A DNA stretch of 64,000 nucleotides from Aurantiochytrium sp. KH105 (lineage: Eukaryota; Sar; Bigyra; Thraustochytrida; Thraustochytriidae), in assembly GCA_003116975.1 (NCBI GenBank), contig BGKB01000111.1:62001-126000 (forward strand). The letters run 5' to 3'. Under the pieces are notes generated by a model that did no database searches, was not told the DNA's origin, and saw only the letters and a program-made list of their open reading frames with translations. This document shows positions 1-64,000 of the stretch, piece after piece. Position 1 is the first letter of the stretch, and each line of letters starts with the position of its first letter. Position numbers and translations under genes: made by a program.

Positions 1-731
1 CACGCTGTCGCGTCGCTCGCACGAAGCGCCGCCGGCGTCGACTGGCGCCGACGGGCAGGGACAGCGAGCCCACACCTGCAGAGCCCCGCCCGCACCTCGA
101 GCCACTCCAAGGGCCACACAGCCGGCCGCTGTGGGCTGCTGGCTGTGGCCGCTGTCGGAGAACACGAGAGCGGCACCAGCAGCAGCAATGGCCAGCAGCA
201 AAAGACGGGATGGATCCAAGTCGATCCGACGATCCGCTCCAATCCAATCCGAAGCCGACCTGAAGCCGCCGCTCCGCGCCTGCGCTTCCTGTACAGCGAC
301 GGAGTTACGGTGACGTGCGCGCGCGCTCAGCTAGCGAGCCCGAGGGCCCTCGCCGCAAATGCATGCCCTCAATCCCTCCCTCCCTCCCACTCACTCTCCG
401 CTCCGCCTTCGTTCTGCTTGCTGGCCCAAAGCCGCGCTTCCTCGGCCCCAGAAGCCGCGCTTCCACTCCTCGCCCGCCTTCCTCCCTCCCCTTCCTGCCC
501 TGCGCGACCACCGGGGTGACCGCGCTGCCTCTCTCCCTCGGGCGGCCCCAGCCCCGCCGCCTCTCGCCGCCTCGCCCCGGCCCGTCGCGGCGCCGCGTCG
601 ACGGGCCGCAGCTGCAGCTTGCCCGGCGCGCGGCGGCGGACACTGTGGACGCGGGCCGCAAAGGCGACGCGCGGCCGCCTTTACTTTGCTTTCGCAGGCG
701 GTTGGCTGGCAGGAGGGACCGCGCCGGCATG

Positions 732-754
732 GATCGATCGATCGATCGATCGAT
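732..754. repeat. (GATC)n microsatellite
   Basis: Several perfect GATC tetranucleotide units in a row. Similar GATC runs occur at about 21136-21156 and, shorter, near 23020. Confidence 0.9.
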
Positions 755-1336
755 TGATCAAACGGCCAGTTGCAGCGATGGATGGAGTGGAGGCTGGAGT
801 GGCGGATGGATATGGGCTTGGGTTGGGGAGGAGTGCCGGGATCGCGGAGCGGTCGATCACAGGCAGGCAGGTGACGCAGCGCAAACGTGGCGGAGATAAT
901 GTATAGTAGAGAAGTAGATAAAACAGTGCGGCTTCGCTTCGCTTTATCTGAAAGCTGGGCTGGGCTTGGTACCAGGCAGGCAGACGCAGACGCAAACGCA
1001 GAGAGAAGAAGGGGAGGTCGACACGGCCTTCATGGACAGCAGCGAAGAGGAGGGAGGAGAGGAGACTGACGCGCGCACGCTCCGCTCCACCCTGACCTGT
1101 TGACTTTTGATTGTGTGTGATTACTGCAACGGCGGCTAGACCCAGCACGAAATGATTGGCAGGCAGGACGAGTGATTCTTGCGCGAGACAGCCGCGGCGA
1201 TTCTTGCTTGTAGATAAGGCACGCAAAGAAACGCGCACACCCAGACAGATCTAACCTAAAAAGAGGCAAAAGTAGAAAGAAATAATCCACACCATCACTG
1301 ACTGGTCGCGCGATTCAACGCATCCCCGTGCGTACC

Positions 1337-1405
1337 CACGCACGCTCACGCACGCTCACGCACGCTCACGCACACACGCTCACGCACGCACGCACGCTCA
1401 CGCAC
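1337..1405. repeat. ACGCACGCTC-type short tandem repeat
   Basis: Tandem copies of an ACGCACGCTC-like unit, partly degenerate, lying in non-coding sequence. Confidence 0.9.
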
Positions 1406-4066
1406 CGACCTCTCCAATTCGTCCTTCGCAACACGCCCTCGAGGCAGAACGAACGCACGGACGCAGGAGAGAGACCGGCAGTGGCCGCACCCGCCAAGAC
1501 GCGCCAAGACGCGCCAACACGGACCAGGGTGACGCGTCGCGGCCTCGCCGCATCCTTTGCACTCGGTTGACGTCCCCTCTGGTCGGCCTTCCTTCTCAGT
1601 TTTCCTTTCCTTCGCCCCACAGCCGCCGCGGTCTGTGCCCTGCCCTCTACTGCGCCGCAGCCTTCCCTTCCCACACCTCATTTGGCCTCAGCGTGCACTA
1701 CGCCTACATCCACAGCGTATGCCCACAGCCACGTGCATCTTCCGGAAATAAACACTCTGCAGGAAGCTGCCTTGCAATGCACACGGTGCGGGCCGAGAGA
1801 CACGGAGGCGAGCGGAGGTGCGACCTCCGTGTCCGATTTCGCGGACACGCGACGGATCGCTCGCTCGCTGGGCTAGTCCGGTCTCCCGGCCCCAGGCCAC
1901 CTAGGACAGAGCATGGGGACCGACAACTCGCTGCGGTAGGAGGAGGGCGTATTCGGAAATGCGCGCCGCCGCGCACAGCAGAGTCGCTCAGACCAACGGG
2001 TGATAGTGATGATGATGATGCAAGCGTCCATGGCGCGCGTACAGCTGGCGACAGCGATGGCGAAAGGGGTTCGTTGAAGGCTGTGGGGCACGATATACCC
2101 ACATCCACGCCAGCTCGCAAGCATTTGGGCCCAGCGTGCCCCCTCTTTACACGGGACCCGCTCTCTTTGCGGGGGCAGGCGCCGAACTGAGGCCGCAGAT
2201 CTCGCGCGCATATTACCCGCAGAAAGAACCTACCTGGTCCGGCCCGGAGTTTTCTTGCGCACGCGAGAGACAGAGAGGAAGGGGACTGCGAGCGGCCAGG
2301 GTTTGCCGTCCCGGCCGGTCTTCTTTCGTCCTCGCGCTCGCAGCCCCCGCCCACGCCTTAGCGCGGCCCGACTTGAGCAGCTCCGGACACTTAAGGCTCC
2401 TCCCGCTGCGGCCGTGCCGCTGCCTGCCAGCTGTACGAGATTTCCCCGCTCTAGACGGGACGACAACCACGGACGACAAGTGCATGCTTATAAAACAAAC
2501 AAGGGAGAACGCAATGCCGCGTCACCCTACGCAGAGGAGAAGGAAAGAATGCCCCACCCTCTTAGGGGACACGCAACGGCCAGAAGATTCGATGCCCCTA
2601 GACTCGACTCGACCACTGCCCACATGGCCAGCCAACCATGGCCACGACCAACTTAAGCATGGCTACAACCAACAAACCATGGCTACAGGAATGGCTCGTT
2701 CGAAACCGACAAAGCTTGCACGCTTTCGTTGCTTTCGCCACGCGAGTGAGGGTTGTCCGTCCCGCGGAAACACGAATGGAAACGCCGCGTCGCCACCCTA
2801 CGCCTGCCATCAAACACAGAACACACACACAGGACCAAGACGGACGCAAATACGCCAGAGGGGACGGCTCGGTGACCGCCCTCGCGCGCGCTGTGCGGGC
2901 TGCAGCCGCCCGACGGATGCAGGCAGGTAGGCAGGCTGGGTGCAGCTGCTGGCTACTCTCTGCTGCTACTGCGTGCCGCGAATAATCATTCGATGCCCAG
3001 GCGTGCGCGGACCAGCAAGCAGGTCGGCCGACGCACCAACCAACGTACAGGTGCACAGGAGCAGCCTTGTTCCTTCCAAACTTCGACGCGAGCAGTGCAG
3101 CCAGCCGCCGGCTGCGGCCGGCGCTGGCGGCTGGCAGTCCTCGGGCGGCGCGCGCCCAAGTTTACAACGTCGCACGCCAGGCTCCTCCTCCCGACTTCGA
3201 AGCGAGAGGGCCAAGAATTGGGCGCACGATCGATCATTTGATCAGCAGAACGGCCAGCAAGGCACGGCAGATGCTCCGCCGACCATTCGTCCATCCTTCC
3301 GTTTTCGGTTCTTCACTGGACGGGGTCCGCCAGCCCTGCCTGCTGCATTCAAGCGTTGAAAACGAGACCGACAGACTTTCTTCCATGAGAACCGACGTCG
3401 AGCAACTGCAAAAAACTGAGGGATGGAAGCAACGAGCGAGGCCACGCCGGAAAGCTGCTGGCACGGCCCCGATCAATCGCTCGCTCGCTGCCTGCACTGC
3501 TCGCCATGTGCGTGCTTTCTCCGGAAATTGCTGCGACGAGCGAGCGATCCACTTTCGTTTGCGTGCACGCCGAATCGGCCTGGAGGTCACGTCGCGGTGA
3601 CACCGCGAGAAGCTACCTAGCTCGCTCGCTCGCCCGCCCGAGGCACCTAGAACCAGCAGGGTGCTGACCACTCTCGTGTTCTCCCTGGCTGCCGTTTTTT
3701 CAGCCAAAGAAAGAATAAATGAATGTATGATTATTTTATGGGAGGAAGAGGTCGGTTCGAGGGCTTGCGGGAAAAGTCCATCTCAGCAGCCACGCCAGGC
3801 TTGTTGAGATTAAAATCGCACGCTGCTCCAAGGTCGCCAGGTTGGCTGGCTGTGGAGGCCAAAATGCTCCTTCCTTCGGGCCAATGCGGCTAGCGTGCTA
3901 GCTCGTCAGTTGACATCCCAACGAGGCTTTTTTCCAAAGACTTTTAGTTCACCGCTGAGAGTCCGTGTGCGCGCGTGTATGTGTTAGAAGCGAAAATGCA
4001 GCACCGACTCGAACGCACGTCCCGCTAGAGCCGGCCGTAAAGAACCCCTTCCTTCCAACCGACTCG

Positions 4067-4096
4067 CCCCCCCCCCCCCCCACTCCCTCCTCCNNN
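4067..4096. other. Poly-C run and 3-base N gap
   Basis: Fifteen consecutive C (4067-4081), then C/T-rich sequence, then NNN at 4094-4096. The N bases mark unresolved assembly at a homopolymer, so any reading frame crossing this point is unreliable. Confidence 0.95.
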
Positions 4097-5009
4097 CCTC
4101 CTCCCCGCAATCAGCCGCACACTTGTCGCGATGAAAACAACGGGCGTGCGTGCGTCCAATCGGGCGGTTCATGGCGAAGGCTGCCGCGCCATCCAGGCAA
4201 CGATTGGGTTGTCGACGAGTCAGCAGCCAGCAGCCTCGCAGCGGTCGCGAGGAAGGAGCCGGATTCTTTTGCATTTCGAGCTCGCGTCCGAGCGAGAGAG
4301 GCCGATGCAGATGGTGAACCAGCCGGCACACCGTCGAGGAGCTGCTCCAGCTTTCGGGCGTCTCCTCCGATGATTTTTAAAATTAAGCCAGCAAACCAAG
4401 TCAGCCGACGCCCTTCCGGGCTGCGTGCAAGTGCAAATCGACGACACACGAGGAGGCGCCCCGCGCGTCCAGCCCCAGCCCAGTCATCTTTTGGCCTTCA
4501 TCCTGGGCATGCCATGAAAACGCGAGCATCGATCATTTTCATCTCCTGCACCGCCCCTTCAATTTGCTTGCTCGCGTGCTTCCTTTCTGGCCGCGGTGGC
4601 TGGCTCGGTTGGCCTGTTGCGACGTGGCGACATCATCGAGGCGAGAGTAGCTTGCTCCCTCGCTCGCACGCTGGCCGTTTCCTCGCGATATTCGACCCGC
4701 CCATCAGGAAATTCCGGCGAGCGCTCGCGTGTTATTCGCGTCGTCAGGAGCATCCGTCCATCCGCCAGACGCAGCGCTTTATACGGCCGGCCCACGGCCT
4801 TTTTGCGCCGGCGCAAGGCCCCCCTGCGCGCGCGTGCTCGGGCCTTCGAAGTGGGCCGCGTCCGCGCAAAGAACTGCTGCTTCTCACCTATGGGCGCATG
4901 CATCGATGATCGGTCGGCCCACGGCCCGCGGTCGCGCACGCGCACGCGCAGATAGATGGCTGCAGGTCGGCCAGATGTGGCTGCTCCTTCACGCGCCCGA
5001 AATTTTGAT

Positions 5010-5041
5010 GGCTTGGCTTGGCTTGGCTTGGCCTGGCTTGG
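5010..5041. repeat. (GGCTT)n short tandem repeat
   Basis: About six GGCTT pentanucleotide units, one of them altered to GGCCT. Confidence 0.9.
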
Positions 5042-5410
5042 GTTTCTTCGCCGTTTCGGGACAGAAAGACTCCTCCTAGCTTGCTTGGCGGGCTTGGCGA
5101 CTGCGCGTCGAATCGAAAACAACGAAAAGAGTTTCGCCCTGCGCGTGAACCCGCCGGGCCCCTTCCGCGGTCCCGTATCGACGCAAGTCGACCCGGCGAC
5201 CAGTCGTTCGTTCTAGCGATCGAGCATGCCGCAGCTGGCTCGGGCACGCTCGCGTCCGGCCCGTGCTTGCTCTCCGCATCGACCGGGTCGACCCAGCGAG
5301 CCGGAGATCGATGGCGAGCGACGAGGTCGAGTCCTTGCGTCGCTTTGTATCGCTTTCCTTGGTGTTGCTTGTGTATGCCGACCTGCGTGCGGCCCGCGCG
5401 AGCGACACCG

Positions 5411-5545
5411 TCGAGTCGCGTCGCCTTGGGTCGCGTCGCCTTGGGTCGCGTCGCCTTGGGTCGCGTTGGTTTGAGTCGCGTCGCCTCGAGTCGCGTCGTC
5501 TCGAGTCGAGCCGCATCAAGTCGAGTCGAGTCGAGTCGAGTCAAG
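5411..5545. repeat. GTCGCGTCGCCTTGG minisatellite grading into (GAGTC)n
   Basis: Three near-perfect 15-base units of GTCGCGTCGCCTTGG are followed by diverged copies and then a run of GAGTC pentamers ending near 5545. It lies about 370 bases past the stop of the minus-strand bZIP gene. Confidence 0.9.
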
Positions 5546-5912
5546 TGCTGCTTTGGTTTGCTGGGCGGGCTACGTTTTCACATCCGTCCGGCCCGCGCTT
5601 TCGAGCAGCGATACACGGTCCGCACTTTCTGCACTGCGAGCAATTTTATCCCAAGCCTCAGAATGGAACGCCACGGATGGAAGGGACGCATGATAACTGT
5701 CTCGGACCCATCACTTTTTTCTTTGGCCGGCCAGCCAGCGACCATGGCGAGCGCACCAGCCCCCCCCCCCCAGCTTGGACACCCCATGATGATGATGACA
5801 AAGAAGAAGAAAACAAAACGGGTGATCCTCATCAGCATCACAACGTCAGCAATAGCAACGAGAACAGCGGTGGAGAAGAAAAAGACGTCGACGAGAGGAA
5901 AGCACTCGCTTT

Positions 5913-7730
5913 TCAGGATGGCGAGGGTGCTGGCGGGCCGGGCGGGCCGGGCGGGCCAGACGCCGACGACGACCCGCCCGGCGGGCCACCGCGAACGTCT
6001 CGCTGGAAGCGATTGCCGACCTGGGCAATGTCGTCCGCGTACGCTTTGTTAATCGTGTGCGTATCGACATCGACCTGAGGAAAAATGAAATGGCGAAAGG
6101 CTGCAAAGGCGTCGTCTTTTAGCGGGTAAGACTCTACCAGAACGAGATGCGTGCGGTACGCGCCGAGCGGGACAAGCGCGCAGCCTAGCAGCAGGGGTGC
6201 TTCCACATACCGAGGAGTAGATTCGCGACTCGACCGGATCGCCGCCTCGGCGTTCTCCGTCTCAGCTCCGTTACCATTGCCGTTATCGTCCTCCTCCTCC
6301 TCATCGTCACCGTCAACGTCAACGTCAACGCCAACGCCAACGCCATTGCTGCTGCTGCTGCTGCTGATGCTGCTCGCCGTGCGGGCGAGATCAACGTGCT
6401 GCAGCTGCGATGAAGGTGTCGAGCACTGCACAATCAGGGTTGCCTCATCCGGCCCTTCGTCGACCTCGGAAATCTCCGCGCGGTCCTCGGGACGCAGCGC
6501 AGACGCAAAGAGCACACGCTGCCGCGCCGACGTCACCAAGACCATCTCCGCTTCCGTCTCAGACTCACGATACTTGTACATGCGCATCGGGTCCTTGAGC
6601 GAGTCGGCCAGCTCCGCCACCTCGGGCGGAAGGACATCGTCCACAACACCATGCCTCGCGTGGTTCATGTGATCCTTATTCATATAAGGATGCTTAATGG
6701 CCTCATAGACAAACCTCGACGGCGCTTGGATCAGAGGTGCATCGATGCGGAGATTGAGCCGCCGTGCCGTGTCGGGGCCCGAGCCTGCCGGCACATACTG
6801 ATAGCGCAAACGCAGCTCGTTTCCGTTCGCCAGAACAATCGGCGTCCCTTCTTTCCACGAAGGATCAGACTCCACCACGCTCGTGTACAACAAGCCGTGC
6901 ATCATCCCTGCCGTCGAGTCCACGCCCGTGCGCAGATTGCGATAGCTCTCCTCGACAGAGACCTCGGCCGGGCGGTCCTTCAAGCCTGCGCGCAAGACGC
7001 TCTGCACAAACACCCGGTGTCGCTCAACCTCCATGCGGAGCAACTGGTTCTCTAGCGACAGGTCCACCGCTGCGCCGCCGGCGTGCCGCAACACGTCCAC
7101 TTCCGCGCGCAGCTCCGCAATGCGACGTGCGAACTCCTCCTGGTCCGCGAGAAGACTCTCGTTCCGCTCGCGCAGCTCCTGCATGGTGCGCTTGCGCTTC
7201 TCACGAAATTTTCGACAGTGCTCGGCATTCCTCTCGTTGCGATGATCCAGGCTTTCACCTGGAGACGCAGATCCGCTGCCAGAGCCCATCCTCGCGACGC
7301 CGGCGACGCGCTCCGAGCCCGACGACTTCGGCCCGGCCATCGACGTCGACTTGTTCATTTTCGCGGCGCCAACATCGCCAGAATTCTCTTGCACCGTATA
7401 GATTTCCTTGCGACTTACCGCATTCTCCAAACCATAAGCCTCTCGAGCAGGATTCTCCTTGCTGGGCCCGCCAAAGAAGCCGTCATCCATGGCAATGGTC
7501 TCGTACATGTCGCCGCTAGACACGCCGCCCTCGTTGGGCGACTCGGCCGAGGTTGAAGACTCGCTCGAATCCGTGGCGCGCGCGCCCGCGATCACCGTCA
7601 GCTTGTGCATCTGACGTGGCGGCAGCTGCGCCTGCGCCTGCGCCTTCGCCTGCGCCTGTGGCCCCGCGCGCGCGGCGCCGACCCGCTCGTGCGGCGGTCC
7701 ATTTCGCGCCATCCCGTCTCGGTGGTGCAT
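5913..7730 (-). CDS. bZIP transcription factor with a large uncharacterised C-terminal region
   Basis: Putative nuclear DNA-binding regulator of about 605 residues. The frame opens at 7940, but the first 70 codons are Arg/Ala-rich with no domain, so I prefer the Met at 7730; another Met follows five codons later. Residues about 164-240 form the bZIP. The basic region carries N-x7-R (NAEHCRKFR) and a Lys/Arg cluster, followed by leucine/hydrophobic heptads. Phe sits where most bZIPs have Ser or Cys just before the invariant Arg. A folded-looking region of roughly 250 residues follows. It could be a START- or PAS-like ligand domain as in some stramenopile bZIPs, but I cannot identify it from motifs. 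Near the end there is an Asp/Glu tract and a Pro/Gly tail. The gene is divergent from the MFS gene. The bZIP call is firm; the rest is inference. Confidence 0.85.
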   Translation of the reverse strand: MHHRDGMARNGPPHERVGAARAGPQAQAKAQAQAQLPPRQMHKLTVIAGARATDSSESSTSAESPNEGGVSSGDMYETIAMDDGFFGGPSKENPAREAYGLENAVSRKEIYTVQENSGDVGAAKMNKSTSMAGPKSSGSERVAGVARMGSGSGSASPGESLDHRNERNAEHCRKFREKRKRTMQELRERNESLLADQEEFARRIAELRAEVDVLRHAGGAAVDLSLENQLLRMEVERHRVFVQSVLRAGLKDRPAEVSVEESYRNLRTGVDSTAGMMHGLLYTSVVESDPSWKEGTPIVLANGNELRLRYQYVPAGSGPDTARRLNLRIDAPLIQAPSRFVYEAIKHPYMNKDHMNHARHGVVDDVLPPEVAELADSLKDPMRMYKYRESETEAEMVLVTSARQRVLFASALRPEDRAEISEVDEGPDEATLIVQCSTPSSQLQHVDLARTASSISSSSSSNGVGVGVDVDVDGDDEEEEDDNGNGNGAETENAEAAIRSSRESTPRYVEAPLLLGCALVPLGAYRTHLVLVESYPLKDDAFAAFRHFIFPQVDVDTHTINKAYADDIAQVGNRFQRDVRGGPPGGSSSASGPPGPPGPPAPSPS

Positions 7731-8492
7731 TGTTATGCTTGTGCGCGCGCAGGCAGCCCTCGCCGCGGCAAGCGCGCGCGGCGCGCAGCCGGCGCGCCTT
7801 CTCCGGCCTGCGTCCCCGCGGCCCTCGTGCCCTCGTGCCCGCGCAAGCAGCGCCCGCGCCGCCCGTCGCCGCCGCGTACCCGCGCGTCGAGACCTAACGG
7901 GGTTTGGGGAGTCGTCAGCGAAGACGCCGCGGCGGCACAATTGTCGACCTCTGGCGCGGAGACCCGCACATTTGTGTGGAGGCTAGAACCGCGCCACGAT
8001 CCGCGCTGGCTACGTACGACCGTCACCGCTCGAGGGATCGACATGCGAATAGGTCGCGCAGCCACCATCTCCGTTCTTGATCGACCGCACACGCATCTTG
8101 CGCTTGCGACGTGCCTGCGCAGCAGGCAGGCTCCAGCCGTGGCGTGCAAGCTCGCTCCGGAAGAGACCTCGTCCGGCCAGGTTTTCCTCCAAGGCCTAGC
8201 TAGGCTTTGTGTACTAAACCCCGATCGAAGTGGCCTGGTCACAGAGAGACAGAGGCCATCCCGGCGGTCGGGGAGAAGCAAAAGCGAAGCGGAGAAAACG
8301 AGAGGAAGGGATATCCGCGGCGTCGTCCTTGCCCTCGCCGTTGCCCTCGCCCTTGTCCGCCGCTGCGAGTCTTCTTTCTACGTGCAGCTGCAGCTTCACA
8401 AAGCAAAGGCTTGCTCGATCACCAGAGTGAAAAGTACAGAGGGGCAGACAGACGGACAGGCGAGCGTATCTTTTCTGCTCAAGCTAGCGACC
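7731..8492. promoter_or_regulatory. Divergent intergenic region between bZIP and MFS genes
   Basis: About 760 bases between two outward-facing start codons, so it probably holds both promoters. It contains the palindrome-like AGGCCTAG at 8192-8199. The upstream in-frame extensions of both flanking frames run into it but look non-coding. Confidence 0.45.
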
Positions 8493-10079
8493 ATGCCCGT
8501 GGACTCGCGCGCCAAGCGGGTTGGGCTCGCCCTCTTGCTCCTCGTGTACACGTGCAACCAGTGGAGCAGGTACTCGATCGTCTTCCTCGGAGGCGTAGCG
8601 ACGCCCGAGTGCCCGGCGCGCACCAGCGAGGACGTTTGCGCCGTCAAAGAAGTCCCACTCTGTCCGGAGTTTCAATGTGTCTCGGAGGAATGCCGCGCCT
8701 GCCAAAGCTGTCTCGACGATGCAGGCACTGAGCACTTTAATCTCAAGTATGCTGCTTGCATCTCCAGCACGCAGTACGGCATCCTTGCAGGATACGGCTA
8801 CATGGTCATCTTTTGCGTCACTGGACTCGCTGCAGGTCGCGCCGCCGACCTCTACAATCGCAAACACGTCATTGCTGCAGCAGCAGCGGGATGGGCTCTC
8901 TTTACAGCTCTTCAGGGCCTCTCCTCGAACTTTGGCGTCTTGCTCTTGAGCCGCGTCGGCATGGCGTTTTGCCAAGCATTTTCGTCACCGCCATCGCTCA
9001 GCCTCATTGCGGACCTTTTCCCGTCTGACGAGCGCGCCCAAGCCAATGGAATCTACTCGTTTGGCATCTACTTGGGCAATGGGCTGAGCTCGCTTAGCTT
9101 GGTCATGGCTCAACTCTTTGGCTGGCGCGCAGCCTCTCTCGTCATTGGCTTTGCATCGATGCTCTCTTCTCTGCTTCTCGCCGTCTTTGTCAGCGAGCCC
9201 CGCTTCGATGCAACAGCAGCCCCCGCCGCGGTTGCAGCTACGGTTTCAACCAGCAGCGAACAGGCTTCGGTCTCGGGTTCCAACCATGGCGCGCAGACTC
9301 CACTGCTCCAAGATCATGACCATCAGAGAGAAGGAGAGAGTCACGCTGACGCCGGTGAGCACGACGAAGAATGTGAGTTACCACCGCCACCTCCGGTCAC
9401 TCAAGGCAAGACGATGTCGCTTGGCGCGACGCTGAGTATTATTGTCAGCGATCGCCCAACGCTGTTTCTCTTTATTGCGGCGCCGCTTCGCTTCCTGGGT
9501 GGCTTTGCAGTTGGCGCTTTTTTGCCACAATACTTTAATCGCCGCTTTCCCTCGTACAGCAGCCAGTACAGCACGCTGAACGCCATATTGCTTAGCGTCG
9601 CGGGCGCTTCAAGCGCATACTTGGGAGGCTTTCTTTCTGACCGATGGCGCCGCACGGATCCCCGAGGCGCCGCGTGGGTTCCTGCCATTGCAGGTGCTTG
9701 CGGGTTTATTCCCTTCCTTGGGGTCCTTTTCGCAGATAATTTTTACCTTGCCATGTTCTCGCTCATGCTCGAGTACCTCATTGCGGAGGGCTGGTTTGGG
9801 CCTGCCATTTCCATTCTCCAGAGTCGGCTTCCTGGCACAGTGCGTGGGACCTCAATCTCTATTTACATGTTCGTCGCGGGCTTGGTGGGCAGTCTTGCGC
9901 CCTCGGCGCTTGGCAAATTAGATGATGGCGTCAGCTGGACTGGTCTGCGCTTTTACCTCGCGCTCTTCGTCGGCGTCTCCTATCTCGGCAGCTCGCTCGC
10001 ATTTCTCGCCGTGGCTTGCGTCCTGCACGATCCCGCGCCAATTGACTCCCACGCTAGCCTTCGTCGTCATGATTCATGA
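8493..10079 (+). CDS. Major facilitator superfamily transporter (Spinster-like) with a Cys-rich extramembrane loop
   Basis: Integral membrane transporter of 528 residues. The frame is open from 7605, but the Met at 8493 (context GCGACCATG) directly precedes the first membrane helix, and the upstream 296 codons look non-coding. MFS hallmarks are the motif-A sequence GRAADLYNRKHV after helix 2, about twelve hydrophobic segments in two sets of six, and an acidic/His-rich central loop (about residues 230-300). The helix 4-5 region and overall pattern resemble Spinster/organic-anion or hexose-phosphate MFS groups; the substrate is unknown. The loop between helices 1 and 2 is about 50 residues long and holds eight cysteines, suggesting a disulfide-bonded outer or lumenal cap. 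It lies head to head with the bZIP gene. Confidence 0.9.
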   Translation: MPVDSRAKRVGLALLLLVYTCNQWSRYSIVFLGGVATPECPARTSEDVCAVKEVPLCPEFQCVSEECRACQSCLDDAGTEHFNLKYAACISSTQYGILAGYGYMVIFCVTGLAAGRAADLYNRKHVIAAAAAGWALFTALQGLSSNFGVLLLSRVGMAFCQAFSSPPSLSLIADLFPSDERAQANGIYSFGIYLGNGLSSLSLVMAQLFGWRAASLVIGFASMLSSLLLAVFVSEPRFDATAAPAAVAATVSTSSEQASVSGSNHGAQTPLLQDHDHQREGESHADAGEHDEECELPPPPPVTQGKTMSLGATLSIIVSDRPTLFLFIAAPLRFLGGFAVGAFLPQYFNRRFPSYSSQYSTLNAILLSVAGASSAYLGGFLSDRWRRTDPRGAAWVPAIAGACGFIPFLGVLFADNFYLAMFSLMLEYLIAEGWFGPAISILQSRLPGTVRGTSISIYMFVAGLVGSLAPSALGKLDDGVSWTGLRFYLALFVGVSYLGSSLAFLAVACVLHDPAPIDSHASLRRHDS

Positions 10080-10693
10080 CGACCTTGATGACCGACGATC
10101 TCGGAGCAGCAGAGCAGGAAAAGAATAGGAAAAGCAAAAGGAAAGAATAGACTGGAACGCTTGCTTCACTCGGAGGGGCGTGGCGTAAAACGTGCTCGTA
10201 TGTGTAAATAGATGTTCAACGTCGTGGTTCAAAATCGAACATTCAGCCCAAGTCAATCCATTTTCTTATTTATGCTCGCTCTCTCGTCAGGACAAGCCCA
10301 TTCGCTCCAAGCAAAATGTCATGGTGCTGGCATGATTACGTTTACAGTAAATCAAAAGATTGGGTATAGGCCAAGGCCTACATTGTCGCCCTCGCGAAAA
10401 TGTGTTGCTCAAAGGCCAATGCAGTCGACATAAATCAGTGATGAGGGAGGAGCCCCAAGCGCCAACCAACGAAAATGCTGGATTTACAAGCAAAAGTCAC
10501 CCAGCAGCCACACCTGCACTCGCTGCTGCAGCAGCAGTCAGGCCCACAAATGGGTGGCCAGGCTCAGTCGATCACAGATACGTGTCCACCCATTCTCGCG
10601 GACCATCCATCCCCATGAAATTGTAGCCGTTACGGGCATGCTGAGCGCCCGAGGGAACAGAGGGAATCCAGGGACTCGAGGGACCTCGCGGAA
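10080..10693. other. Intergenic region
   Basis: About 610 bases downstream of the MFS gene. Two short frames (10360-10626 and the minus frame at 10538-10867) show no domain. A CTGCTGCAGCAGCAG tract lies near 10520. The phrase GGGTGGCCAG occurs both at about 10551 and about 10695, a small local duplication. I see no other signal. Confidence 0.5.
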
Positions 10694-11161
10694 ATGGGTG
10701 GCCAGCAAGATGACGGGCTCACGAGGGCGCGCAAGGCAGTCCAGACACCAATCGCGGCCGCTGGCCAAGCCAAGCAGCTGCCCTTTGCCGTGCGCGAGCA
10801 TGGCCGCATGGGCTCCGTGATGCCGCCCGGCGCGCGGCGCGAGCGCGCCGTGCAGTTCTGGGCTCACGCCCTGAGCGGATCGTCAGACCCGGCATGCGAG
10901 CTCCTCATGAAGGCGCCGCAATCCGAGGAAGACGGCGCTGGCGCGACGGAGACGACGGAGCAGCTTGAAGAAGCTCCGCCGTCCACGCCCGAGACGCGTG
11001 CGCGCACAGACAAGCTTCTGGCAGTGTCTGCGCGTCAGGACCGCGTTCTCTTGTCCGAGACTGGCATCGTGCAGTTGCAAGACGTCAAGAGGATGCGCGT
11101 TCACCTCGACAGCAACGTCTTGGAGACGCTCATCGGCGTCAATGCATCCGAGGCCGGCTGA
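10694..11161 (+). CDS. Hypothetical small protein (155 aa)
   Basis: I do not recognise this protein. It is hydrophilic, with no signal peptide or membrane segment. The middle is acidic and Thr/Pro-rich (about residues 75-100), and the C-terminal third could form an amphipathic helix plus strand (residues about 105-150). G/C-rich third positions and a mixed amino-acid composition are more gene-like than nearby random frames, and sequence composition changes sharply to AT-rich right after its stop. The next Met (residue 39) is an alternative start. It could be the last exon of a spliced gene whose 5' part lies in 10441-10600. It is probably real, but unproven. Confidence 0.45.
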   Translation: MGGQQDDGLTRARKAVQTPIAAAGQAKQLPFAVREHGRMGSVMPPGARRERAVQFWAHALSGSSDPACELLMKAPQSEEDGAGATETTEQLEEAPPSTPETRARTDKLLAVSARQDRVLLSETGIVQLQDVKRMRVHLDSNVLETLIGVNASEAG

Positions 11162-12204
11162 ACCGAATAATTGGTCCACTCATCCGGTATGCTATCGTAC
11201 GTTTTGATGTTCACGCAAAGCGCGAAACATGCAAAGAGAATGGGGTGGGAGAATGGGACTTTTTTTTTGCTCTTGACGAGGTTTGCAGCGATCGGATTTG
11301 CGGACGTGGAGAAGCACGGGCGAGATGAAGACACAATTTTAACCTTCTTTCCCCGTATGATCGGCACTGATTTGAACCAAGAAGGCCAGACGGCTTCTTT
11401 AGCCAGGGCCGTCGCTCGGCATCTGATCGTTTCGTGCTTCTTCCTTCCGACAATGAATTTGCTTGCACCCGTCAAAGAGCTCACGGTCCCCGACGCTTCG
11501 TCGCTTTTGATTTCAATTCCAGACGGAATGACTGACGTGGTATCTTTTTTCCCCTACATAGACTGTATATACAATCACCAGCAAGCAAATCGTCTCGCTT
11601 CCATGATTCTGTGGTTGAAAAGAGTCATCGAGTCCCTTTTCTTCAAGTGGTCTTACTTTCAGATCAGACCAGATCGGTATGTTTAACCTTTTTTTGCACG
11701 GAATGGCAAACGAGCGGAAGGATAGACGAGAAAGAGGCCACAACCAAACGAGCGAGGCACGCCCGCCGGCAGCTGGAGATGACGATACATTACCGTTAGG
11801 AAGAGCCGTATGAAAGTATCACGTGTTTAGAAACCGGTTTCTGCTTCGGATTCCTGCCGTATTGTCGTGTGTGGGCCTCGGGGGCATCGTGCCCGAGATC
11901 GTGTTGTGTCGTGCTGCCCAGTGATCGTAGATGAATGGGTAATTTACGCCTGATGAAGAGTGATGCACAACATGCACATCCGAGAGGGCACACCCACTAG
12001 CTTGAGCACGTGACGCTGTTGCCTCGTCTTCTTTCCGAGAAAAAGCCATTCAACGGGAAAGAGAGGGGAAAAGAAAATGGCGGTCTTTTTGTGACTAACG
12101 ATTCGCAAAAAACACACGCACTTTAAACATTACAGAACTCGCGCCCTCCGTTCATGTTTGGGCAAGCGCGTGCAGCCTTTGGTGCTGCCTGGGGCGGTGC
12201 GGGC

Positions 12205-12284
12205 TTCAAGTGATGAGAAAGCAACGGGCGGACTGAATATTATTGATGTCAGACGTTGTTGTGTACAATTTTATTTCTGATGAA
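12205..12284 (+). ncRNA. SNORD43-like: C/D-box snoRNA candidate, SNORD43/snR70 type (18S rRNA 2'-O-methylation guide)
   Basis: All box elements are present in order: C box GTGATGA (12210-12216), D' box CTGA (12233-12236), C' box TTGATGT (12243-12249) and D box CTGA (12277-12280). A short terminal stem, TTCA (12205-12208) with TGAA (12281-12284), brackets the boxes. The eight bases ACGGGCGG (12224-12231), one base before the D' box, are exactly complementary to the near-universal 18S 3'-end sequence CCGCCCGU. By the fifth-nucleotide rule G12228 selects the fourth base (C) of that sequence, the site methylated by human U43/SNORD43 and yeast snR70 to my knowledge. The guide is seen in the sequence; the family assignment is from memory. 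The 4-bp stem is short. Confidence 0.75.
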
Positions 12285-12757
12285 TTCGCGCGCCGCCGCC
12301 GGCCATCTAGGTTTCTGCTCAGAAGTTTTTTGAGCTTGTAATCAAAAATTGATGTAAACTTTTTCTTTGGACAGACATTGTTGCTTTTTTGAGGAAGGCT
12401 CTCCTCTAGACGAAGATCGATGAAGCTATTATCCGCGGTCTCGATACCGCTTTTGTTGGCTGAGGAGAAATGAAAATGCATTAGGTATGATTGGATTGGA
12501 TTCGGATTTGTCCTTCCTCTTACCCCCTAAAAAATGATAGGCCTACGAAGTTGATGCGCGCCTTCGTCCATTCAGGCGGGAAGACAAGCTCGTTCTCCCA
12601 ACCAGCTAACAGAAAGTAAAGGTGGGCATGGATGGATATTTTTTAATCCCATTCGTCCCATTCTTATCGAAATCGCACCTTGCATCACATTCTGTGCAGC
12701 TGTTCTTTTGCCTCGCTGCAGTGCCTTGCCGAAATCCGCTTAGCCTAGCTCAGCTCT

Positions 12758-12772
12758 CAGCTCTGCTCAGCT
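12758..12772 (+). promoter_or_regulatory. CAGCTCTGCTCAGCT element upstream of the WDR44-like gene
   Basis: A 15-base sequence inside a CAGCT-rich stretch (about 12747-12775), ending 114 bases before the chosen start codon. The identical 15-mer occurs upstream of the acyl-CoA synthetase gene at 43929-43943. A promoter role is inferred only from position and recurrence. Confidence 0.3.
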
Positions 12773-12886
12773 GAGGGGCAAGGTGTTGTCGTGCAGCCAG
12801 CTAAATTGTATGAAAGTTCACCTCTCCTCGTTTATCCAGTCGGGTTCGTTCGTGTTGCCGCTCGGCAGACCCACGTCGAGCTCAGG

Positions 12887-14494
12887 ATGGCGTCGAGCGG
12901 GGCGGGGCCCGCGGCTGCGGCGTCGACGGGGGCAGCGAGCACCAGCGTCGGCGCCGGGGCTGAGCCTGCGACAAGCCCCGGGCGCGGCGCGCGGCGCAAG
13001 CTTTGGAGCATCCTCGGCGAGAAGAAGAGCGAGCCGGCCGCGCTCGCGCACGCGGAGCTGCGCGCTGCGCAGAGCGAGCCGCCGCGAACGGCAGCAGCAA
13101 CGCAGCAGCAGCAACAGCAACAAGAGGCGGAGGTGAAAAGGTCGTCGCCGACGGCAGCCGGACTCAAGTCGATCGCGCAGTCTCAACCGCAGCTCTCCAG
13201 CGCAGGAGGTGCGGCTGGCGGGGCACCGCATAATGAGCACGTTGTGCGTGTTAACACCGCCCAGCGTGGACGTCCAATTGAACTCAACGAGCTCATGTTT
13301 GTGCAATGTCTGCGCGACGGCCATCGCGATGGCATCAATGTGATGGAATTCAGTCCCGAGGGCATGTTCCTCGCCACCGGCGGCAAAGACGCCACGGTAG
13401 TCATTTGGCGTGTGCTGCAGCATGACAAGGAGCAATACGAGCAAACAGAGCCGCAGCCAGTTTGCGAGGGCGCCGGCAACACCTCTGGCGAGCCGCTGGG
13501 GCCCAAGCTCTTCTCGAGCGATCCATGGCAGGTCCTCCGCAAGCATACCAAGGAAATCACCTCGCTTTCTTGGTCACGCAGTCAGTTCCTCTTGTCTGGA
13601 TCGGCGGATTGCACTGTTCGTCTCTGGCACGTGCAGCGAGATCAATGCCTCTACGTTTTCAGGCACCGAAACGTGGTGACGGGCGTGAGCTTTAGCCCGG
13701 AGACGGACCTGCGGTTCGCCTCAAGTGCCGAGGACGGCTACGTGCGACTATGGGATATTGAAGGTGGCGCCGATGGTATTGCCAAGGTGATCGAGATCCA
13801 AAAGATTGCTGGTGGTGTGCGTTCGCTCGCATTCTTTAACGACCCCAACGTACTGTCCGTGGGCACAGAGGACGGCGAGGTGCGATTCTTGTCGTCGGAC
13901 AAGCTGGTGTTCGTCACGCAGATGGAGTGCAGGAATCGGCGTGGCATCCAAAGAAAGGGCAAACCCGTCGTCGGTCTGCAGCCATGCAGTCTGCGCGGGT
14001 CTCTGAATAAAAACTCGCAGCAGTCTGCGATTCTCGTATCGACAAAGGATTCGCGTGTAAGACTTTGTTCAATGGGCAATTATGCAGTCCTGTGTAAATT
14101 CAAGGGCGCAAGTACCACGACGTTGGACATCAAGGCACGCATCAAAGGGTCAAGCTCCCATGTTATTTCTGCTTCGGAAGACAAGTCTGTGTACATATGG
14201 AATCTGGTGGAGCAAGAACCTGACAATGCGGCGGCTGCCTCGTTGGCAAATTCCAAGAGGTTACTGGGCGCCGTGGCAAAAAAGTACAGTACATTTGAGT
14301 CCTTCCAGGGGCATTCGACCATGGTAACCCAGGCTGACTTTGCGCCTGACCGAACGCTGCGCGTCGCCCGCAAACGGACCGTCACTGGGCCCTCGCTGCA
14401 CGGTTGCATCATTGTTAGCACCGATCTTCACGGCCATATCCACGTATTTGAGAACAAGCTTCCCACCCCGGATGAGGAGATTCCGGCTGCTTGA
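12887..14494 (+). CDS. WDR44-like: WD40 repeat protein, WDR44 (rabphilin-11)-like
   Basis: WD40 beta-propeller of 535 residues from the Met at 12887 (context CAGGATGGCG); the open frame starts 32 codons earlier. The N-terminal 110 residues are low-complexity (Ala/Gly/Ser, then a short poly-Gln). The propeller begins near residue 135. Successive repeats end in VIWRVLQ, VRLWHVQ, VRLWDIE, VRLCSMG and VYIWNLV, each after a GKDAT/GSADC/SAEDG/SEDKS-type turn. The long inter-repeat element with RNRRGIQRKGKPVVGLQP matches the RGRNRKGxKITGI segment characteristic of WDR44. Human WDR44 binds Rab11 on recycling endosomes. This protein lacks the long human N-terminus, so a membrane-traffic role is inferred. 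It is convergent with the Nudix gene, 282 bases apart. Confidence 0.9.
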   Translation: MASSGAGPAAAASTGAASTSVGAGAEPATSPGRGARRKLWSILGEKKSEPAALAHAELRAAQSEPPRTAAATQQQQQQQEAEVKRSSPTAAGLKSIAQSQPQLSSAGGAAGGAPHNEHVVRVNTAQRGRPIELNELMFVQCLRDGHRDGINVMEFSPEGMFLATGGKDATVVIWRVLQHDKEQYEQTEPQPVCEGAGNTSGEPLGPKLFSSDPWQVLRKHTKEITSLSWSRSQFLLSGSADCTVRLWHVQRDQCLYVFRHRNVVTGVSFSPETDLRFASSAEDGYVRLWDIEGGADGIAKVIEIQKIAGGVRSLAFFNDPNVLSVGTEDGEVRFLSSDKLVFVTQMECRNRRGIQRKGKPVVGLQPCSLRGSLNKNSQQSAILVSTKDSRVRLCSMGNYAVLCKFKGASTTTLDIKARIKGSSSHVISASEDKSVYIWNLVEQEPDNAAAASLANSKRLLGAVAKKYSTFESFQGHSTMVTQADFAPDRTLRVARKRTVTGPSLHGCIIVSTDLHGHIHVFENKLPTPDEEIPAA

Positions 14495-14776
14495 CGCTAG
14501 TATCTTTTTTTCTCAATGCAATTGGATGGGCGGAGTCAAGAAGCACTTTCCTGAGGGTTTGGCGTGGTGTGCCGCGGCATGACTTGACAATCATAGAAAG
14601 AAACTAACGGTCTGTACAGCAACTCATGAAACACGACAATTCTTTTTTCTTTTTTACACTCCTTCCTCATCATTTATAATAATTAACTACTCGAGTATGC
14701 GCCGGTTCGTTTCGTCTTTGTCTGCTCCGTCATCGTCTGTTCATCAACTCCAGGCTCTAGGGTGAGGCGAAGATGT

Positions 14777-15430
14777 TTACACGCATTCCAACGCCCGGAC
14801 CGCGCGACTGCACTTGCCGCCCGAGTGCTGGTCGATCATGAGAGCGAGGTTCTCAGCATCTTTCTCAAACACAAAGCCCACGTGCTCGTCAGAAAGATTG
14901 AGACGAAAGTCTTCGCCGCTGTCGGGTGCCCGATCGCCGACGGCGTCGGCATCTGTGAGCGTCAAGCGGAAAAACTGTCGGCCCTTGAGTTGCGTCGTGC
15001 CGTCGGGAAACACCGCCAGACGGAGACGAGCAAGATTTGCACGTAGATCGATGCCAGTCTCCTCGAACACCTCCCGCGCTGCGCCGAAGGCAGGGCTCGC
15101 GTCGTCGAAGTCAAGGTTTCCGCCCGGAAGCTGTCCATGGATGCCCTTGCGATTCTTAAACGCCTTGAGCACGAGATATCCGAGCGTGTCGTGGTGCGCA
15201 ATAACAAAAGCCTTGACGACCTTGTCGCGCTCCTCGTCAGCGGCGCCGGCCTCTGCCCCGCTCGGCTTCGCCCCCTGCGCCTCGCCGTACTTGCCCAGTT
15301 TCCCATCTTGGCCGAGCAAGGCGCCTTGCTCGTCGCCATGCCCGCCGCCGCCAAAGCACAGCGCCAGGCACTGCCGCGCGCCGTCCATCGCGCCGGCCCA
15401 GCACCGCTCCAGCGCCGCGCAGGGCGCCAT
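14777..15430 (-). CDS. Nudix hydrolase family protein
   Basis: Predicted pyrophosphohydrolase of nucleoside-diphosphate-linked substrates, 217 residues. A poorly conserved, Gly-rich N-terminus (about 70 residues) precedes the Nudix fold. The Nudix box (about residues 101-125) reads GGNLDFDD... then REVFEETGID. The catalytic REVxEExG core is intact. The first Glu of the classic G-x5-E is Asp, and one extra residue separates it from the RE, a spacing also seen in some Nudix subgroups. The substrate cannot be predicted. An alternative start is the Met at 15388. It is divergent from the ATPase gene, with only 296 bases between the chosen starts, which suggests a shared promoter. Confidence 0.85.
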   Translation of the reverse strand: MAPCAALERCWAGAMDGARQCLALCFGGGGHGDEQGALLGQDGKLGKYGEAQGAKPSGAEAGAADEERDKVVKAFVIAHHDTLGYLVLKAFKNRKGIHGQLPGGNLDFDDASPAFGAAREVFEETGIDLRANLARLRLAVFPDGTTQLKGRQFFRLTLTDADAVGDRAPDSGEDFRLNLSDEHVGFVFEKDAENLALMIDQHSGGKCSRAVRALECV

Positions 15431-15726
15431 GGCTGCCGCCCGCCGCCCGCGTCTGCCCCTGCCGGCGCTCTCGAGCTTGCGGTTTTGCCTCGGCAGCGAC
15501 GGCGCCCCTTCGACGCGCCCAGTACAGGATACATCGGATGCCGCCAGCCCGATTCATTCCGTCAACCCGGAGCTCCTGGCGGCGCGCAAGCTGGCGGAGA
15601 GACGACGCGAGCGCGTCTGCTCGGCCTCGCGGGAACATCGCGACGCAGCGCGGCGTGGCGAGACGCAGCGTCGGGAAGCTGAACGGAGCTGCAGAGATCT
15701 GTGGCCATTGGTGGACGGCGACGGCG

Positions 15727-17889
15727 ATGGGCGGCGACGGAGCCAGGGCCCTGGGGCCCGGCGAACTCGAGGCGCTCGTCGAGCGCCTACCAGCCCTGGA
15801 CTGGAGCGATGTCGAGCGTGTCGAGGGTCTCGACGACCTCCTTCGTATTGAGGCGGTGAAGATGCTGCGCGAGGGCATGCTCTCGTGCGGGTTTCCGCGC
15901 ATCAGCACGGGTTGGATGGCAGGCGCGCCCATGGTTTCCATGACGCTGAAGCGCGCTCGCAAGGGTGATGCTGCGCAGGAGATGAATGCTGCTACGGCAA
16001 CAAACGATTCTATGCAAAATGTGGATGCGCGGAGAGCACTTGCAGAAGCGCTACAGATCATGTTATGTCGCGCGCCGGCGAACGCCCAACCCGAAGCCGT
16101 CCACGTGAACGCGCTCATCGAAGCCTTTGCGCGCCGCACGGGTGTGGCGCTCTGTAAACTTCAATGGAATGCTCGCTCGCAGGCGGTGCGAGCCGAGTTC
16201 GGGCCCCTGAAAATCGTTGACGATCGACTCTCGGGACGCAATTTGTGGCGCTATTCGCCGAGCTACCAGCGGTTCTTCACGAGCGAGCCTCCACGCGAAT
16301 ACCTTGGCAACGTTGCCGACATTGTGGCCAGCGAGGTGGTAGAGAGTGTGTGGCGAGGTGTGACTACAGCTCACTACGTGGTGGACGCGAATTTGAGGGA
16401 GGTGTTGCACGCGGCGCTGTTGGACTACGTCGCGGGCGGCATCGATGGCGCTGGAGAAGCGTTTGAACCATCGACACTTGCTGGTAAGACGCTCGCAATG
16501 TACCTGCATGGGACTGCGGGCGTGGGCAAGTCCACATTTGTGGAGCTCATCGGTCGCGCACTCGAAGGCGGCTTGCAAACGCACGTGAATCCCTCGCTCC
16601 GCGTCCACGTCGTCAAGGTTCCTGTGAACTCGATGCGACCGGAGCACTTGCAGCACATTCTGCGCATTCAGGGAATCTCAGACTGGTCTGTTGAACGCAT
16701 GGTGGAGCAAAGCATTGCCAAGGAGCATCTTGCCATTCTGCATCTGGAGGAACACCCTGAGGACCCAGCTGTGCAACGCCAAGTCTTTGATCTAGTCCAA
16801 GGAATGGTGGACCATTTGGTGAGCAAGTATCCGGATCGTCGCGGCCACATGATATTTGCATGGACCTCAAATTATACGCCATGTGAACACATGCAACCGA
16901 GTTTGCGTGTCGTGGTCCCTGTGCGAGCGCCTGATCACGACGCTCAATTTCGCTGGGCGCGCGAGATGCTCGAGGAAGCGTTGCACTCACGCTTCGCGGA
17001 GCAGGATAATCTGGTGGTCCATGTCGACGATGACGCGCGACCAGACTTTTGCTGTGACATGAGACCCCTCAATAGCTGGTGGAGGTCCGTGAGCTTTTTC
17101 GCGGCGGAGCTTGTTGCAGACCTTGCCGGGCGCAAGGCTTCCGGGTCAGCCTCAATGACAATTTGCGTGAAGAGTGATGACTCAGCTGTTGAGGGCCACA
17201 GCGCTTTGCAGGTTGTGGCAAGCGATGGCGCACAGACGGAGGCTCGTGTGAAGCTTTCAAGTGTGGACAGTTTCTTTTTCTGCCCGGTGACACTCTCGCC
17301 TTTGCAAGCCGTGTTGCAAATGGGTTTGCGAGGATTTTGCACCCCGACTGTCGTGCTTGTCGATCAAAGTTCGGAAGATGACGACAAGGGTGAGTCCGGC
17401 ACAGAGCACTTGACGTCGCTTCGCGAAGCACTCTGTGCTGAGGCGCGTGCAGCCCCGGTAAATGAGGACGTTCATCTTCGATGGCGTAACCTCGGGATCC
17501 TTGCGGACGAGCAAGACAAGGAGAAGATTTACGGCGATGCAAGCGAGATCCGCGGTGGCTTGTATCAGTTCATTGACGACACGAACAATCCGAATGTGCG
17601 CGTGAGCGACGTTGTTGGAGACTGTTTGCTCTGTGGGAGCGAACGAGCCTGCGTTGCTCGAAGCAGAAAGCAGGGCCAGCCTGCCTGCGTGCGTGTGGCG
17701 GCGGTCGCGGCAAAGGTGACCCGTGTGGGGCAGTTTATGCTTCGGGAGCTTCTTGAGACAAGTGCGCGGTCGCGCACGCACCGTTTTAGCGTGAGCAAGC
17801 GGCACGTGTTCTTCTTTCTCGTCGCTGTTCCGGGCGAGCCCGTTTCAGAGCAGACGCGCTCACGGGCACACCTCGTGATCAAGGCGTAA
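15727..17889 (+). CDS. AAA+-like P-loop ATPase of unknown family
   Basis: A 720-residue protein that I do not recognise beyond its ATPase core. The frame opens at 15538, but the preceding 63 codons are Arg/Ser-rich and unlike a domain, so I chose the Met at 15727. Residues about 258-272 contain a Walker A loop (GTAGVGKST, 262-270) after a hydrophobic strand. A plausible Walker B, LAILHLEE, follows near residue 335, and AWTSNY near residue 380 has the position and Asn expected of sensor 1, which argues for AAA+. The N-terminal 250 residues are alpha-helical with no motif. The C-terminal 300 residues are mixed and include a small CLLCGSERAC cysteine group. No membrane segment is present. The family assignment is inference. 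Confidence 0.75.
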   Translation: MGGDGARALGPGELEALVERLPALDWSDVERVEGLDDLLRIEAVKMLREGMLSCGFPRISTGWMAGAPMVSMTLKRARKGDAAQEMNAATATNDSMQNVDARRALAEALQIMLCRAPANAQPEAVHVNALIEAFARRTGVALCKLQWNARSQAVRAEFGPLKIVDDRLSGRNLWRYSPSYQRFFTSEPPREYLGNVADIVASEVVESVWRGVTTAHYVVDANLREVLHAALLDYVAGGIDGAGEAFEPSTLAGKTLAMYLHGTAGVGKSTFVELIGRALEGGLQTHVNPSLRVHVVKVPVNSMRPEHLQHILRIQGISDWSVERMVEQSIAKEHLAILHLEEHPEDPAVQRQVFDLVQGMVDHLVSKYPDRRGHMIFAWTSNYTPCEHMQPSLRVVVPVRAPDHDAQFRWAREMLEEALHSRFAEQDNLVVHVDDDARPDFCCDMRPLNSWWRSVSFFAAELVADLAGRKASGSASMTICVKSDDSAVEGHSALQVVASDGAQTEARVKLSSVDSFFFCPVTLSPLQAVLQMGLRGFCTPTVVLVDQSSEDDDKGESGTEHLTSLREALCAEARAAPVNEDVHLRWRNLGILADEQDKEKIYGDASEIRGGLYQFIDDTNNPNVRVSDVVGDCLLCGSERACVARSRKQGQPACVRVAAVAAKVTRVGQFMLRELLETSARSRTHRFSVSKRHVFFFLVAVPGEPVSEQTRSRAHLVIKA

Positions 17890-18985
17890 GCTGTGAGTCT
17901 CATACTGGCAGAAAGTTGCAAAAAGGTCTTGGAGCCCTTGCTGCGAGCTGAATTTGAGATGAGAAAGAGGAATCACATAAGCGAATCTTGAGTTTTGTAT
18001 GTCTTTGTTTGTTCGTTTGTTTGTTTGTTTTGATTTGATTTCATTTGTTTTGTTTTGTTTTGTTTTGTTTTGTTTTGTTTTGTTTTGTTTTGTTTTGTTT
18101 TGTATGCAGCCAGTCATGAATTGATAAGATTTCAAAAATTGTTCCGCTGTGTGTATGAAAGAGGGCAAAGATGTCCGCGCGGGACATCGCAACTTTCGTA
18201 ACCACAAATTCCTGTTCGCCTCAAGGTAATCAGGCCAAAAAATGGCGGTCGCTTCTGGCCCCTATTCCTCGTCTGATGCTACGTGCAGTTGAAGTACTTT
18301 TCCGAAGCCATGTTCCAAGCCGTAGTCCGGCAGAGATAGCCCCAAACTTTTTTTCTGTGCGCGTTTCGCCTACTTACTTCTGATGCTTCGAGCGAGACAA
18401 ATCCGAGTTCGGTTTTAAAGCTGCGTGCTTGCCTTGTCTTTTGAGAGCTTCTCACATCGTTCGATTTCACTTTCCTTTGCTCTCGAGATTATCGTCTGCG
18501 TCATGGTCATGATCCACATCCGAGTGTTTAGCATGATAGAATTACCTGGCTGGGTTACGTCATCGAAGAGAAGTTTCATTTCTTGCCCAAGGAGAAAATA
18601 AGTCTGAAATGAAGAGATGGAAGGCGGCCAATTAATGGTGGACGAGCATTGCGAGTGTCGGGCCGGCCCGGCGCTCGTTCGTATATCTCATCCACGATCG
18701 TGCAAAGGAAAGGAAAGCAAGATGCATAGTCTTCAACGTTTGTATTCTTGTTAGCAAAGTGGTATTTAGTAGATTTGGTCAACACTGAACATGTCGCGCG
18801 GTTGATTGCTCCTGGGAAGAAGGACACTTGTCTCCTGACCTGCCGGCACGCGAGGTTTGTTCGGATTTGCGGTACGGGCGAAGGAGAGGAGAAAACGAAG
18901 AGGCGCCTCCTGGGTGGGTGGACGGGTGGGTTCCTTTGTTTGTTTATCATCAGAGCGCATGAACTCCTGAAGCCGCAGGATCGAC
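17890..18985. other. Intergenic region with (TTTTG)n tract
   Basis: About 1.1 kb between the ATPase stop and the coiled-coil gene stop (convergent). Apart from the TTTG/TTTTG tract at 18005-18103 I see only short random frames. The part just below 18986 may include an alternative last exon of the coiled-coil gene (18766-18811, minus strand). Confidence 0.5.
18005..18103. repeat. (TTTG)n then (TTTTG)n microsatellite
   Basis: TTTG units grade into about twelve near-perfect TTTTG pentamers (about 18044-18103). The tract lies in the 3' flank of the ATPase gene. Confidence 0.95.
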
Positions 18986-19266
18986 TTACTTGCGGTAGGA
19001 GATGCGGATGGAGCGGCGGGGCGCGAGGGCAGCGAGCTGCTTCTTGGACATGCCCTTCTTGGCCTCCTCGAGCTTGCGGTCCATGAACCACTGGTTGCCC
19101 TTGTTGGAGTTGGCGAAGAGGACCTTGAGGTTGTCGAGCGCGGCGGCGGCCTCCTTGAAGGCGGCGACCGAGGTCGTGACGGCGGCGTCGGCGGCCTCGC
19201 GGGACGCGACGGCAGAGGCGCGGGCCTCGGAGGCGGCCTCGGCGGCGGCTTCGGCAGCCTCGGCGG

Positions 19267-19297
<31 letters not shown>

Positions 19298-20737
19298 GGC
19301 GGCGCGGGCCTCGGAGGCGGCCTGGGCCTCGCGCTCTGCCTTGGCGCGAGCGGCCTCGGCGGAGTTGCGGGCCTTCTCGTCGCGCTCGCGGGCCGAGGTG
19401 GCGGCCTTGCGGAGCTTGGTGGCCTCGGAGTGGCTGGCGTCGGCGGCCTTGCGCGCGGCCTGGGCGGCCTCGCGGGCAGAGACGGCCTCGGCGCGGGCCT
19501 CGGCGGCGGCGGCGGCGGCCTCGTCGGCCTCCTGGCGCTGCTTCTCGGCCTCGAGGCGGGCCTCCTCAAAAGGCTTGAGAGCGCGCTGGGCCTCGGCGCG
19601 GGCGATGGCGGCGGCCTGGGTGAACTTTTCCTGCTTGCGGACGGCGGCCTCCTGCTTCAGCTTGGCGGCCATGAGCGGGCCCGGGTCGGTGGCTTTGAGC
19701 TGGGCGAGCTCGTTCTGGGCCTTGCCGCGCTTGACAATGCCGGTGGCCTCATCGGCGATGATGCCCTCGAGGCGGGCCTCCTCGTCGGCGACGGCCTGCT
19801 CCTCGGCCTCGATCTCGTCGAGGATCTTCTGGAGCTCGTTCTGGGCGGCGATCTCGGCGTCCTCGGCCTTCTGGGCGGCCTTCTCGGCGATGGCGAAGGA
19901 CTTCTCCTTCTCCTTGGCGTCGGCCTCGGCTACCTTGGCCTCGGCGGCCTCCTTGACGGCGTTGGCCTCGGCCTCCTTGGCGGCGGCCTCGGCCTCGAGG
20001 CTGGCCTGCTCGGCCTCGGCGGCGGCCTCGGCGTGGGCGCGGGCCTCGTCCTCCTTGGCGACGGCCTCCTGCTCGGCGGCGACGGCCTTCTCGTGCTGCT
20101 CGGTGGCGACGCGCTCGGCCTCGACGGCCTTGGCCTCGCTCTTGCGGGCAGCCTCCTCGGACTTCTTGGCGGCGGCCTCGGCGGACTTGGCCTCGGATGC
20201 GCGCTTCTTGGCGGCGGCCTTGGTGTCCTTGGCCTCCTTCTCCTTGGCGACGGCGTCAGCCTCCTCGGCCTTGGCGGTCTCGGCCTTGGCCTGGCAGTCG
20301 GCGAGCTGGCGCTGGGCCTCCTCGACGAGGTTGCCGGCCTCGGCGAGCTGCACGCCGCCATCGCCCTGCTCGGTGATGGAGTTCACGAGCTCCTTCCAGT
20401 CGACGCCGAACTTGTACACAAGGAACTCGGAGAGGCTGACGTACTTGTTAAAGTCCACGTCAATCTCGCGCATGACCTCGCGCATCTCCTTGACGGTGAG
20501 CGTGGAGCCGTGCTTTTCGAGCAGGCGGTGGGCCTGCACCTCGTCGAGCTCGTTGCCCTCCTCGCCCTTGGGGTCGATCTCCACGCACGTCTGGTACCAC
20601 TGCCACGCCTCCTCGGCCTGCGTCTTGTCGGCGCCAATCATGATGCCCTTGGCCCAGTACGCGTTCAGAAACCACACGCACTGGTCCTTGTACGGCATGG
20701 AGTTGATCTCCTTGAACTTCTCGAGGTCGTCGCCCAT
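18986..20737 (-). CDS. EF-hand protein with long alanine/glutamate-rich coiled coil
   Basis: A 583-residue cytoplasmic, probably structural or Ca2+-responsive protein. The N-terminal 125 residues form a small helical domain with one complete EF-hand loop: D93, D95, N97, Tyr99, S101 and E104 occupy the 12-residue loop, flanked by helices. From about residue 128 to 560 the sequence is almost purely Ala, Glu, Lys, Gln and Arg with heptad-like spacing, a very long coiled coil with degenerate KAEAE/AAAEA repeats. The C-terminus is basic (RRSIRISYRK). Strong GC-ending codon bias suggests high expression. The stop codon lies inside a consensus donor (CAA|GTAAGT), so an alternative C-terminus is possible. 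I cannot name the family. Large opposite-strand frames are shadows of the codon bias. Confidence 0.88.
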
Positions 20738-21497
20738 CTTGCCGAAGAAGGTAAAGCCTCGCTCGGTGTGCCTGCCTGCCTGCTGCTACCTAGCGCCGAG
20801 GCGTATCTGGCTCCGCGGTGCGTGCGTGCGTGCGTGAGGACGGCGCGGGCGCGGGAGTGAGTCAAGAAGTGAGTGAGTTGCTGGTTTGCTTCTCCGCCCG
20901 CGCCGTCACGCCCTCGCCGCCCGCGCCCGCCCGGCCTCGCGTCAGAGAGAGACAGAGAGAGGCAAAGGCGGAAATGAAAGAAAAAGAAAGAAAGGAAAAG
21001 AAAGGAAAAACAGGGAAAGAAATGGGATGAAAAAAAGAAAGTAGACGCCAGGCCACCGCGCGCGCCCTCCGACGCGCCGCGTGCGTCCCCCCTGGGCGGG
21101 TGGGGCGGGCCGGGGGAGTTGAGTCTGGGAGGGACGATCGATCGATCGATCGATCGCGCCGCGATCATGATGGGTGGCAGGGCGCCCAGGCGGCGGCGCC
21201 CGGCCGCTGCAGCCGGCAGCCGCACCGCAGCCGGCAGTTGCGGGGCCGCGAGGCCGAGCTCCGGGCAGGCGGCAGCAGGCGGCAGCGGGCGGCGCGCCAC
21301 TCGTTCCCCCCTCGCGCGGAGGGCGGGTGGGAGAGCGGGTCGGGATGGGGCAGTGCAGCGCGTGCACGCGCGGCACGTGCCGCGCAAGTGGGGTATAGGC
21401 AGAAAGAGCACTTGCGGGGCCGGCGCGCGCAAGTGAAAGTGTGGCGTGGACACTGCCGCTCAACTTCTTCCTGTCTCTTACCTTTCCGCTTTTTCCA

Positions 21498-21499
21498 TT

Positions 21500-21555
<56 letters not shown>
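21498..21555. repeat. (TTTC)n polypyrimidine tract 1
   Basis: About 14 TTTC units on the plus strand, giving a pure pyrimidine/purine strand asymmetry. Confidence 0.97.
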
Positions 21556-21966
21556 TTCTTTTTTCTTTTCCAGGTCCCTATCAGTCTGCATAGAACTATC
21601 GCGGGGCTTTTTCTTCCCGCCGGCCTCACTGCGCCAGGACTTTCTTCAACCTGCCGCGGCAGCGCGCGGCTGCCGCTCGCTGCTTCTGGCTGCCTGTCTG
21701 CCTCTGTCAGAGGCTGGAGCGGAGCGAGGGCGACCGAAGGCCGCTCGCCACCAACCAAACGCAGCGAGCGGGAAGAAGAGTATGTATGTATGTAAAACAA
21801 AAAAGAAAGCAAAAAACAACGGAAAGAAGAAGCCCAGTTGAAAATAGTTGATTGGCAGCGCAGCGGAAGAAAGTAGGAATCGCAGCGCGAGAAGTGGAAA
21901 AACGGAGACCGAAAAAGGCGGAAAAGTGACTTTCTTTTTGTGCAGCGCGTGCCGCGCACACCTGGT

Positions 21967-21968
21967 TT

Positions 21969-22048
<80 letters not shown>
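21967..22048. repeat. (TTTC)n polypyrimidine tract 2
   Basis: About 20 TTTC units in the same orientation as the tract 410 bases upstream. Both are preceded by CGCGTGC/CCGCGC-rich sequence. Confidence 0.97.
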
Positions 22049-22896
22049 TTTCTTTCCTTTTTCTCTCCCCCGTCTCCCTCTATCGCGCGCGCTACAGCTG
22101 CCTTCCACTTGTAGCAGTTGTTACTCGAGGTGCTTACAATAGTTATGCCGCTTCTCCATCTCGTTTCCGATTTTCATTCATCAACCCATCCGTCCGCGCA
22201 CACACACTCACACTCGAATGCGTGCTTGAGCAGCAGCTCCGCCCTCGAGCCCGAGCGAGCTTCGCGCCGCGTCCGCGAGACAGGCGCGCAGGCGCGCTCG
22301 CACTTCGCACTCGCGGCCGCCCGGACGCAGGCGCTGCCTGGCCTGCCGCGTGTCGCCCGCGAGAGGAGAGCGAGCGAGCGAGGGAGCGAGGGCGAGGAGC
22401 GGCGAGGCGGGCACTCGAGCGACGAGCGCGCACACCTCCCTCCCCCAGGAGCCGGGTGCACACCCTCTCGCCTCTTTCAATTTTTCGACGCAATGCAATT
22501 CGATTGTTTCGGGTCGCGCGTGCATGCATGCATGGATCCCTGCCACTCGATCAATCGAGCGAGCGAGCGAGCGACGTCCTACGAAACCCGCCGCGCCTCG
22601 TCGGCCGGTACGAGTGACGCATTAGCCTCGGCAACGTCGTCTTGCTGGCGGTTCGACGCCCGGGTCTGAACGCGAGGCGTGCGTCGCCGAAATGACCCAG
22701 GATGGGCGGGCCCGTGCTGCGTGAGTCGAGGAGGGGCCGCGCCGCCGCGACGAACGAACGGAGGGCCGCACGCGCGGTTGATCGATCGGTTCGGTCGATC
22801 GAACACCTGCCAGCTCTCAAAACCCGCGCCAAGCGAGGCTCCCGCGCTCCGGCCCAAGATGCGTGGACGGTGTCAAAGAAAGCCCAGAGCAGACGC

Positions 22897-22923
<27 letters not shown>
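22897..22923. repeat. (GA)n dinucleotide repeat
   Basis: Thirteen GA units in non-coding sequence. Confidence 0.95.
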
Positions 22924-22927
<4 letters not shown>

Positions 22928-23966
22928 AATCCGTCCCACCGTCCTTTTTTTTATAAAGTTGTGTTGCGTTTGGATGGAATCAAGGGTGTGCGCTTCGATG
23001 CGCTGCAGCCAATCAATCGATGGATCGATCGTCACGATCTTCGATGATGAGGATGGGCGATGATCAGAATGATCAGGAGGAGGAGGAGAAGGTGATCGTG
23101 ATCGTAGTGGACGTGATAAGCGATCGGGGCCTGCGCTGCCGACTGCTGAAGTGCGCACCACCCACCACCACCTGGCAGAGGCAGCTGGGGGGGATGGGAT
23201 GGCTTGGGAGTGAACGAAAAAACCGATCTATCCCAGGCTAAGCGAGCTCATTGCTTCCCATCCTGCCGTGCGATGGTTCCATCCGACGAGCGAGGATCGC
23301 GCGAGCGAGCGATGAATCGCTTCGCATGCATGCCTTCATCGATGCATGCATGAATGGATGCATGCCTTCATCGATGAATGCACGCCTTCATGCGCTTGAC
23401 ATTAACTCGCAGACAAGCGGCTGCGGCTTGAATGTAGCGTGCACTGCACGTGCGGGCAGACGCAATTCAGGCACCGCGTGTGGACAGAGATAGCCACGAA
23501 TGGTGAATGGATGGATGGAATAAGTGAATGAATGTATGGTGAGCCGTGAGCCAAAAGAAAACAAAAGAAAACAAAAGAAAACAGAAATAAAAAATCCAAA
23601 ACAAGCACCCAGGCTAGGCCCGCGCACTCCATCCATCCACCCACCGATCCATTGATTCATTCCTCCCTGCCTGCAAATCGCAAGTGTAGTATGCTATGAA
23701 ACCTTGTCAAAAACCCTTCTTCGCGAATCTCGCCTGCGTCTGCGAGTTGTAAAAGGATGGTCATTTCCTTCCTCTTGCCCACGACCTGCGCCGATCAATC
23801 ATTCGCAGCCGCCAATCGGTCGATTAGTTGATTCGATTTCGGTCGCCCGCCGCTGCTGTGGCGGGGCCTTGGCCTCTTCGAAGCGAGGCGGAAAACGTTA
23901 CTTCCACTCTTCTTTGCTGCTTTCTTCTTTCTTTGTTCTCGAGCTTTCTTTCATTTTCTGCGGCGT

Positions 23967-24016
23967 TGCGCTGCGCTGCGCTGCGCTGCGCTGCGCTGCG
24001 CTGCGCTGCGCTGCGC
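23967..24016. repeat. (TGCGC)n pentanucleotide repeat
   Basis: About ten perfect GCGCT/TGCGC units in non-coding sequence. It is open in several frames, so it generates spurious Ala/Arg/Cys-rich ORFs. Confidence 0.97.
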
Positions 24017-26348
24017 TCTTTGGCTCGACAAATGCTCGTTCGACGTGCCGTCGATAGGTGTGTGTACGCGTGTGCGCGATCGCTTGTGCATCGATTCGTC
24101 GGCTGCAGCAAGTTGTCTCCAGCCGCAGCCTCTGTCTGCCAGCCAGGTTGTTTCATCAATTGCGTCCACCAGGCTGTCAACTCACGGTTCAAGTTGTGCA
24201 AATGGAGAGAGAAAAAGGAGGCGGGGGACGCGACCTGGGCGTCCCCTCCGCGCGCGGAGCGCTGCGGCTGACGGTCCGAGCGCTCCGCTGCCGCTGTCGC
24301 TGCTGCCGCCGCCACCGTCAAGCGCTGTGCTGCGCTCGCGACCGTGAGTGCGTGCTGCGGCTGCTTCCCCGCGTTGCGGAGCACGCGCGAAAGGGGGGCG
24401 CGGCAGTGACGCTCGCCTTCGCTCATGGTTCGCTCGCACTCGTCGCAAGGCCGCACACTCCACCCTCTTTTTCACGCACGCACGCGCGGGCGCACATGCG
24501 TGCGTGAGTGCGGTTGATGATGATGTTTATACTTTTAGCGAGCAAGGGGGTGGATAGATGGATGATGTGCGAGGTCTGATAATAATTATCGGCTTGCTCA
24601 CTCAACGCGGGTGTGCGCGCTGCGGGTAAAGGAAAGCGTCCGTCTCGACAGAGCTGCTTGATTTTTTCTAGTGGCCGTGGTGGCTGGCTGGCTGCCAGGA
24701 GAGCTTGGTCGCAGCTACTGCTGTTTTTCTCGCCAGGTCGATTTTTTGCGCTCGCCTGGAAAAAGTTTGCAGCCAGATGAAGTTGAGCTCTTGTGCAACA
24801 AAGTCAAAAATAAAAGGAGGTCACGGTGCCTGGCGGTGCTCTCTCGGCACCTTATTCTTCTTTTTCTTCTGCGCTGCATGTCGCAGTGGTTGGTGGCAGG
24901 CAGAACGAATGAATGATCATCAAAAGCAAGCAAACCAAGCAAACAGGACGAGGCCCGGCTGTCACGGCGTCCCGTCCTGCGCTACGCCTCGACCTGTCGA
25001 CGGTGTGAGCGATACGGCCAACGGCCTAACTGTAAAAAAGATGTAAGACCGTCCGCCCGAAACAACCGCTGCCAGCTGCAGCGATCGCTCGATCGCTCGA
25101 CCAGGCCACCAAGCATCCCCGCCCCGCGGACCACTCCGTTCGCCGAGCTGAGTTCTTGCTCGCTGTCGCCTTTTTTCTGGTGGTTGTGGTGGTGGTGGTG
25201 GTTGTTGCTGCCGCCGTCTTGGAACAAGGGGGTGTGCACTCGCTGTGACTGCGTCCCGGCGAAGCCGGGCTCGCGCCATCTCGCACGTGCTGCGTGCGTG
25301 CGTGCGACTCGCAGAACTTGACGCCCGCCATTGCCAGTGGACGCTGCCGGACGCCGGCCCGCAGGCCGGACGGTCACGGCGCAGCGTCTTGTTTCCACTG
25401 CGCAGAACGTGAGTCGCGGTGTCAGTGCTGCAGCTGCCGGCCCGGCTGTTCGACTGCTGCTGCTGCTGCTGCAAAAAGGCATGCATTTCATCGCAAGCAT
25501 TGACTTGCCTTGACGGCATACATGGGAAGCTTGCGGAGGTCGAGGAATAGCAACCAAGCAGCGGAGACGGAAGTCGGAGGCGGACCAGACTCCGGACCGA
25601 CTTTGCGCCTTGGAAACCAAAAGCAAGATTGAAGGTATGTCGCATGTGAGTGGCAAAACGTCTCTCCTTGTGGTCATGTTTCTCACTGCCGAAGGCGGAC
25701 GCAGTGGCTTGCGCGGCCGACCGGTCGAATGGAGTGAATACCTCGAATCTGATGGAGCGCTCGTGAGCAACTAGGCCTAAGCAAGCAACTTGAAGCGAGC
25801 GAGCGAGCGATGATGATGCATTTTTATTGGTTTTTCCACCATCGTTCTCGGCAGGGCGGCCACACCACAACAAGCACGGGCGTGGCCTGCGAGAGTTTGT
25901 TGCGCTATACGTTCAAGTTGGAGAGGACAGCGCTCGCGCAAAGCGGTCCAGATTGCGGCATCCGAGAGCTGCCCAGCCTGAGTGATGAGAGTCCACTGCA
26001 GGCTTTTAAAGTAGGTTCCGCTCTCGACTACGCCTAGAACTGACTGCAAGGTCTGCATGAAAAATGTCGTGGTCTAATTAGCATGCATGGCATCGCCGCA
26101 ATCACAGTGCTCTCGGAAAAGCTACGTTCGCGTTGGTTGCAACTTGAAGCTTTCTTGCGTTGCGGTCGTTTACCCGGGCAGAAGAAAACAGTCGTTTCCT
26201 GTTCTCTCATCATGAAAAATAGGACCAATACTTTCTGCAATCGCGAGCGATCGCAAGTATCTTTGTGAGAACCCGGACCTTGACGTGCGTGAGGTAAGCG
26301 AAAGAGAAAGGAAAGGCAAGGCGAGGGAGGGAAAGTAGCGCAGACGCA

Positions 26349-27014
26349 ATGGCGTGGCGCTGCTCCGCGGCAAGCAACACGGAACTTGTGGCCAACCTGC
26401 ACAAGCATGGCCTGTGCAAGACGGAAAGCGTCCTCGAGGCTCTGCGCGCAACCGACCGACAACACTATGCCCCGAGCAGTGCATACGAGGACGCGCCGCA
26501 GTACATTGGGCATGGGGCGACAATCTCAGCGCCCCATATGCATGCCTGGGCGCTCGAGCTCCTCTCGTCTGTTCTTGATCGCCCTCGCGCCGCGGTTCTT
26601 GACGTTGGCTGCGGATCCGGCTATCTTACTGCGTGCCTGCACCGCATGGTTGCCCCGCGAGGAGGCACCACCGTTGCCATCGACTACCTTCCCGCGCTCG
26701 TTGAAATGACGCGCGAAAACTTGCACAAAGACGATGCGGCGCTCGCAGACGCCATCAAGCTCCATGTCGGGGATGGCTGGCAAGGCAGCCCGCAAGACGG
26801 GCCCTTTGACGCCATTCATGTCGGTGCCGCCGCCGATGGTCTCCCGCAGGCACTCGTTGACCAACTTCGTCCTGGAGGGCGCATGATCATCCCTGTCGGC
26901 CCTCAAGACGGTGACCAGCATCTCTTTCAATACGACAAGGATACCGAGGGAAAACTCACGTCCAAAATCATTACTGGTGTCAGATACGTGCCTCTCGTGC
27001 GCGCACACTCGTGA
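26349..27014 (+). CDS. PCMT1: Protein-L-isoaspartate O-methyltransferase
   Basis: Repairs age-damaged proteins by methylating L-isoaspartyl residues with S-adenosylmethionine; normally a soluble cytosolic enzyme. At 221 residues it has the family's usual length. The N-terminus has the PIMT signature (Asn-rich start, then LxxxGxxxxxxVxxAxxxxDRxxY, residues about 15-40). The substrate loop GHGATISAPHMHA lies at about 54-66. SAM motif I, LDVGCGSGY (residues 84-92), and later GPFDAIHVGAAA and LRPGGRMIIPVG complete the fold. Start context is ACGCAATGGCG. No targeting peptide is evident. It is convergent with the WDR7-like gene, leaving 205 bases between stops. Confidence 0.97.
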   Translation: MAWRCSAASNTELVANLHKHGLCKTESVLEALRATDRQHYAPSSAYEDAPQYIGHGATISAPHMHAWALELLSSVLDRPRAAVLDVGCGSGYLTACLHRMVAPRGGTTVAIDYLPALVEMTRENLHKDDAALADAIKLHVGDGWQGSPQDGPFDAIHVGAAADGLPQALVDQLRPGGRMIIPVGPQDGDQHLFQYDKDTEGKLTSKIITGVRYVPLVRAHS

Positions 27015-27219
27015 AGACGCTGCTCTGGCTACTACTACTTTTGCTGCTGCTGCTGCTGCTGCCACGGTCGCTGCCGCTTGAGCGTGTATATACTTTTTAT
27101 GCTTCTCATGATCGCGTCGCACTTTGCTTGATGACGATCTTCCGTTCTCTCTGTTTCTCTCTCTGTTTCTCTCTCTCTCTCTCACTCAAGGCTTTCGCTT
27201 CTCTTGCATGCATGCCAAC

Positions 27220-27376
27220 TCAACGCAGAATCTCCGCAAGGTTGACGCGTGTCTTGCCATCTTCTCGGATCAATCGCGTCCAGTCAAGCGAGCAATTGTG
27301 TATCACATCCAGCGCTGAAGATTGCGCTTGCATGTGCATCTGCCCCGACGACCCAGACCCTTGCTGACCTTGTTGC

Positions 27377-27408
<32 letters not shown>

Positions 27409-30400
27409 CCGCTGCAGTAGTTGCTGCTGCGTTGGCTGGATACGAGGCAGCTTGACAACGCGCTGACAGGATCCTTGAATGCCCAAAAGACCAGAGAAAA
27501 ATCCGACACTACCACCCGTGTTCCAAACCCTGATTGCCGATTCTTGCGCTGCATATGACACCATCCTTTCGCCATCAGCAGGGTCCAGAAAAACGGCCGA
27601 AACAGGACCCGCATGGCCTTCAAGAATACGCCACTTGGTTGCCGTGCGCAAATCGTAAATCAAAATGATCGAGTCCACCGTGCCCACCGCGAAACGCTGC
27701 GACTGCTGATGAAACGAGACCATCGGATACCGCTTCACAAGCTGATGGAGGACAATCGTGCTAAACTTGAGACATGCCTTGCGAATCTCGCTCTCTGAAG
27801 GATCCAGAGTCTTGATCACGATCTCCACAACCGCCGGAAGGTGCCGCAACAATGCGACCGGATGCCGCTTAATGAACTTGCTCAACGCCATCAAAGCTTG
27901 TCTGTGTCGCCCCGGACGAACAGCGTCGCGACCCACGGTCTCAATGAACACAAGGGGCTGGACTGTCGCAATCTCAAACAGGGCGCGTTGACATCCTGTC
28001 GCCGTTGACGCCGACATTGACGTCTGCGCTCCACCTGCGCCCGATCGCTGCTGCCCCTGCTGCAGCTGTTGCTGCATTTGCCCCTGCGATTTCGAGGACG
28101 ACGATCCTTGCTCCTGCTGCCCAAAGGGCCCGACCAAGTCAAGTGTCATAATCAGGTCACTAATGAGCCCCGAGAGATCCTCAATGTACGGGCGCCACAC
28201 GTAAAACCCGCGCGCCAAAAGTTCCGCCGCAATGATAGTGTCCTCGTTGTTGCGCTCCGCCACAAAGCGTCGCAAGGCCCCGGCCACGAGCCGCGCAGAC
28301 GACGGCGCGAGATCCTCCGGGTGCGTCACACCCATCATGCCCAGCACCACAACCGCGTGTCTATCAAGCCCATCGGAAAGGTGCAAACGCGCCGCCCATT
28401 GCGCCGTGCGCGCCACGCGCATTGGGGCAGGCATGCGCTCCACAGAAACCTGAAGCAGCAAGCGAGCAGCCACGTGCACATCCTCGCTCGAACGTGTGCT
28501 CAGGACAAATTGACTCATCATATCCAGACATGGAAACATGTACTGCCTCTCCATGATGAGTCGATCGGGGAAAACAATGCCATAATGCGACACGAGGCTC
28601 GACATGAGTGCTTGCTGCCGCTCGTCCAGCGAGTCCGAAGCCAGCAAGCTAATGAATAGCGAAATGAGACCCAACGTCTGTGAAGCAGTAAAGCGGTCCG
28701 AACACACCCACCGACGCGAGTTATCTGCTAGTACAACAAACATGTCCGCACTCGGCAATGCATGCACAAGAAACCGAAAACGATCATGGGAAGGCGCCTT
28801 CACGCGAAGAATTTTCTCGACCTGGGCGTCCAGGTCCGTGTCCAAACCCCACTCGAGAAAGAAACTCATAAGCGATAGCAGAGACGCCGTACACGTTGTG
28901 ACCTCGTGCATGTGCAGCGTCCAAATCTTGAGCCCCAGCACGGGCTCAAGAAACGAGATACCCGCCCCGCATGCCAAACTCTCGTCGTGCAATGACGTCG
29001 ACGTCGAAGTTACTTGCCGCGAGGACCGAATGCCAGGAATCGGCGCGAGCGATGAACTTGCCGACGACGTCGACTCCGTACGCCGCCGAATCTCTGCAGC
29101 CGTAATCGACGCCTGAGGTGCGGACTGCCGCGTTTCTTGCACGCTTGGTGGTGCCGGCGGATACACGCCATACACATACGGTGATGTATAGAGCGTGCTG
29201 TTTTTCAGTACCCGCTGAGAAATCAGGTCAAAGCTCCAATCATTCCCGAGCTCCACATGAAAAGGAGATGCCCATCGAAGCGCGTTGGCGTCCACATTAG
29301 CGGGACCCAGGTACACCCTGTACACTTGCTCATACGAATCATTCAGTATGACCAGAGCTTTGTCAAAGAACTCGTCCACGATGCAGAGCTTTCCATCTGC
29401 AAAAGGTGAAATCGACATGGCGTCCACACTCTGCAGATTGATGCGAATGTCCAAAATAAAGTTCGTCTCAAGTGTCGTCAGGTCGAGCTCAAACAAACTA
29501 ATTACAGACGAGTTGCTCGCAGCGATCACAACATGGTACAAATCCCTGCTCCGAATCGGCCATTCCACAGAAAGGTTTTCCTCACTCTCAGCTTCGCCTT
29601 GGGAATTTGAATTCATCTTCTCGTTCCTTTGTTGGCGAAAGCGTTGCGACTTTTGCGATCCTGAATATGAACGCGACGAGCGATCCCATGACGGGTCCGG
29701 GGCCGGTTTGCACGTGATCACCTGTCGCTGAGGTGGCGGCGCCCGGCAGGCTCTTTGCGTATCTGCATTTGCTGGTGCTGGTGTTGCTGCTGGTGTTGCT
29801 GCTGGTGCTGGTGCCTCCTCGATGGGCGGTAATTCTGCGTCGTCGCCTAAAGACGTCTCATTCTGTGCTGTATTGTTTTCTCCTTTTTCTTGCTGCGCAT
29901 CAAGCGTGGCTTCTCCCGTCGTTGCGTGAAACGAAGAGTCTCCCCAAGGAAGCTCGTGTGCACGGTAAGCCCGCAAAACGCGCCGTCGACGTTTGCCACG
30001 CGGGTGTGCGGGTCGCGAATCCACGCCAGCGTCATTGCCCTCGGGCCCGCCCTGCTCCAAGCAGAGAAAAACCTCAGAGGAACCCAACTGTACGACGTGC
30101 ACGACACGCGATCGGCCAAGATTAAGCCCCCAGCTCTCCACGCGGCCATCGAAGCGCGCAATCTCTTCAGCAACAACGTTAAGCTTCGAGGGCGAGAGAA
30201 TCACGTCGCGGTCCGCGGAGGCATCCATTGGCGCAAAAGACATTGACTCAAAGTCGAATATGCGTAACTGGCCCGTTTCCATCTCGCAAATGAGCCTACA
30301 TGGTTGAGCGGGCGTGGGGTCGCTGCACTCGATTGAGCGAAAGCACGTCGCCCCGACGTCATACAAGAGGCTCCGAGTCTCTGCGTCAATGATGGACACG

Positions 30401-30966
30401 GTGCTTGCTGTGCGGCTCATGACAATGCACAAATACTGCTTGTCAGGAACAAAGACGCTTGATTTTAGGTACCCAGCTCGCCGGCCAAACTTTCGCTTGA
30501 ACAGACATTGGCCCTTTTCCAGCTCCCACCAGCAGACGGTTCCGCTGGCATCAATACTCACGAGTATAATGTCATTTCCGAGCAAGACGATCCACACGCC
30601 TCGCACGCAAAATCCATCATGGCCCAAAAATGCATACTGGAGTTTGCCACTGTGGTACACGTTGATGAGCCCATGCGCAAAGCCAACGGCGCGGATCTCG
30701 CCGCTCCGTGCGTGCGCTGTTGGTTCGCTTTCGGGCTCTTCTTCCTCCGTATATACGCAGACGCCAAGCCACAAACTATCCTCGCTCGCGCGTTGGCTCG
30801 CCTGGACCCAGGTCGCGCCGCTGCTCGCTGGTCCCGAGCCAGCTCCAGCTGCGCCCGACATCATGCCCGAGCTGCTCGCGCTCACGGAGAGCCCGCCCGA
30901 CCCCGACCCGCCGGAAGCGAGTTTTGGGGATTCCATTGCGGACGTCGAGACCGTGCTCGTCTGCAT
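27220..30966 (-). CDS. WDR7-like: WD40/HEAT protein, WDR7 (rabconnectin-3 beta)-like
   Basis: A large scaffold of 1248 residues. The N-terminal WD40 propeller begins near residue 60 (LGVCVYT, then GFAHGLINVYHSGKLQYAFLGH), with repeats such as VCWWELEKGQCLFKRKFG that resemble WDR7. Low-complexity linkers (Ala/Pro/Thr- and Ser-rich) follow, then a helical HEAT-like part around residues 840-1090. A second, C-terminal set of WD repeats (FAVGTVDSIILIYDLRTATKW, VSYAAQESAIRVWN) follows, interrupted by a poly-Gln run near 1178-1200. In animals rabconnectin-3 regulates V-ATPase assembly and vesicle acidification; that role is inferred here. The length is somewhat shorter than human WDR7. An alternative start is Met11 (30936). 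The glutamine run varies easily in length, so its assembly should be treated with care. Confidence 0.85.
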
Positions 30967-31603
30967 TCAACCCAGCCCGGCCTCGTCGGCCAGCGGCCAG
31001 GGCGCTCGCTCGCCCAGCTCGCCGGGCTCCTCGTCCCGAGGCTTCGCGCGAGGTCGTCTCGAGTCGCAGCAGATACAGCAGCAGCTCTGCTGCGCCTCGT
31101 CCCCGACGCAAGCGAGCGAGCAAGCGAGCGAGCGGGCGGGCGAGCGAGCTCTCGCCGCCGAGGCAGGCCCGCCGAGGTCCTCGCCGCGGCGCTGCAGCGG
31201 CGCCCGCGGGCGCGGCCGGCCGGGTCTGGCGCCGCGCCGCGTCGCGTCGCGGTCGGTTCGATCTCGCCTTTCTTCGATGTCGCCCTCCTCTCGCGCCGCG
31301 CCTCGGCGGGCTGCGCGACCGCCGGCCGGTCGCGGCGCGGGCGCGGCGGCCGGTGGGTCTGTCGGGCGGTCGGGCGCCCGCGGGCTGCGAGAAGCGGAGC
31401 GCGAATGCGCGCGGGAGCGAGGCTCGCGAGGAGGCCTCGCGGAAGGGCAATTTGGATTTTATCGTCAGAACTGGGAAGAGACCTAAGGGAGCGGATAGGC
31501 CGCGACGCAGGCCCGCTGTCCCCGCGCGGCGACGAACCTGAGAGCGCTCGCGACGCTGCGCGGGGAAGGAGGGGAGAAGAGGGGAGACGGGGAGGGGGAG
31601 GCG
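30967..31603. other. Intergenic region between WDR7-like and GH31 genes
   Basis: About 640 bases of very GC-rich sequence with GCGAGCGAGC repeats near 31110-31150. It is the 5' flank of the WDR7-like gene and the 3' flank of the GH31 gene. Overlapping Arg/Ala-rich frames on both strands look spurious. Confidence 0.5.
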
Positions 31604-34600
31604 CTACGGCGAGGCGCGGACGCGCTGCAGCACGCAGGGCTGGCCGAGAGGCGCCTCGCACCAAAAGGCGGTCCCGTGGACGCCGGGGTCGAGCACGCGG
31701 CCCGCGTCGCCGTCGACGCGGAACTCCTTCCAGCGAGCGCCGCCACTGGCCGCGCTCTCCGGCACGTAGCAGTGGGCACCGCCGGCGCCCTCGCTCAGTA
31801 CAGGGCAGACGAGCAGGTCCGCGCCGAGCATAAACTGGTGACGCAGGCGAAAGGTCGCCGGGTCATTGGGGAACTCAACCCAGACGCCGCGCATCATGGG
31901 CACTCCTGTGCGTCGCGCGTCGGCGAGAAGACGTCTTTTCAGCGGCCAGAGATCCTCGTGCATACGAAGGAGACCTTGCACGTCTTTTCGGCCGCATAAA
32001 GCGTCAAGCTGGAGCGCTGCGGGCAGAGGCCGCTGCGAGAGGCCCATACCTGAGTGAGTAAGTAATGTTGGGCTGGCAAAGACCGCGAGCTCGAGCCAGC
32101 GAATCATAAGATCCGTGGATCGAGTGAAGCGCATGAGCCCAAACGAGTCCCACGTCCTGTAGACGCCACCAATGTACGATGCTGTTGCTGGCATTCCTGC
32201 AATCCCAGAGTTTAAAATCCCCGTGAGTGCGCTCGCAAGACCATCGTGCGCGTCCCAAGTCATGAGCTGCTCACCCGTTGTGTGCAGCTGCACGTACGGA
32301 AGTGATCGCAACGTAGCTGTACGAGAAATCACCAGTGCGTCATCACCAGCAACGCGCCGACCTGCCGCAGCCGAGGTCTCCAGCCACTTTCCCGCATAGC
32401 GAATGTGCGCTTCCGTATTGCCTGTGGCCACTGCAAAAGTGTTTGTCTTCTTGGCTACCGGGTATCCATCGCCGTGGTCCGCAACCCAGCCATCAGACCA
32501 ACGTCCTGCGTGCACCAGCACATCCTCATACCACGCTTGGCAGTCGGCGTCAAGAAGATTTATGATTCCATAGCGTAAACTTCCCTCCACGTCCACAGCT
32601 TTGACGACCGGGTTACCGACATCCTCGTCCACCACAAGACACCCATTGGCAAGAGCGTCTGCGTACGTGCTATTGGGCGACGCACTTGCGCTCACCGGAT
32701 GTGCGTGCTGCATCGTTGCTGCAACGTATGGACTAAAGTATGCAAGTACTCTTAATCCTGGGTACGACTCTCGCAAGCGATCCACAAAGTCGTCGATATT
32801 GGGATAACGGGCATTGTCTGGTGTCCAGTCAAGTGATGGCGAGTACCCAAAGCCCGTGCTCACCACGCCAGCCCAATCGCGCAATATCACAGCCGCAACA
32901 GAAACATTGGCTGAACTGTACCGCTTCAAGGTTGTTTCCACAGCGTGCACTCCGCCACCAGCCGTGACAATTATACCTTGTCCTGCCCAGGCAGGCAGCG
33001 AGCTCGATGCGGCGAACTCTCGGCGTTTTTCATCTTCGTACATGCTCGAATGGTCTGACAAGGTATCCAGACGTTGCATCTCTCCATCACGTTGCTCGTC
33101 CTGCGAGAGGCCTTGGAGCATGTTGCGCTGATGAGCAGCTAAGATGCTGCGAGTCCAATTTTCTGCGCCTGGCTGTAGAATCGCAGAGAACGACGCATCA
33201 AACATCGCCAGATTTTTTATGCGCGGCGTAATCACCTCCATGCCAATACGATCGGTTTCAATCAGGTCAAAGACTGTCATGAAGTCGTGATGCATGGCCG
33301 CAGCGCGACCGCGCGAAGTCACGTACGATGGTATGGCTGTGTGCACATGCTGCCAGCTTCCACCTGTGTCCTCGTTAAATCTGTTCATGAAAAAGGTAAA
33401 GGGTTGCAATCCACGCCCATACCCTTTATTACTTGCGATCACCGGAATGCATCCTTGCGCAAAGTTAGAGTACGAAAGCTGTGTCCCAAAACCAAGCAAC
33501 TGCTCTTCCGCGTCGCGGGCATACACAATGTAGACGCGCGAGCCATCATGAAGGACGTCGTTGGTAAATGTGATATTTACATGCATTGTGAAGCTTGCTG
33601 ATTGCGGATACACGTCTTGTTCTTTTCCTGATGCATCTTCCCGAGCAGCAAAGGTGACCTCGTAGGGAAGCACATGTGAAGGTGTGTGAAGGTCGCCAAC
33701 GATCTGAACCCGATTCCCCGATAACAAACGTGCCTCACGAATCGTCTGCTTTCCGCTGAGGGAATGCACGGTATCAGAAAAGTAAAAGATGTTCACGATA
33801 GACCACGATACCATCGATGCAGTCCCTGCGGCAATAAACGACTCTCCGCGCACGCTTTGCCAGACTGTATTTCCTGGTGAGAGACGGTCGTGAATCACTA
33901 CCGTCGTGGACTCCAGGTCGGGAGACTCGGACCGAAACTCGAGCTGCAAGGCGTCACCCAAAGGAAATGACGAGCGAACGGAAGACTCCAAGACGAGCTT
34001 GCGCCGTGGAGCATAGGGATCGCCGAGCGCCGAGATGCACTGCGAATTGGGTTCAAAAGAGTAAAAAGAGAGAATCAGCGAAAAAGAGCAAACCGCGAGC
34101 GCAAGAATATAAGCGCTGCATCCAAAGACAAACGGGGCGTGCGAGGCGCGACAAAATGAAGCTGCTGCGTTTGCGATAGAGTCTCGGGAGAAACCACGTC
34201 TTCGTCGCTCCTGCGGCGCACGAATATCCCACTCGACGTCGGAAGACCCAACATTATGAAACTCATCCGAGTCAGTGTCTCCATGCTCGTTGTCCGCTTC
34301 ATCTTCTTCTCTTTCTTGTTGATGTTCTTCACTGACAGTTCTGTGAAAAACTTCAGCATGCTGCTCGACATCGCCAGGGATAACACTCGCTCGTGCATTG
34401 TTGTGTTCGCGCGGCATGCTGGTAACCTCGGCTCTTTCGTCGTCCTCCTCTTCAGCAGCAGGGTCCGCGAGAAGAGGTGTCTGCAGCGCTTGATTTGCTG
34501 CTTGCTCTCCGTGATTCTCCTCGGTCATTGATCCAAGCGGTGGACGACGGCGGCGCTGCGGAAGAAGACGAAGCAGGAAAGCAAGACAAGCGTGTTCCTC

Positions 34601-35050
34601 GAATGGAAAGGAGCTCACATAGCCGATGCCTGCCAGCAAAACACTGATGACAAGCATGCGCTGCGCCGTCAACCAGAATGCACCCGTCCAGTTTGCTCCT
34701 GTATAATAGGCGTCCGAGGCAGCATTGGAACGATACACCAGGAGCACCAGGAGGCAGCCCAAGCACAGCTGGATGGCTCGAATAAAGGTGCCCACGCTGA
34801 CAAAGCGCCAAAAGACCACGGCCGCGGGAACAGAGACAAAGACGTAAAGCACGGCGACAGCTGCAATGATTCCGCGCAGCGCTACGCCCGGAACAGGCGG
34901 GTCCCAGGCATTTGGCACCGCTGGCTCGGTCCAACCGTAGTCGAAGACAAGGCATAAGAGGCCCAAGCCGCCGGCTGCAAGCTGCAAGGTGCCGCCATCG
35001 CACAGCAGCTGCAAGAACCCTGTCGAGCGCCCGGCGCCCGCTGGTCGCAT
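31604..35050 (-). CDS. Multi-span membrane glycoside hydrolase family 31 protein (YihQ/MYORG-like)
   Basis: An 1148-residue alpha-glycosidase-type enzyme. Four hydrophobic helices lie at about residues 12-36, 57-84, 88-106 and 123-147. An acidic, Glu/Asp/His-rich loop (about 175-285) and a fifth helix (about 306-331) follow. A GH31 beta-sandwich and barrel occupy about 345-1148. Barrel motifs match the YihQ sulfoquinovosidase branch: ILRDWAG (722-728), the nucleophile region WVADHGD (Asp858), and TWDAHDGLAS (931-940). In E. coli YihQ the acid/base Asp sits in GDQ; here the aligned position reads GEQ (Glu927). The family's usual GGY reads GGVY. Catalysis may therefore differ or be lost. The catalytic part is probably lumenal or extracellular. 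GH31 is firm; substrate and activity are unknown. Confidence 0.88.
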   Translation of the reverse strand: MRPAGAGRSTGFLQLLCDGGTLQLAAGGLGLLCLVFDYGWTEPAVPNAWDPPVPGVALRGIIAAVAVLYVFVSVPAAVVFWRFVSVGTFIRAIQLCLGCLLVLLVYRSNAASDAYYTGANWTGAFWLTAQRMLVISVLLAGIGYVSSFPFEEHACLAFLLRLLPQRRRRPPLGSMTEENHGEQAANQALQTPLLADPAAEEEDDERAEVTSMPREHNNARASVIPGDVEQHAEVFHRTVSEEHQQEREEDEADNEHGDTDSDEFHNVGSSDVEWDIRAPQERRRRGFSRDSIANAAASFCRASHAPFVFGCSAYILALAVCSFSLILSFYSFEPNSQCISALGDPYAPRRKLVLESSVRSSFPLGDALQLEFRSESPDLESTTVVIHDRLSPGNTVWQSVRGESFIAAGTASMVSWSIVNIFYFSDTVHSLSGKQTIREARLLSGNRVQIVGDLHTPSHVLPYEVTFAAREDASGKEQDVYPQSASFTMHVNITFTNDVLHDGSRVYIVYARDAEEQLLGFGTQLSYSNFAQGCIPVIASNKGYGRGLQPFTFFMNRFNEDTGGSWQHVHTAIPSYVTSRGRAAAMHHDFMTVFDLIETDRIGMEVITPRIKNLAMFDASFSAILQPGAENWTRSILAAHQRNMLQGLSQDEQRDGEMQRLDTLSDHSSMYEDEKRREFAASSSLPAWAGQGIIVTAGGGVHAVETTLKRYSSANVSVAAVILRDWAGVVSTGFGYSPSLDWTPDNARYPNIDDFVDRLRESYPGLRVLAYFSPYVAATMQHAHPVSASASPNSTYADALANGCLVVDEDVGNPVVKAVDVEGSLRYGIINLLDADCQAWYEDVLVHAGRWSDGWVADHGDGYPVAKKTNTFAVATGNTEAHIRYAGKWLETSAAAGRRVAGDDALVISRTATLRSLPYVQLHTTGEQLMTWDAHDGLASALTGILNSGIAGMPATASYIGGVYRTWDSFGLMRFTRSTDLMIRWLELAVFASPTLLTHSGMGLSQRPLPAALQLDALCGRKDVQGLLRMHEDLWPLKRRLLADARRTGVPMMRGVWVEFPNDPATFRLRHQFMLGADLLVCPVLSEGAGGAHCYVPESAASGGARWKEFRVDGDAGRVLDPGVHGTAFWCEAPLGQPCVLQRVRASP

Positions 35051-35593
35051 CCTCCCTCGCTCGCCGCTGGTGTCGCGCGTCCCCGACGCGTCTCGGCGAG
35101 GTCCCGAACTGCGTCGCGCCCGCCCACGGGATTGAGGCTCAAGTCTCCTTCGGCGGGGCCCCGAGGCCGCGCCGCTGCTGGCCTCGACGCGCCGGCGCCG
35201 GCCTCACCGCCCGCACTGCCCGTCGCGCTCCTCGACGCTGCGCCGCGGGCGCGCAGACCGGAGAAGCGAGTCGTCGATGATGCAGAATTGGAATTCTTCT
35301 TCCACGGCGGCGGCGGCGGGTGAATGATTTCTTTGGACAACCCATTTTGGCCTTACGTGACAGGCACGGGCTGTCCGAGATGGTCTTCCTCGGTCGAGAG
35401 CTCGGAAAGACGAGACAGGCCGAAACGGGCCGTCCGAGAGGGAGACTGCCAAAGGTTGCCGTGTTGTGTGGCAATTCATTTCTGGGGATAGGCCTAGAGG
35501 TGATAAACGAAGCAAAGACCGTTTCCATACTGCTTTCTTTTATTATCGTTCCTCGCGTCGAGGCTACGCTACCTATATACCTACCTACCATGC
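35051..35593. other. Intergenic region between LRR and GH31 genes
   Basis: About 540 bases between two minus-strand genes. It contains a perfect TAGGCCTA palindrome at 35489-35496 and GC-rich sequence just before the GH31 start. No gene is seen. Confidence 0.5.
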
Positions 35594-38500
35594 TTACTCA
35601 AGTTTGCGACGTTTGTTGCTCTTATTAGAGTGGCCAGAAGGAAACGGCGGTGGAATAAAGTCGACTTCCACCAGAAATTGACTGATGAGCGGTACTCGTA
35701 TGAAGATGTCGCGGATTTCCGCTCTCGCAGCCACGATGCGATCCTGAAACTTAGCGATCCTTTGAAGCTTTGCGATCACATGCGGAGATGCTTCGCCGTC
35801 CGCTGAAATCGTGCTCGAAGAAGCAGTCCCAGAGCTCAGAGCGATTCCATCGTGTGGTGGCCGCAACTCCTCAAAAGCTGACATGAGACAGATGCGAGAG
35901 CAAATATATAAAGTGAATCTCATCTCCAACAGACTTTTTTCCAGGACTTGCAGCTGGGCACGCAACTTTGCCATCGTTGCGTTGAGGCGAAAGTGATACT
36001 CCATGACATCTGCCCAGGGGTTCATCACTTCCTCTCCGTCTTCATCATCGTCTTCCTCGTCCTCGTTCGCCATGTCGGCGAACATACCCATTCCCAGGAA
36101 TTCGACGTCCCCGGTAACCATGAAATTCGCTTCCAGGGCAGAAGAAAGTGCTTCGATCCCGACGCGACCCATATTTTTGAAGTTCAAGCTGTGCAAAGAC
36201 GGTGCAAGTCAGTCGAAGGGTAAGAAAATGAGAGAAGAGCGCGTGCCGTGCGAGGGAAAAGAATAGAAGAAGAAGAAGAAGAAGAAAAACGTACCCTATC
36301 TGTGTCAATGTTTTGCTGCGGCGGAGCAAGTTGGCCAACGCGAGGGCTCCCTCGTCGGTGACTGTCACATTGTTGACACTGCGCGAGAGTAAATACAAAT
36401 GTTGCGCGGACAACCATTGCCGAACCGTTAGTCAAACAACGCACATAGCTGGTTGCATGATTGTCCGATGGTGACGTACCTGAACTCTCGTGCGTAAGGA
36501 CTCTCGATAAGGGCATTTGCAAGTGCCGTCACGCCGCGATCCGTAAGCGACGTTGCAAACATGCTGCGCGTCACAAAATCAATGGTGCGCGGGCGAAGAC
36601 GTCAGTGACTTGGAACAAAGCACTTGGTAGTCTCTCGCGACCGCGATCATGTGAAAAACGTACTCGATCACCCGCAAACTTCCGAGCCGGCCGGCGACGG
36701 CTAGCGCACCGGCGTCTCCTACATTTTTGTTGTTTCCGAGCCTGTCAGCGATTTGAATTCAGCGATTTGTTAGGTTGCCGATCAAGCGATTTTGAATGAT
36801 AACTCTCTTTCATCATTTCTGAGACAACGTACAAGAGTGCTTGAAGTGTTCCGAGGCCTTCCGCGAGACCTTGCGTGCCCACTTCACCGATGTGGTTGTA
36901 CCAGAGACTATGTTGAAGCGAAAGTGCGTCGGTCAGAGCTCGTGCATATGGGAGATGATATTGTGACACTGAAGCGCAGCGTCAACGTACATGAGATCTT
37001 GAAGGACTTTGTTCGTTTTCAGGCAAGCACCGAGCGCGCAGGCTCCAGCATCCCCGATTTGGTTGTCCCCAAGACTGAGAATATATCGTATAAGCACGGC
37101 ACAGCACAGCGCAGCATGAAAGGTCAGCTTCTGGTTCTCAACTTGCGTAGATGTTGTGGAGAAAGGTAAAACGTACTCGATAATCCTTAAGCGTGGGTGA
37201 GTCCCGAGTCCGCGGCTCAACGCCGCGGCGCCAGCATCGCCTAATTCATTCTCGCCCAATCTGTCTCGCAGAATTTGATTGCGTCAGTCAGTGAAACTTG
37301 ATCGCGAAAGAGGGCGGCCACTTCGTTAGAAAAACGTACAAAAGCTTCTCCAAAGTTGTGTTTTGAGCGAGCCCAGCGCCCAGTGCGTTGGCACCTTCTG
37401 CGCCAATTTTGTTGTGCTTCAAACTGCAGGTTATTGGATCAGGTACGGAACGGTCAGTCAAACGTGCTTCGAAAAAATCGCGTGACGTAGGCGCACTTAC
37501 TTGAGCAAAACAAGATGACGAGTTGCAGCGAGCCCTGTGGCAATGCAAGCGGCACCGTGATTGCCAAGCCCGCATTCGTGCAAGCTGCGAGAGAAGAAAG
37601 AGATACATAAAGAGAACATGTTAGAGGAAGAGGCGTTTTTACTTCTATTCCCCCCCCTCTCTTTCCGTGAATCGGCCGAGTTCAACTTACTTGAGTTGTT
37701 GCAGCCTATTAGAATTCATTATTGTCGTGAGGCTGTTGATACCAGCTACATTTGGATTCAGGCTACATAGACTGCGAGAGCAAAGGCACATGGATGTTAA
37801 CGTGAGAGCGCGAAGAACAATTTGTCGCAAGCACAGAAAACGTACTTGAGGTATTCGAGAGAAGGATGCTCTCCGGCGCTCTTACACAAAGCGGCAAAGC
37901 CTTCGTCACTAATTGGGTTTTTCCAAAGTCTATGAGCATCGGAAAATTGTTAGTTTGTGTGCGTGTATACGAAAGAGAAGAACGGCCGGCACTCGCATTT
38001 AAAGAGGACTTGTCCGGAAAAACGTACTCTAATCGTAAAAGACGAGGGTGGCGCAGCACGCCATCTGCGAGCGTCTGTGCGCCCGCGTTATCGATGTTGT
38101 TTCGCACAAGTCTGGACACAGTGGCGCTGGTTAGTAAAACTATGCTCATTGCGTGGGGCAAAGGGCAAGGAAAGGGTGAACGGGTGCTGCGGCGGTGTAC
38201 GTACACGAACTCTTCGAGAGACTCATTATGCTCCAGAAAGAGATCCACAAGAGTCATGGCGTGCAGTCTGTTGTTTGTCAAGCTTTGAATTTATCGCGAA
38301 GGAATGAGTTGTCAGCACATGGACGATCTTGAAATAAGAGGCAACAGGGTTGCCTACGAATACCTTTCGCTCGACTTACTCTAGCACGCGCAAGTTCTCG
38401 CAACTGCTCAGGGCATCGTACAGGCGCGCGGCAGCGGCATCGTCGAGTCCTAATTTCTCAAGTCTGTGTACAGATATTCCAAATAATGGAAGTCAGCATT

Positions 38501-40051
38501 TTTGTGCACGAGAGTTCGGGTTCATAGCATTTTGTGAAGATAAATCAAACATGCAAGGTCGGGTATTAAGGGGTACGTACCGTAACGTTTTCAGGCTTTG
38601 ATTTGCGCGGAAAGAGTCGAAGAGGAGCTGCGTCACAGGATGACAGACAACTTCGTAATTCGGTGTTCCTTGGCACGAAAGGCTTCTCATGAAGAAATCG
38701 ACCAAAAGCGAGGAGAAATGGGTATACAGTCACGTTAGTTCGCACAGCGAGTCACGACTTTTGTGCTGTCAAGAAGCTGCTTTCATGGAAGAGTATCATC
38801 ATACGTACTAGAGCTCTCGGAGCGAGGTTGAGTGTGTGATGCCTCGAGCCAGATGAGGCAGACCTTCTATGCCAAGCTTGCAGCAATCGACTCTGTGCGG
38901 CCGTGGAAGGATATGAGGTGAGCATCTGATTCATTGCGAGTGTGCGGGGAGAAGGAGTTGATCGACAGAGAGTCAAAGCAAAGGGGGCTGAGATGAATGG
39001 GACTGACTGTCTGATGGAAACTTACTCCAGGACACGAAGGGACGTTGAACTCTGCAAAAGGTCTCCAAGGGCCTTCCCGCCGATGTCACCTGCTGTTTCT
39101 CCACGCAAGCTGTAGAAAAGCCAGCAAGTCGTGGGCAACGAAAGATTAGTGAAGGAGTCAGTAAGAACTGAGCGGGCTCGTAACGTTTGGGGCCCGGTCT
39201 GGTCTACCTTGCCGAGGACTGAAGTTTGAGTTCTTTTGGCACTTACGAGAGTTTTTGCAGCATTGGGAAAGACTCGAGCGTCGATGCGACCGCCGCGACA
39301 TGTTCGGCGAGGAGATTATTTTGATCAAGACTGCGCAGGAAGCGTGTTATGTTTTCGCTGTGTCAGTTCTTGCCGCCGGCACAACAAAAGGAGGGTCGAA
39401 ACGATCCGAAGCGAAGCGACGCGAGGTCGGTCTCCGCTGATGTGCGCAAGAAGAGGATTCTGCTTTATTGACGTACCCGATCTCCCGGACTGAGAGAGCC
39501 TTTCTCACTTCGGCTTCGATTTCGTCGACGGAATTCGTCACGAGCTTCACCGTGGTGACCCTTTCGCTCAGCTCGGTGGTGTCTGGGAAAAGGTTGGAGT
39601 TGGTGACCCTGCGAGGATGCTCTTTCTCTGTCAGCTAGATTCGGCCCATCTCCTCGTGTGCTCTGCGGTACATATCACCACAGATAGGAAGCGAAACCTA
39701 CTTCACGGTCTTGAGAGTTTTCCCAAGTGCTCGAAAAACCTGTGCCAGCTCGGGCGCCGCGAGGTTCCCGTGTATCCTGCATCCGCAAGGCCGCCAGGCA
39801 AGGCCGTCAGCTCTCCCGCTCCTGCGTCGGCCCCTCCTCCCTCCCTCCCTCCCTCCCTCCCTCCCTGGGCGAGCTCCTCGCCGCTTACACAATCAACTCG
39901 CAGACGCGCACGTGCGCTGCACGAAGCCCGGCCCCCTCGATCGAGCGCCCTGTCCCCTCGCCCGCGCTCCGCACCGCGCCCTCGGCGCCTTCCTCTCCCT
40001 CCCGCCCACGTACCAGACCTCCTCGCCGCCGCGCAGCACCTCGTGCGCCAT
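35594..40051 (-). CDS. 21-exon leucine-rich repeat protein (ribonuclease-inhibitor/NLR type)
   Basis: Spliced protein of 753 residues. Exons (transcript order, minus strand): 40014-40051, 39702-39776, 39477-39608, 39247-39330, 39026-39109, 38809-38892, 38581-38682, 38380-38463, 38205-38282, 38028-38111, 37846-37929, 37691-37771, 37501-37584, 37340-37423, 37177-37260, 36991-37074, 36833-36907, 36664-36741, 36480-36563, 36295-36378, 35594-36188. Every junction is GT-AG and phase 2, and the frame stays open throughout. Exons 4-20 each encode one 28-residue RI-type LRR of the form LxxNxIGDxGAxALAxxLxxxxxLxxL; most are exactly 84 nt. The last exon adds an acidic segment (EDEEDDDEDGEE), a helical region and a Lys/Arg-rich end (NKSNKRRKLE) resembling a nuclear signal. 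No NACHT, kinase or membrane domain is present, so function is unknown beyond protein binding. Exon 1 and its weak acceptor are the least certain part. Confidence 0.85.
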
Positions 40052-41443
40052 GGCCGCGCGCGCCGCGATGGCGCTCTGCCGCGGCCTGTGCTCTGCTCTG
40101 CTCCCTCCCTCTCCCGTCCTGTCCTGTCCTCTGCTCTCCTCTTCTCTTCTCAGCTCCGCGCAGGACCGGCACGCCGCGGCAGTCGCGACGCGCGCGGTCC
40201 CGCCCCGCCGCGGCCGCTGCGCTGCGTGGTGCGCTGCGTGGTGCGCTCTCTGCTGCGCGCGGAGCGGGCTCGGCACGTGCTCGTGGGATGCGGCTGCGGC
40301 TGCGGCGGCGGGATGGCGGGCATGGCGATGACGATGGCGATGGCGATGGCGATGGCGAGGCGGCGCGCGCCCGTCTTGAGGACGCGGCTGGCTGGCGGCG
40401 GCTGCAGGCGGGCCGCAACCGTTCGCGCGCTGGCGGGCTGGTTCCTTCCTTTTCCTTTCCTTTGCTTTCCTTTCCACGAGTCGCGGTCGCTCGTTCGTGC
40501 GTGCGCGTGCGTGGATATGGATGAGCGTTCTCTTCCCCGCGAGAGACCGCGAAGTGGTGCTCGCCGCTCCCGCTGCTCGGCGACGCTGCTCGCGCCTCCG
40601 CGGGCACGCAGCGGGGGCGCGCGGCGCGGCAGGCAGGCAGGCAGGGTCGCGTCGCCGGCGCGGCCGCGAGCGAGGGAGCAGCGCATGCGGCCGGCAGCGG
40701 AAGCGTCTTGGCGTTGGGCGGAAGGGATGGCATCTTGAGGCCGGGCTTGCGTCAGCATGACGTCAGACGCAGCCAAGCCGCCATCGCCGCTGGCAAGGAG
40801 CAGTCGAGGCGAGCGAGCGAAGCCTGCGGAGCTCGACGACGCGCCACCGTGTCGTGGCCGTCCGTCGACATCATCGACATCGCCGCCGCTGCCGCTGCTG
40901 CAGTGCTGCTCGCGTCGTCCGGAGCGAGGCTTCGTTCGCTGCGCGGGCTACCCAGCCACCCAGCAGAAGTGGGTCCGCACCCGCGGTCCCGTGCCTCCGG
41001 GAGGAAGCTTTGGGACGTTACGACGCGACAGAGAACTCTGTTACTTACTGTTACTCCTTACAACGCAAGTCTAGGGCGTGAGGTCACGCGAGCCAGCGCG
41101 CTCGTTAGAGGGAAAGAGGGAGAGCGTGAGAGAGGGAGGGAGGCAGGCAGCGATCGCGGTCTCTTAGCGCGTCTGGCGCTGAGGATCTTTCTTGCTTGCC
41201 CTCTGCAGCTGCCAACAACTCCACCAGCACCACTGGCAGCAGAAAGAGGCGGCGAAGGCTAGGCCGAGAAGCGACTTGTCAAACTTGAACGGCCCATCAA
41301 CGACGTCAGCTGCGTATTGCAGTTGCTGGCAGTTGCTGATGGCCCCTTTCAGGCCTAGAATGATTGTATGGACAAGAAAACAAGAGGGAAGGAAGCGGAT
41401 TGACAATGTGAAAAAAGAAAAAAGAAAAAAATGCAGGCCTAGT
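40052..41443. other. Intergenic region between ACSL and LRR genes
   Basis: About 1.4 kb. It contains a GATGGC repeat (about 40323-40359) and AGGCCTAG at 41351-41358 and 41435-41442, the latter just past the ACSL stop. Long Arg/Ala frames on both strands (39885-40733 minus and others) are composition artefacts. Confidence 0.5.
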
Positions 41444-43744
41444 TTACTCGTCGATCTCCTTGTAGAGCTTCTCAATGATGTCCTCGTAGTGCTCCTTGGC
41501 TGCCGCACGCTTGATCTTCTGCGTGGCCGTAGTGATGCCCTCGACCTCCGTAAAAGGCCTGGTTTCAATGTGAAAAGCACGCACGCGCTCAAAACCCTTG
41601 AGACCCGCGGCGTCAGCCTGCTTGTCGAGCTCATCCTGGATGCGATCGTGGAGCTCCTTCGAGTCCTCCATCTGCAATCCAACCTCAGAGACGACGTCCG
41701 CGTCAGGGTGAATGATGGCAACAAGGTTGGACTTTTCAGAGTCACCGTACACGAACATGGACTCGAGCAAATCGGCGCGGCAGTAAGCGTTCTCAACCTT
41801 TTCAGGCGCCACGTACTCGCCTTGGGCGAGCTTGAAAAGATTCTTCTTGCGGTCAATAATCTTGAGCATTCCATCCTCGGTCCACATACCAATGTCGCCC
41901 GTCAGGCACCAGCCGTCCTTGGTGAGAGTCTCTTCCGTCTTCTCCTTCATCTTGTAGTAGCCCTTGAAGACGTTCGGGCCGCGGAAGCAGATCTCGCCCC
42001 GTCCCAGGCACGGAACGCCATTGTGCTCCGTGTCGGTGGCCTTGTAGCCCATGTCGTCGACGTTGGTGAGACGCACTTCGTTGCACGGCGCAGGAATGCC
42101 CACGTGGCCGCTGGACAGGTCTTCCGGGTGGGTAAGGGAAATCACGCATGAGCTCTCGGTCGATCCAAAGGCATTGAGCACGGGGATGCCCAGCATGCAG
42201 CGGAAAAAGTCGAGAACCTCGCCTGTAATGGGCGCTGATCCGACGGCAATGATGCGCGTGCGGTCGAGGCCAATCTTCTTCTTGAGCGCGTCGAAAACGA
42301 CCCGGTCAAAGACTTGATCCGAAAGCGGCTTCTTGGAGCGCGCAGTCACCTCGCCCTCGGAGCTGCTGAAGTCCACGCTGGGCTCCTGGTGCGACTTGGT
42401 GCGCAGCGCCTTTTCAAAGAGCCACTGTTGGAGACCTCCGGCGCGCTCCACGTCCTCGTCGCTGCCCCCAGCAATTTGCCGGATGATGCGGCCTGTGCGC
42501 AGGTCCTCGACCTTGTCCTTGACAGTGCGCTGGAACAGCCACGAGGTCACGGTAGAGTCCTCGAGCAGGGCATTGAGCTTGTCGCGCGTCGTCACGCCGT
42601 GAAGGTTCTCCAATTTGGCCTGAAGGGCATTCTCAAAGATGACCTGCTTGGCGCCGCCCGTCTCCCGCACCTTGGACCAGATCGAGTCGTGCATCTTGTT
42701 GAGCAGACGGGGCACCGTGGGAAAGATGGTGGGCCGCAGGGCCTTGAGATCTGCCAAGATAGCCTTGGAGGAACCCCGGAAAAATCCCACGGAGGCGCCG
42801 CCATACAGCATGGCGTACATGAGTGCGCGCTCGAAAATATGCGCCAATGGCAAGTATGAAAGGTGAACGTCGTCTTCGTGCACATCGATACCAAAGCGGC
42901 GCAGACTGGCCACAGCCGAGATGATGCTGCTGTGCGTAATGAGGACGCCCTTGGGAGTTCCCGTGGACCCGCTCGTGTAGCAGAGTACCGCGAGGTCGTC
43001 GCCGCTCGGGAGATCAAGCGGGCCTTCATGCGCCTCGCCAAGCTCCTCGACATCGGCAACCGTGTACACTTTGACCTCGGCGTCAGCGCCGATCTTGCGG
43101 AGCTCGTCAAGGCGGGCGTCGCCAAGGTCCTCATCGAGGAGAATGATGGTGCTGAGCTGCTTCATGACCTCCTCGGACTTGGACAGCGTGTCCTCGAGCT
43201 CGCTGCTCGTGCAGACAATGACCTCCATCTGGGTCTGGTCGATGATGTGCTCGACGGCCTCGGTGCCGAGTGTCGCGTACAGGGGCACGGGCACGATGCG
43301 CTGGGCCATGGCGCCGATCTCACACATGACGACGCCAGGGCGGTTTACTGCAAAGAAGCCAAGCAGCTTGTGGCCCTCGTCGTTGGCGTGGACTACGTCA
43401 AGGTGCACGACGCCGTGCGAAAAGGCCATGGCGTGCTTGTGCACTTCATTGTAGGTCATGAACGAGAACGGCCCAGGTTCGCCATCCTCGCCAACTGGGC
43501 GGCTACCCAGGCATGGGCGGTCCCCGCGTTTATCGACCGAGCGTCGAAAAACCTCAAACAGCGTGCGCATCCCCTCGACAGAGAGCTCAGGCCCGAACGG
43601 CATCGCGCAGCGCCGGATTGGGCCCAGACCCAGGTCAGGCCGCCCAGAATCCAGCACCTCAACCGTCGCAAGGGGTTTGTCCTTCTTGGCTGCTGCTGCT
43701 GCCTTGGCGCCCGATCCGGCGCCATCCTTGCCTCCGCTGCCCAT
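41444..43744 (-). CDS. ACSL: Long-chain acyl-CoA synthetase (AMP-forming)
   Basis: Activates fatty acids to acyl-CoA with ATP, supplying lipid synthesis or beta-oxidation. The frame opens at 43906; I prefer the Met at 43744, which gives 766 residues, because the upstream codons are Arg/Ser-rich. Motifs in order are the AMP-binding P-loop YTSGSTGTPKG (256-266), LSYLPLAHIFER (295-306), the YGSTE-equivalent FGSTESS (526-532), and the fatty-acyl-CoA synthetase signature DGWCLTGDIGMW through DRKKNLFKLAQGEYV (610-645). Compared with animal ACSLs there are about 80 extra residues near 385-475, between the NKMHDSIW helix and the VFDRVVFD helix; they are hydrophilic and partly helical. No clear transmembrane anchor is seen. 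A CAGCT-rich element lies about 185 bases upstream. Confidence 0.95.
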   Translation of the reverse strand: MGSGGKDGAGSGAKAAAAAKKDKPLATVEVLDSGRPDLGLGPIRRCAMPFGPELSVEGMRTLFEVFRRSVDKRGDRPCLGSRPVGEDGEPGPFSFMTYNEVHKHAMAFSHGVVHLDVVHANDEGHKLLGFFAVNRPGVVMCEIGAMAQRIVPVPLYATLGTEAVEHIIDQTQMEVIVCTSSELEDTLSKSEEVMKQLSTIILLDEDLGDARLDELRKIGADAEVKVYTVADVEELGEAHEGPLDLPSGDDLAVLCYTSGSTGTPKGVLITHSSIISAVASLRRFGIDVHEDDVHLSYLPLAHIFERALMYAMLYGGASVGFFRGSSKAILADLKALRPTIFPTVPRLLNKMHDSIWSKVRETGGAKQVIFENALQAKLENLHGVTTRDKLNALLEDSTVTSWLFQRTVKDKVEDLRTGRIIRQIAGGSDEDVERAGGLQQWLFEKALRTKSHQEPSVDFSSSEGEVTARSKKPLSDQVFDRVVFDALKKKIGLDRTRIIAVGSAPITGEVLDFFRCMLGIPVLNAFGSTESSCVISLTHPEDLSSGHVGIPAPCNEVRLTNVDDMGYKATDTEHNGVPCLGRGEICFRGPNVFKGYYKMKEKTEETLTKDGWCLTGDIGMWTEDGMLKIIDRKKNLFKLAQGEYVAPEKVENAYCRADLLESMFVYGDSEKSNLVAIIHPDADVVSEVGLQMEDSKELHDRIQDELDKQADAAGLKGFERVRAFHIETRPFTEVEGITTATQKIKRAAAKEHYEDIIEKLYKEIDE

Positions 43745-44773
43745 CGCGCGCTCCCGGTCGTCCCGATCTCCGACGATACCTCGATCCTTGCCCTCTGCCG
43801 CGGTCTTCTCGGCCTGCCCAAGGGACGTAGTACGCGCTCGCGATCTGCTTCTCGAGTTCGGGCTTTGCCGGCCCAGCCTCATCTCATCCCCTTGAAGCCA
43901 TGGCATGCTGCCGGAGCGGCGCTCAGCTCAGCTCTGCTCAGCTCTTCTATAGCTCGAGTTGCCCAGTGCAGCATATCTGGACCAGCCCCTCCCCGCTTCC
44001 CTCTCCGTCCTGCTCTCGGTGAGGCTCTCGGCCTCCCCTTCATCGGCCTCCGCCGTCAGCGTTCTGCGGTCGAACTTGAAGCTCTCGGCGTCGAGGTCGG
44101 CGCCGAGCGTTCCCGTTCTGTACAGAACGGCATCGTGTTTTGCTGCTGCCGCTCCTTGCAGTTGCTGTGCCAGGCAGCCATGGCGGGCCGTGCCGGCCTC
44201 GTGCAGCCGCAGCAGGCTGTAGCAGTAGCAAGCGCAGCAGTGGCAGTGCATGGAAGATGGTCCAAAGGCTGGCTGGCGCGGAGGAGGCTGTAGAGGTGCG
44301 TCCGCATCGCTGATGTCGAGGACTGATGTTGGAGCTCCAGCCGCAGCTGGCTAGCTTAGGTTTATAGCTGGCTGCACAGCGACCCGACCCGCCGCTAGGG
44401 GCGCGAGGAGACCAAGCTCCGGTGCGCCGCGCACAAGGTGGAGACGCATGCGCTGCGGTCTGAGCGGAGAGCTTGCGCAGCCCCGCCAGGCGACGGTCGA
44501 TGGCCGATGGTCGAGATCGACCTGCTTTGTTTGCTCACCAAGAATGCTTGCGCTGTCGCATGGTGTGGTGTGGCTGTCAGCCCTGCGAGACGCCAAGCTT
44601 CGGGAGCGGGCACTGGCGGCAATCGCGAGGGGAGCGTGGCCCGCCGCGCAGCGAGGGGCTCGAGCCTGGGGGAAAGGGGACCGTATGTCGAGGCGAGCGG
44701 CGGATACGAAGAAGAGTTTGTCCGCAGCCGGACGGGCGCGAGACGACGACGGCCTCCGTCTCAAGTCGATTGA
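43745..44773. promoter_or_regulatory. Divergent intergenic region between ACSL and the pseudouridine synthase
   Basis: About 1.0 kb between outward-facing start codons, presumably carrying both promoters. It includes the CAGCTCTGCTCAGCT element. Frames within it are short and unrecognisable. Confidence 0.4.
43929..43943 (+). promoter_or_regulatory. CAGCTCTGCTCAGCT element upstream of ACSL
   Basis: Same 15-mer as at 12758-12772, here within GCTCAGCTCAGCTCTGCTCA-rich sequence 185 bases upstream of the ACSL start and reversed relative to the gene. Confidence 0.3.
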
Positions 44774-45802
44774 TTGGCGGCCAAGAGACTCGCACGGCCG
44801 CCGCTCGCAGTTACGCGGGTCACGCTGAAAGCGACGGAAAGGGCCATGCAGAGATGGACGCGACGATCTAGAGCACCTTTATGGAGGGCCAGAAGCTGGT
44901 TTGCGGACGAAAAGACGCACTTTTCCACGACTTCTACGAACAAAGGGCGCAAACACTCGCGAGGTGACGACGACTGCAGATTGCAGCCGCGATGTAAGGC
45001 CTGCACGCTTGAGCGAGCAGGGCTCAGACTCGATGGCAAAGCCGACGACCATGATCACAATGGAAGCTTGTGGATTGGCCCCCGCGATGGCAGCTCAAAT
45101 ACAGCTGTTGCGCTGCATGAAGCTTGGCAGAAACCGGCGCGCCCTCCCATCGATGTCTCCGTCCCTCCCGGCCTCGACATCATGTACGAAAACGAAGAGC
45201 TTGTGGTGATCAACAAGCCCTCTGGCCTCCTCTCGGCCCCTGGTCGAGGACCAGACAAAACGGACTCGGTGGTAACACGCGCGCAAGCAATTCTCGGCAA
45301 AGCTTTTCTCGTACATCGGCTCGATCAGGCCACAAGTGGATTGCTCGTGCTTGCACGAACCAAGGTTGTCGAGAAAGAGCTTTTTGCTTGCTTTCGCGAA
45401 CGAAATGTGGGCAAAGCGTACATTGCCCGCGTTAAAGGCACACTGTTGCGCTCCCAAGGGATCATCGAGCTGCCTCTTCTCAATGATTGGTTGTATCGGC
45501 CTTTGCAAAAGGTCTGCTTTGAAATGGGTAAGCCGAGCAAGACACGTTTTCGCGTTTTGCACGCTGGCGACAAGACTTCAACGTTGCGTCTGGAACCCGT
45601 GACGGGCCGCTCCCATCAGCTGCGAGTACATCTCGCCGCGCTCGGCCACCCCATTATTGGCGATGACCTCTACAACGAAGATTTTGACCCTGATGCCGGC
45701 GAAAATCTCCACTTGCATGCCACAGAATTGCATCTTGGTGGCCGCTTTTCCAGCTCCATCTCGCTCACCTGTCCACCGCCCTTTTCCCTTCGAGGCAATT
45801 AA
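44774..45802 (+). CDS. RluA-family RNA pseudouridine synthase
   Basis: Isomerises uridine to pseudouridine in rRNA or tRNA. Of 342 residues, the catalytic domain spans about 130-335. Landmarks are VVINKPSGLLSAPG (144-157), the catalytic loop HRLDQATSG with Asp184, then GKAYIARVKG (213-222) and the C-terminal TGRSHQLRVHLAALGHPIIGD (277-297). The N-terminal 60 residues are rich in Arg, Ala, Ser and Thr and nearly free of acidic residues up to residue 44, so a mitochondrial presequence is plausible. No S4 domain is visible. The RNA target is unknown. Met1 is the first in frame and suits a presequence. It is convergent with SSRP1, 398 bases apart. Confidence 0.93.
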   Translation: MAAKRLARPPLAVTRVTLKATERAMQRWTRRSRAPLWRARSWFADEKTHFSTTSTNKGRKHSRGDDDCRLQPRCKACTLERAGLRLDGKADDHDHNGSLWIGPRDGSSNTAVALHEAWQKPARPPIDVSVPPGLDIMYENEELVVINKPSGLLSAPGRGPDKTDSVVTRAQAILGKAFLVHRLDQATSGLLVLARTKVVEKELFACFRERNVGKAYIARVKGTLLRSQGIIELPLLNDWLYRPLQKVCFEMGKPSKTRFRVLHAGDKTSTLRLEPVTGRSHQLRVHLAALGHPIIGDDLYNEDFDPDAGENLHLHATELHLGGRFSSSISLTCPPPFSLRGN

Positions 45803-46200
45803 TCTTGTGTGCGGCAGTCCAATCCCAATGATTGGATTCGGCAGGCCAAAACAGGGAGAAGAATGAGAAGGCACATTGTCGGCAAGTGGCACCTCCCCAA
45901 CCTTTGTACATACATTTTGTGCTCCAATGATGGTTGGCCTGTTACTTAAAGAGATCGCATGTAGACAGACACAGGCTTTTTGAAATTGCCTTGCATGGCG
46001 ATGATTGAGGCCAGCCTAACTTATGCAAAATGAATATTGACAAGGACGCCTTCTTCGCGTACATCACAGCGCCAAGGTTACTTACCGCGACGTTGTTCAG
46101 CGCAGCGTTGGCATAAGGAGAATCTGCGGTCAAACTTTGAAAAGAAAACAGCGAGGCAGAAACTTAACAATCTTTTTTCATTCTTCTTTCTTCTTTGTTC
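45803..46200. other. Convergent 3' intergenic region
   Basis: 398 bases between the pseudouridine synthase and SSRP1 stops. On the minus strand a 50-base segment is bracketed by an acceptor-like pyrimidine tract ending CAAAG (about 46134-46150) and a GTAAGT (about 46080-46085). It could be a 3' UTR exon, but nothing ties it to SSRP1. Confidence 0.4.
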
Positions 46201-48852
46201 CTAGCTCTCCTTTTTGACATCGGCGGTCTTTTGTTTCTTGATTTTCTTCTTTGCAGCATCGTCATCCGAGTCGGAGCCCGAGTCATCACTTGAGTCAGAT
46301 CCCGAGCCCGAGCCCGAGCTAGAACCAGAACCAGAGCCAGAGCCAGACGAAGATGATGAGTCTGAGACTTCGGCATCATCCTCCTTCTTGACTTTTGCGT
46401 CCTTTTTCTTGGGCTTCTTTTCAGTCGTACTCTTGGCTTCCTTTTTGACGGCTCCATCAGCCGTGCCCTCTTCCTTTTTCTTGGCTTCGTAAGCTTTCAT
46501 GTCTTGCGCGTACTTTTCCTTTAGCTTGGCGGCCTCTTCCTCGTAGGGAACTTTGTCCTCGTCAGAGAGCGCCTTCCACTTCTCGGAGAGCTCTGCAAAA
46601 GAATACTTCACATCTCCCTTGGCCTGCTCGCGAACATGCGCGCTGTAAAGCTGGTAACTATTCGAAGGTTTCTTGGGCGCGTTGGGGTCGCGCTCCTTCT
46701 TGGTCTTCTTTTTCCTCTTTTTGGCACCCTTTTCATCGTCGCCGCCATCGTCATCGTCGACAATCTCCATGCCCTTGCTATCATAACCGGATGGTGGCTT
46801 GTAGTCGGCCATTTCTTGCTCGAAGCGTTCCTTGTCCTTCTTCGCAAGACGAGTGAACTTCTCCTTGTCTTCATCAGAGATGGCCTTCCACTTGGAGGCG
46901 ATCTCGGCCATATCAATGCCACTCTGCTCGGCTCGCTGCGCATCGCTAAAATGCATGTAGGCTGTCTTGGCGCGGGCTGGCGCGTTCGGGTCGCGCTTCT
47001 TCTTGGTCTTCTTTTGCTTCTTGGTCTTTTTCTTAACGTCGTTGTCACCGTCGTCATCATCGTCACCGCCGCCGCCCTCCGAGGACCTGCGCTTGCGTTT
47101 GGCTTCCTTCTCCTTCTTCTTGGCGCGCTCCTTTCTGCGTTTGCGCTTACCGCTGGGGTCGGCATCATCATCATCATCGCCGTCAGCATCATCCTTGAGC
47201 GCCCCACCCGTGAGGCCATCGTCAGAGGCAAGACTGACATCCGAGTCATCCGAGTCCGAGTCCGAGGCGTGCTGCTCATCGTCGCTCTGAAAGTCCTCGT
47301 CCTCTGAAGCAGATTCATCGGCGCCGAGTTGGGCCATAATGTTCGGCTCATTGGCACCCTCCTCCGCATCGGCGGCGGCGGCCTTGGGATCCTTGATGCG
47401 GATGTTCTTGTTGTTGAGAAAGTTATATAGGGGAGCGTAGTCGCGCTTGTCAATGTGATTGAACGTGTACGTCTGCGGCTGCGCGCCGGCCACGGACCGC
47501 AATGTCACAAACAAGTCGAACCCCCGAGTCACCGCCCCGGCTCCCGAATTGCCCGTGCGCTGAAAGTCGATGACGTCAATGTCCTCGTAGCGAAAGTACG
47601 TTGCGGGCTTGTGAATGAAGAAGAAGGCGCGCTGCAGCGGAAAGAGAAGACCATTCGATGTTCCGAGCGAGCACTTGACACACTTGGCCTCGGTAGAAGA
47701 GGTGAAGTTGCCTGGAACGAAACACTTTTTCCCCGCAAGGTACTTGAAGATCTTGGCTACAATATCGGGCAGGTTGCCCGACATAATCTCCTGCAGGTTG
47801 TTATCATACTTTTCCTTGAGCTCCTCCTTTGTCATGTTGAGATGAATCTCCTCGTCACGGCGCTCGAGCTGCATTACCAGGTGGCGATGCCGCACCTTAC
47901 CCTGGGTCAAAGGGTCCGAGAGGGAAATCACAAAACAATCCGACTGACCCTCAGGTCGCGGCAGCAGGAACATGCGCGTGATGTGCTTGTACATGACCGT
48001 GTAGCTGTAGGTGCGACCGGTCATGCGGAAGAACTTGGTGTGCATCTCCACCTCGTAGCGTCCACGAGGGCTCAAGAAAGTGCCAATTTCCTCGGGGAAT
48101 CGGCAGATGAAGTCGCCCGCCGACGTGCGCTGGATGCCAGAGGCCGAGACAATCTCCTGCTGCAGAGCCTCGCTCAGGTCCTCTTCGTGCTCGCCAGGTG
48201 GAACGTACAGCTTCATTTCGATGAGCACTTCATCTTCACGTTGCCCTGTGTCGTCCACGTCGAACTGGAGTTCCACCTCATTCTTGGACGGCGCGGCGCA
48301 CTGTGAAAGGGTCTGCAACGGGATGTCGAGTGCAATGCGCCCATTGTACTTGAGCGCGATTGCCTTGCGAGTGGAGTCGACGTTCAGTTCGCCGGCATTA
48401 ATGCCTGCAGCGCTGAGCTTTTGCTTCGGGAGCTCCTTGACGCCGTAGTGCTCGGCAAAGACGTGCTGGAAGGTGTCGTAGTCACCGCGTTTGAAGCCGT
48501 CAAAGCGCTCATACGCAGGTTTCTCGGCAGCCTTCTTCTTGGCAACAGCCGCATCGTCTTTGCCTTCCTCGTCCTTTTTGGCGTCGACCTCGTTCTCATC
48601 GTCGTCGTCGTCGTCATCGTCGTCGTCGCCACCACTCTCGCGGCCCATAAACACCTGGAGCGTCGCGTTTCGTCCGCAGACGGTCCAGTTCGCGTCGGCG
48701 ATATCGGCGGGCTTGATGACAATGGTTTTCGCTGACGCGTCGCCAGAGCTCGGTCGCCAAAGGAGCCCTTCATAGCTCAGCACAAAGTGCCCATTCTCGC
48801 GAGAGTTGGTCGTGTTCACCACGTTGCTGTACTGGTGGCGCTCTCCGGCCAT
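46201..48852 (-). CDS. SSRP1: FACT complex subunit SSRP1 with two HMG boxes
   Basis: Histone chaperone subunit that, with SPT16, reorganises nucleosomes during transcription and replication. It has 883 residues. The N-terminal Pob3/PH-like part is about 5-185, with an Asp/Glu/Lys-rich insertion at about 75-110 not found in human SSRP1. The SSRP1 core and second double-PH module occupy about 190-485, including LSPRGRYEVEMHTKF, RMFLLPRP, CFVPGNF and RAFFFIHKPATYFRYEDI. An acidic region lies at about 510-565 and a basic one at 567-620. Two HMG boxes at about 621-684 and 721-788 each begin RDPNAP. The tail is Ser/Gly/Asp-rich and ends KKIKKQKTADVKKES. Animal and plant SSRP1 carry one HMG box, so the tandem pair is unusual. 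It is divergent from the first reductase gene, about 2.95 kb away. Confidence 0.97.
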   Translation of the reverse strand: MAGERHQYSNVVNTTNSRENGHFVLSYEGLLWRPSSGDASAKTIVIKPADIADANWTVCGRNATLQVFMGRESGGDDDDDDDDDDENEVDAKKDEEGKDDAAVAKKKAAEKPAYERFDGFKRGDYDTFQHVFAEHYGVKELPKQKLSAAGINAGELNVDSTRKAIALKYNGRIALDIPLQTLSQCAAPSKNEVELQFDVDDTGQREDEVLIEMKLYVPPGEHEEDLSEALQQEIVSASGIQRTSAGDFICRFPEEIGTFLSPRGRYEVEMHTKFFRMTGRTYSYTVMYKHITRMFLLPRPEGQSDCFVISLSDPLTQGKVRHRHLVMQLERRDEEIHLNMTKEELKEKYDNNLQEIMSGNLPDIVAKIFKYLAGKKCFVPGNFTSSTEAKCVKCSLGTSNGLLFPLQRAFFFIHKPATYFRYEDIDVIDFQRTGNSGAGAVTRGFDLFVTLRSVAGAQPQTYTFNHIDKRDYAPLYNFLNNKNIRIKDPKAAAADAEEGANEPNIMAQLGADESASEDEDFQSDDEQHASDSDSDDSDVSLASDDGLTGGALKDDADGDDDDDADPSGKRKRRKERAKKKEKEAKRKRRSSEGGGGDDDDDGDNDVKKKTKKQKKTKKKRDPNAPARAKTAYMHFSDAQRAEQSGIDMAEIASKWKAISDEDKEKFTRLAKKDKERFEQEMADYKPPSGYDSKGMEIVDDDDGGDDEKGAKKRKKKTKKERDPNAPKKPSNSYQLYSAHVREQAKGDVKYSFAELSEKWKALSDEDKVPYEEEAAKLKEKYAQDMKAYEAKKKEEGTADGAVKKEAKSTTEKKPKKKDAKVKKEDDAEVSDSSSSSGSGSGSGSSSGSGSGSDSSDDSGSDSDDDAAKKKIKKQKTADVKKES

Positions 48853-51805
48853 GGTGCTTGTTCACGCGGACAGGCAGGCAGGCAGACAGATAGACAGACC
48901 GACAGAGACAGACACGGCGTTGAATTGAGGAAGCAATCAACCGATCGAGTGATGGAGAAGCGCGTCCGCTTGATCTCGATTTCGCCACGCTCGCAGCTCT
49001 CGCGCGGGTGGTTAGTAGACGAGCAGGTGCTCGCTCAAATGAACTGCACGAACGAACGAACGAAGGACCGCCCGGCGCCGAGGCGCTCGTGCCGAAGGCA
49101 GAGGTCGAGCGCGCGCTGCGTCTGCGCTCCCTGGCCGGTAAGCGGACGCCCTCGCGCCCGCGCCTCTCTCTCTCGCGCGCGCGCGCAGGCTCGCGCCGCG
49201 GCGTCGCGTCCAAGCCTCGCGCTCTCTGCTCTGGCTGGCTGCCCGCGGATTTGAATTTGGCTTCTCGCCGCTTTGCGCCACTTCGCCGGCCCCTTTCTCT
49301 ACTTACGGGGCGCATTCTCGACTTGCGCGCCGCCGATAGCCCACTCGCCCGCGCTGGATCGACGGCCTAACCACCGCTGCTGCATTTGCGCCCCGCCAAT
49401 GCCGACTTGCAAGCGCGCCGACACAGTCGACTATTTGACGCACAAGTCGCCCTGGTCGCAGGCACGGTGGTTAGACACCGCGGCCGCGTCGCGGCGCGCG
49501 GACGAGGCCTAACGGTGACGCAAAATGCGTTGCGCATCTTGAGATCATGATGAGAGTGTCACAGGCAGCGCGTGAGGGGGTGGGTAGCCGGGCATGCAGG
49601 AGAGTGTCCCGCCGTGTTGAGATCTGGCTTGTTTGCTGGAGAGTCTCTGCTTTGCTTCTCCTGGCCTTGGTATGAAGTCGCAGTTCTTCGAATGATGTGT
49701 CTGCTTGCTGCTGCTGCCAGCAGCAGCGGCGATGACATCTTCGCGAGAGTCACGAAGCAAACTCTGCCTGCGAATTGTCCCGGGCACGCATGCCATTGGC
49801 ACGCGCCCTTGAACAGTATAAAGGAAAGAATGCTGGCCAAAGGAAGGAAGATTTAGGCAGTAGATGGATGGGCGGGCAGGTATCCGTCCATTCGCCCGCC
49901 AGCTCGATTGACTGGCTGGTGCTGATCTCCAAGAAAGCAACGCAAGCAACAATACTGCTATTGTTTCAGCCAGGATTGCTTGCTCCTCGCGGAAGTGGGC
50001 CACCAATCAGACGATTCGTCAACAAGCGTCCCTGAGCTAGCCACCAGCATCATGACGTCGGCAAGGACGCAAGCAGCTTGCATACTGCGTGCGACCCACT
50101 GCCACTGGCCGTGGCCTACGTCGTCTACTTCGATCATGGGGAAAACGTGCATTTGCGTCCGCAGCCGCGACATCCATTTCCTTTTTTTCTTCTACTTCAG
50201 GCAGCGAAACACTGTGCATTCGTGGCCCCAATATATGCCTTTTCTCCTGGTAGATAATCGAGGTGCTGTGCTTTCGAACTTCTTCCTTCTTTCTTCACTT
50301 TTTCTCTGTCACGGTTGGCCATCGGGGTGACGGCTGGGTGGCTGGCCAGGTGGTTGGTTGTCGAGGGCTGCAGCCGCATCACGAATTTAGAAAAGGGAAG
50401 CCGCTTTTCCATTCCTGGCGCCAGCCACACCAGAAATCCAATCTGTCAGACAAAGGAAACCAAACCAAACTTGTCGTCCGCAGCCGCAGGCAACGGCGTC
50501 GCTTACACAGATGATGGTGACCGCCAATGATCCGCGCTCGAGCGACAGCGACACTTCCCTGCAGTGGCCGGGGCGGCACGTGCATGCGCGCTCTCTTCTG
50601 TGACTTGCGCTCCCCCAGTCACGCCTGAGCCGCGCACGCGCCGACATGCGCTTGCCTTCCCACAGCCACGTCCCGCCCGCCCTTTCCCGCCTAGATCAAG
50701 TCTCCGCAGCAGGACCTCTCTGCGGGGGCGGCCCGTGCATCGCCCCCAGCACCGCGATCCGTCTGCGTCCCCTTCACGGCCACCAGCTCGCGCCGCAAGA
50801 CGACACAGCGCCGCGTCCCCGCCGGCCAGACGCGGCTGCCGCGCGCTTCGCCGCCAGTGGCCGGCCGCGAGGCGACCGCCTGCAGAGGCCGCCGCTCGCA
50901 GGCGCCGACGAAACTGTCAAGCTCTTCTACTTTCACTTGCTCTCTGCAGCTAATCGATCATTCGGTAGACATGGTGGCTGGTCGAGGGAGAAGAAGCCAG
51001 TTGGCCGGTCAGCCAACCACGAATTTTCGAAGTTGTGACGTTCGTTACGAGTCGTTCTGGGGCCGCCCGGATCACGACGGAGCCGGAGCTGCCGCCCCAC
51101 CCCGATCGAGCTCGAACTTCACGCGTGCCGCCTCGGGCCGGAGACGCCGCGCCGGCGTGCTGCAGCTAGGTGCGAGTGCCGCTGCCTGCACGAGGGAGTG
51201 ATCTTGGGAACACGCGTGTCGCGACGCACGGGCCGCGAATCGTTGAAGAATGATGCATACTCGAAGGACCGAAGGGGACGCGCGCCCGTTCAGAATTAAT
51301 CTCACTTGTTTTCTTCGGAACAATGTGGCGACATGTTCCGAACTCCTGCAAAAGGTTCTGTCTGAAGTATCGACTGCATGGGACATTGGGTGCGTCGGCG
51401 AGGGATCGATCGATTTGAGTGGCTGTGGTCTGCAGCTGCAGCTGCAGCTGCTGCTTTGGCTGCTGCTGCACGCAACGGTAGCTACCCCCTACCTGGAAGA
51501 AGGCACGCGCGCAGCCATGCTTGAGGACGAGAAATGAAAGGGAGAGATGCACGCCGCCAAAGCCCCGGCCTAACCCACGCTTGCATTCTCAATCTCTGCT
51601 TCTGTCTCTTTGTTCCCATTGCTCTGGCTTGAAATTGATCGAAGGAGGCCATTTGGCTGCTGCCGAGCAAGGGAGCAGCAAATCCAATTCTCGCGCTCGA
51701 GGCGCTCAGCAAACCTGAAACCTGGAAATCCCTGACGCGACCGAACGGAGCAATCCGCAAGCCGGGAAAGGGGAGGCTGCTCCAAGCGAATCGTAAGCAA
51801 GAACA
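48853..51805. other. Intergenic region between SSRP1 and reductase gene 1
   Basis: Nearly 3 kb between divergent genes. I see scattered short frames, an ACGAACGA repeat near 49045 and a CTGCAG-rich run near 51430-51470, but no recognisable gene or RNA. Confidence 0.5.
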
Positions 51806-54028
51806 ATGACCACCCTTAAGGATGCTGCACGCACGGCGTGCAAGCTTCTCGCTCTTCTCGCCGCCTGGGCTTGCGCTTCGTACGGCATCGTTGTTGTACT
51901 TTGGTCTGAAGACAAGAGTGTCACGGAGAAAGCCGGAGAAGTATTCGAGATCGAACCCATGCGTTCCACGCAGTCGTACTTTGCCGCGGCTCTCGTTGGC
52001 ATCATGACTGCCGTGGGCGCCGCCTTCACTGCAATCTATCTGCATCTGCATCACCCCAAGCCGGGCAAGGGGGCTGGCTGGCGCCGTCTTTCGCTCATGG
52101 CATGGAAAACTGTTGACGTGCCGTTCATGGGACGTCTTGCCGTCATCGAGATCTTTTTGCTTCTTCTCTGGGTTGGCCTTCAATGCATGACCATGTACCA
52201 TTTCTACTTGAACTGGGTTGACAGAATGCTCAGCAGAGGCCGTGAATACACCCTCAAGTTGAAATTCTTCGGTATCTGCCGCATGTTTGGAGCCGGTCTC
52301 GGAGTCAACCTTGCGTTTTTCATGATCCCTGTTTCCAAGCACTCGTTTTGGCTCGAGCTCGCGGATGTCGGCTTTGAGCGCGCGGTTCGGATTCACCGCT
52401 GGCTCGGCGTGCTTGTTATCGTCATGTCCCTCGGTCACCTTTTTCTGGGCATCGCCACCTACGTAGAAGACAGCAACCTCTTTTGGTGCATGGGTTGGAC
52501 GTCCGAACAACCAGATGAGACGCTTTGCAGGCCCAAGCTTGTCAAGATCAACATTTACGGCGAAGTGGCAATTGCAGGAGGCATTCTGATTGGGATCACC
52601 TCCTTTCCCATTGTACGCCGCTACTCGTATCAGCTCTTTTACTACTCGCATCTCATTGGCGCTTTCCTCTTTTTCGCCTTTGGAATTGTGCACGACAAGA
52701 ACACCTTTTACTATCTCTTTCCAGGCATCGTCACCTACGCCGTCGACAAGGTCATCTCGACCGGTCGTCGCGCTCGCTCTTGCAGTCTTTTGCATGCTAG
52801 CGTCAACGCCGACACCGCCTGCACCAAGCTCGAGGTAGCCGTGGCGCACGACACTCCGTTGCCTCGCCAGGGTCACTGGTACCATATCAACATCAAGGAA
52901 GCCTCTGCGCTCGAGTGGCACCCCATGAGCGTCGCGGAAACAAACGAGCAGGCCCACTCCATCACCTTTTACATTCGCCACACCGGAAACTGGTCCACGC
53001 GTGTGGGCGAGGTCGCATCCAGCCGTGAGGGCAACGAGCTAACGGTCAGACTTGACGGCCCCTTTGGTGGTACCCACACGGATAAGAGTGGGTACATGGC
53101 TAACGACGCAGCAGCCTTCGTCTCGGGTGGTATCGGAATTACAGCTCACCTTCTCGGCGCCAAGGCCGCGATTGATTCCGGGGCCTTTCGTCATGTGGCG
53201 CTGCGCTGGTTCGTCACGAGCCGCGCGTTTGTTTCACAGCATGCGCACTCTCTCAAGTATCTGGCCGACAAGGGTGCTGACGTTCACGTGTACGTCACGC
53301 GCGACGCCATTGCGGATGAAGGGGCCGTGTCTCAACCTTCGCACGTGTGGAACTTTGACGGCGAAAGCGGGAAACTTCGCCGGTTCTCGACGACCTTTAG
53401 CTCGCCCTTGGCCAAGTGCTCTATGTCGGCTGCGGCCGCAGTTGCCTTTATTTGGGGCATGTGGAAAACTGCCGTCTGGCTTGACAAGGACGCACAGAGT
53501 GAACTGACCCTTGGCGCGAACCGCGGTGCTGCGCTGGCGTTTTCGGTCCTTGCTTGTTTCGCTGGCGCTTTGATTGTCGCTGTCGTTACAATTATCGTCA
53601 ACTTTGGTCTCTCCAAAATGGGCGCTTCTCGCGCGCCTTCGCCGCAGGCCAAGCCTGTCGCCAAGGCAGCTGCGGGTTTTGAGGGTCCCGAACTCGAACG
53701 CGCGAGCACCCATGCGTCTTCGGAGGATTCCTCCGAGGCATCGTCTCAGGATGGGGAACTTGCCATTCGGGATGTCTCCGAGATGTACGTCAAGTCCGTT
53801 TTCGACATTGAAGACTTGGTCTCGCAGGGCAAGCCTTCTCTGGACGAAGTGATGGCGACGCTTGCGGAGACTATTGCCGTGAAGACTTCAGGCAGTCAGG
53901 TTCACAATGCTGGCGTCACCATTTGCGGGCCTTGTGCTCTTGTGGACGGTGTCGTGGACGCTGCCAAGGCTGCTAACGCCAAGGGCAACGTACGCTTCAT
54001 CATTGACGAAGAGGAGTACGCCTTTTAA
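51806..54028 (+). CDS. Ferric reductase/NADPH oxidase-like membrane flavocytochrome, paralog 1
   Basis: Transmembrane electron carrier of 740 residues moving electrons from NADPH via FAD and two hemes to an acceptor such as Fe3+ or O2. Heme ligands fit H197/H211 and H282/H296; both pairs are 14 apart, the ferric-reductase spacing. Helices lie near residues 12-32, 57-80, 110-130, 155-175, 195-218, 252-270 and 280-300. The FAD site is HPMSVAET (372-379), and the pyridine-nucleotide loops are DGPFGG (417-422) and SGGIGIT (440-446). The closing elements GKPSLDEV and ICGPCALV lie near 675-705, and the protein ends EEEYAF. Two more hydrophobic helices (about 538-559 and 573-602) interrupt the nucleotide lobe. 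No EF-hands are present. Start context is AACAATGACC. Paralog 2 follows 1.2 kb downstream. Confidence 0.93.
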   Translation: MTTLKDAARTACKLLALLAAWACASYGIVVVLWSEDKSVTEKAGEVFEIEPMRSTQSYFAAALVGIMTAVGAAFTAIYLHLHHPKPGKGAGWRRLSLMAWKTVDVPFMGRLAVIEIFLLLLWVGLQCMTMYHFYLNWVDRMLSRGREYTLKLKFFGICRMFGAGLGVNLAFFMIPVSKHSFWLELADVGFERAVRIHRWLGVLVIVMSLGHLFLGIATYVEDSNLFWCMGWTSEQPDETLCRPKLVKINIYGEVAIAGGILIGITSFPIVRRYSYQLFYYSHLIGAFLFFAFGIVHDKNTFYYLFPGIVTYAVDKVISTGRRARSCSLLHASVNADTACTKLEVAVAHDTPLPRQGHWYHINIKEASALEWHPMSVAETNEQAHSITFYIRHTGNWSTRVGEVASSREGNELTVRLDGPFGGTHTDKSGYMANDAAAFVSGGIGITAHLLGAKAAIDSGAFRHVALRWFVTSRAFVSQHAHSLKYLADKGADVHVYVTRDAIADEGAVSQPSHVWNFDGESGKLRRFSTTFSSPLAKCSMSAAAAVAFIWGMWKTAVWLDKDAQSELTLGANRGAALAFSVLACFAGALIVAVVTIIVNFGLSKMGASRAPSPQAKPVAKAAAGFEGPELERASTHASSEDSSEASSQDGELAIRDVSEMYVKSVFDIEDLVSQGKPSLDEVMATLAETIAVKTSGSQVHNAGVTICGPCALVDGVVDAAKAANAKGNVRFIIDEEEYAF

Positions 54029-55228
54029 AAAGCAGAAGCAAGGTCCCCGCGACAATACAATTCAAGCCACTCCATTTGCTTGCTCAACCGGTTGACTGCT
54101 TGCTCGATCGATTGCTTGCCTGCAAAAGCGCTGCTTGCTTACTTGCTTACTGAAAGTGTTCAAGAGCTCTTTTCAAAAACTCCGAATCCACCTCTCAGAA
54201 GCAAGGCTTTCTCTACCACGTGCAATTTTTATTCCAATTCAGAAATAACAGCATTTTCATCATGTCTGCATCCTATTTGGGCCTAGAGGCCTACCTCGTC
54301 TTTTATTTTGTTCTTTCTGTGCCATCCTGAATGAAGCCGTGCCAACCTAGAAAAGGGTAAAAGCAAGCGGCGTCAGCAGCTTTCCCTTAAACCCTCTACG
54401 TAGTACTACAACGGCGTGCCGGTCAGCCTGAACCCGACCCTGCCCAGCATTCCCACCGACGTCGCCCGTATTTCTCTCTTTCGATGTCTCCAGCAAATCT
54501 CGTCGTCGACGGCCGCAGGGTTCAGGGCCTTCCTTCGCGCATCCCGTATTCGCTGCGCTGTGGCCCACAAGCCGCTCGGGCAGCACGCGCGGGCACGCGA
54601 AGCACACGTGCGGGCGCTCTTGTGGGGCAGCTGTGGGTCACCCCCCGCCACGCAAAGTCGGGCGATCGAGGAAGAGCACGAGCGCATCGACTGCAGCTGG
54701 CTGGCCGCAGACCTCGAGCGCCGCGCCCTCGCTCGCCCGCGAGGGAGGGAGGAAGGGCCGCTCGCGAGGGCCGAGCGTCGCGCTCGCTCGCGATCATATC
54801 CTCGGGGCCCCTTCTACGCGCGTGCGAGGCGCGTGCACTCGCGAGGCGAGGCGAGGGCATTCACCGCGGAGCCTCGACAGGACGGCGCCGCTCGCGACCT
54901 CCACGCGCACGGCGCGTGCTAGGAGGAGCGGGCTCGCGGCCGTGCTTGAGCCGCCACGCTCCGCCCTGCTCCGCCGCGCCCTGCACGCCGCCTGGATTCG
55001 CTGCAAGGTAGGAGCGCTGGCCGCGGCATGCTGCAAAGCGGGAAAGGAGGGTGCCACGACCTTGAGCTCGAGCTCCCGGAGAAGAACTACAAGCAGCAGA
55101 CGCTTCCCAGGACGGCCAACTTTGGAACGTTTGACAAAAAGGAAACCCCCTCTCGCGCAGAAATTGTGACGAGGGCGGCAAACGCGATTGTTCAAGGTCT
55201 TGAGGTGAGCGAGAAAAGTCACGCGAGT
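54029..55228. other. Intergenic region between the reductase paralogs
   Basis: About 1.2 kb. Two CCTAG/AGGCCTA copies lie at about 54280-54293. The frame of paralog 2 stays open back to 55028, so 55028-55228 might be translated; I treat it as 5' leader. The GC-rich part (54400-55000) holds spurious frames. I see no gene. Confidence 0.5.
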
Positions 55229-57418
55229 ATGGGGCTTGCGGCGAAGCTGCGCACGAGCGCGAACGCTGCGTTTTTGGTGGGTGCGTGGGCATGCGTGGCC
55301 CTTGGCGGCGCCTTTCTCATCTTTGAGAATGACAAGAGCTTTTCTCGAGTAATGTCGGAATACCTTGAAATCGAAGGATTGCACCATTCGGCGCTCGCCG
55401 TGGGTCTGTTGGTCGTCTTCACTGCATTCGGTGGTGTCTTTGTCGCTGGGCACCTGGCACTGCGCCGGTCAAAACCCGGTGCTGCGCGGTGTCGCCGATG
55501 CTCAACATGGACATGGCGCATGGTCGAAGTTCCGTTCTTTGGGCGCATGGCCCTTGCTGAGATCACGCTTATGCTGGCATGGATTCTACTTCAGTCCATT
55601 ACCATGATGCAGTACTTTATCAAATTAAAGGAGCACCATAGCTCTCACGGGGAAGGAATGACTACCAAGACTATTTTGATGGGCCTTTGCTGCATGTTCG
55701 GCATTGGCTTTGGTGTGAACCTGGCTGTTCTCATGCTCCCTGTCTCCAAACACTCGTTCTGGTTGGAGCTTCTCGACGTTGGATTTGAGCGTGCTGTCCG
55801 CGTTCACCGCTGGATTGGAGTCCTGGTCATGACTCTTATCGTGCTTCACGCGCTTTTCGCTGTGCTGACCTACATTCACGTGGAGAGCCTCGCGTACTGC
55901 ATGGGCTGGAGCAGCGTGTCACCAGGAGATGATGCGTACTGTCAACCTGTGCTCGTCAAAATCAATATCTACGGCGAGATCGCGTTTGCCGGAGGCATTC
56001 TTCTCAGCGTCACATCCCTGCCCGCGGTGCGACGCTTTTCCTACCAGCTATTCTACTACTCGCATGTAATTGGCGCGGTGTTATTTTTTGGGTTTGGCAT
56101 CATCCACTTTTCGTCGACATTGACATACTTTTTGCCCAGTCTCGCCACGTACGTTGCCGACAAAGTTATCTCGACATGGCGACGGGCGCGCTCTTGCTTG
56201 TTGCTGCATTACAGCGTCAATGACGAAATAGACTGCACCAAATTGGAGATCGCACTTGATCAAGACACGCCACTGCCTCGTCAGGGCCACTGGTACCACG
56301 TCAATGTCAAGGAAGCCTCCGTGCTTCAGTGGCACCCCATGAGTGTGGCCGAAACCAATGCTGAGGAGCACTCCATCGTTTTTTACATTCGGCACGACGG
56401 TGACTGGTCGAGTCGGCTCGGCAGTGTTGCTCGGGCTCGGGCGCTGCAGCAAGAAGGTCTCACAGTCCGTCTGGACGGCCCTTTCGGAGGAACGCACACG
56501 CGTCATAGTGGGTACATGAATAACGACGCGGCCGTCTTTGTCTGCGGCGGAATCGGCATCACAGCCCATGCGCTCGCTGTCGAAGCGGCCGTGGCGTCAG
56601 ACTGTTTCCAGCTCGTCGCGCTCCGCTGGTTTGTCACCAGAAAAGCCTTTTTGGATCAGCACACAGCCGTGCTTGAGCGACTTGCGGGCATGGGCGCCGA
56701 CGTTCAGGTACACATTACCCGTGGGGCCGACGTCGAACGCGAGGCAAGTTTGCAGCCTGCCACACGATGGTCGGAGTCATCATTATTGAGGAGGTCCAGG
56801 TGGCGCTACGCGACGAACCTGGACTCTGGCATTGCCAAAGCGATTGTAACTGCTGCCGCAGCTCTTTCGCTGGTGGGGGCCCTTCGCAATCAGGGCACCA
56901 AGAACCCTGGGCATCACCATCACGACCATACGCAGGAGAATTTTTTCCTCGAGCACGCCAAGAACTTGACTTTCATCGTTGGCATGTGTGTATTGATCAC
57001 AGTGGCCGTGGCCATCAAGCTTTCGATTGTAACAAAAGCGTTGCGTATTCTCTGCCCGGACAAGATGTTTCGAGCATGGACTCGCGTCGCCAAGAAGCTA
57101 AGTCTGAGTGACGCGGAGCTGGCGCTTACGTCTCCGGACCCGCTTGAGCGGCAACGATTTCTCATCGATGGCGGCTCCCTGCCGAGTACTCCCGCGTCAG
57201 GCGAGTTACTCTCTGTGAGCTATGGACGCCCACGACTCGAAGACGTTTTCGCCGAGCTCGCTTCAAACTTGGAGGAACGCTCCACTGGCATCCGTCTCGC
57301 TGGCGTCTCTCTTTGCGGCCCAGAGCGCCTTGTCAACGGGTCGATCCTGGCCGCAAACACTGTGTCGAATAATTCGACTGTATCCTTTATCATTGATGAG
57401 GAAGAGTACTCATTCTAA
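55229..57418 (+). CDS. Ferric reductase/NADPH oxidase-like membrane flavocytochrome, paralog 2
   Basis: Tandem paralog of the preceding gene with the same architecture, 729 residues from the Met at 55229. That Met aligns with the start of paralog 1 (MGLAAKLRTSANAAFLVGAW beside MTTLKDAARTACKLLALLAAW). The open frame begins 67 codons earlier, so a longer form is possible. Heme ligands correspond to H193/H207 and H279/H293. FAD motif HPMSVAET, DGPFGG and GGIGIT are all kept. The inserted hydrophobic pair in the nucleotide lobe is present, here with a histidine-rich loop (HHHHDH) between the two helices, a possible metal-binding feature absent from paralog 1. The end EEEYSF parallels EEEYAF. The substrate acceptor is not predictable. 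Confidence 0.92.
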   Translation: MGLAAKLRTSANAAFLVGAWACVALGGAFLIFENDKSFSRVMSEYLEIEGLHHSALAVGLLVVFTAFGGVFVAGHLALRRSKPGAARCRRCSTWTWRMVEVPFFGRMALAEITLMLAWILLQSITMMQYFIKLKEHHSSHGEGMTTKTILMGLCCMFGIGFGVNLAVLMLPVSKHSFWLELLDVGFERAVRVHRWIGVLVMTLIVLHALFAVLTYIHVESLAYCMGWSSVSPGDDAYCQPVLVKINIYGEIAFAGGILLSVTSLPAVRRFSYQLFYYSHVIGAVLFFGFGIIHFSSTLTYFLPSLATYVADKVISTWRRARSCLLLHYSVNDEIDCTKLEIALDQDTPLPRQGHWYHVNVKEASVLQWHPMSVAETNAEEHSIVFYIRHDGDWSSRLGSVARARALQQEGLTVRLDGPFGGTHTRHSGYMNNDAAVFVCGGIGITAHALAVEAAVASDCFQLVALRWFVTRKAFLDQHTAVLERLAGMGADVQVHITRGADVEREASLQPATRWSESSLLRRSRWRYATNLDSGIAKAIVTAAAALSLVGALRNQGTKNPGHHHHDHTQENFFLEHAKNLTFIVGMCVLITVAVAIKLSIVTKALRILCPDKMFRAWTRVAKKLSLSDAELALTSPDPLERQRFLIDGGSLPSTPASGELLSVSYGRPRLEDVFAELASNLEERSTGIRLAGVSLCGPERLVNGSILAANTVSNNSTVSFIIDEEEYSF

Positions 57419-57720
57419 AGACGGTGGCGTCAATACTGCAATCGTGACGGCTGTTGTTGATGGTGCCGACAGCGACGACGATATCCAAACTGACAATGAC
57501 GACGAAATTGTTATAGAAGATGGGGATGATGATGTTGATAGATTGATAAATGGATGGATGGGGGTATACTACCAAGGCCTTGAATGCTGGCCTTGGCTGA
57601 CCTATGAGTAAGCAAATGTTTTGAATGCAGACACCTTTGCGCCGCACCTTGATTTGTGAAAGAAAGTCGAACTAAATAAATCGTGCTTCGTCTCGATCAA
57701 GATAAAAGAAAAATTGTTGA
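57419..57720. other. Convergent intergenic region
   Basis: About 300 bases between the paralog 2 stop and the phosphodiesterase stop, AT-rich with GATGATGATG-type sequence near 57525. I see no gene. Confidence 0.5.
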
Positions 57721-60700
57721 CTATGATGGTGTTGCTGGTGAAGATACCGCCGAATTTGGCGTCGTGTTTTTGTCTGTGCCTGGAGGTGTTTCTGGAGAGG
57801 CGAGCTGGGCTGATCCCGTTGACGCGTTGTCGCTCTCGCCGTCCGACTCCTCGCCGCCGGCATCTTCGTTTGGCATTGCAGCATGTCGTCGCTGCAAGAC
57901 TTCGCGGTGGAGGGCCTTCCACTCGTTGCGGTTCCTGCGAACCTGGCGGAAGATATCTGTTGCTGGGGGGTAGATTTCCCGAAAGGCTTTGAAAAGGGGT
58001 AACGCGATAAAATCGAGAAAAGAAACCTGGTTCCTCTCATTGTCGGGCTTGGTCCGGTCCATGAAGTCGGAAATGTTGATGCCCAAAGCGCGCTCCTCGT
58101 CGCCCTGCTGAAAGAATTCCTCTGTAATGAGGTCAGACCAGCGCTTGTGCAGCGGGAACCGTTTGCTCGCGTGGCCGATGTCGGAAACCTTGATACATAT
58201 CTCAAGAATAAGGTCGCGGCGGTCGGGAGTTACAAAATTGCCCTTGAGCGTGCCTGCAAGACCCTTGAGCTTGGTGACAGTCTCAAAATGGTTGCGCAGG
58301 TCGGTTGCCAAAACCATCCTGATGGCGGACTTGCGAAAGTGCAGGTACTCGTCCTTGGAAAGGTGCGAAAGAATGTTGTAGCCTGGGGTGTGCAAAAGCT
58401 GGAATGCGTTCGCCAAATGCATTTGTTCCAGTACAGAATGGTCGCTGTAAATGATGCTGAGACGGTGGTCGGTGCGAATCAAAAAGTTGTTGTTGCGACC
58501 TGGGTGGTTGACGTCGTGCACAGCGGCAGCAAAAAGGGCCGTCATCGTCTCGAGCGAGCTCAGCTCGCGGCCAAGGTGGAGCGAGTACAAAAGGTGGTGG
58601 ACAGAGACCAAGACGTCGGCGGCATGCGCGCTATTATGATACGGCATGGGTTGGTATTGCGATTCAAGCTGGTTTGAAAAGGCCTTGAAGGTCCGTCGGT
58701 CGATGCGGAATTCCTTGATGAGCTCGCACTTGGAAAAGATGACCCAGAGCATTGTATACAAGGGCTTTCCGCCCGTCTCCTCCGCGAGGGTGAGGGAGTC
58801 AAAATTCCAGTCCGAAAGCTGACCGAGCAAAACCTGAAGCTGAGTGCATGACGGAGAGCTCGAGAAGGAGCCCAAACTGGACTTGCGGCGGACCCGGGAG
58901 TTCATGTCACCTGCACCATGATCTGACTTGGACTCGGTCTGCGATGTGGGAGACCCGGGCAAAAACGACGAAGCGGAGTTCTGTCGACTCAAACTGTCTA
59001 CTGTCGGAAGCATTGGGTTTCCAATCGATTTCGTCGGAGCACCACCCGAGGGCTTGTCAGAGTAGAAGAATTCGCCTTCGTTGTCAAAATCGGGCAATGA
59101 GCTCTCGTTATCGTCATAGCCCCCGGGCCCACCTGCGAGACGCAACCATCCATTGATGTCGCCGTCAGCGAGATCCGGTCCACCACGCAAAATGGGTTTC
59201 ATGAGCGTCTCGGGGTCAGAGAGCGCTTCGATGGCGTTGTCGATCAGCTGTAGAGGGGAGAAGGGAAGGTCTTTGAAATCGATTTCCTCTTCCGGTTCAT
59301 CGCTCGTGCCTGGCGGGGCAGGGAGCTCGTCGTCCTCGTCGTCCTCGCCCTCGTTGTCACCGTCGCCACCGTCGTGTTCCTCCTCGCCATCATCATCATC
59401 CTCATCATCCTTGTTGCCATCGCCAGTTGCATCGCTCGCATCAGTCTGTTCATCGCTGGTCATCGACTTGAGCTTGGAAGAGGACGCTTGGCCTCCGTCG
59501 CTCTCGCTATTCGATCCCGACTCAAAGTCGCTCTGGTCGTTGTCCACTTCCTCCTCTTCCTCGTGCTCGTTGTTGTGGTCGTTTCCAGCATCCTCCTCGT
59601 CGTTCTTATTGGCAAGAAGACGAGAATCAGAACTGCCCAGATTAGATGTGCGCGAAAAGGGCGACTTCTTGGTCTCAGGATTCGCTGGGGACGCTGAAGA
59701 CGATACAGGAGCCGATTGCTTCTTTGCAAGAGACTTCTTCTTCTTTTCGATGAGTTTCTTGTCTGCGGGGCCCATGCGCTTGAGTGTGCTTCCGGGAGGC
59801 GCAGGCGTGGTGGTGGGCACCAGGGTGCTGCTCTGGCTGCTCTTTCGCGAAAGCGAGGTCGGCGTCGAACACTGAGAAGAGATCTCGGACTGTTCCTCTC
59901 GAAGAAATTCCTCCTCTTCCTTGACAAAAGCCTTGAGCGCGTCAACGATGGCGCGCTTCTCCAGATGCGTCATGAAGGCACGGACCTGAAGCAGCTCCGC
60001 AAGCGCACTTTGCAGCGGGGTGTCGATGTCCTTGCCCATAAAGTCCAGATTCGACCCGCACGAAAGGTGGCGCGTCAGGCGCCCAGGACTCGTGATGGTG
60101 CTCGAGATTGACGAATGCGTGGACGGCTGTCTGTTCTGACGCCACGTCTTGTTGGAGGTCGTCGTGGCCGCCTCGTCGAGTTCGAGACCAGACATGGACG
60201 ACACGCTCGGGGACCTCAACGAAGCAGCGGCCACGGACGGGGACGTCGGCAACTTCGCGGTCGGCAGAGCAGCGGGTGGGTCAAGGGTAACGGAAGCTGA
60301 TGCTGGCCGGGAGGTGTTGACCGTGAGGTTCGAGGGCGCCGACGACGATGACGGACCGGGAGCCTTTGTCGAGGCCGCGGCGTTCCCTGCGGCAACCGGG
60401 GCAGCAGGAACTGGTGCCGCCTTTGATGGTGAAGTTTGCGCTGGACTCTGGGGTGGCTGTTCCGCATGTTGCGAGGCGCTCGCCACCGATGCTCCCGCTG
60501 AGGACCTCACCGAGACAGCTGGCGAGGGCGGGGTGCTCGGGCGTGCGTTGCTGTTGTAGCTCGAGCGATCGGTGCGGAACGATCGAGGGGAACTCGCCGG
60601 ATGGCCGGTGCGTGCAGAAGAAGGTGACACGGGGGAAGCGGCACTCGAGAGGGAAGTTGGGGACAACAGCCAGCTCATATCCGTGAGTTGCTGCTCCGGG

Positions 60701-61293
60701 GAAGGGCTCGTCGGAGTCGCCGGGGCTGCAGAGGGCTGAGCTTGCGTGGGCACATTCTTGGGGCACTCTGTGGTGCCGGCAGGCATAGTTGCCATACAGA
60801 GTTCTTCGTCTTCGTCCTCATCGTCAGCGTCGCTGTGGTTCAGTCCCAAGACGTGTCGCAGGTAGGTAAAGAGAGCAAAAAGTAACGCGGGAGCCACGAC
60901 TGTGTACAATTCGGTTGGGTTCATGGACTCTATTGAGGATGGCAAGCCCTGTGACCTGCGTACGGTCTGCAGGATGCTCAAATTTACAAAGCCAAAAACC
61001 ACAAGTCCCAGCGCGGCGGAGCTTTGTAATTTCGCCATGGCGTCTTCGTCATCGGTTTCGTCCTCGTCTTCGTCGTCGTCATTGCACTCTTCATTTTCGA
61101 GGCTCTTGAGGAGTTCATCCACGTCGTCGACCGCGCTCATATCGACGTCTTCCATTTCGGCGATGATCTGCGCGACCTCATCGTCGTCGACGGCGTTCAC
61201 CAACTCCTCCTCCTCCTCCTCCTCGTCCCCCTCTATCTTCTCCGTGGCCGAGGCCGAGGCCGGCATCGTGTCACCTTCCACGCTCTCGACCAT
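57721..61293 (-). CDS. Membrane-anchored class I 3',5'-cyclic nucleotide phosphodiesterase
   Basis: Hydrolyses cAMP and/or cGMP; 1190 residues. The N-terminus is acidic (poly-Glu near 24-30, Asp-rich near 71-84). Two hydrophobic helices follow at about 91-109 and 128-147, which would hold the protein on a membrane as a hairpin. A long disordered Ser/Pro/Asp-rich region (about 160-800) has no GAF or PAS domain that I can see. The catalytic HD domain is about 822-1140. It has YHNSAHAADV (His886 and His890), HDVNHPGRNN (from His926) and KVSDIGH (Asp1038), supplying the metal-binding His/Asp set. The invariant purine-binding Gln is Gln1089 in NQVSFLDF. The arrangement is closest to PDE4/PDE1-type sequences, but cAMP/cGMP preference cannot be read. 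Met1 precedes the acidic start. Confidence 0.95.
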   Translation of the reverse strand: MVESVEGDTMPASASATEKIEGDEEEEEEELVNAVDDDEVAQIIAEMEDVDMSAVDDVDELLKSLENEECNDDDEDEDETDDEDAMAKLQSSAALGLVVFGFVNLSILQTVRRSQGLPSSIESMNPTELYTVVAPALLFALFTYLRHVLGLNHSDADDEDEDEELCMATMPAGTTECPKNVPTQAQPSAAPATPTSPSPEQQLTDMSWLLSPTSLSSAASPVSPSSARTGHPASSPRSFRTDRSSYNSNARPSTPPSPAVSVRSSAGASVASASQHAEQPPQSPAQTSPSKAAPVPAAPVAAGNAAASTKAPGPSSSSAPSNLTVNTSRPASASVTLDPPAALPTAKLPTSPSVAAASLRSPSVSSMSGLELDEAATTTSNKTWRQNRQPSTHSSISSTITSPGRLTRHLSCGSNLDFMGKDIDTPLQSALAELLQVRAFMTHLEKRAIVDALKAFVKEEEEFLREEQSEISSQCSTPTSLSRKSSQSSTLVPTTTPAPPGSTLKRMGPADKKLIEKKKKSLAKKQSAPVSSSASPANPETKKSPFSRTSNLGSSDSRLLANKNDEEDAGNDHNNEHEEEEEVDNDQSDFESGSNSESDGGQASSSKLKSMTSDEQTDASDATGDGNKDDEDDDDGEEEHDGGDGDNEGEDDEDDELPAPPGTSDEPEEEIDFKDLPFSPLQLIDNAIEALSDPETLMKPILRGGPDLADGDINGWLRLAGGPGGYDDNESSLPDFDNEGEFFYSDKPSGGAPTKSIGNPMLPTVDSLSRQNSASSFLPGSPTSQTESKSDHGAGDMNSRVRRKSSLGSFSSSPSCTQLQVLLGQLSDWNFDSLTLAEETGGKPLYTMLWVIFSKCELIKEFRIDRRTFKAFSNQLESQYQPMPYHNSAHAADVLVSVHHLLYSLHLGRELSSLETMTALFAAAVHDVNHPGRNNNFLIRTDHRLSIIYSDHSVLEQMHLANAFQLLHTPGYNILSHLSKDEYLHFRKSAIRMVLATDLRNHFETVTKLKGLAGTLKGNFVTPDRRDLILEICIKVSDIGHASKRFPLHKRWSDLITEEFFQQGDEERALGINISDFMDRTKPDNERNQVSFLDFIALPLFKAFREIYPPATDIFRQVRRNRNEWKALHREVLQRRHAAMPNEDAGGEESDGESDNASTGSAQLASPETPPGTDKNTTPNSAVSSPATPS

Positions 61294-61757
61294 GGCGTCC
61301 GCCTTGGCGTCGCCCCGGGGCGAAGCCGCTCTTCTTGACTGCGCGAGACCCTGCGCGTCGCCGTCTCAGCGCCCTTGTGTACGTACTCGCCCTCCGCTCT
61401 CCTGAGCCCTCCGCTCCGGCCGCCGCCGCAGCGCAGCGCAGCGGCAGCGGCTGCCTCGCTCGCGCGCCTCGCGCCCTCCGCGCACGCACGCAAGCTTGCA
61501 CGCACGCACGCACGCGAGCTCGCAAGCACGCACGCACGCAAGCTCGACGTCCTGCTCCAGCTCCAGCTCGGCCTCCTCCGCGCGCGCGTGCACGCCGCCG
61601 CCGGCTGGCACGCGCACGAGCTCGCGCCGCGCGCCGCCTCGCCCGCCCGCCGCTCGCGCGCGCGCGCTGCCTCGCGCTGCCTCGCGCTGCCTCGCGCGCC
61701 GCCGCGCCTGAGCGCCGAGCGCCTGCGCGCGAGCGCCGTGCCCGCGTGCACAGCTCG

Positions 61758-61915
61758 CTCGCGCGGCCTCGCCTCGCCTCGCCTCGCCTCGCCTCGCCTC
61801 GCCTCGCGCGCGCCGCTCCGGTCTGCCGCCGCGCCTCGCCTCGCGTCGCCTCGCCTCGCGTCGCGTCGCGTCGCGTCGCCTCGCGTCGCCTCGCGCGGCC
61901 TCGCGCGGCGTCGCG
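61758..61915. repeat. (GCCTC)n / GCGTCGCCTC degenerate tandem repeat
   Basis: A perfect run of about eight CGCCT pentamers (about 61768-61806) is followed by degenerate GCGTC and GCCTC units to about 61915. It lies about 470 bases upstream of the phosphodiesterase start. Confidence 0.93.
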
Positions 61916-61967
61916 TTTCTTTCTGCCCGCCGGGTCTGGCTGCGCGGCGGCGCGCTGGCTGCGAACG

Positions 61968-62032
61968 GATGGATGGAATGGATGGATGGATGGATGGATG
62001 GAATGGATGGAATGGATGGAATGGATGCCCGG
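61968..62032. repeat. (GGAT)n / GGAATGGAT tandem repeat
   Basis: GGAT tetramers mixed with GGAAT pentamers on the plus strand, encoding nothing recognisable. Confidence 0.93.
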
Positions 62033-64000
62033 ATAGATGGAGCCGCGAAATGGACGTCTGAATGGACTCCGCCCGCCCTCGCTGGCGCCCTCGAGCACCT
62101 GGCGGCCGGGCGAGCGCGGGCTGGGGAGCGCCGGCGGCCGCTCCGACTCGGCCTCGTGCTCTCTCGCGTGCTTGCTTGCTTGCTGGCTTGCTTGCTTGCG
62201 TGCTTGCTCGCTTGCGTGCGGAGAGGAGCGCAGGAGAAGTCCGCTTCGTTCGCGCGGTCTGCGCGCCGGCCGGCCTGGACGCAGAGGCTACACAGGCGCG
62301 GCACACAGTGGCCGCAGCCGCGCCGGGTCCGTTATCGCGGCGGGCGGCCTCGCAAGAAGGGAAGGCCGCGAGCTCGAGCTCGTCTGCGGTCTGCAGTCTG
62401 CTTGAAGGCGTGGCCGTAAGGGACTTTGTTTGTTCTGGTCTTGGTTAGAGGATGCGAGGTGAGCCGGCGCGAGGAGGCCCAACCCCCAAAAATTGCGACT
62501 GATCTCGACGCCGTCGAGCGCGCGAGCGACAACGGGCCTGCCTGCCTGCCTGCCTGCCTGCCGCTGCGCCAGGCTCCGGAGCGCCGCGACGAGCGCGAAC
62601 TCGCCAGCCAGCTAGCTGCGCGGGGCAAAGCGGAGCAAAGACGCGCGCGCGCACAGGCTTGAGTCGGGGCGCGAGACACAGACCCTGGATGGATAACGGA
62701 AGGCCGCGCGTGCCCCCCTCGCCGCGACCGCCCGCGCCTCGGGGCTGGGAGCCTGCACACGTCCCGGGGGCGCGCACGGAGACCTCCCCGGGACTACCGT
62801 CCGCGGTAGCGGCCGCCTAGGCGCGGAGAGACGATATGTCCGTTGAACCGGATCGGGCGCGCCACGTTCGTGTGGGGGGCGGAGGCCGCCGTACATGGAG
62901 AGGCGGTGACAGCGGCAGCAGCAGGAGTAGCAATAGCTGCGCGGCGCCTTGATTCGTTTCAGGAGGAAAAGGGGGGAGGGAGGGGGTGGAAGAAAGAATG
63001 AAAAAGAAGTAAGAGAGACGGGGCGGGGGGCGGTGTCCATTCTCGAAGTTTTGGTGATGAAATTGTGAACGAGTTGCGAGACAACTGGCGCAGCTCGCCG
63101 GAATAAAATGGATGCCACCTCGTCAAAGCCGTTGCAGGGCTTCATGGGCTCTAACACCGTGCCACTTGGACCGCGAGTAACTCAGAGTCGAGCTTCCTCC
63201 CTTCCTTCTTACTTGTGGCCTGCCTGTAGGGAAGGTCTACATGGAAAGTCGCCGCCGCCTTCGTGCTCGAAATGGACGCGCGAGAGGAAAGTGGACATTG
63301 GCGAGCTAACGACTCTCTCCAATGGATTCAGCTGCGGTATGCGTTTGGTGAATGGAAGGAGCACGAGGGCATGCAGGCATACATCCATTTGCCACACGAT
63401 GATGATGATGATGGTGGTGAAGGTGGTGGTGTGTAACGAACAAATGTTAGGCCTTGCCATGATTCCGCGAGAGCGCGCGCTTAGCGCTGGCTTGCCCTTA
63501 CATTGTCTCCAAGAGAGAAATAGAGGCTTAGGCTTCTGGACGCAATTGATTACAGATGGGCATACTAGTGATGTGTAATCTCATCGGCGCAATCGCTGCT
63601 CCCTAGGCCTTGAGTCTTATTTGTACAGATTTGGGTGGACGGACAGTCCACCTTCCTTTCCTTAGGCCTATTCATCTCCCAACCCACCTACCGAGGAAGT
63701 AGCAGAGAGGCAGACAGACCAACACCCTCACTTGTCCCAAGTAAGCTGATCGACAAGAACAATAGGCCTAGCAGCAGCAAGAACAACACTTTTGTTCGTT
63801 CCTAGGAGTCCTCTTTCTTACGAAAGAATGATCTTCCACCGACGCACGCGACTGCCTTAGCATTGGGACGGATGGCGCGGCGAGAGCGTGGAGCCTAGCA
63901 CAACCCGTGTTCGAGGCGAATGAACGCAAATGCTCAAGAAGCCCAAAGATTTGGTGGGTGGGATTGAATGCGTTCAGATTCGAGTGGCAAAAGAATCGCT

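Follow-up and report, generated by a model that had tools for sequence, protein, structure and literature searches.

Several groups of LRR genes are known in which each repeat is encoded by an exon of its own. In the human NOD/NLRC genes, an exon encodes a single 28-aa RI-type LRR, its border lies at a set position in the beta sheet and the reading frame is preserved (PMC6642158). Among the stramenopiles, brown algae possess LRR-ROCO genes with 72-bp phase-2 exons, one per LRR, for which both shuffling and splice variants are described, and the same account also gives them LRR-only genes with such 72-bp exons (PMC11378527). That account further names the gonadotrophin receptors, whose phase-2 exons hold one LRR each (PMC11378527). 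Tetrahymena species carry almost 50,000 exons with a length of exactly 90 bp, most of them flanked by phase-2 introns (PMC6564038).

The gene discussed here lies in a 64,000-nt stretch of DNA from the thraustochytrid Aurantiochytrium sp. KH105, referred to here as the window. It resembles the NOD/NLRC genes in its RI-type repeats, in the match of a 28-residue repeat to an 84-nt exon, in the preservation of frame and in an exon border inside the beta sheet; this last likeness holds at the level of the beta strand. The window gene differs from them in lacking NACHT or any signalling domain and in belonging to a protist genome. With the brown-algal LRR-ROCO genes it shares one LRR per exon, phase 2 and a stramenopile host, but its exons are mostly 84 nt rather than 72 bp, the LRR consensus is another one, Roc-COR is absent from it (and present at a separate locus, L037/L049) and no diversifying selection is seen between its two alleles. 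Tetrahymena offers another protist with tandem LRR exons of constant length and an extreme phase-2 bias; there, however, the exons are exactly 90 bp, occur in thousands of genes and are young and shuffling, whereas here they are mostly 84 nt, with no 90-nt exon in the window gene, are found in four genes and are equal in number between alleles. The gonadotrophin receptors likewise combine one LRR per exon with phase 2, but are receptor genes and, to our knowledge, unrelated to the window gene in domain content. Owing to the human, brown-algal and ciliate precedents, the layout itself is already known. At the level of titles and abstracts, the best-ranked literature matches contained no report of it in thraustochytrids; what is new here is a static 84-nt exon-per-repeat LRR example in this group.

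Gene structure and splice signals

The reconstructed gene runs on the minus strand from an ATG at 40051 to a stop codon at 35594. It comprises 21 exons with a total of 2262 nt (753 codons plus the stop), separated by 20 introns that are all GT...AG, all phase 2 and 74-237 nt long. These counts are identical to those of the first-pass annotation. The features, all on the minus strand, are listed below; the whole span rests on the rebuilt model and the allele match, and exons 1 to 20 on the reconstruction.

35594..40051, minus: whole coding span, 21-exon LRR gene, 753 codons
40014..40051, minus: exon 1, 38 nt, start codon (no substitution between alleles)
39702..39776, minus: exon 2, 75 nt, degenerate repeat-like (by eye)
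39477..39608, minus: exon 3, 132 nt, N-terminal region
39247..39330, minus: exon 4, LRR, 84 nt
39026..39109, minus: exon 5, LRR, 84 nt
38809..38892, minus: exon 6, LRR, 84 nt
38581..38682, minus: exon 7, LRR, 102 nt, AAG acceptor
38380..38463, minus: exon 8, LRR, 84 nt
38205..38282, minus: exon 9, LRR, 78 nt, AAG acceptor
38028..38111, minus: exon 10, LRR, 84 nt, in-frame alternative acceptor 38126 (parser)
37846..37929, minus: exon 11, LRR, 84 nt
37691..37771, minus: exon 12, LRR, 81 nt
37501..37584, minus: exon 13, LRR, 84 nt
37340..37423, minus: exon 14, LRR, 84 nt
37177..37260, minus: exon 15, LRR, 84 nt
36991..37074, minus: exon 16, LRR, 84 nt
36833..36907, minus: exon 17, LRR, 75 nt
36664..36741, minus: exon 18, LRR, 78 nt
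36480..36563, minus: exon 19, LRR, 84 nt
36295..36378, minus: exon 20, LRR, 84 nt
35594..36188, minus: exon 21, 595 nt, last LRR, acidic stretch, two predicted long helices, basic C-terminus, stop (PDB search, structure prediction)

Exons 4-20 each hold, by eye, a single RI-type LRR, with exons 7 and 12 among the degenerate ones, and 12 of the 17 measure exactly 84 nt, in agreement with the earlier description of one repeat per exon at 84 nt or a close variant. The introns that follow them split one and the same residue of the repeat in 17 of 17 cases, namely the x of LxxL[x]LxxN, which we take from established LRR structure to lie within the beta strand. The donor hexamer GTACGT or GTAAGT begins 19 of the 20 introns; across the window, the minus strand contains 36 of these hexamers, 19 of them inside the 4.5-kb gene, and the whole plus strand 11.

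A splice-signal and codon parser recovered the same exon chain except for the exon 10 acceptor and the 3' end, a recovery that is not independent support because its matrices were trained on this very gene. For exon 10 it preferred the acceptor 38126 over 38111 (99 nt instead of 84, with the frame kept), and at the 3' end it exchanged the stop for a further intron leading into 35330-35204. The residual doubts about the model concern exon 10, which possibly starts 15 nt earlier in frame, and the AAG acceptors at exons 7 and 9. A hidden intron within exon 21, where a polypyrimidine-like stretch lies near 35910, is not favoured, as the alleles carry no indel there. As an observation, the 21-exon gene predicted on genomic evidence is confirmed.

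The encoded protein

The protein carries the hallmark of RI-type LRRs, tandem repeats of ~28 residues with the pattern LxxLxLxxNxI..GaxxLa, and about 18 of these, counted by eye, make up its solenoid. A Pfam scan returned LRR families only (PF13516, E 6.3e-21), with no NACHT, Roc-COR or any effector domain; the sole NCBIfam match fell far under its cut-off, and no signal peptide is obvious by eye at the N-terminus. In a PDB search ribonuclease inhibitor matched at E 5.1e-25. Among the best 60 of 71 matches, the relatives include ribonuclease inhibitors, axonemal LRR proteins, LRR domains of NLRs and RanGAP, the last at repeat level only (E 1.7e-9), and their best stretches fall within residues 27-577. 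The axonemal RI-LRR proteins LRRC34, DRC5 and RSP15 resemble it in the solenoid, through the repeats. The two long helices of exon 21 are predicted with low confidence (mean pLDDT 59). For this exon no PDB relative was found below E 0.4 (best E 0.43) and none in viral contigs; the C-terminal domain resembles another LRR protein of the genome, L035, over 36 residues (E 0.012), and no other relative of it was identified.

Alleles, selection and age of the array

The assembly (76 Mb, 367 contigs) behaves as diploid. It contains a match to a PfaA-type PUFA synthase (E 1.4e-278, 930 bits against a family cut-off of 1010), which is consistent with a thraustochytrid without being proof of one; 11 of 14 control genomes also matched this family, none of them above the cut-off. 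A DNA search of the assembly with the LRR gene found one allele, C126 (93%); apart from it there were two short matches, 37 and 40 bases long, and no further DNA-level copy. The C126 allele has the same 21 exons, equal in number and lengths. Between alleles the exons differ by 90 substitutions in 2262 positions with 0 indel columns, and the introns by 159 substitutions in 2162 aligned bases with 78 gapped columns, a contrast with Fisher p values of 1.2e-6 for substitutions and 1.1e-24 for gaps, the latter overstated since gap columns are not independent events. The GT start and AG end are kept by 20 of 20 introns in both alleles. The lack of exon indels against 78 intron gap columns supports the gene model without recourse to RNA.

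Between the alleles dS is 0.105, dN 0.022 and omega 0.21 (0.19 for the LRR exons). The last-named whole-gene ratio falls between those of two neighbours, a GH31 gene (781 codons, part of the gene; omega 0.26, dS 0.057) and an AMP-binding gene (814 codons; omega 0.13, dS 0.054). Selection on the LRR gene is purifying. As to diversifying selection on concave sites, the comparison covers two alleles only, with the LRR-exon omega just given; the twelve 84-nt exons contain 10 amino-acid differences at scattered positions. The allelic dS of the LRR gene is slightly under twice that of these neighbours.

The first-pass annotation had raised the possibility of a recently expanded modular recognition gene. 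Both the modular layout and an allelic dS nearly twice the neighbours' values could be read as signs of such a gene evolving rapidly. The introns are nevertheless mutually unrelated: their best local score against one another is 16, below the shuffle 95th percentile of 17 (shuffle mean 14.5), and the best exon-exon score of 17 is barely above its own shuffle 95th percentile of 16. Recent duplication of exon-intron units is thus rejected. Because the introns show no relationship beyond shuffles and the alleles agree in exon number, recent expansion of the array finds no support; with equal exon lengths, an omega of 0.21 and the allele as the only DNA-level copy, a young recognition gene is highly improbable. 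Instead, the exon-per-repeat pattern looks old, conserved and static.

All 19 internal exons are symmetric, so that each could be skipped in frame, and 10 of the 190 possible skip junctions create a stop codon at the joint, the other 180 creating none. Retention of an intron brings in a stop for 16 of the 20 introns and none for four. The exon/repeat register and frame symmetry described at first pass are therefore real. Regulated skipping of symmetric exons might, on these grounds, yield a set of LRR isoforms with several binding specificities from one gene, and there are precedents in brown-algal LRR-ROCO genes (PMC11378527) and in human NLRP3, whose LRR isoforms are reported to arise by exon skipping (PMC6642158). 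Such regulation is nonetheless unlikely here, given that the donors are strong and uniform, that the two alleles give no diversifying signal and that no effector domain was found in the protein; the symmetry of the exons is a consequence of the repeat register and requires no selection for skipping.

Surroundings in the window

The rest of the window was parsed as ten overlapping segments that cover all of it. Outside the LRR gene 17 parsed frames exceeded the threshold, some of them overlapping each other on opposite strands. The statement that every other gene appears intronless largely holds: 13 of these have no intron, and the remaining four received one predicted intron each. These four introns may be genuine, their splice scores falling within the span of those in the LRR gene; one of the four frames sits inside a continuous 796-aa frame. 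As the parser was trained on the LRR gene, it may overlook introns whose splice signals differ. Pfam families were assigned to nine of the ten large window frames scanned (two WD40, GH31, AMP-binding, SSRP1, two ferric reductases, PDEase and MFS), leaving one without; a 783-codon open frame at 15538-17889 has no Pfam family at E 0.001. Two ferric-reductase-like genes lie adjacent on the plus strand, at 51806-54028 and 55028-57418.

LRR relatives in the same genome

With haplotypes counted apart, 99 LRR loci were obtained by merging result rows by hand (114 of 114; 19 of 118, giving 18 new loci and one known; and 6 new of 51). At 91 of them one match spanned 168 nt or more, equal to two repeats. 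Three of those 91 (C36, C54 and C117) are nevertheless parts of exon-per-repeat genes. The haplotype-level loci not seen with repeat-split exons accordingly number 88 of 99, some of them inspected as DNA. The other eight are the window gene's two alleles, C21/C68 and four loci in frames of 732-1407 aa. A further search, read by eye, showed no additional broken LRR locus. The searches score the best candidates only and find short exons poorly, and the count of broken LRR genes is for this reason a lower bound.

The layout is not confined to the window gene: at least three other loci of the genome share phase-2, ~84-nt LRR exons, making at least four such genes: the window gene, C21/C68, C54/C117 and C36/C17. 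C21/C68 has eight exons and C54/C117 has 15, with all seven and all 14 of their introns in phase 2. The latter gene includes exons of 165, 252 and 168 nt, close to or exactly two, three and two units, as expected if single introns had been lost. Of the 47 internal exons in the four genes, 29 measure exactly 84 nt; since their introns share one phase, every one of the 47 is necessarily a multiple of three. Projected onto the second allele by alignment, the exons of C21/C68 contain no gap column, and a single 3-nt gap falls in those of C54/C117. Separate parsing of the alleles gave exon 3 of C21/C68 as 51 vs 156 nt, and gave L050 and L049 differing 5' ends or extra tiny exons. The models of these three loci are accordingly provisional. 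Omega is 0.08 for C54, 0.27 for C21 and 0.44 for the LRR exons of C36.

Within this small set the window gene has the longest array. Among the ten proteins compared by BLASTP its best relative is the intronless L038 (28% over 503 aa, E 5e-47), with the exon-per-repeat L035, the C54 paralogue, just behind (28% over 475 aa, E 4e-44); since L038 is slightly ahead, its nearest relatives are not singled out by the presence of introns. The repeats of the window gene and L035 show no colinearity (permutation p 0.59). The comparison of introns across LRR genes is made within this genome alone, and fits loss as well as gain of introns.

If a once intronless LRR gene had acquired its introns independently of one another, at an identical position in every repeat, this would accord with the 88 of 99 loci not seen with repeat-split exons, with the mutually unrelated introns and with an intronless best relative, and the process might favour a sequence common to all repeats. 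The usual protosplice site is AG/G. It is found at 0 of the 20 junctions, only one exon ends in AG, all 17 of 17 repeats would need to be hit, and four genes agree in intron phase and in exon length, all of which makes insertion a rather improbable origin.

Roc-COR-TIR loci

The locus L037 (C36, 3799-8700) and its allele L049 (C17) encode LRR-Roc-COR-TIR, with phase-2 LRR exons of ~84 nt replacing WD40. Ten phase-2 introns precede a long exon that codes for Roc, COR-A and TIR. This exon carries a one-base difference between haplotypes, either a frame difference or an assembly error, which renders the model unreliable beyond exon 11. L037 lies near L045, a WD40-Roc-COR-TIR gene, and in all four such genes examined (L045, L046, L047 and L048) WD40, Roc, COR-A and TIR_2 occupy one continuous frame. 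Roc forms a large dispersed set in this genome: by hand count, with haplotypes apart, the best 150 of 381 candidates include at least 55 partial Roc matches in frames of at least 1000 aa. For other SAR species, e.g. Schizochytrium aggregatum, at most four ROCO genes per species are reported (PMC11378527).

At C36/C17 the LRR exons stand where the four other family members examined have WD40. It is conceivable, if doubtful, that the 84-nt phase-2 RI-LRR exon module, whose border inside the beta strand recalls the human NOD/NLRC exons, predates the split of animals and stramenopiles, and that in this lineage the few genes which escaped intron loss donate LRR exons to positions before Roc-COR-TIR effectors.

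Significance

The window gene is probably an old and static array of exon modules, that is, an ordinary spliced gene for a 753-residue intracellular RI-LRR protein, most likely a protein-binding scaffold. Its transcript would be spliced constitutively by the spliceosome to one main product, an RI-type LRR solenoid followed by an acidic helical C-terminal tail. The array most likely arose long ago through tandem duplication of an exon that encoded one repeat, was bounded by phase 2 at both ends and was cut at the same residue of LxxL[x]LxxN, and has since become static.

In animals, brown algae and ciliates, exon-per-repeat LRR genes are regarded as raw material from which immune receptors diversify. 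Here a single genome contains LRR arrays that are split by an intron at each repeat, at part of the repeats or not at all, most relatives being found in continuous frames, and so provides an internal control; the same genome also holds a locus with such LRR exons ahead of a Roc-COR-TIR effector. Together, these genes make accessible the question of whether LRR introns persist because they serve splicing or shuffling, or have merely not been lost yet.
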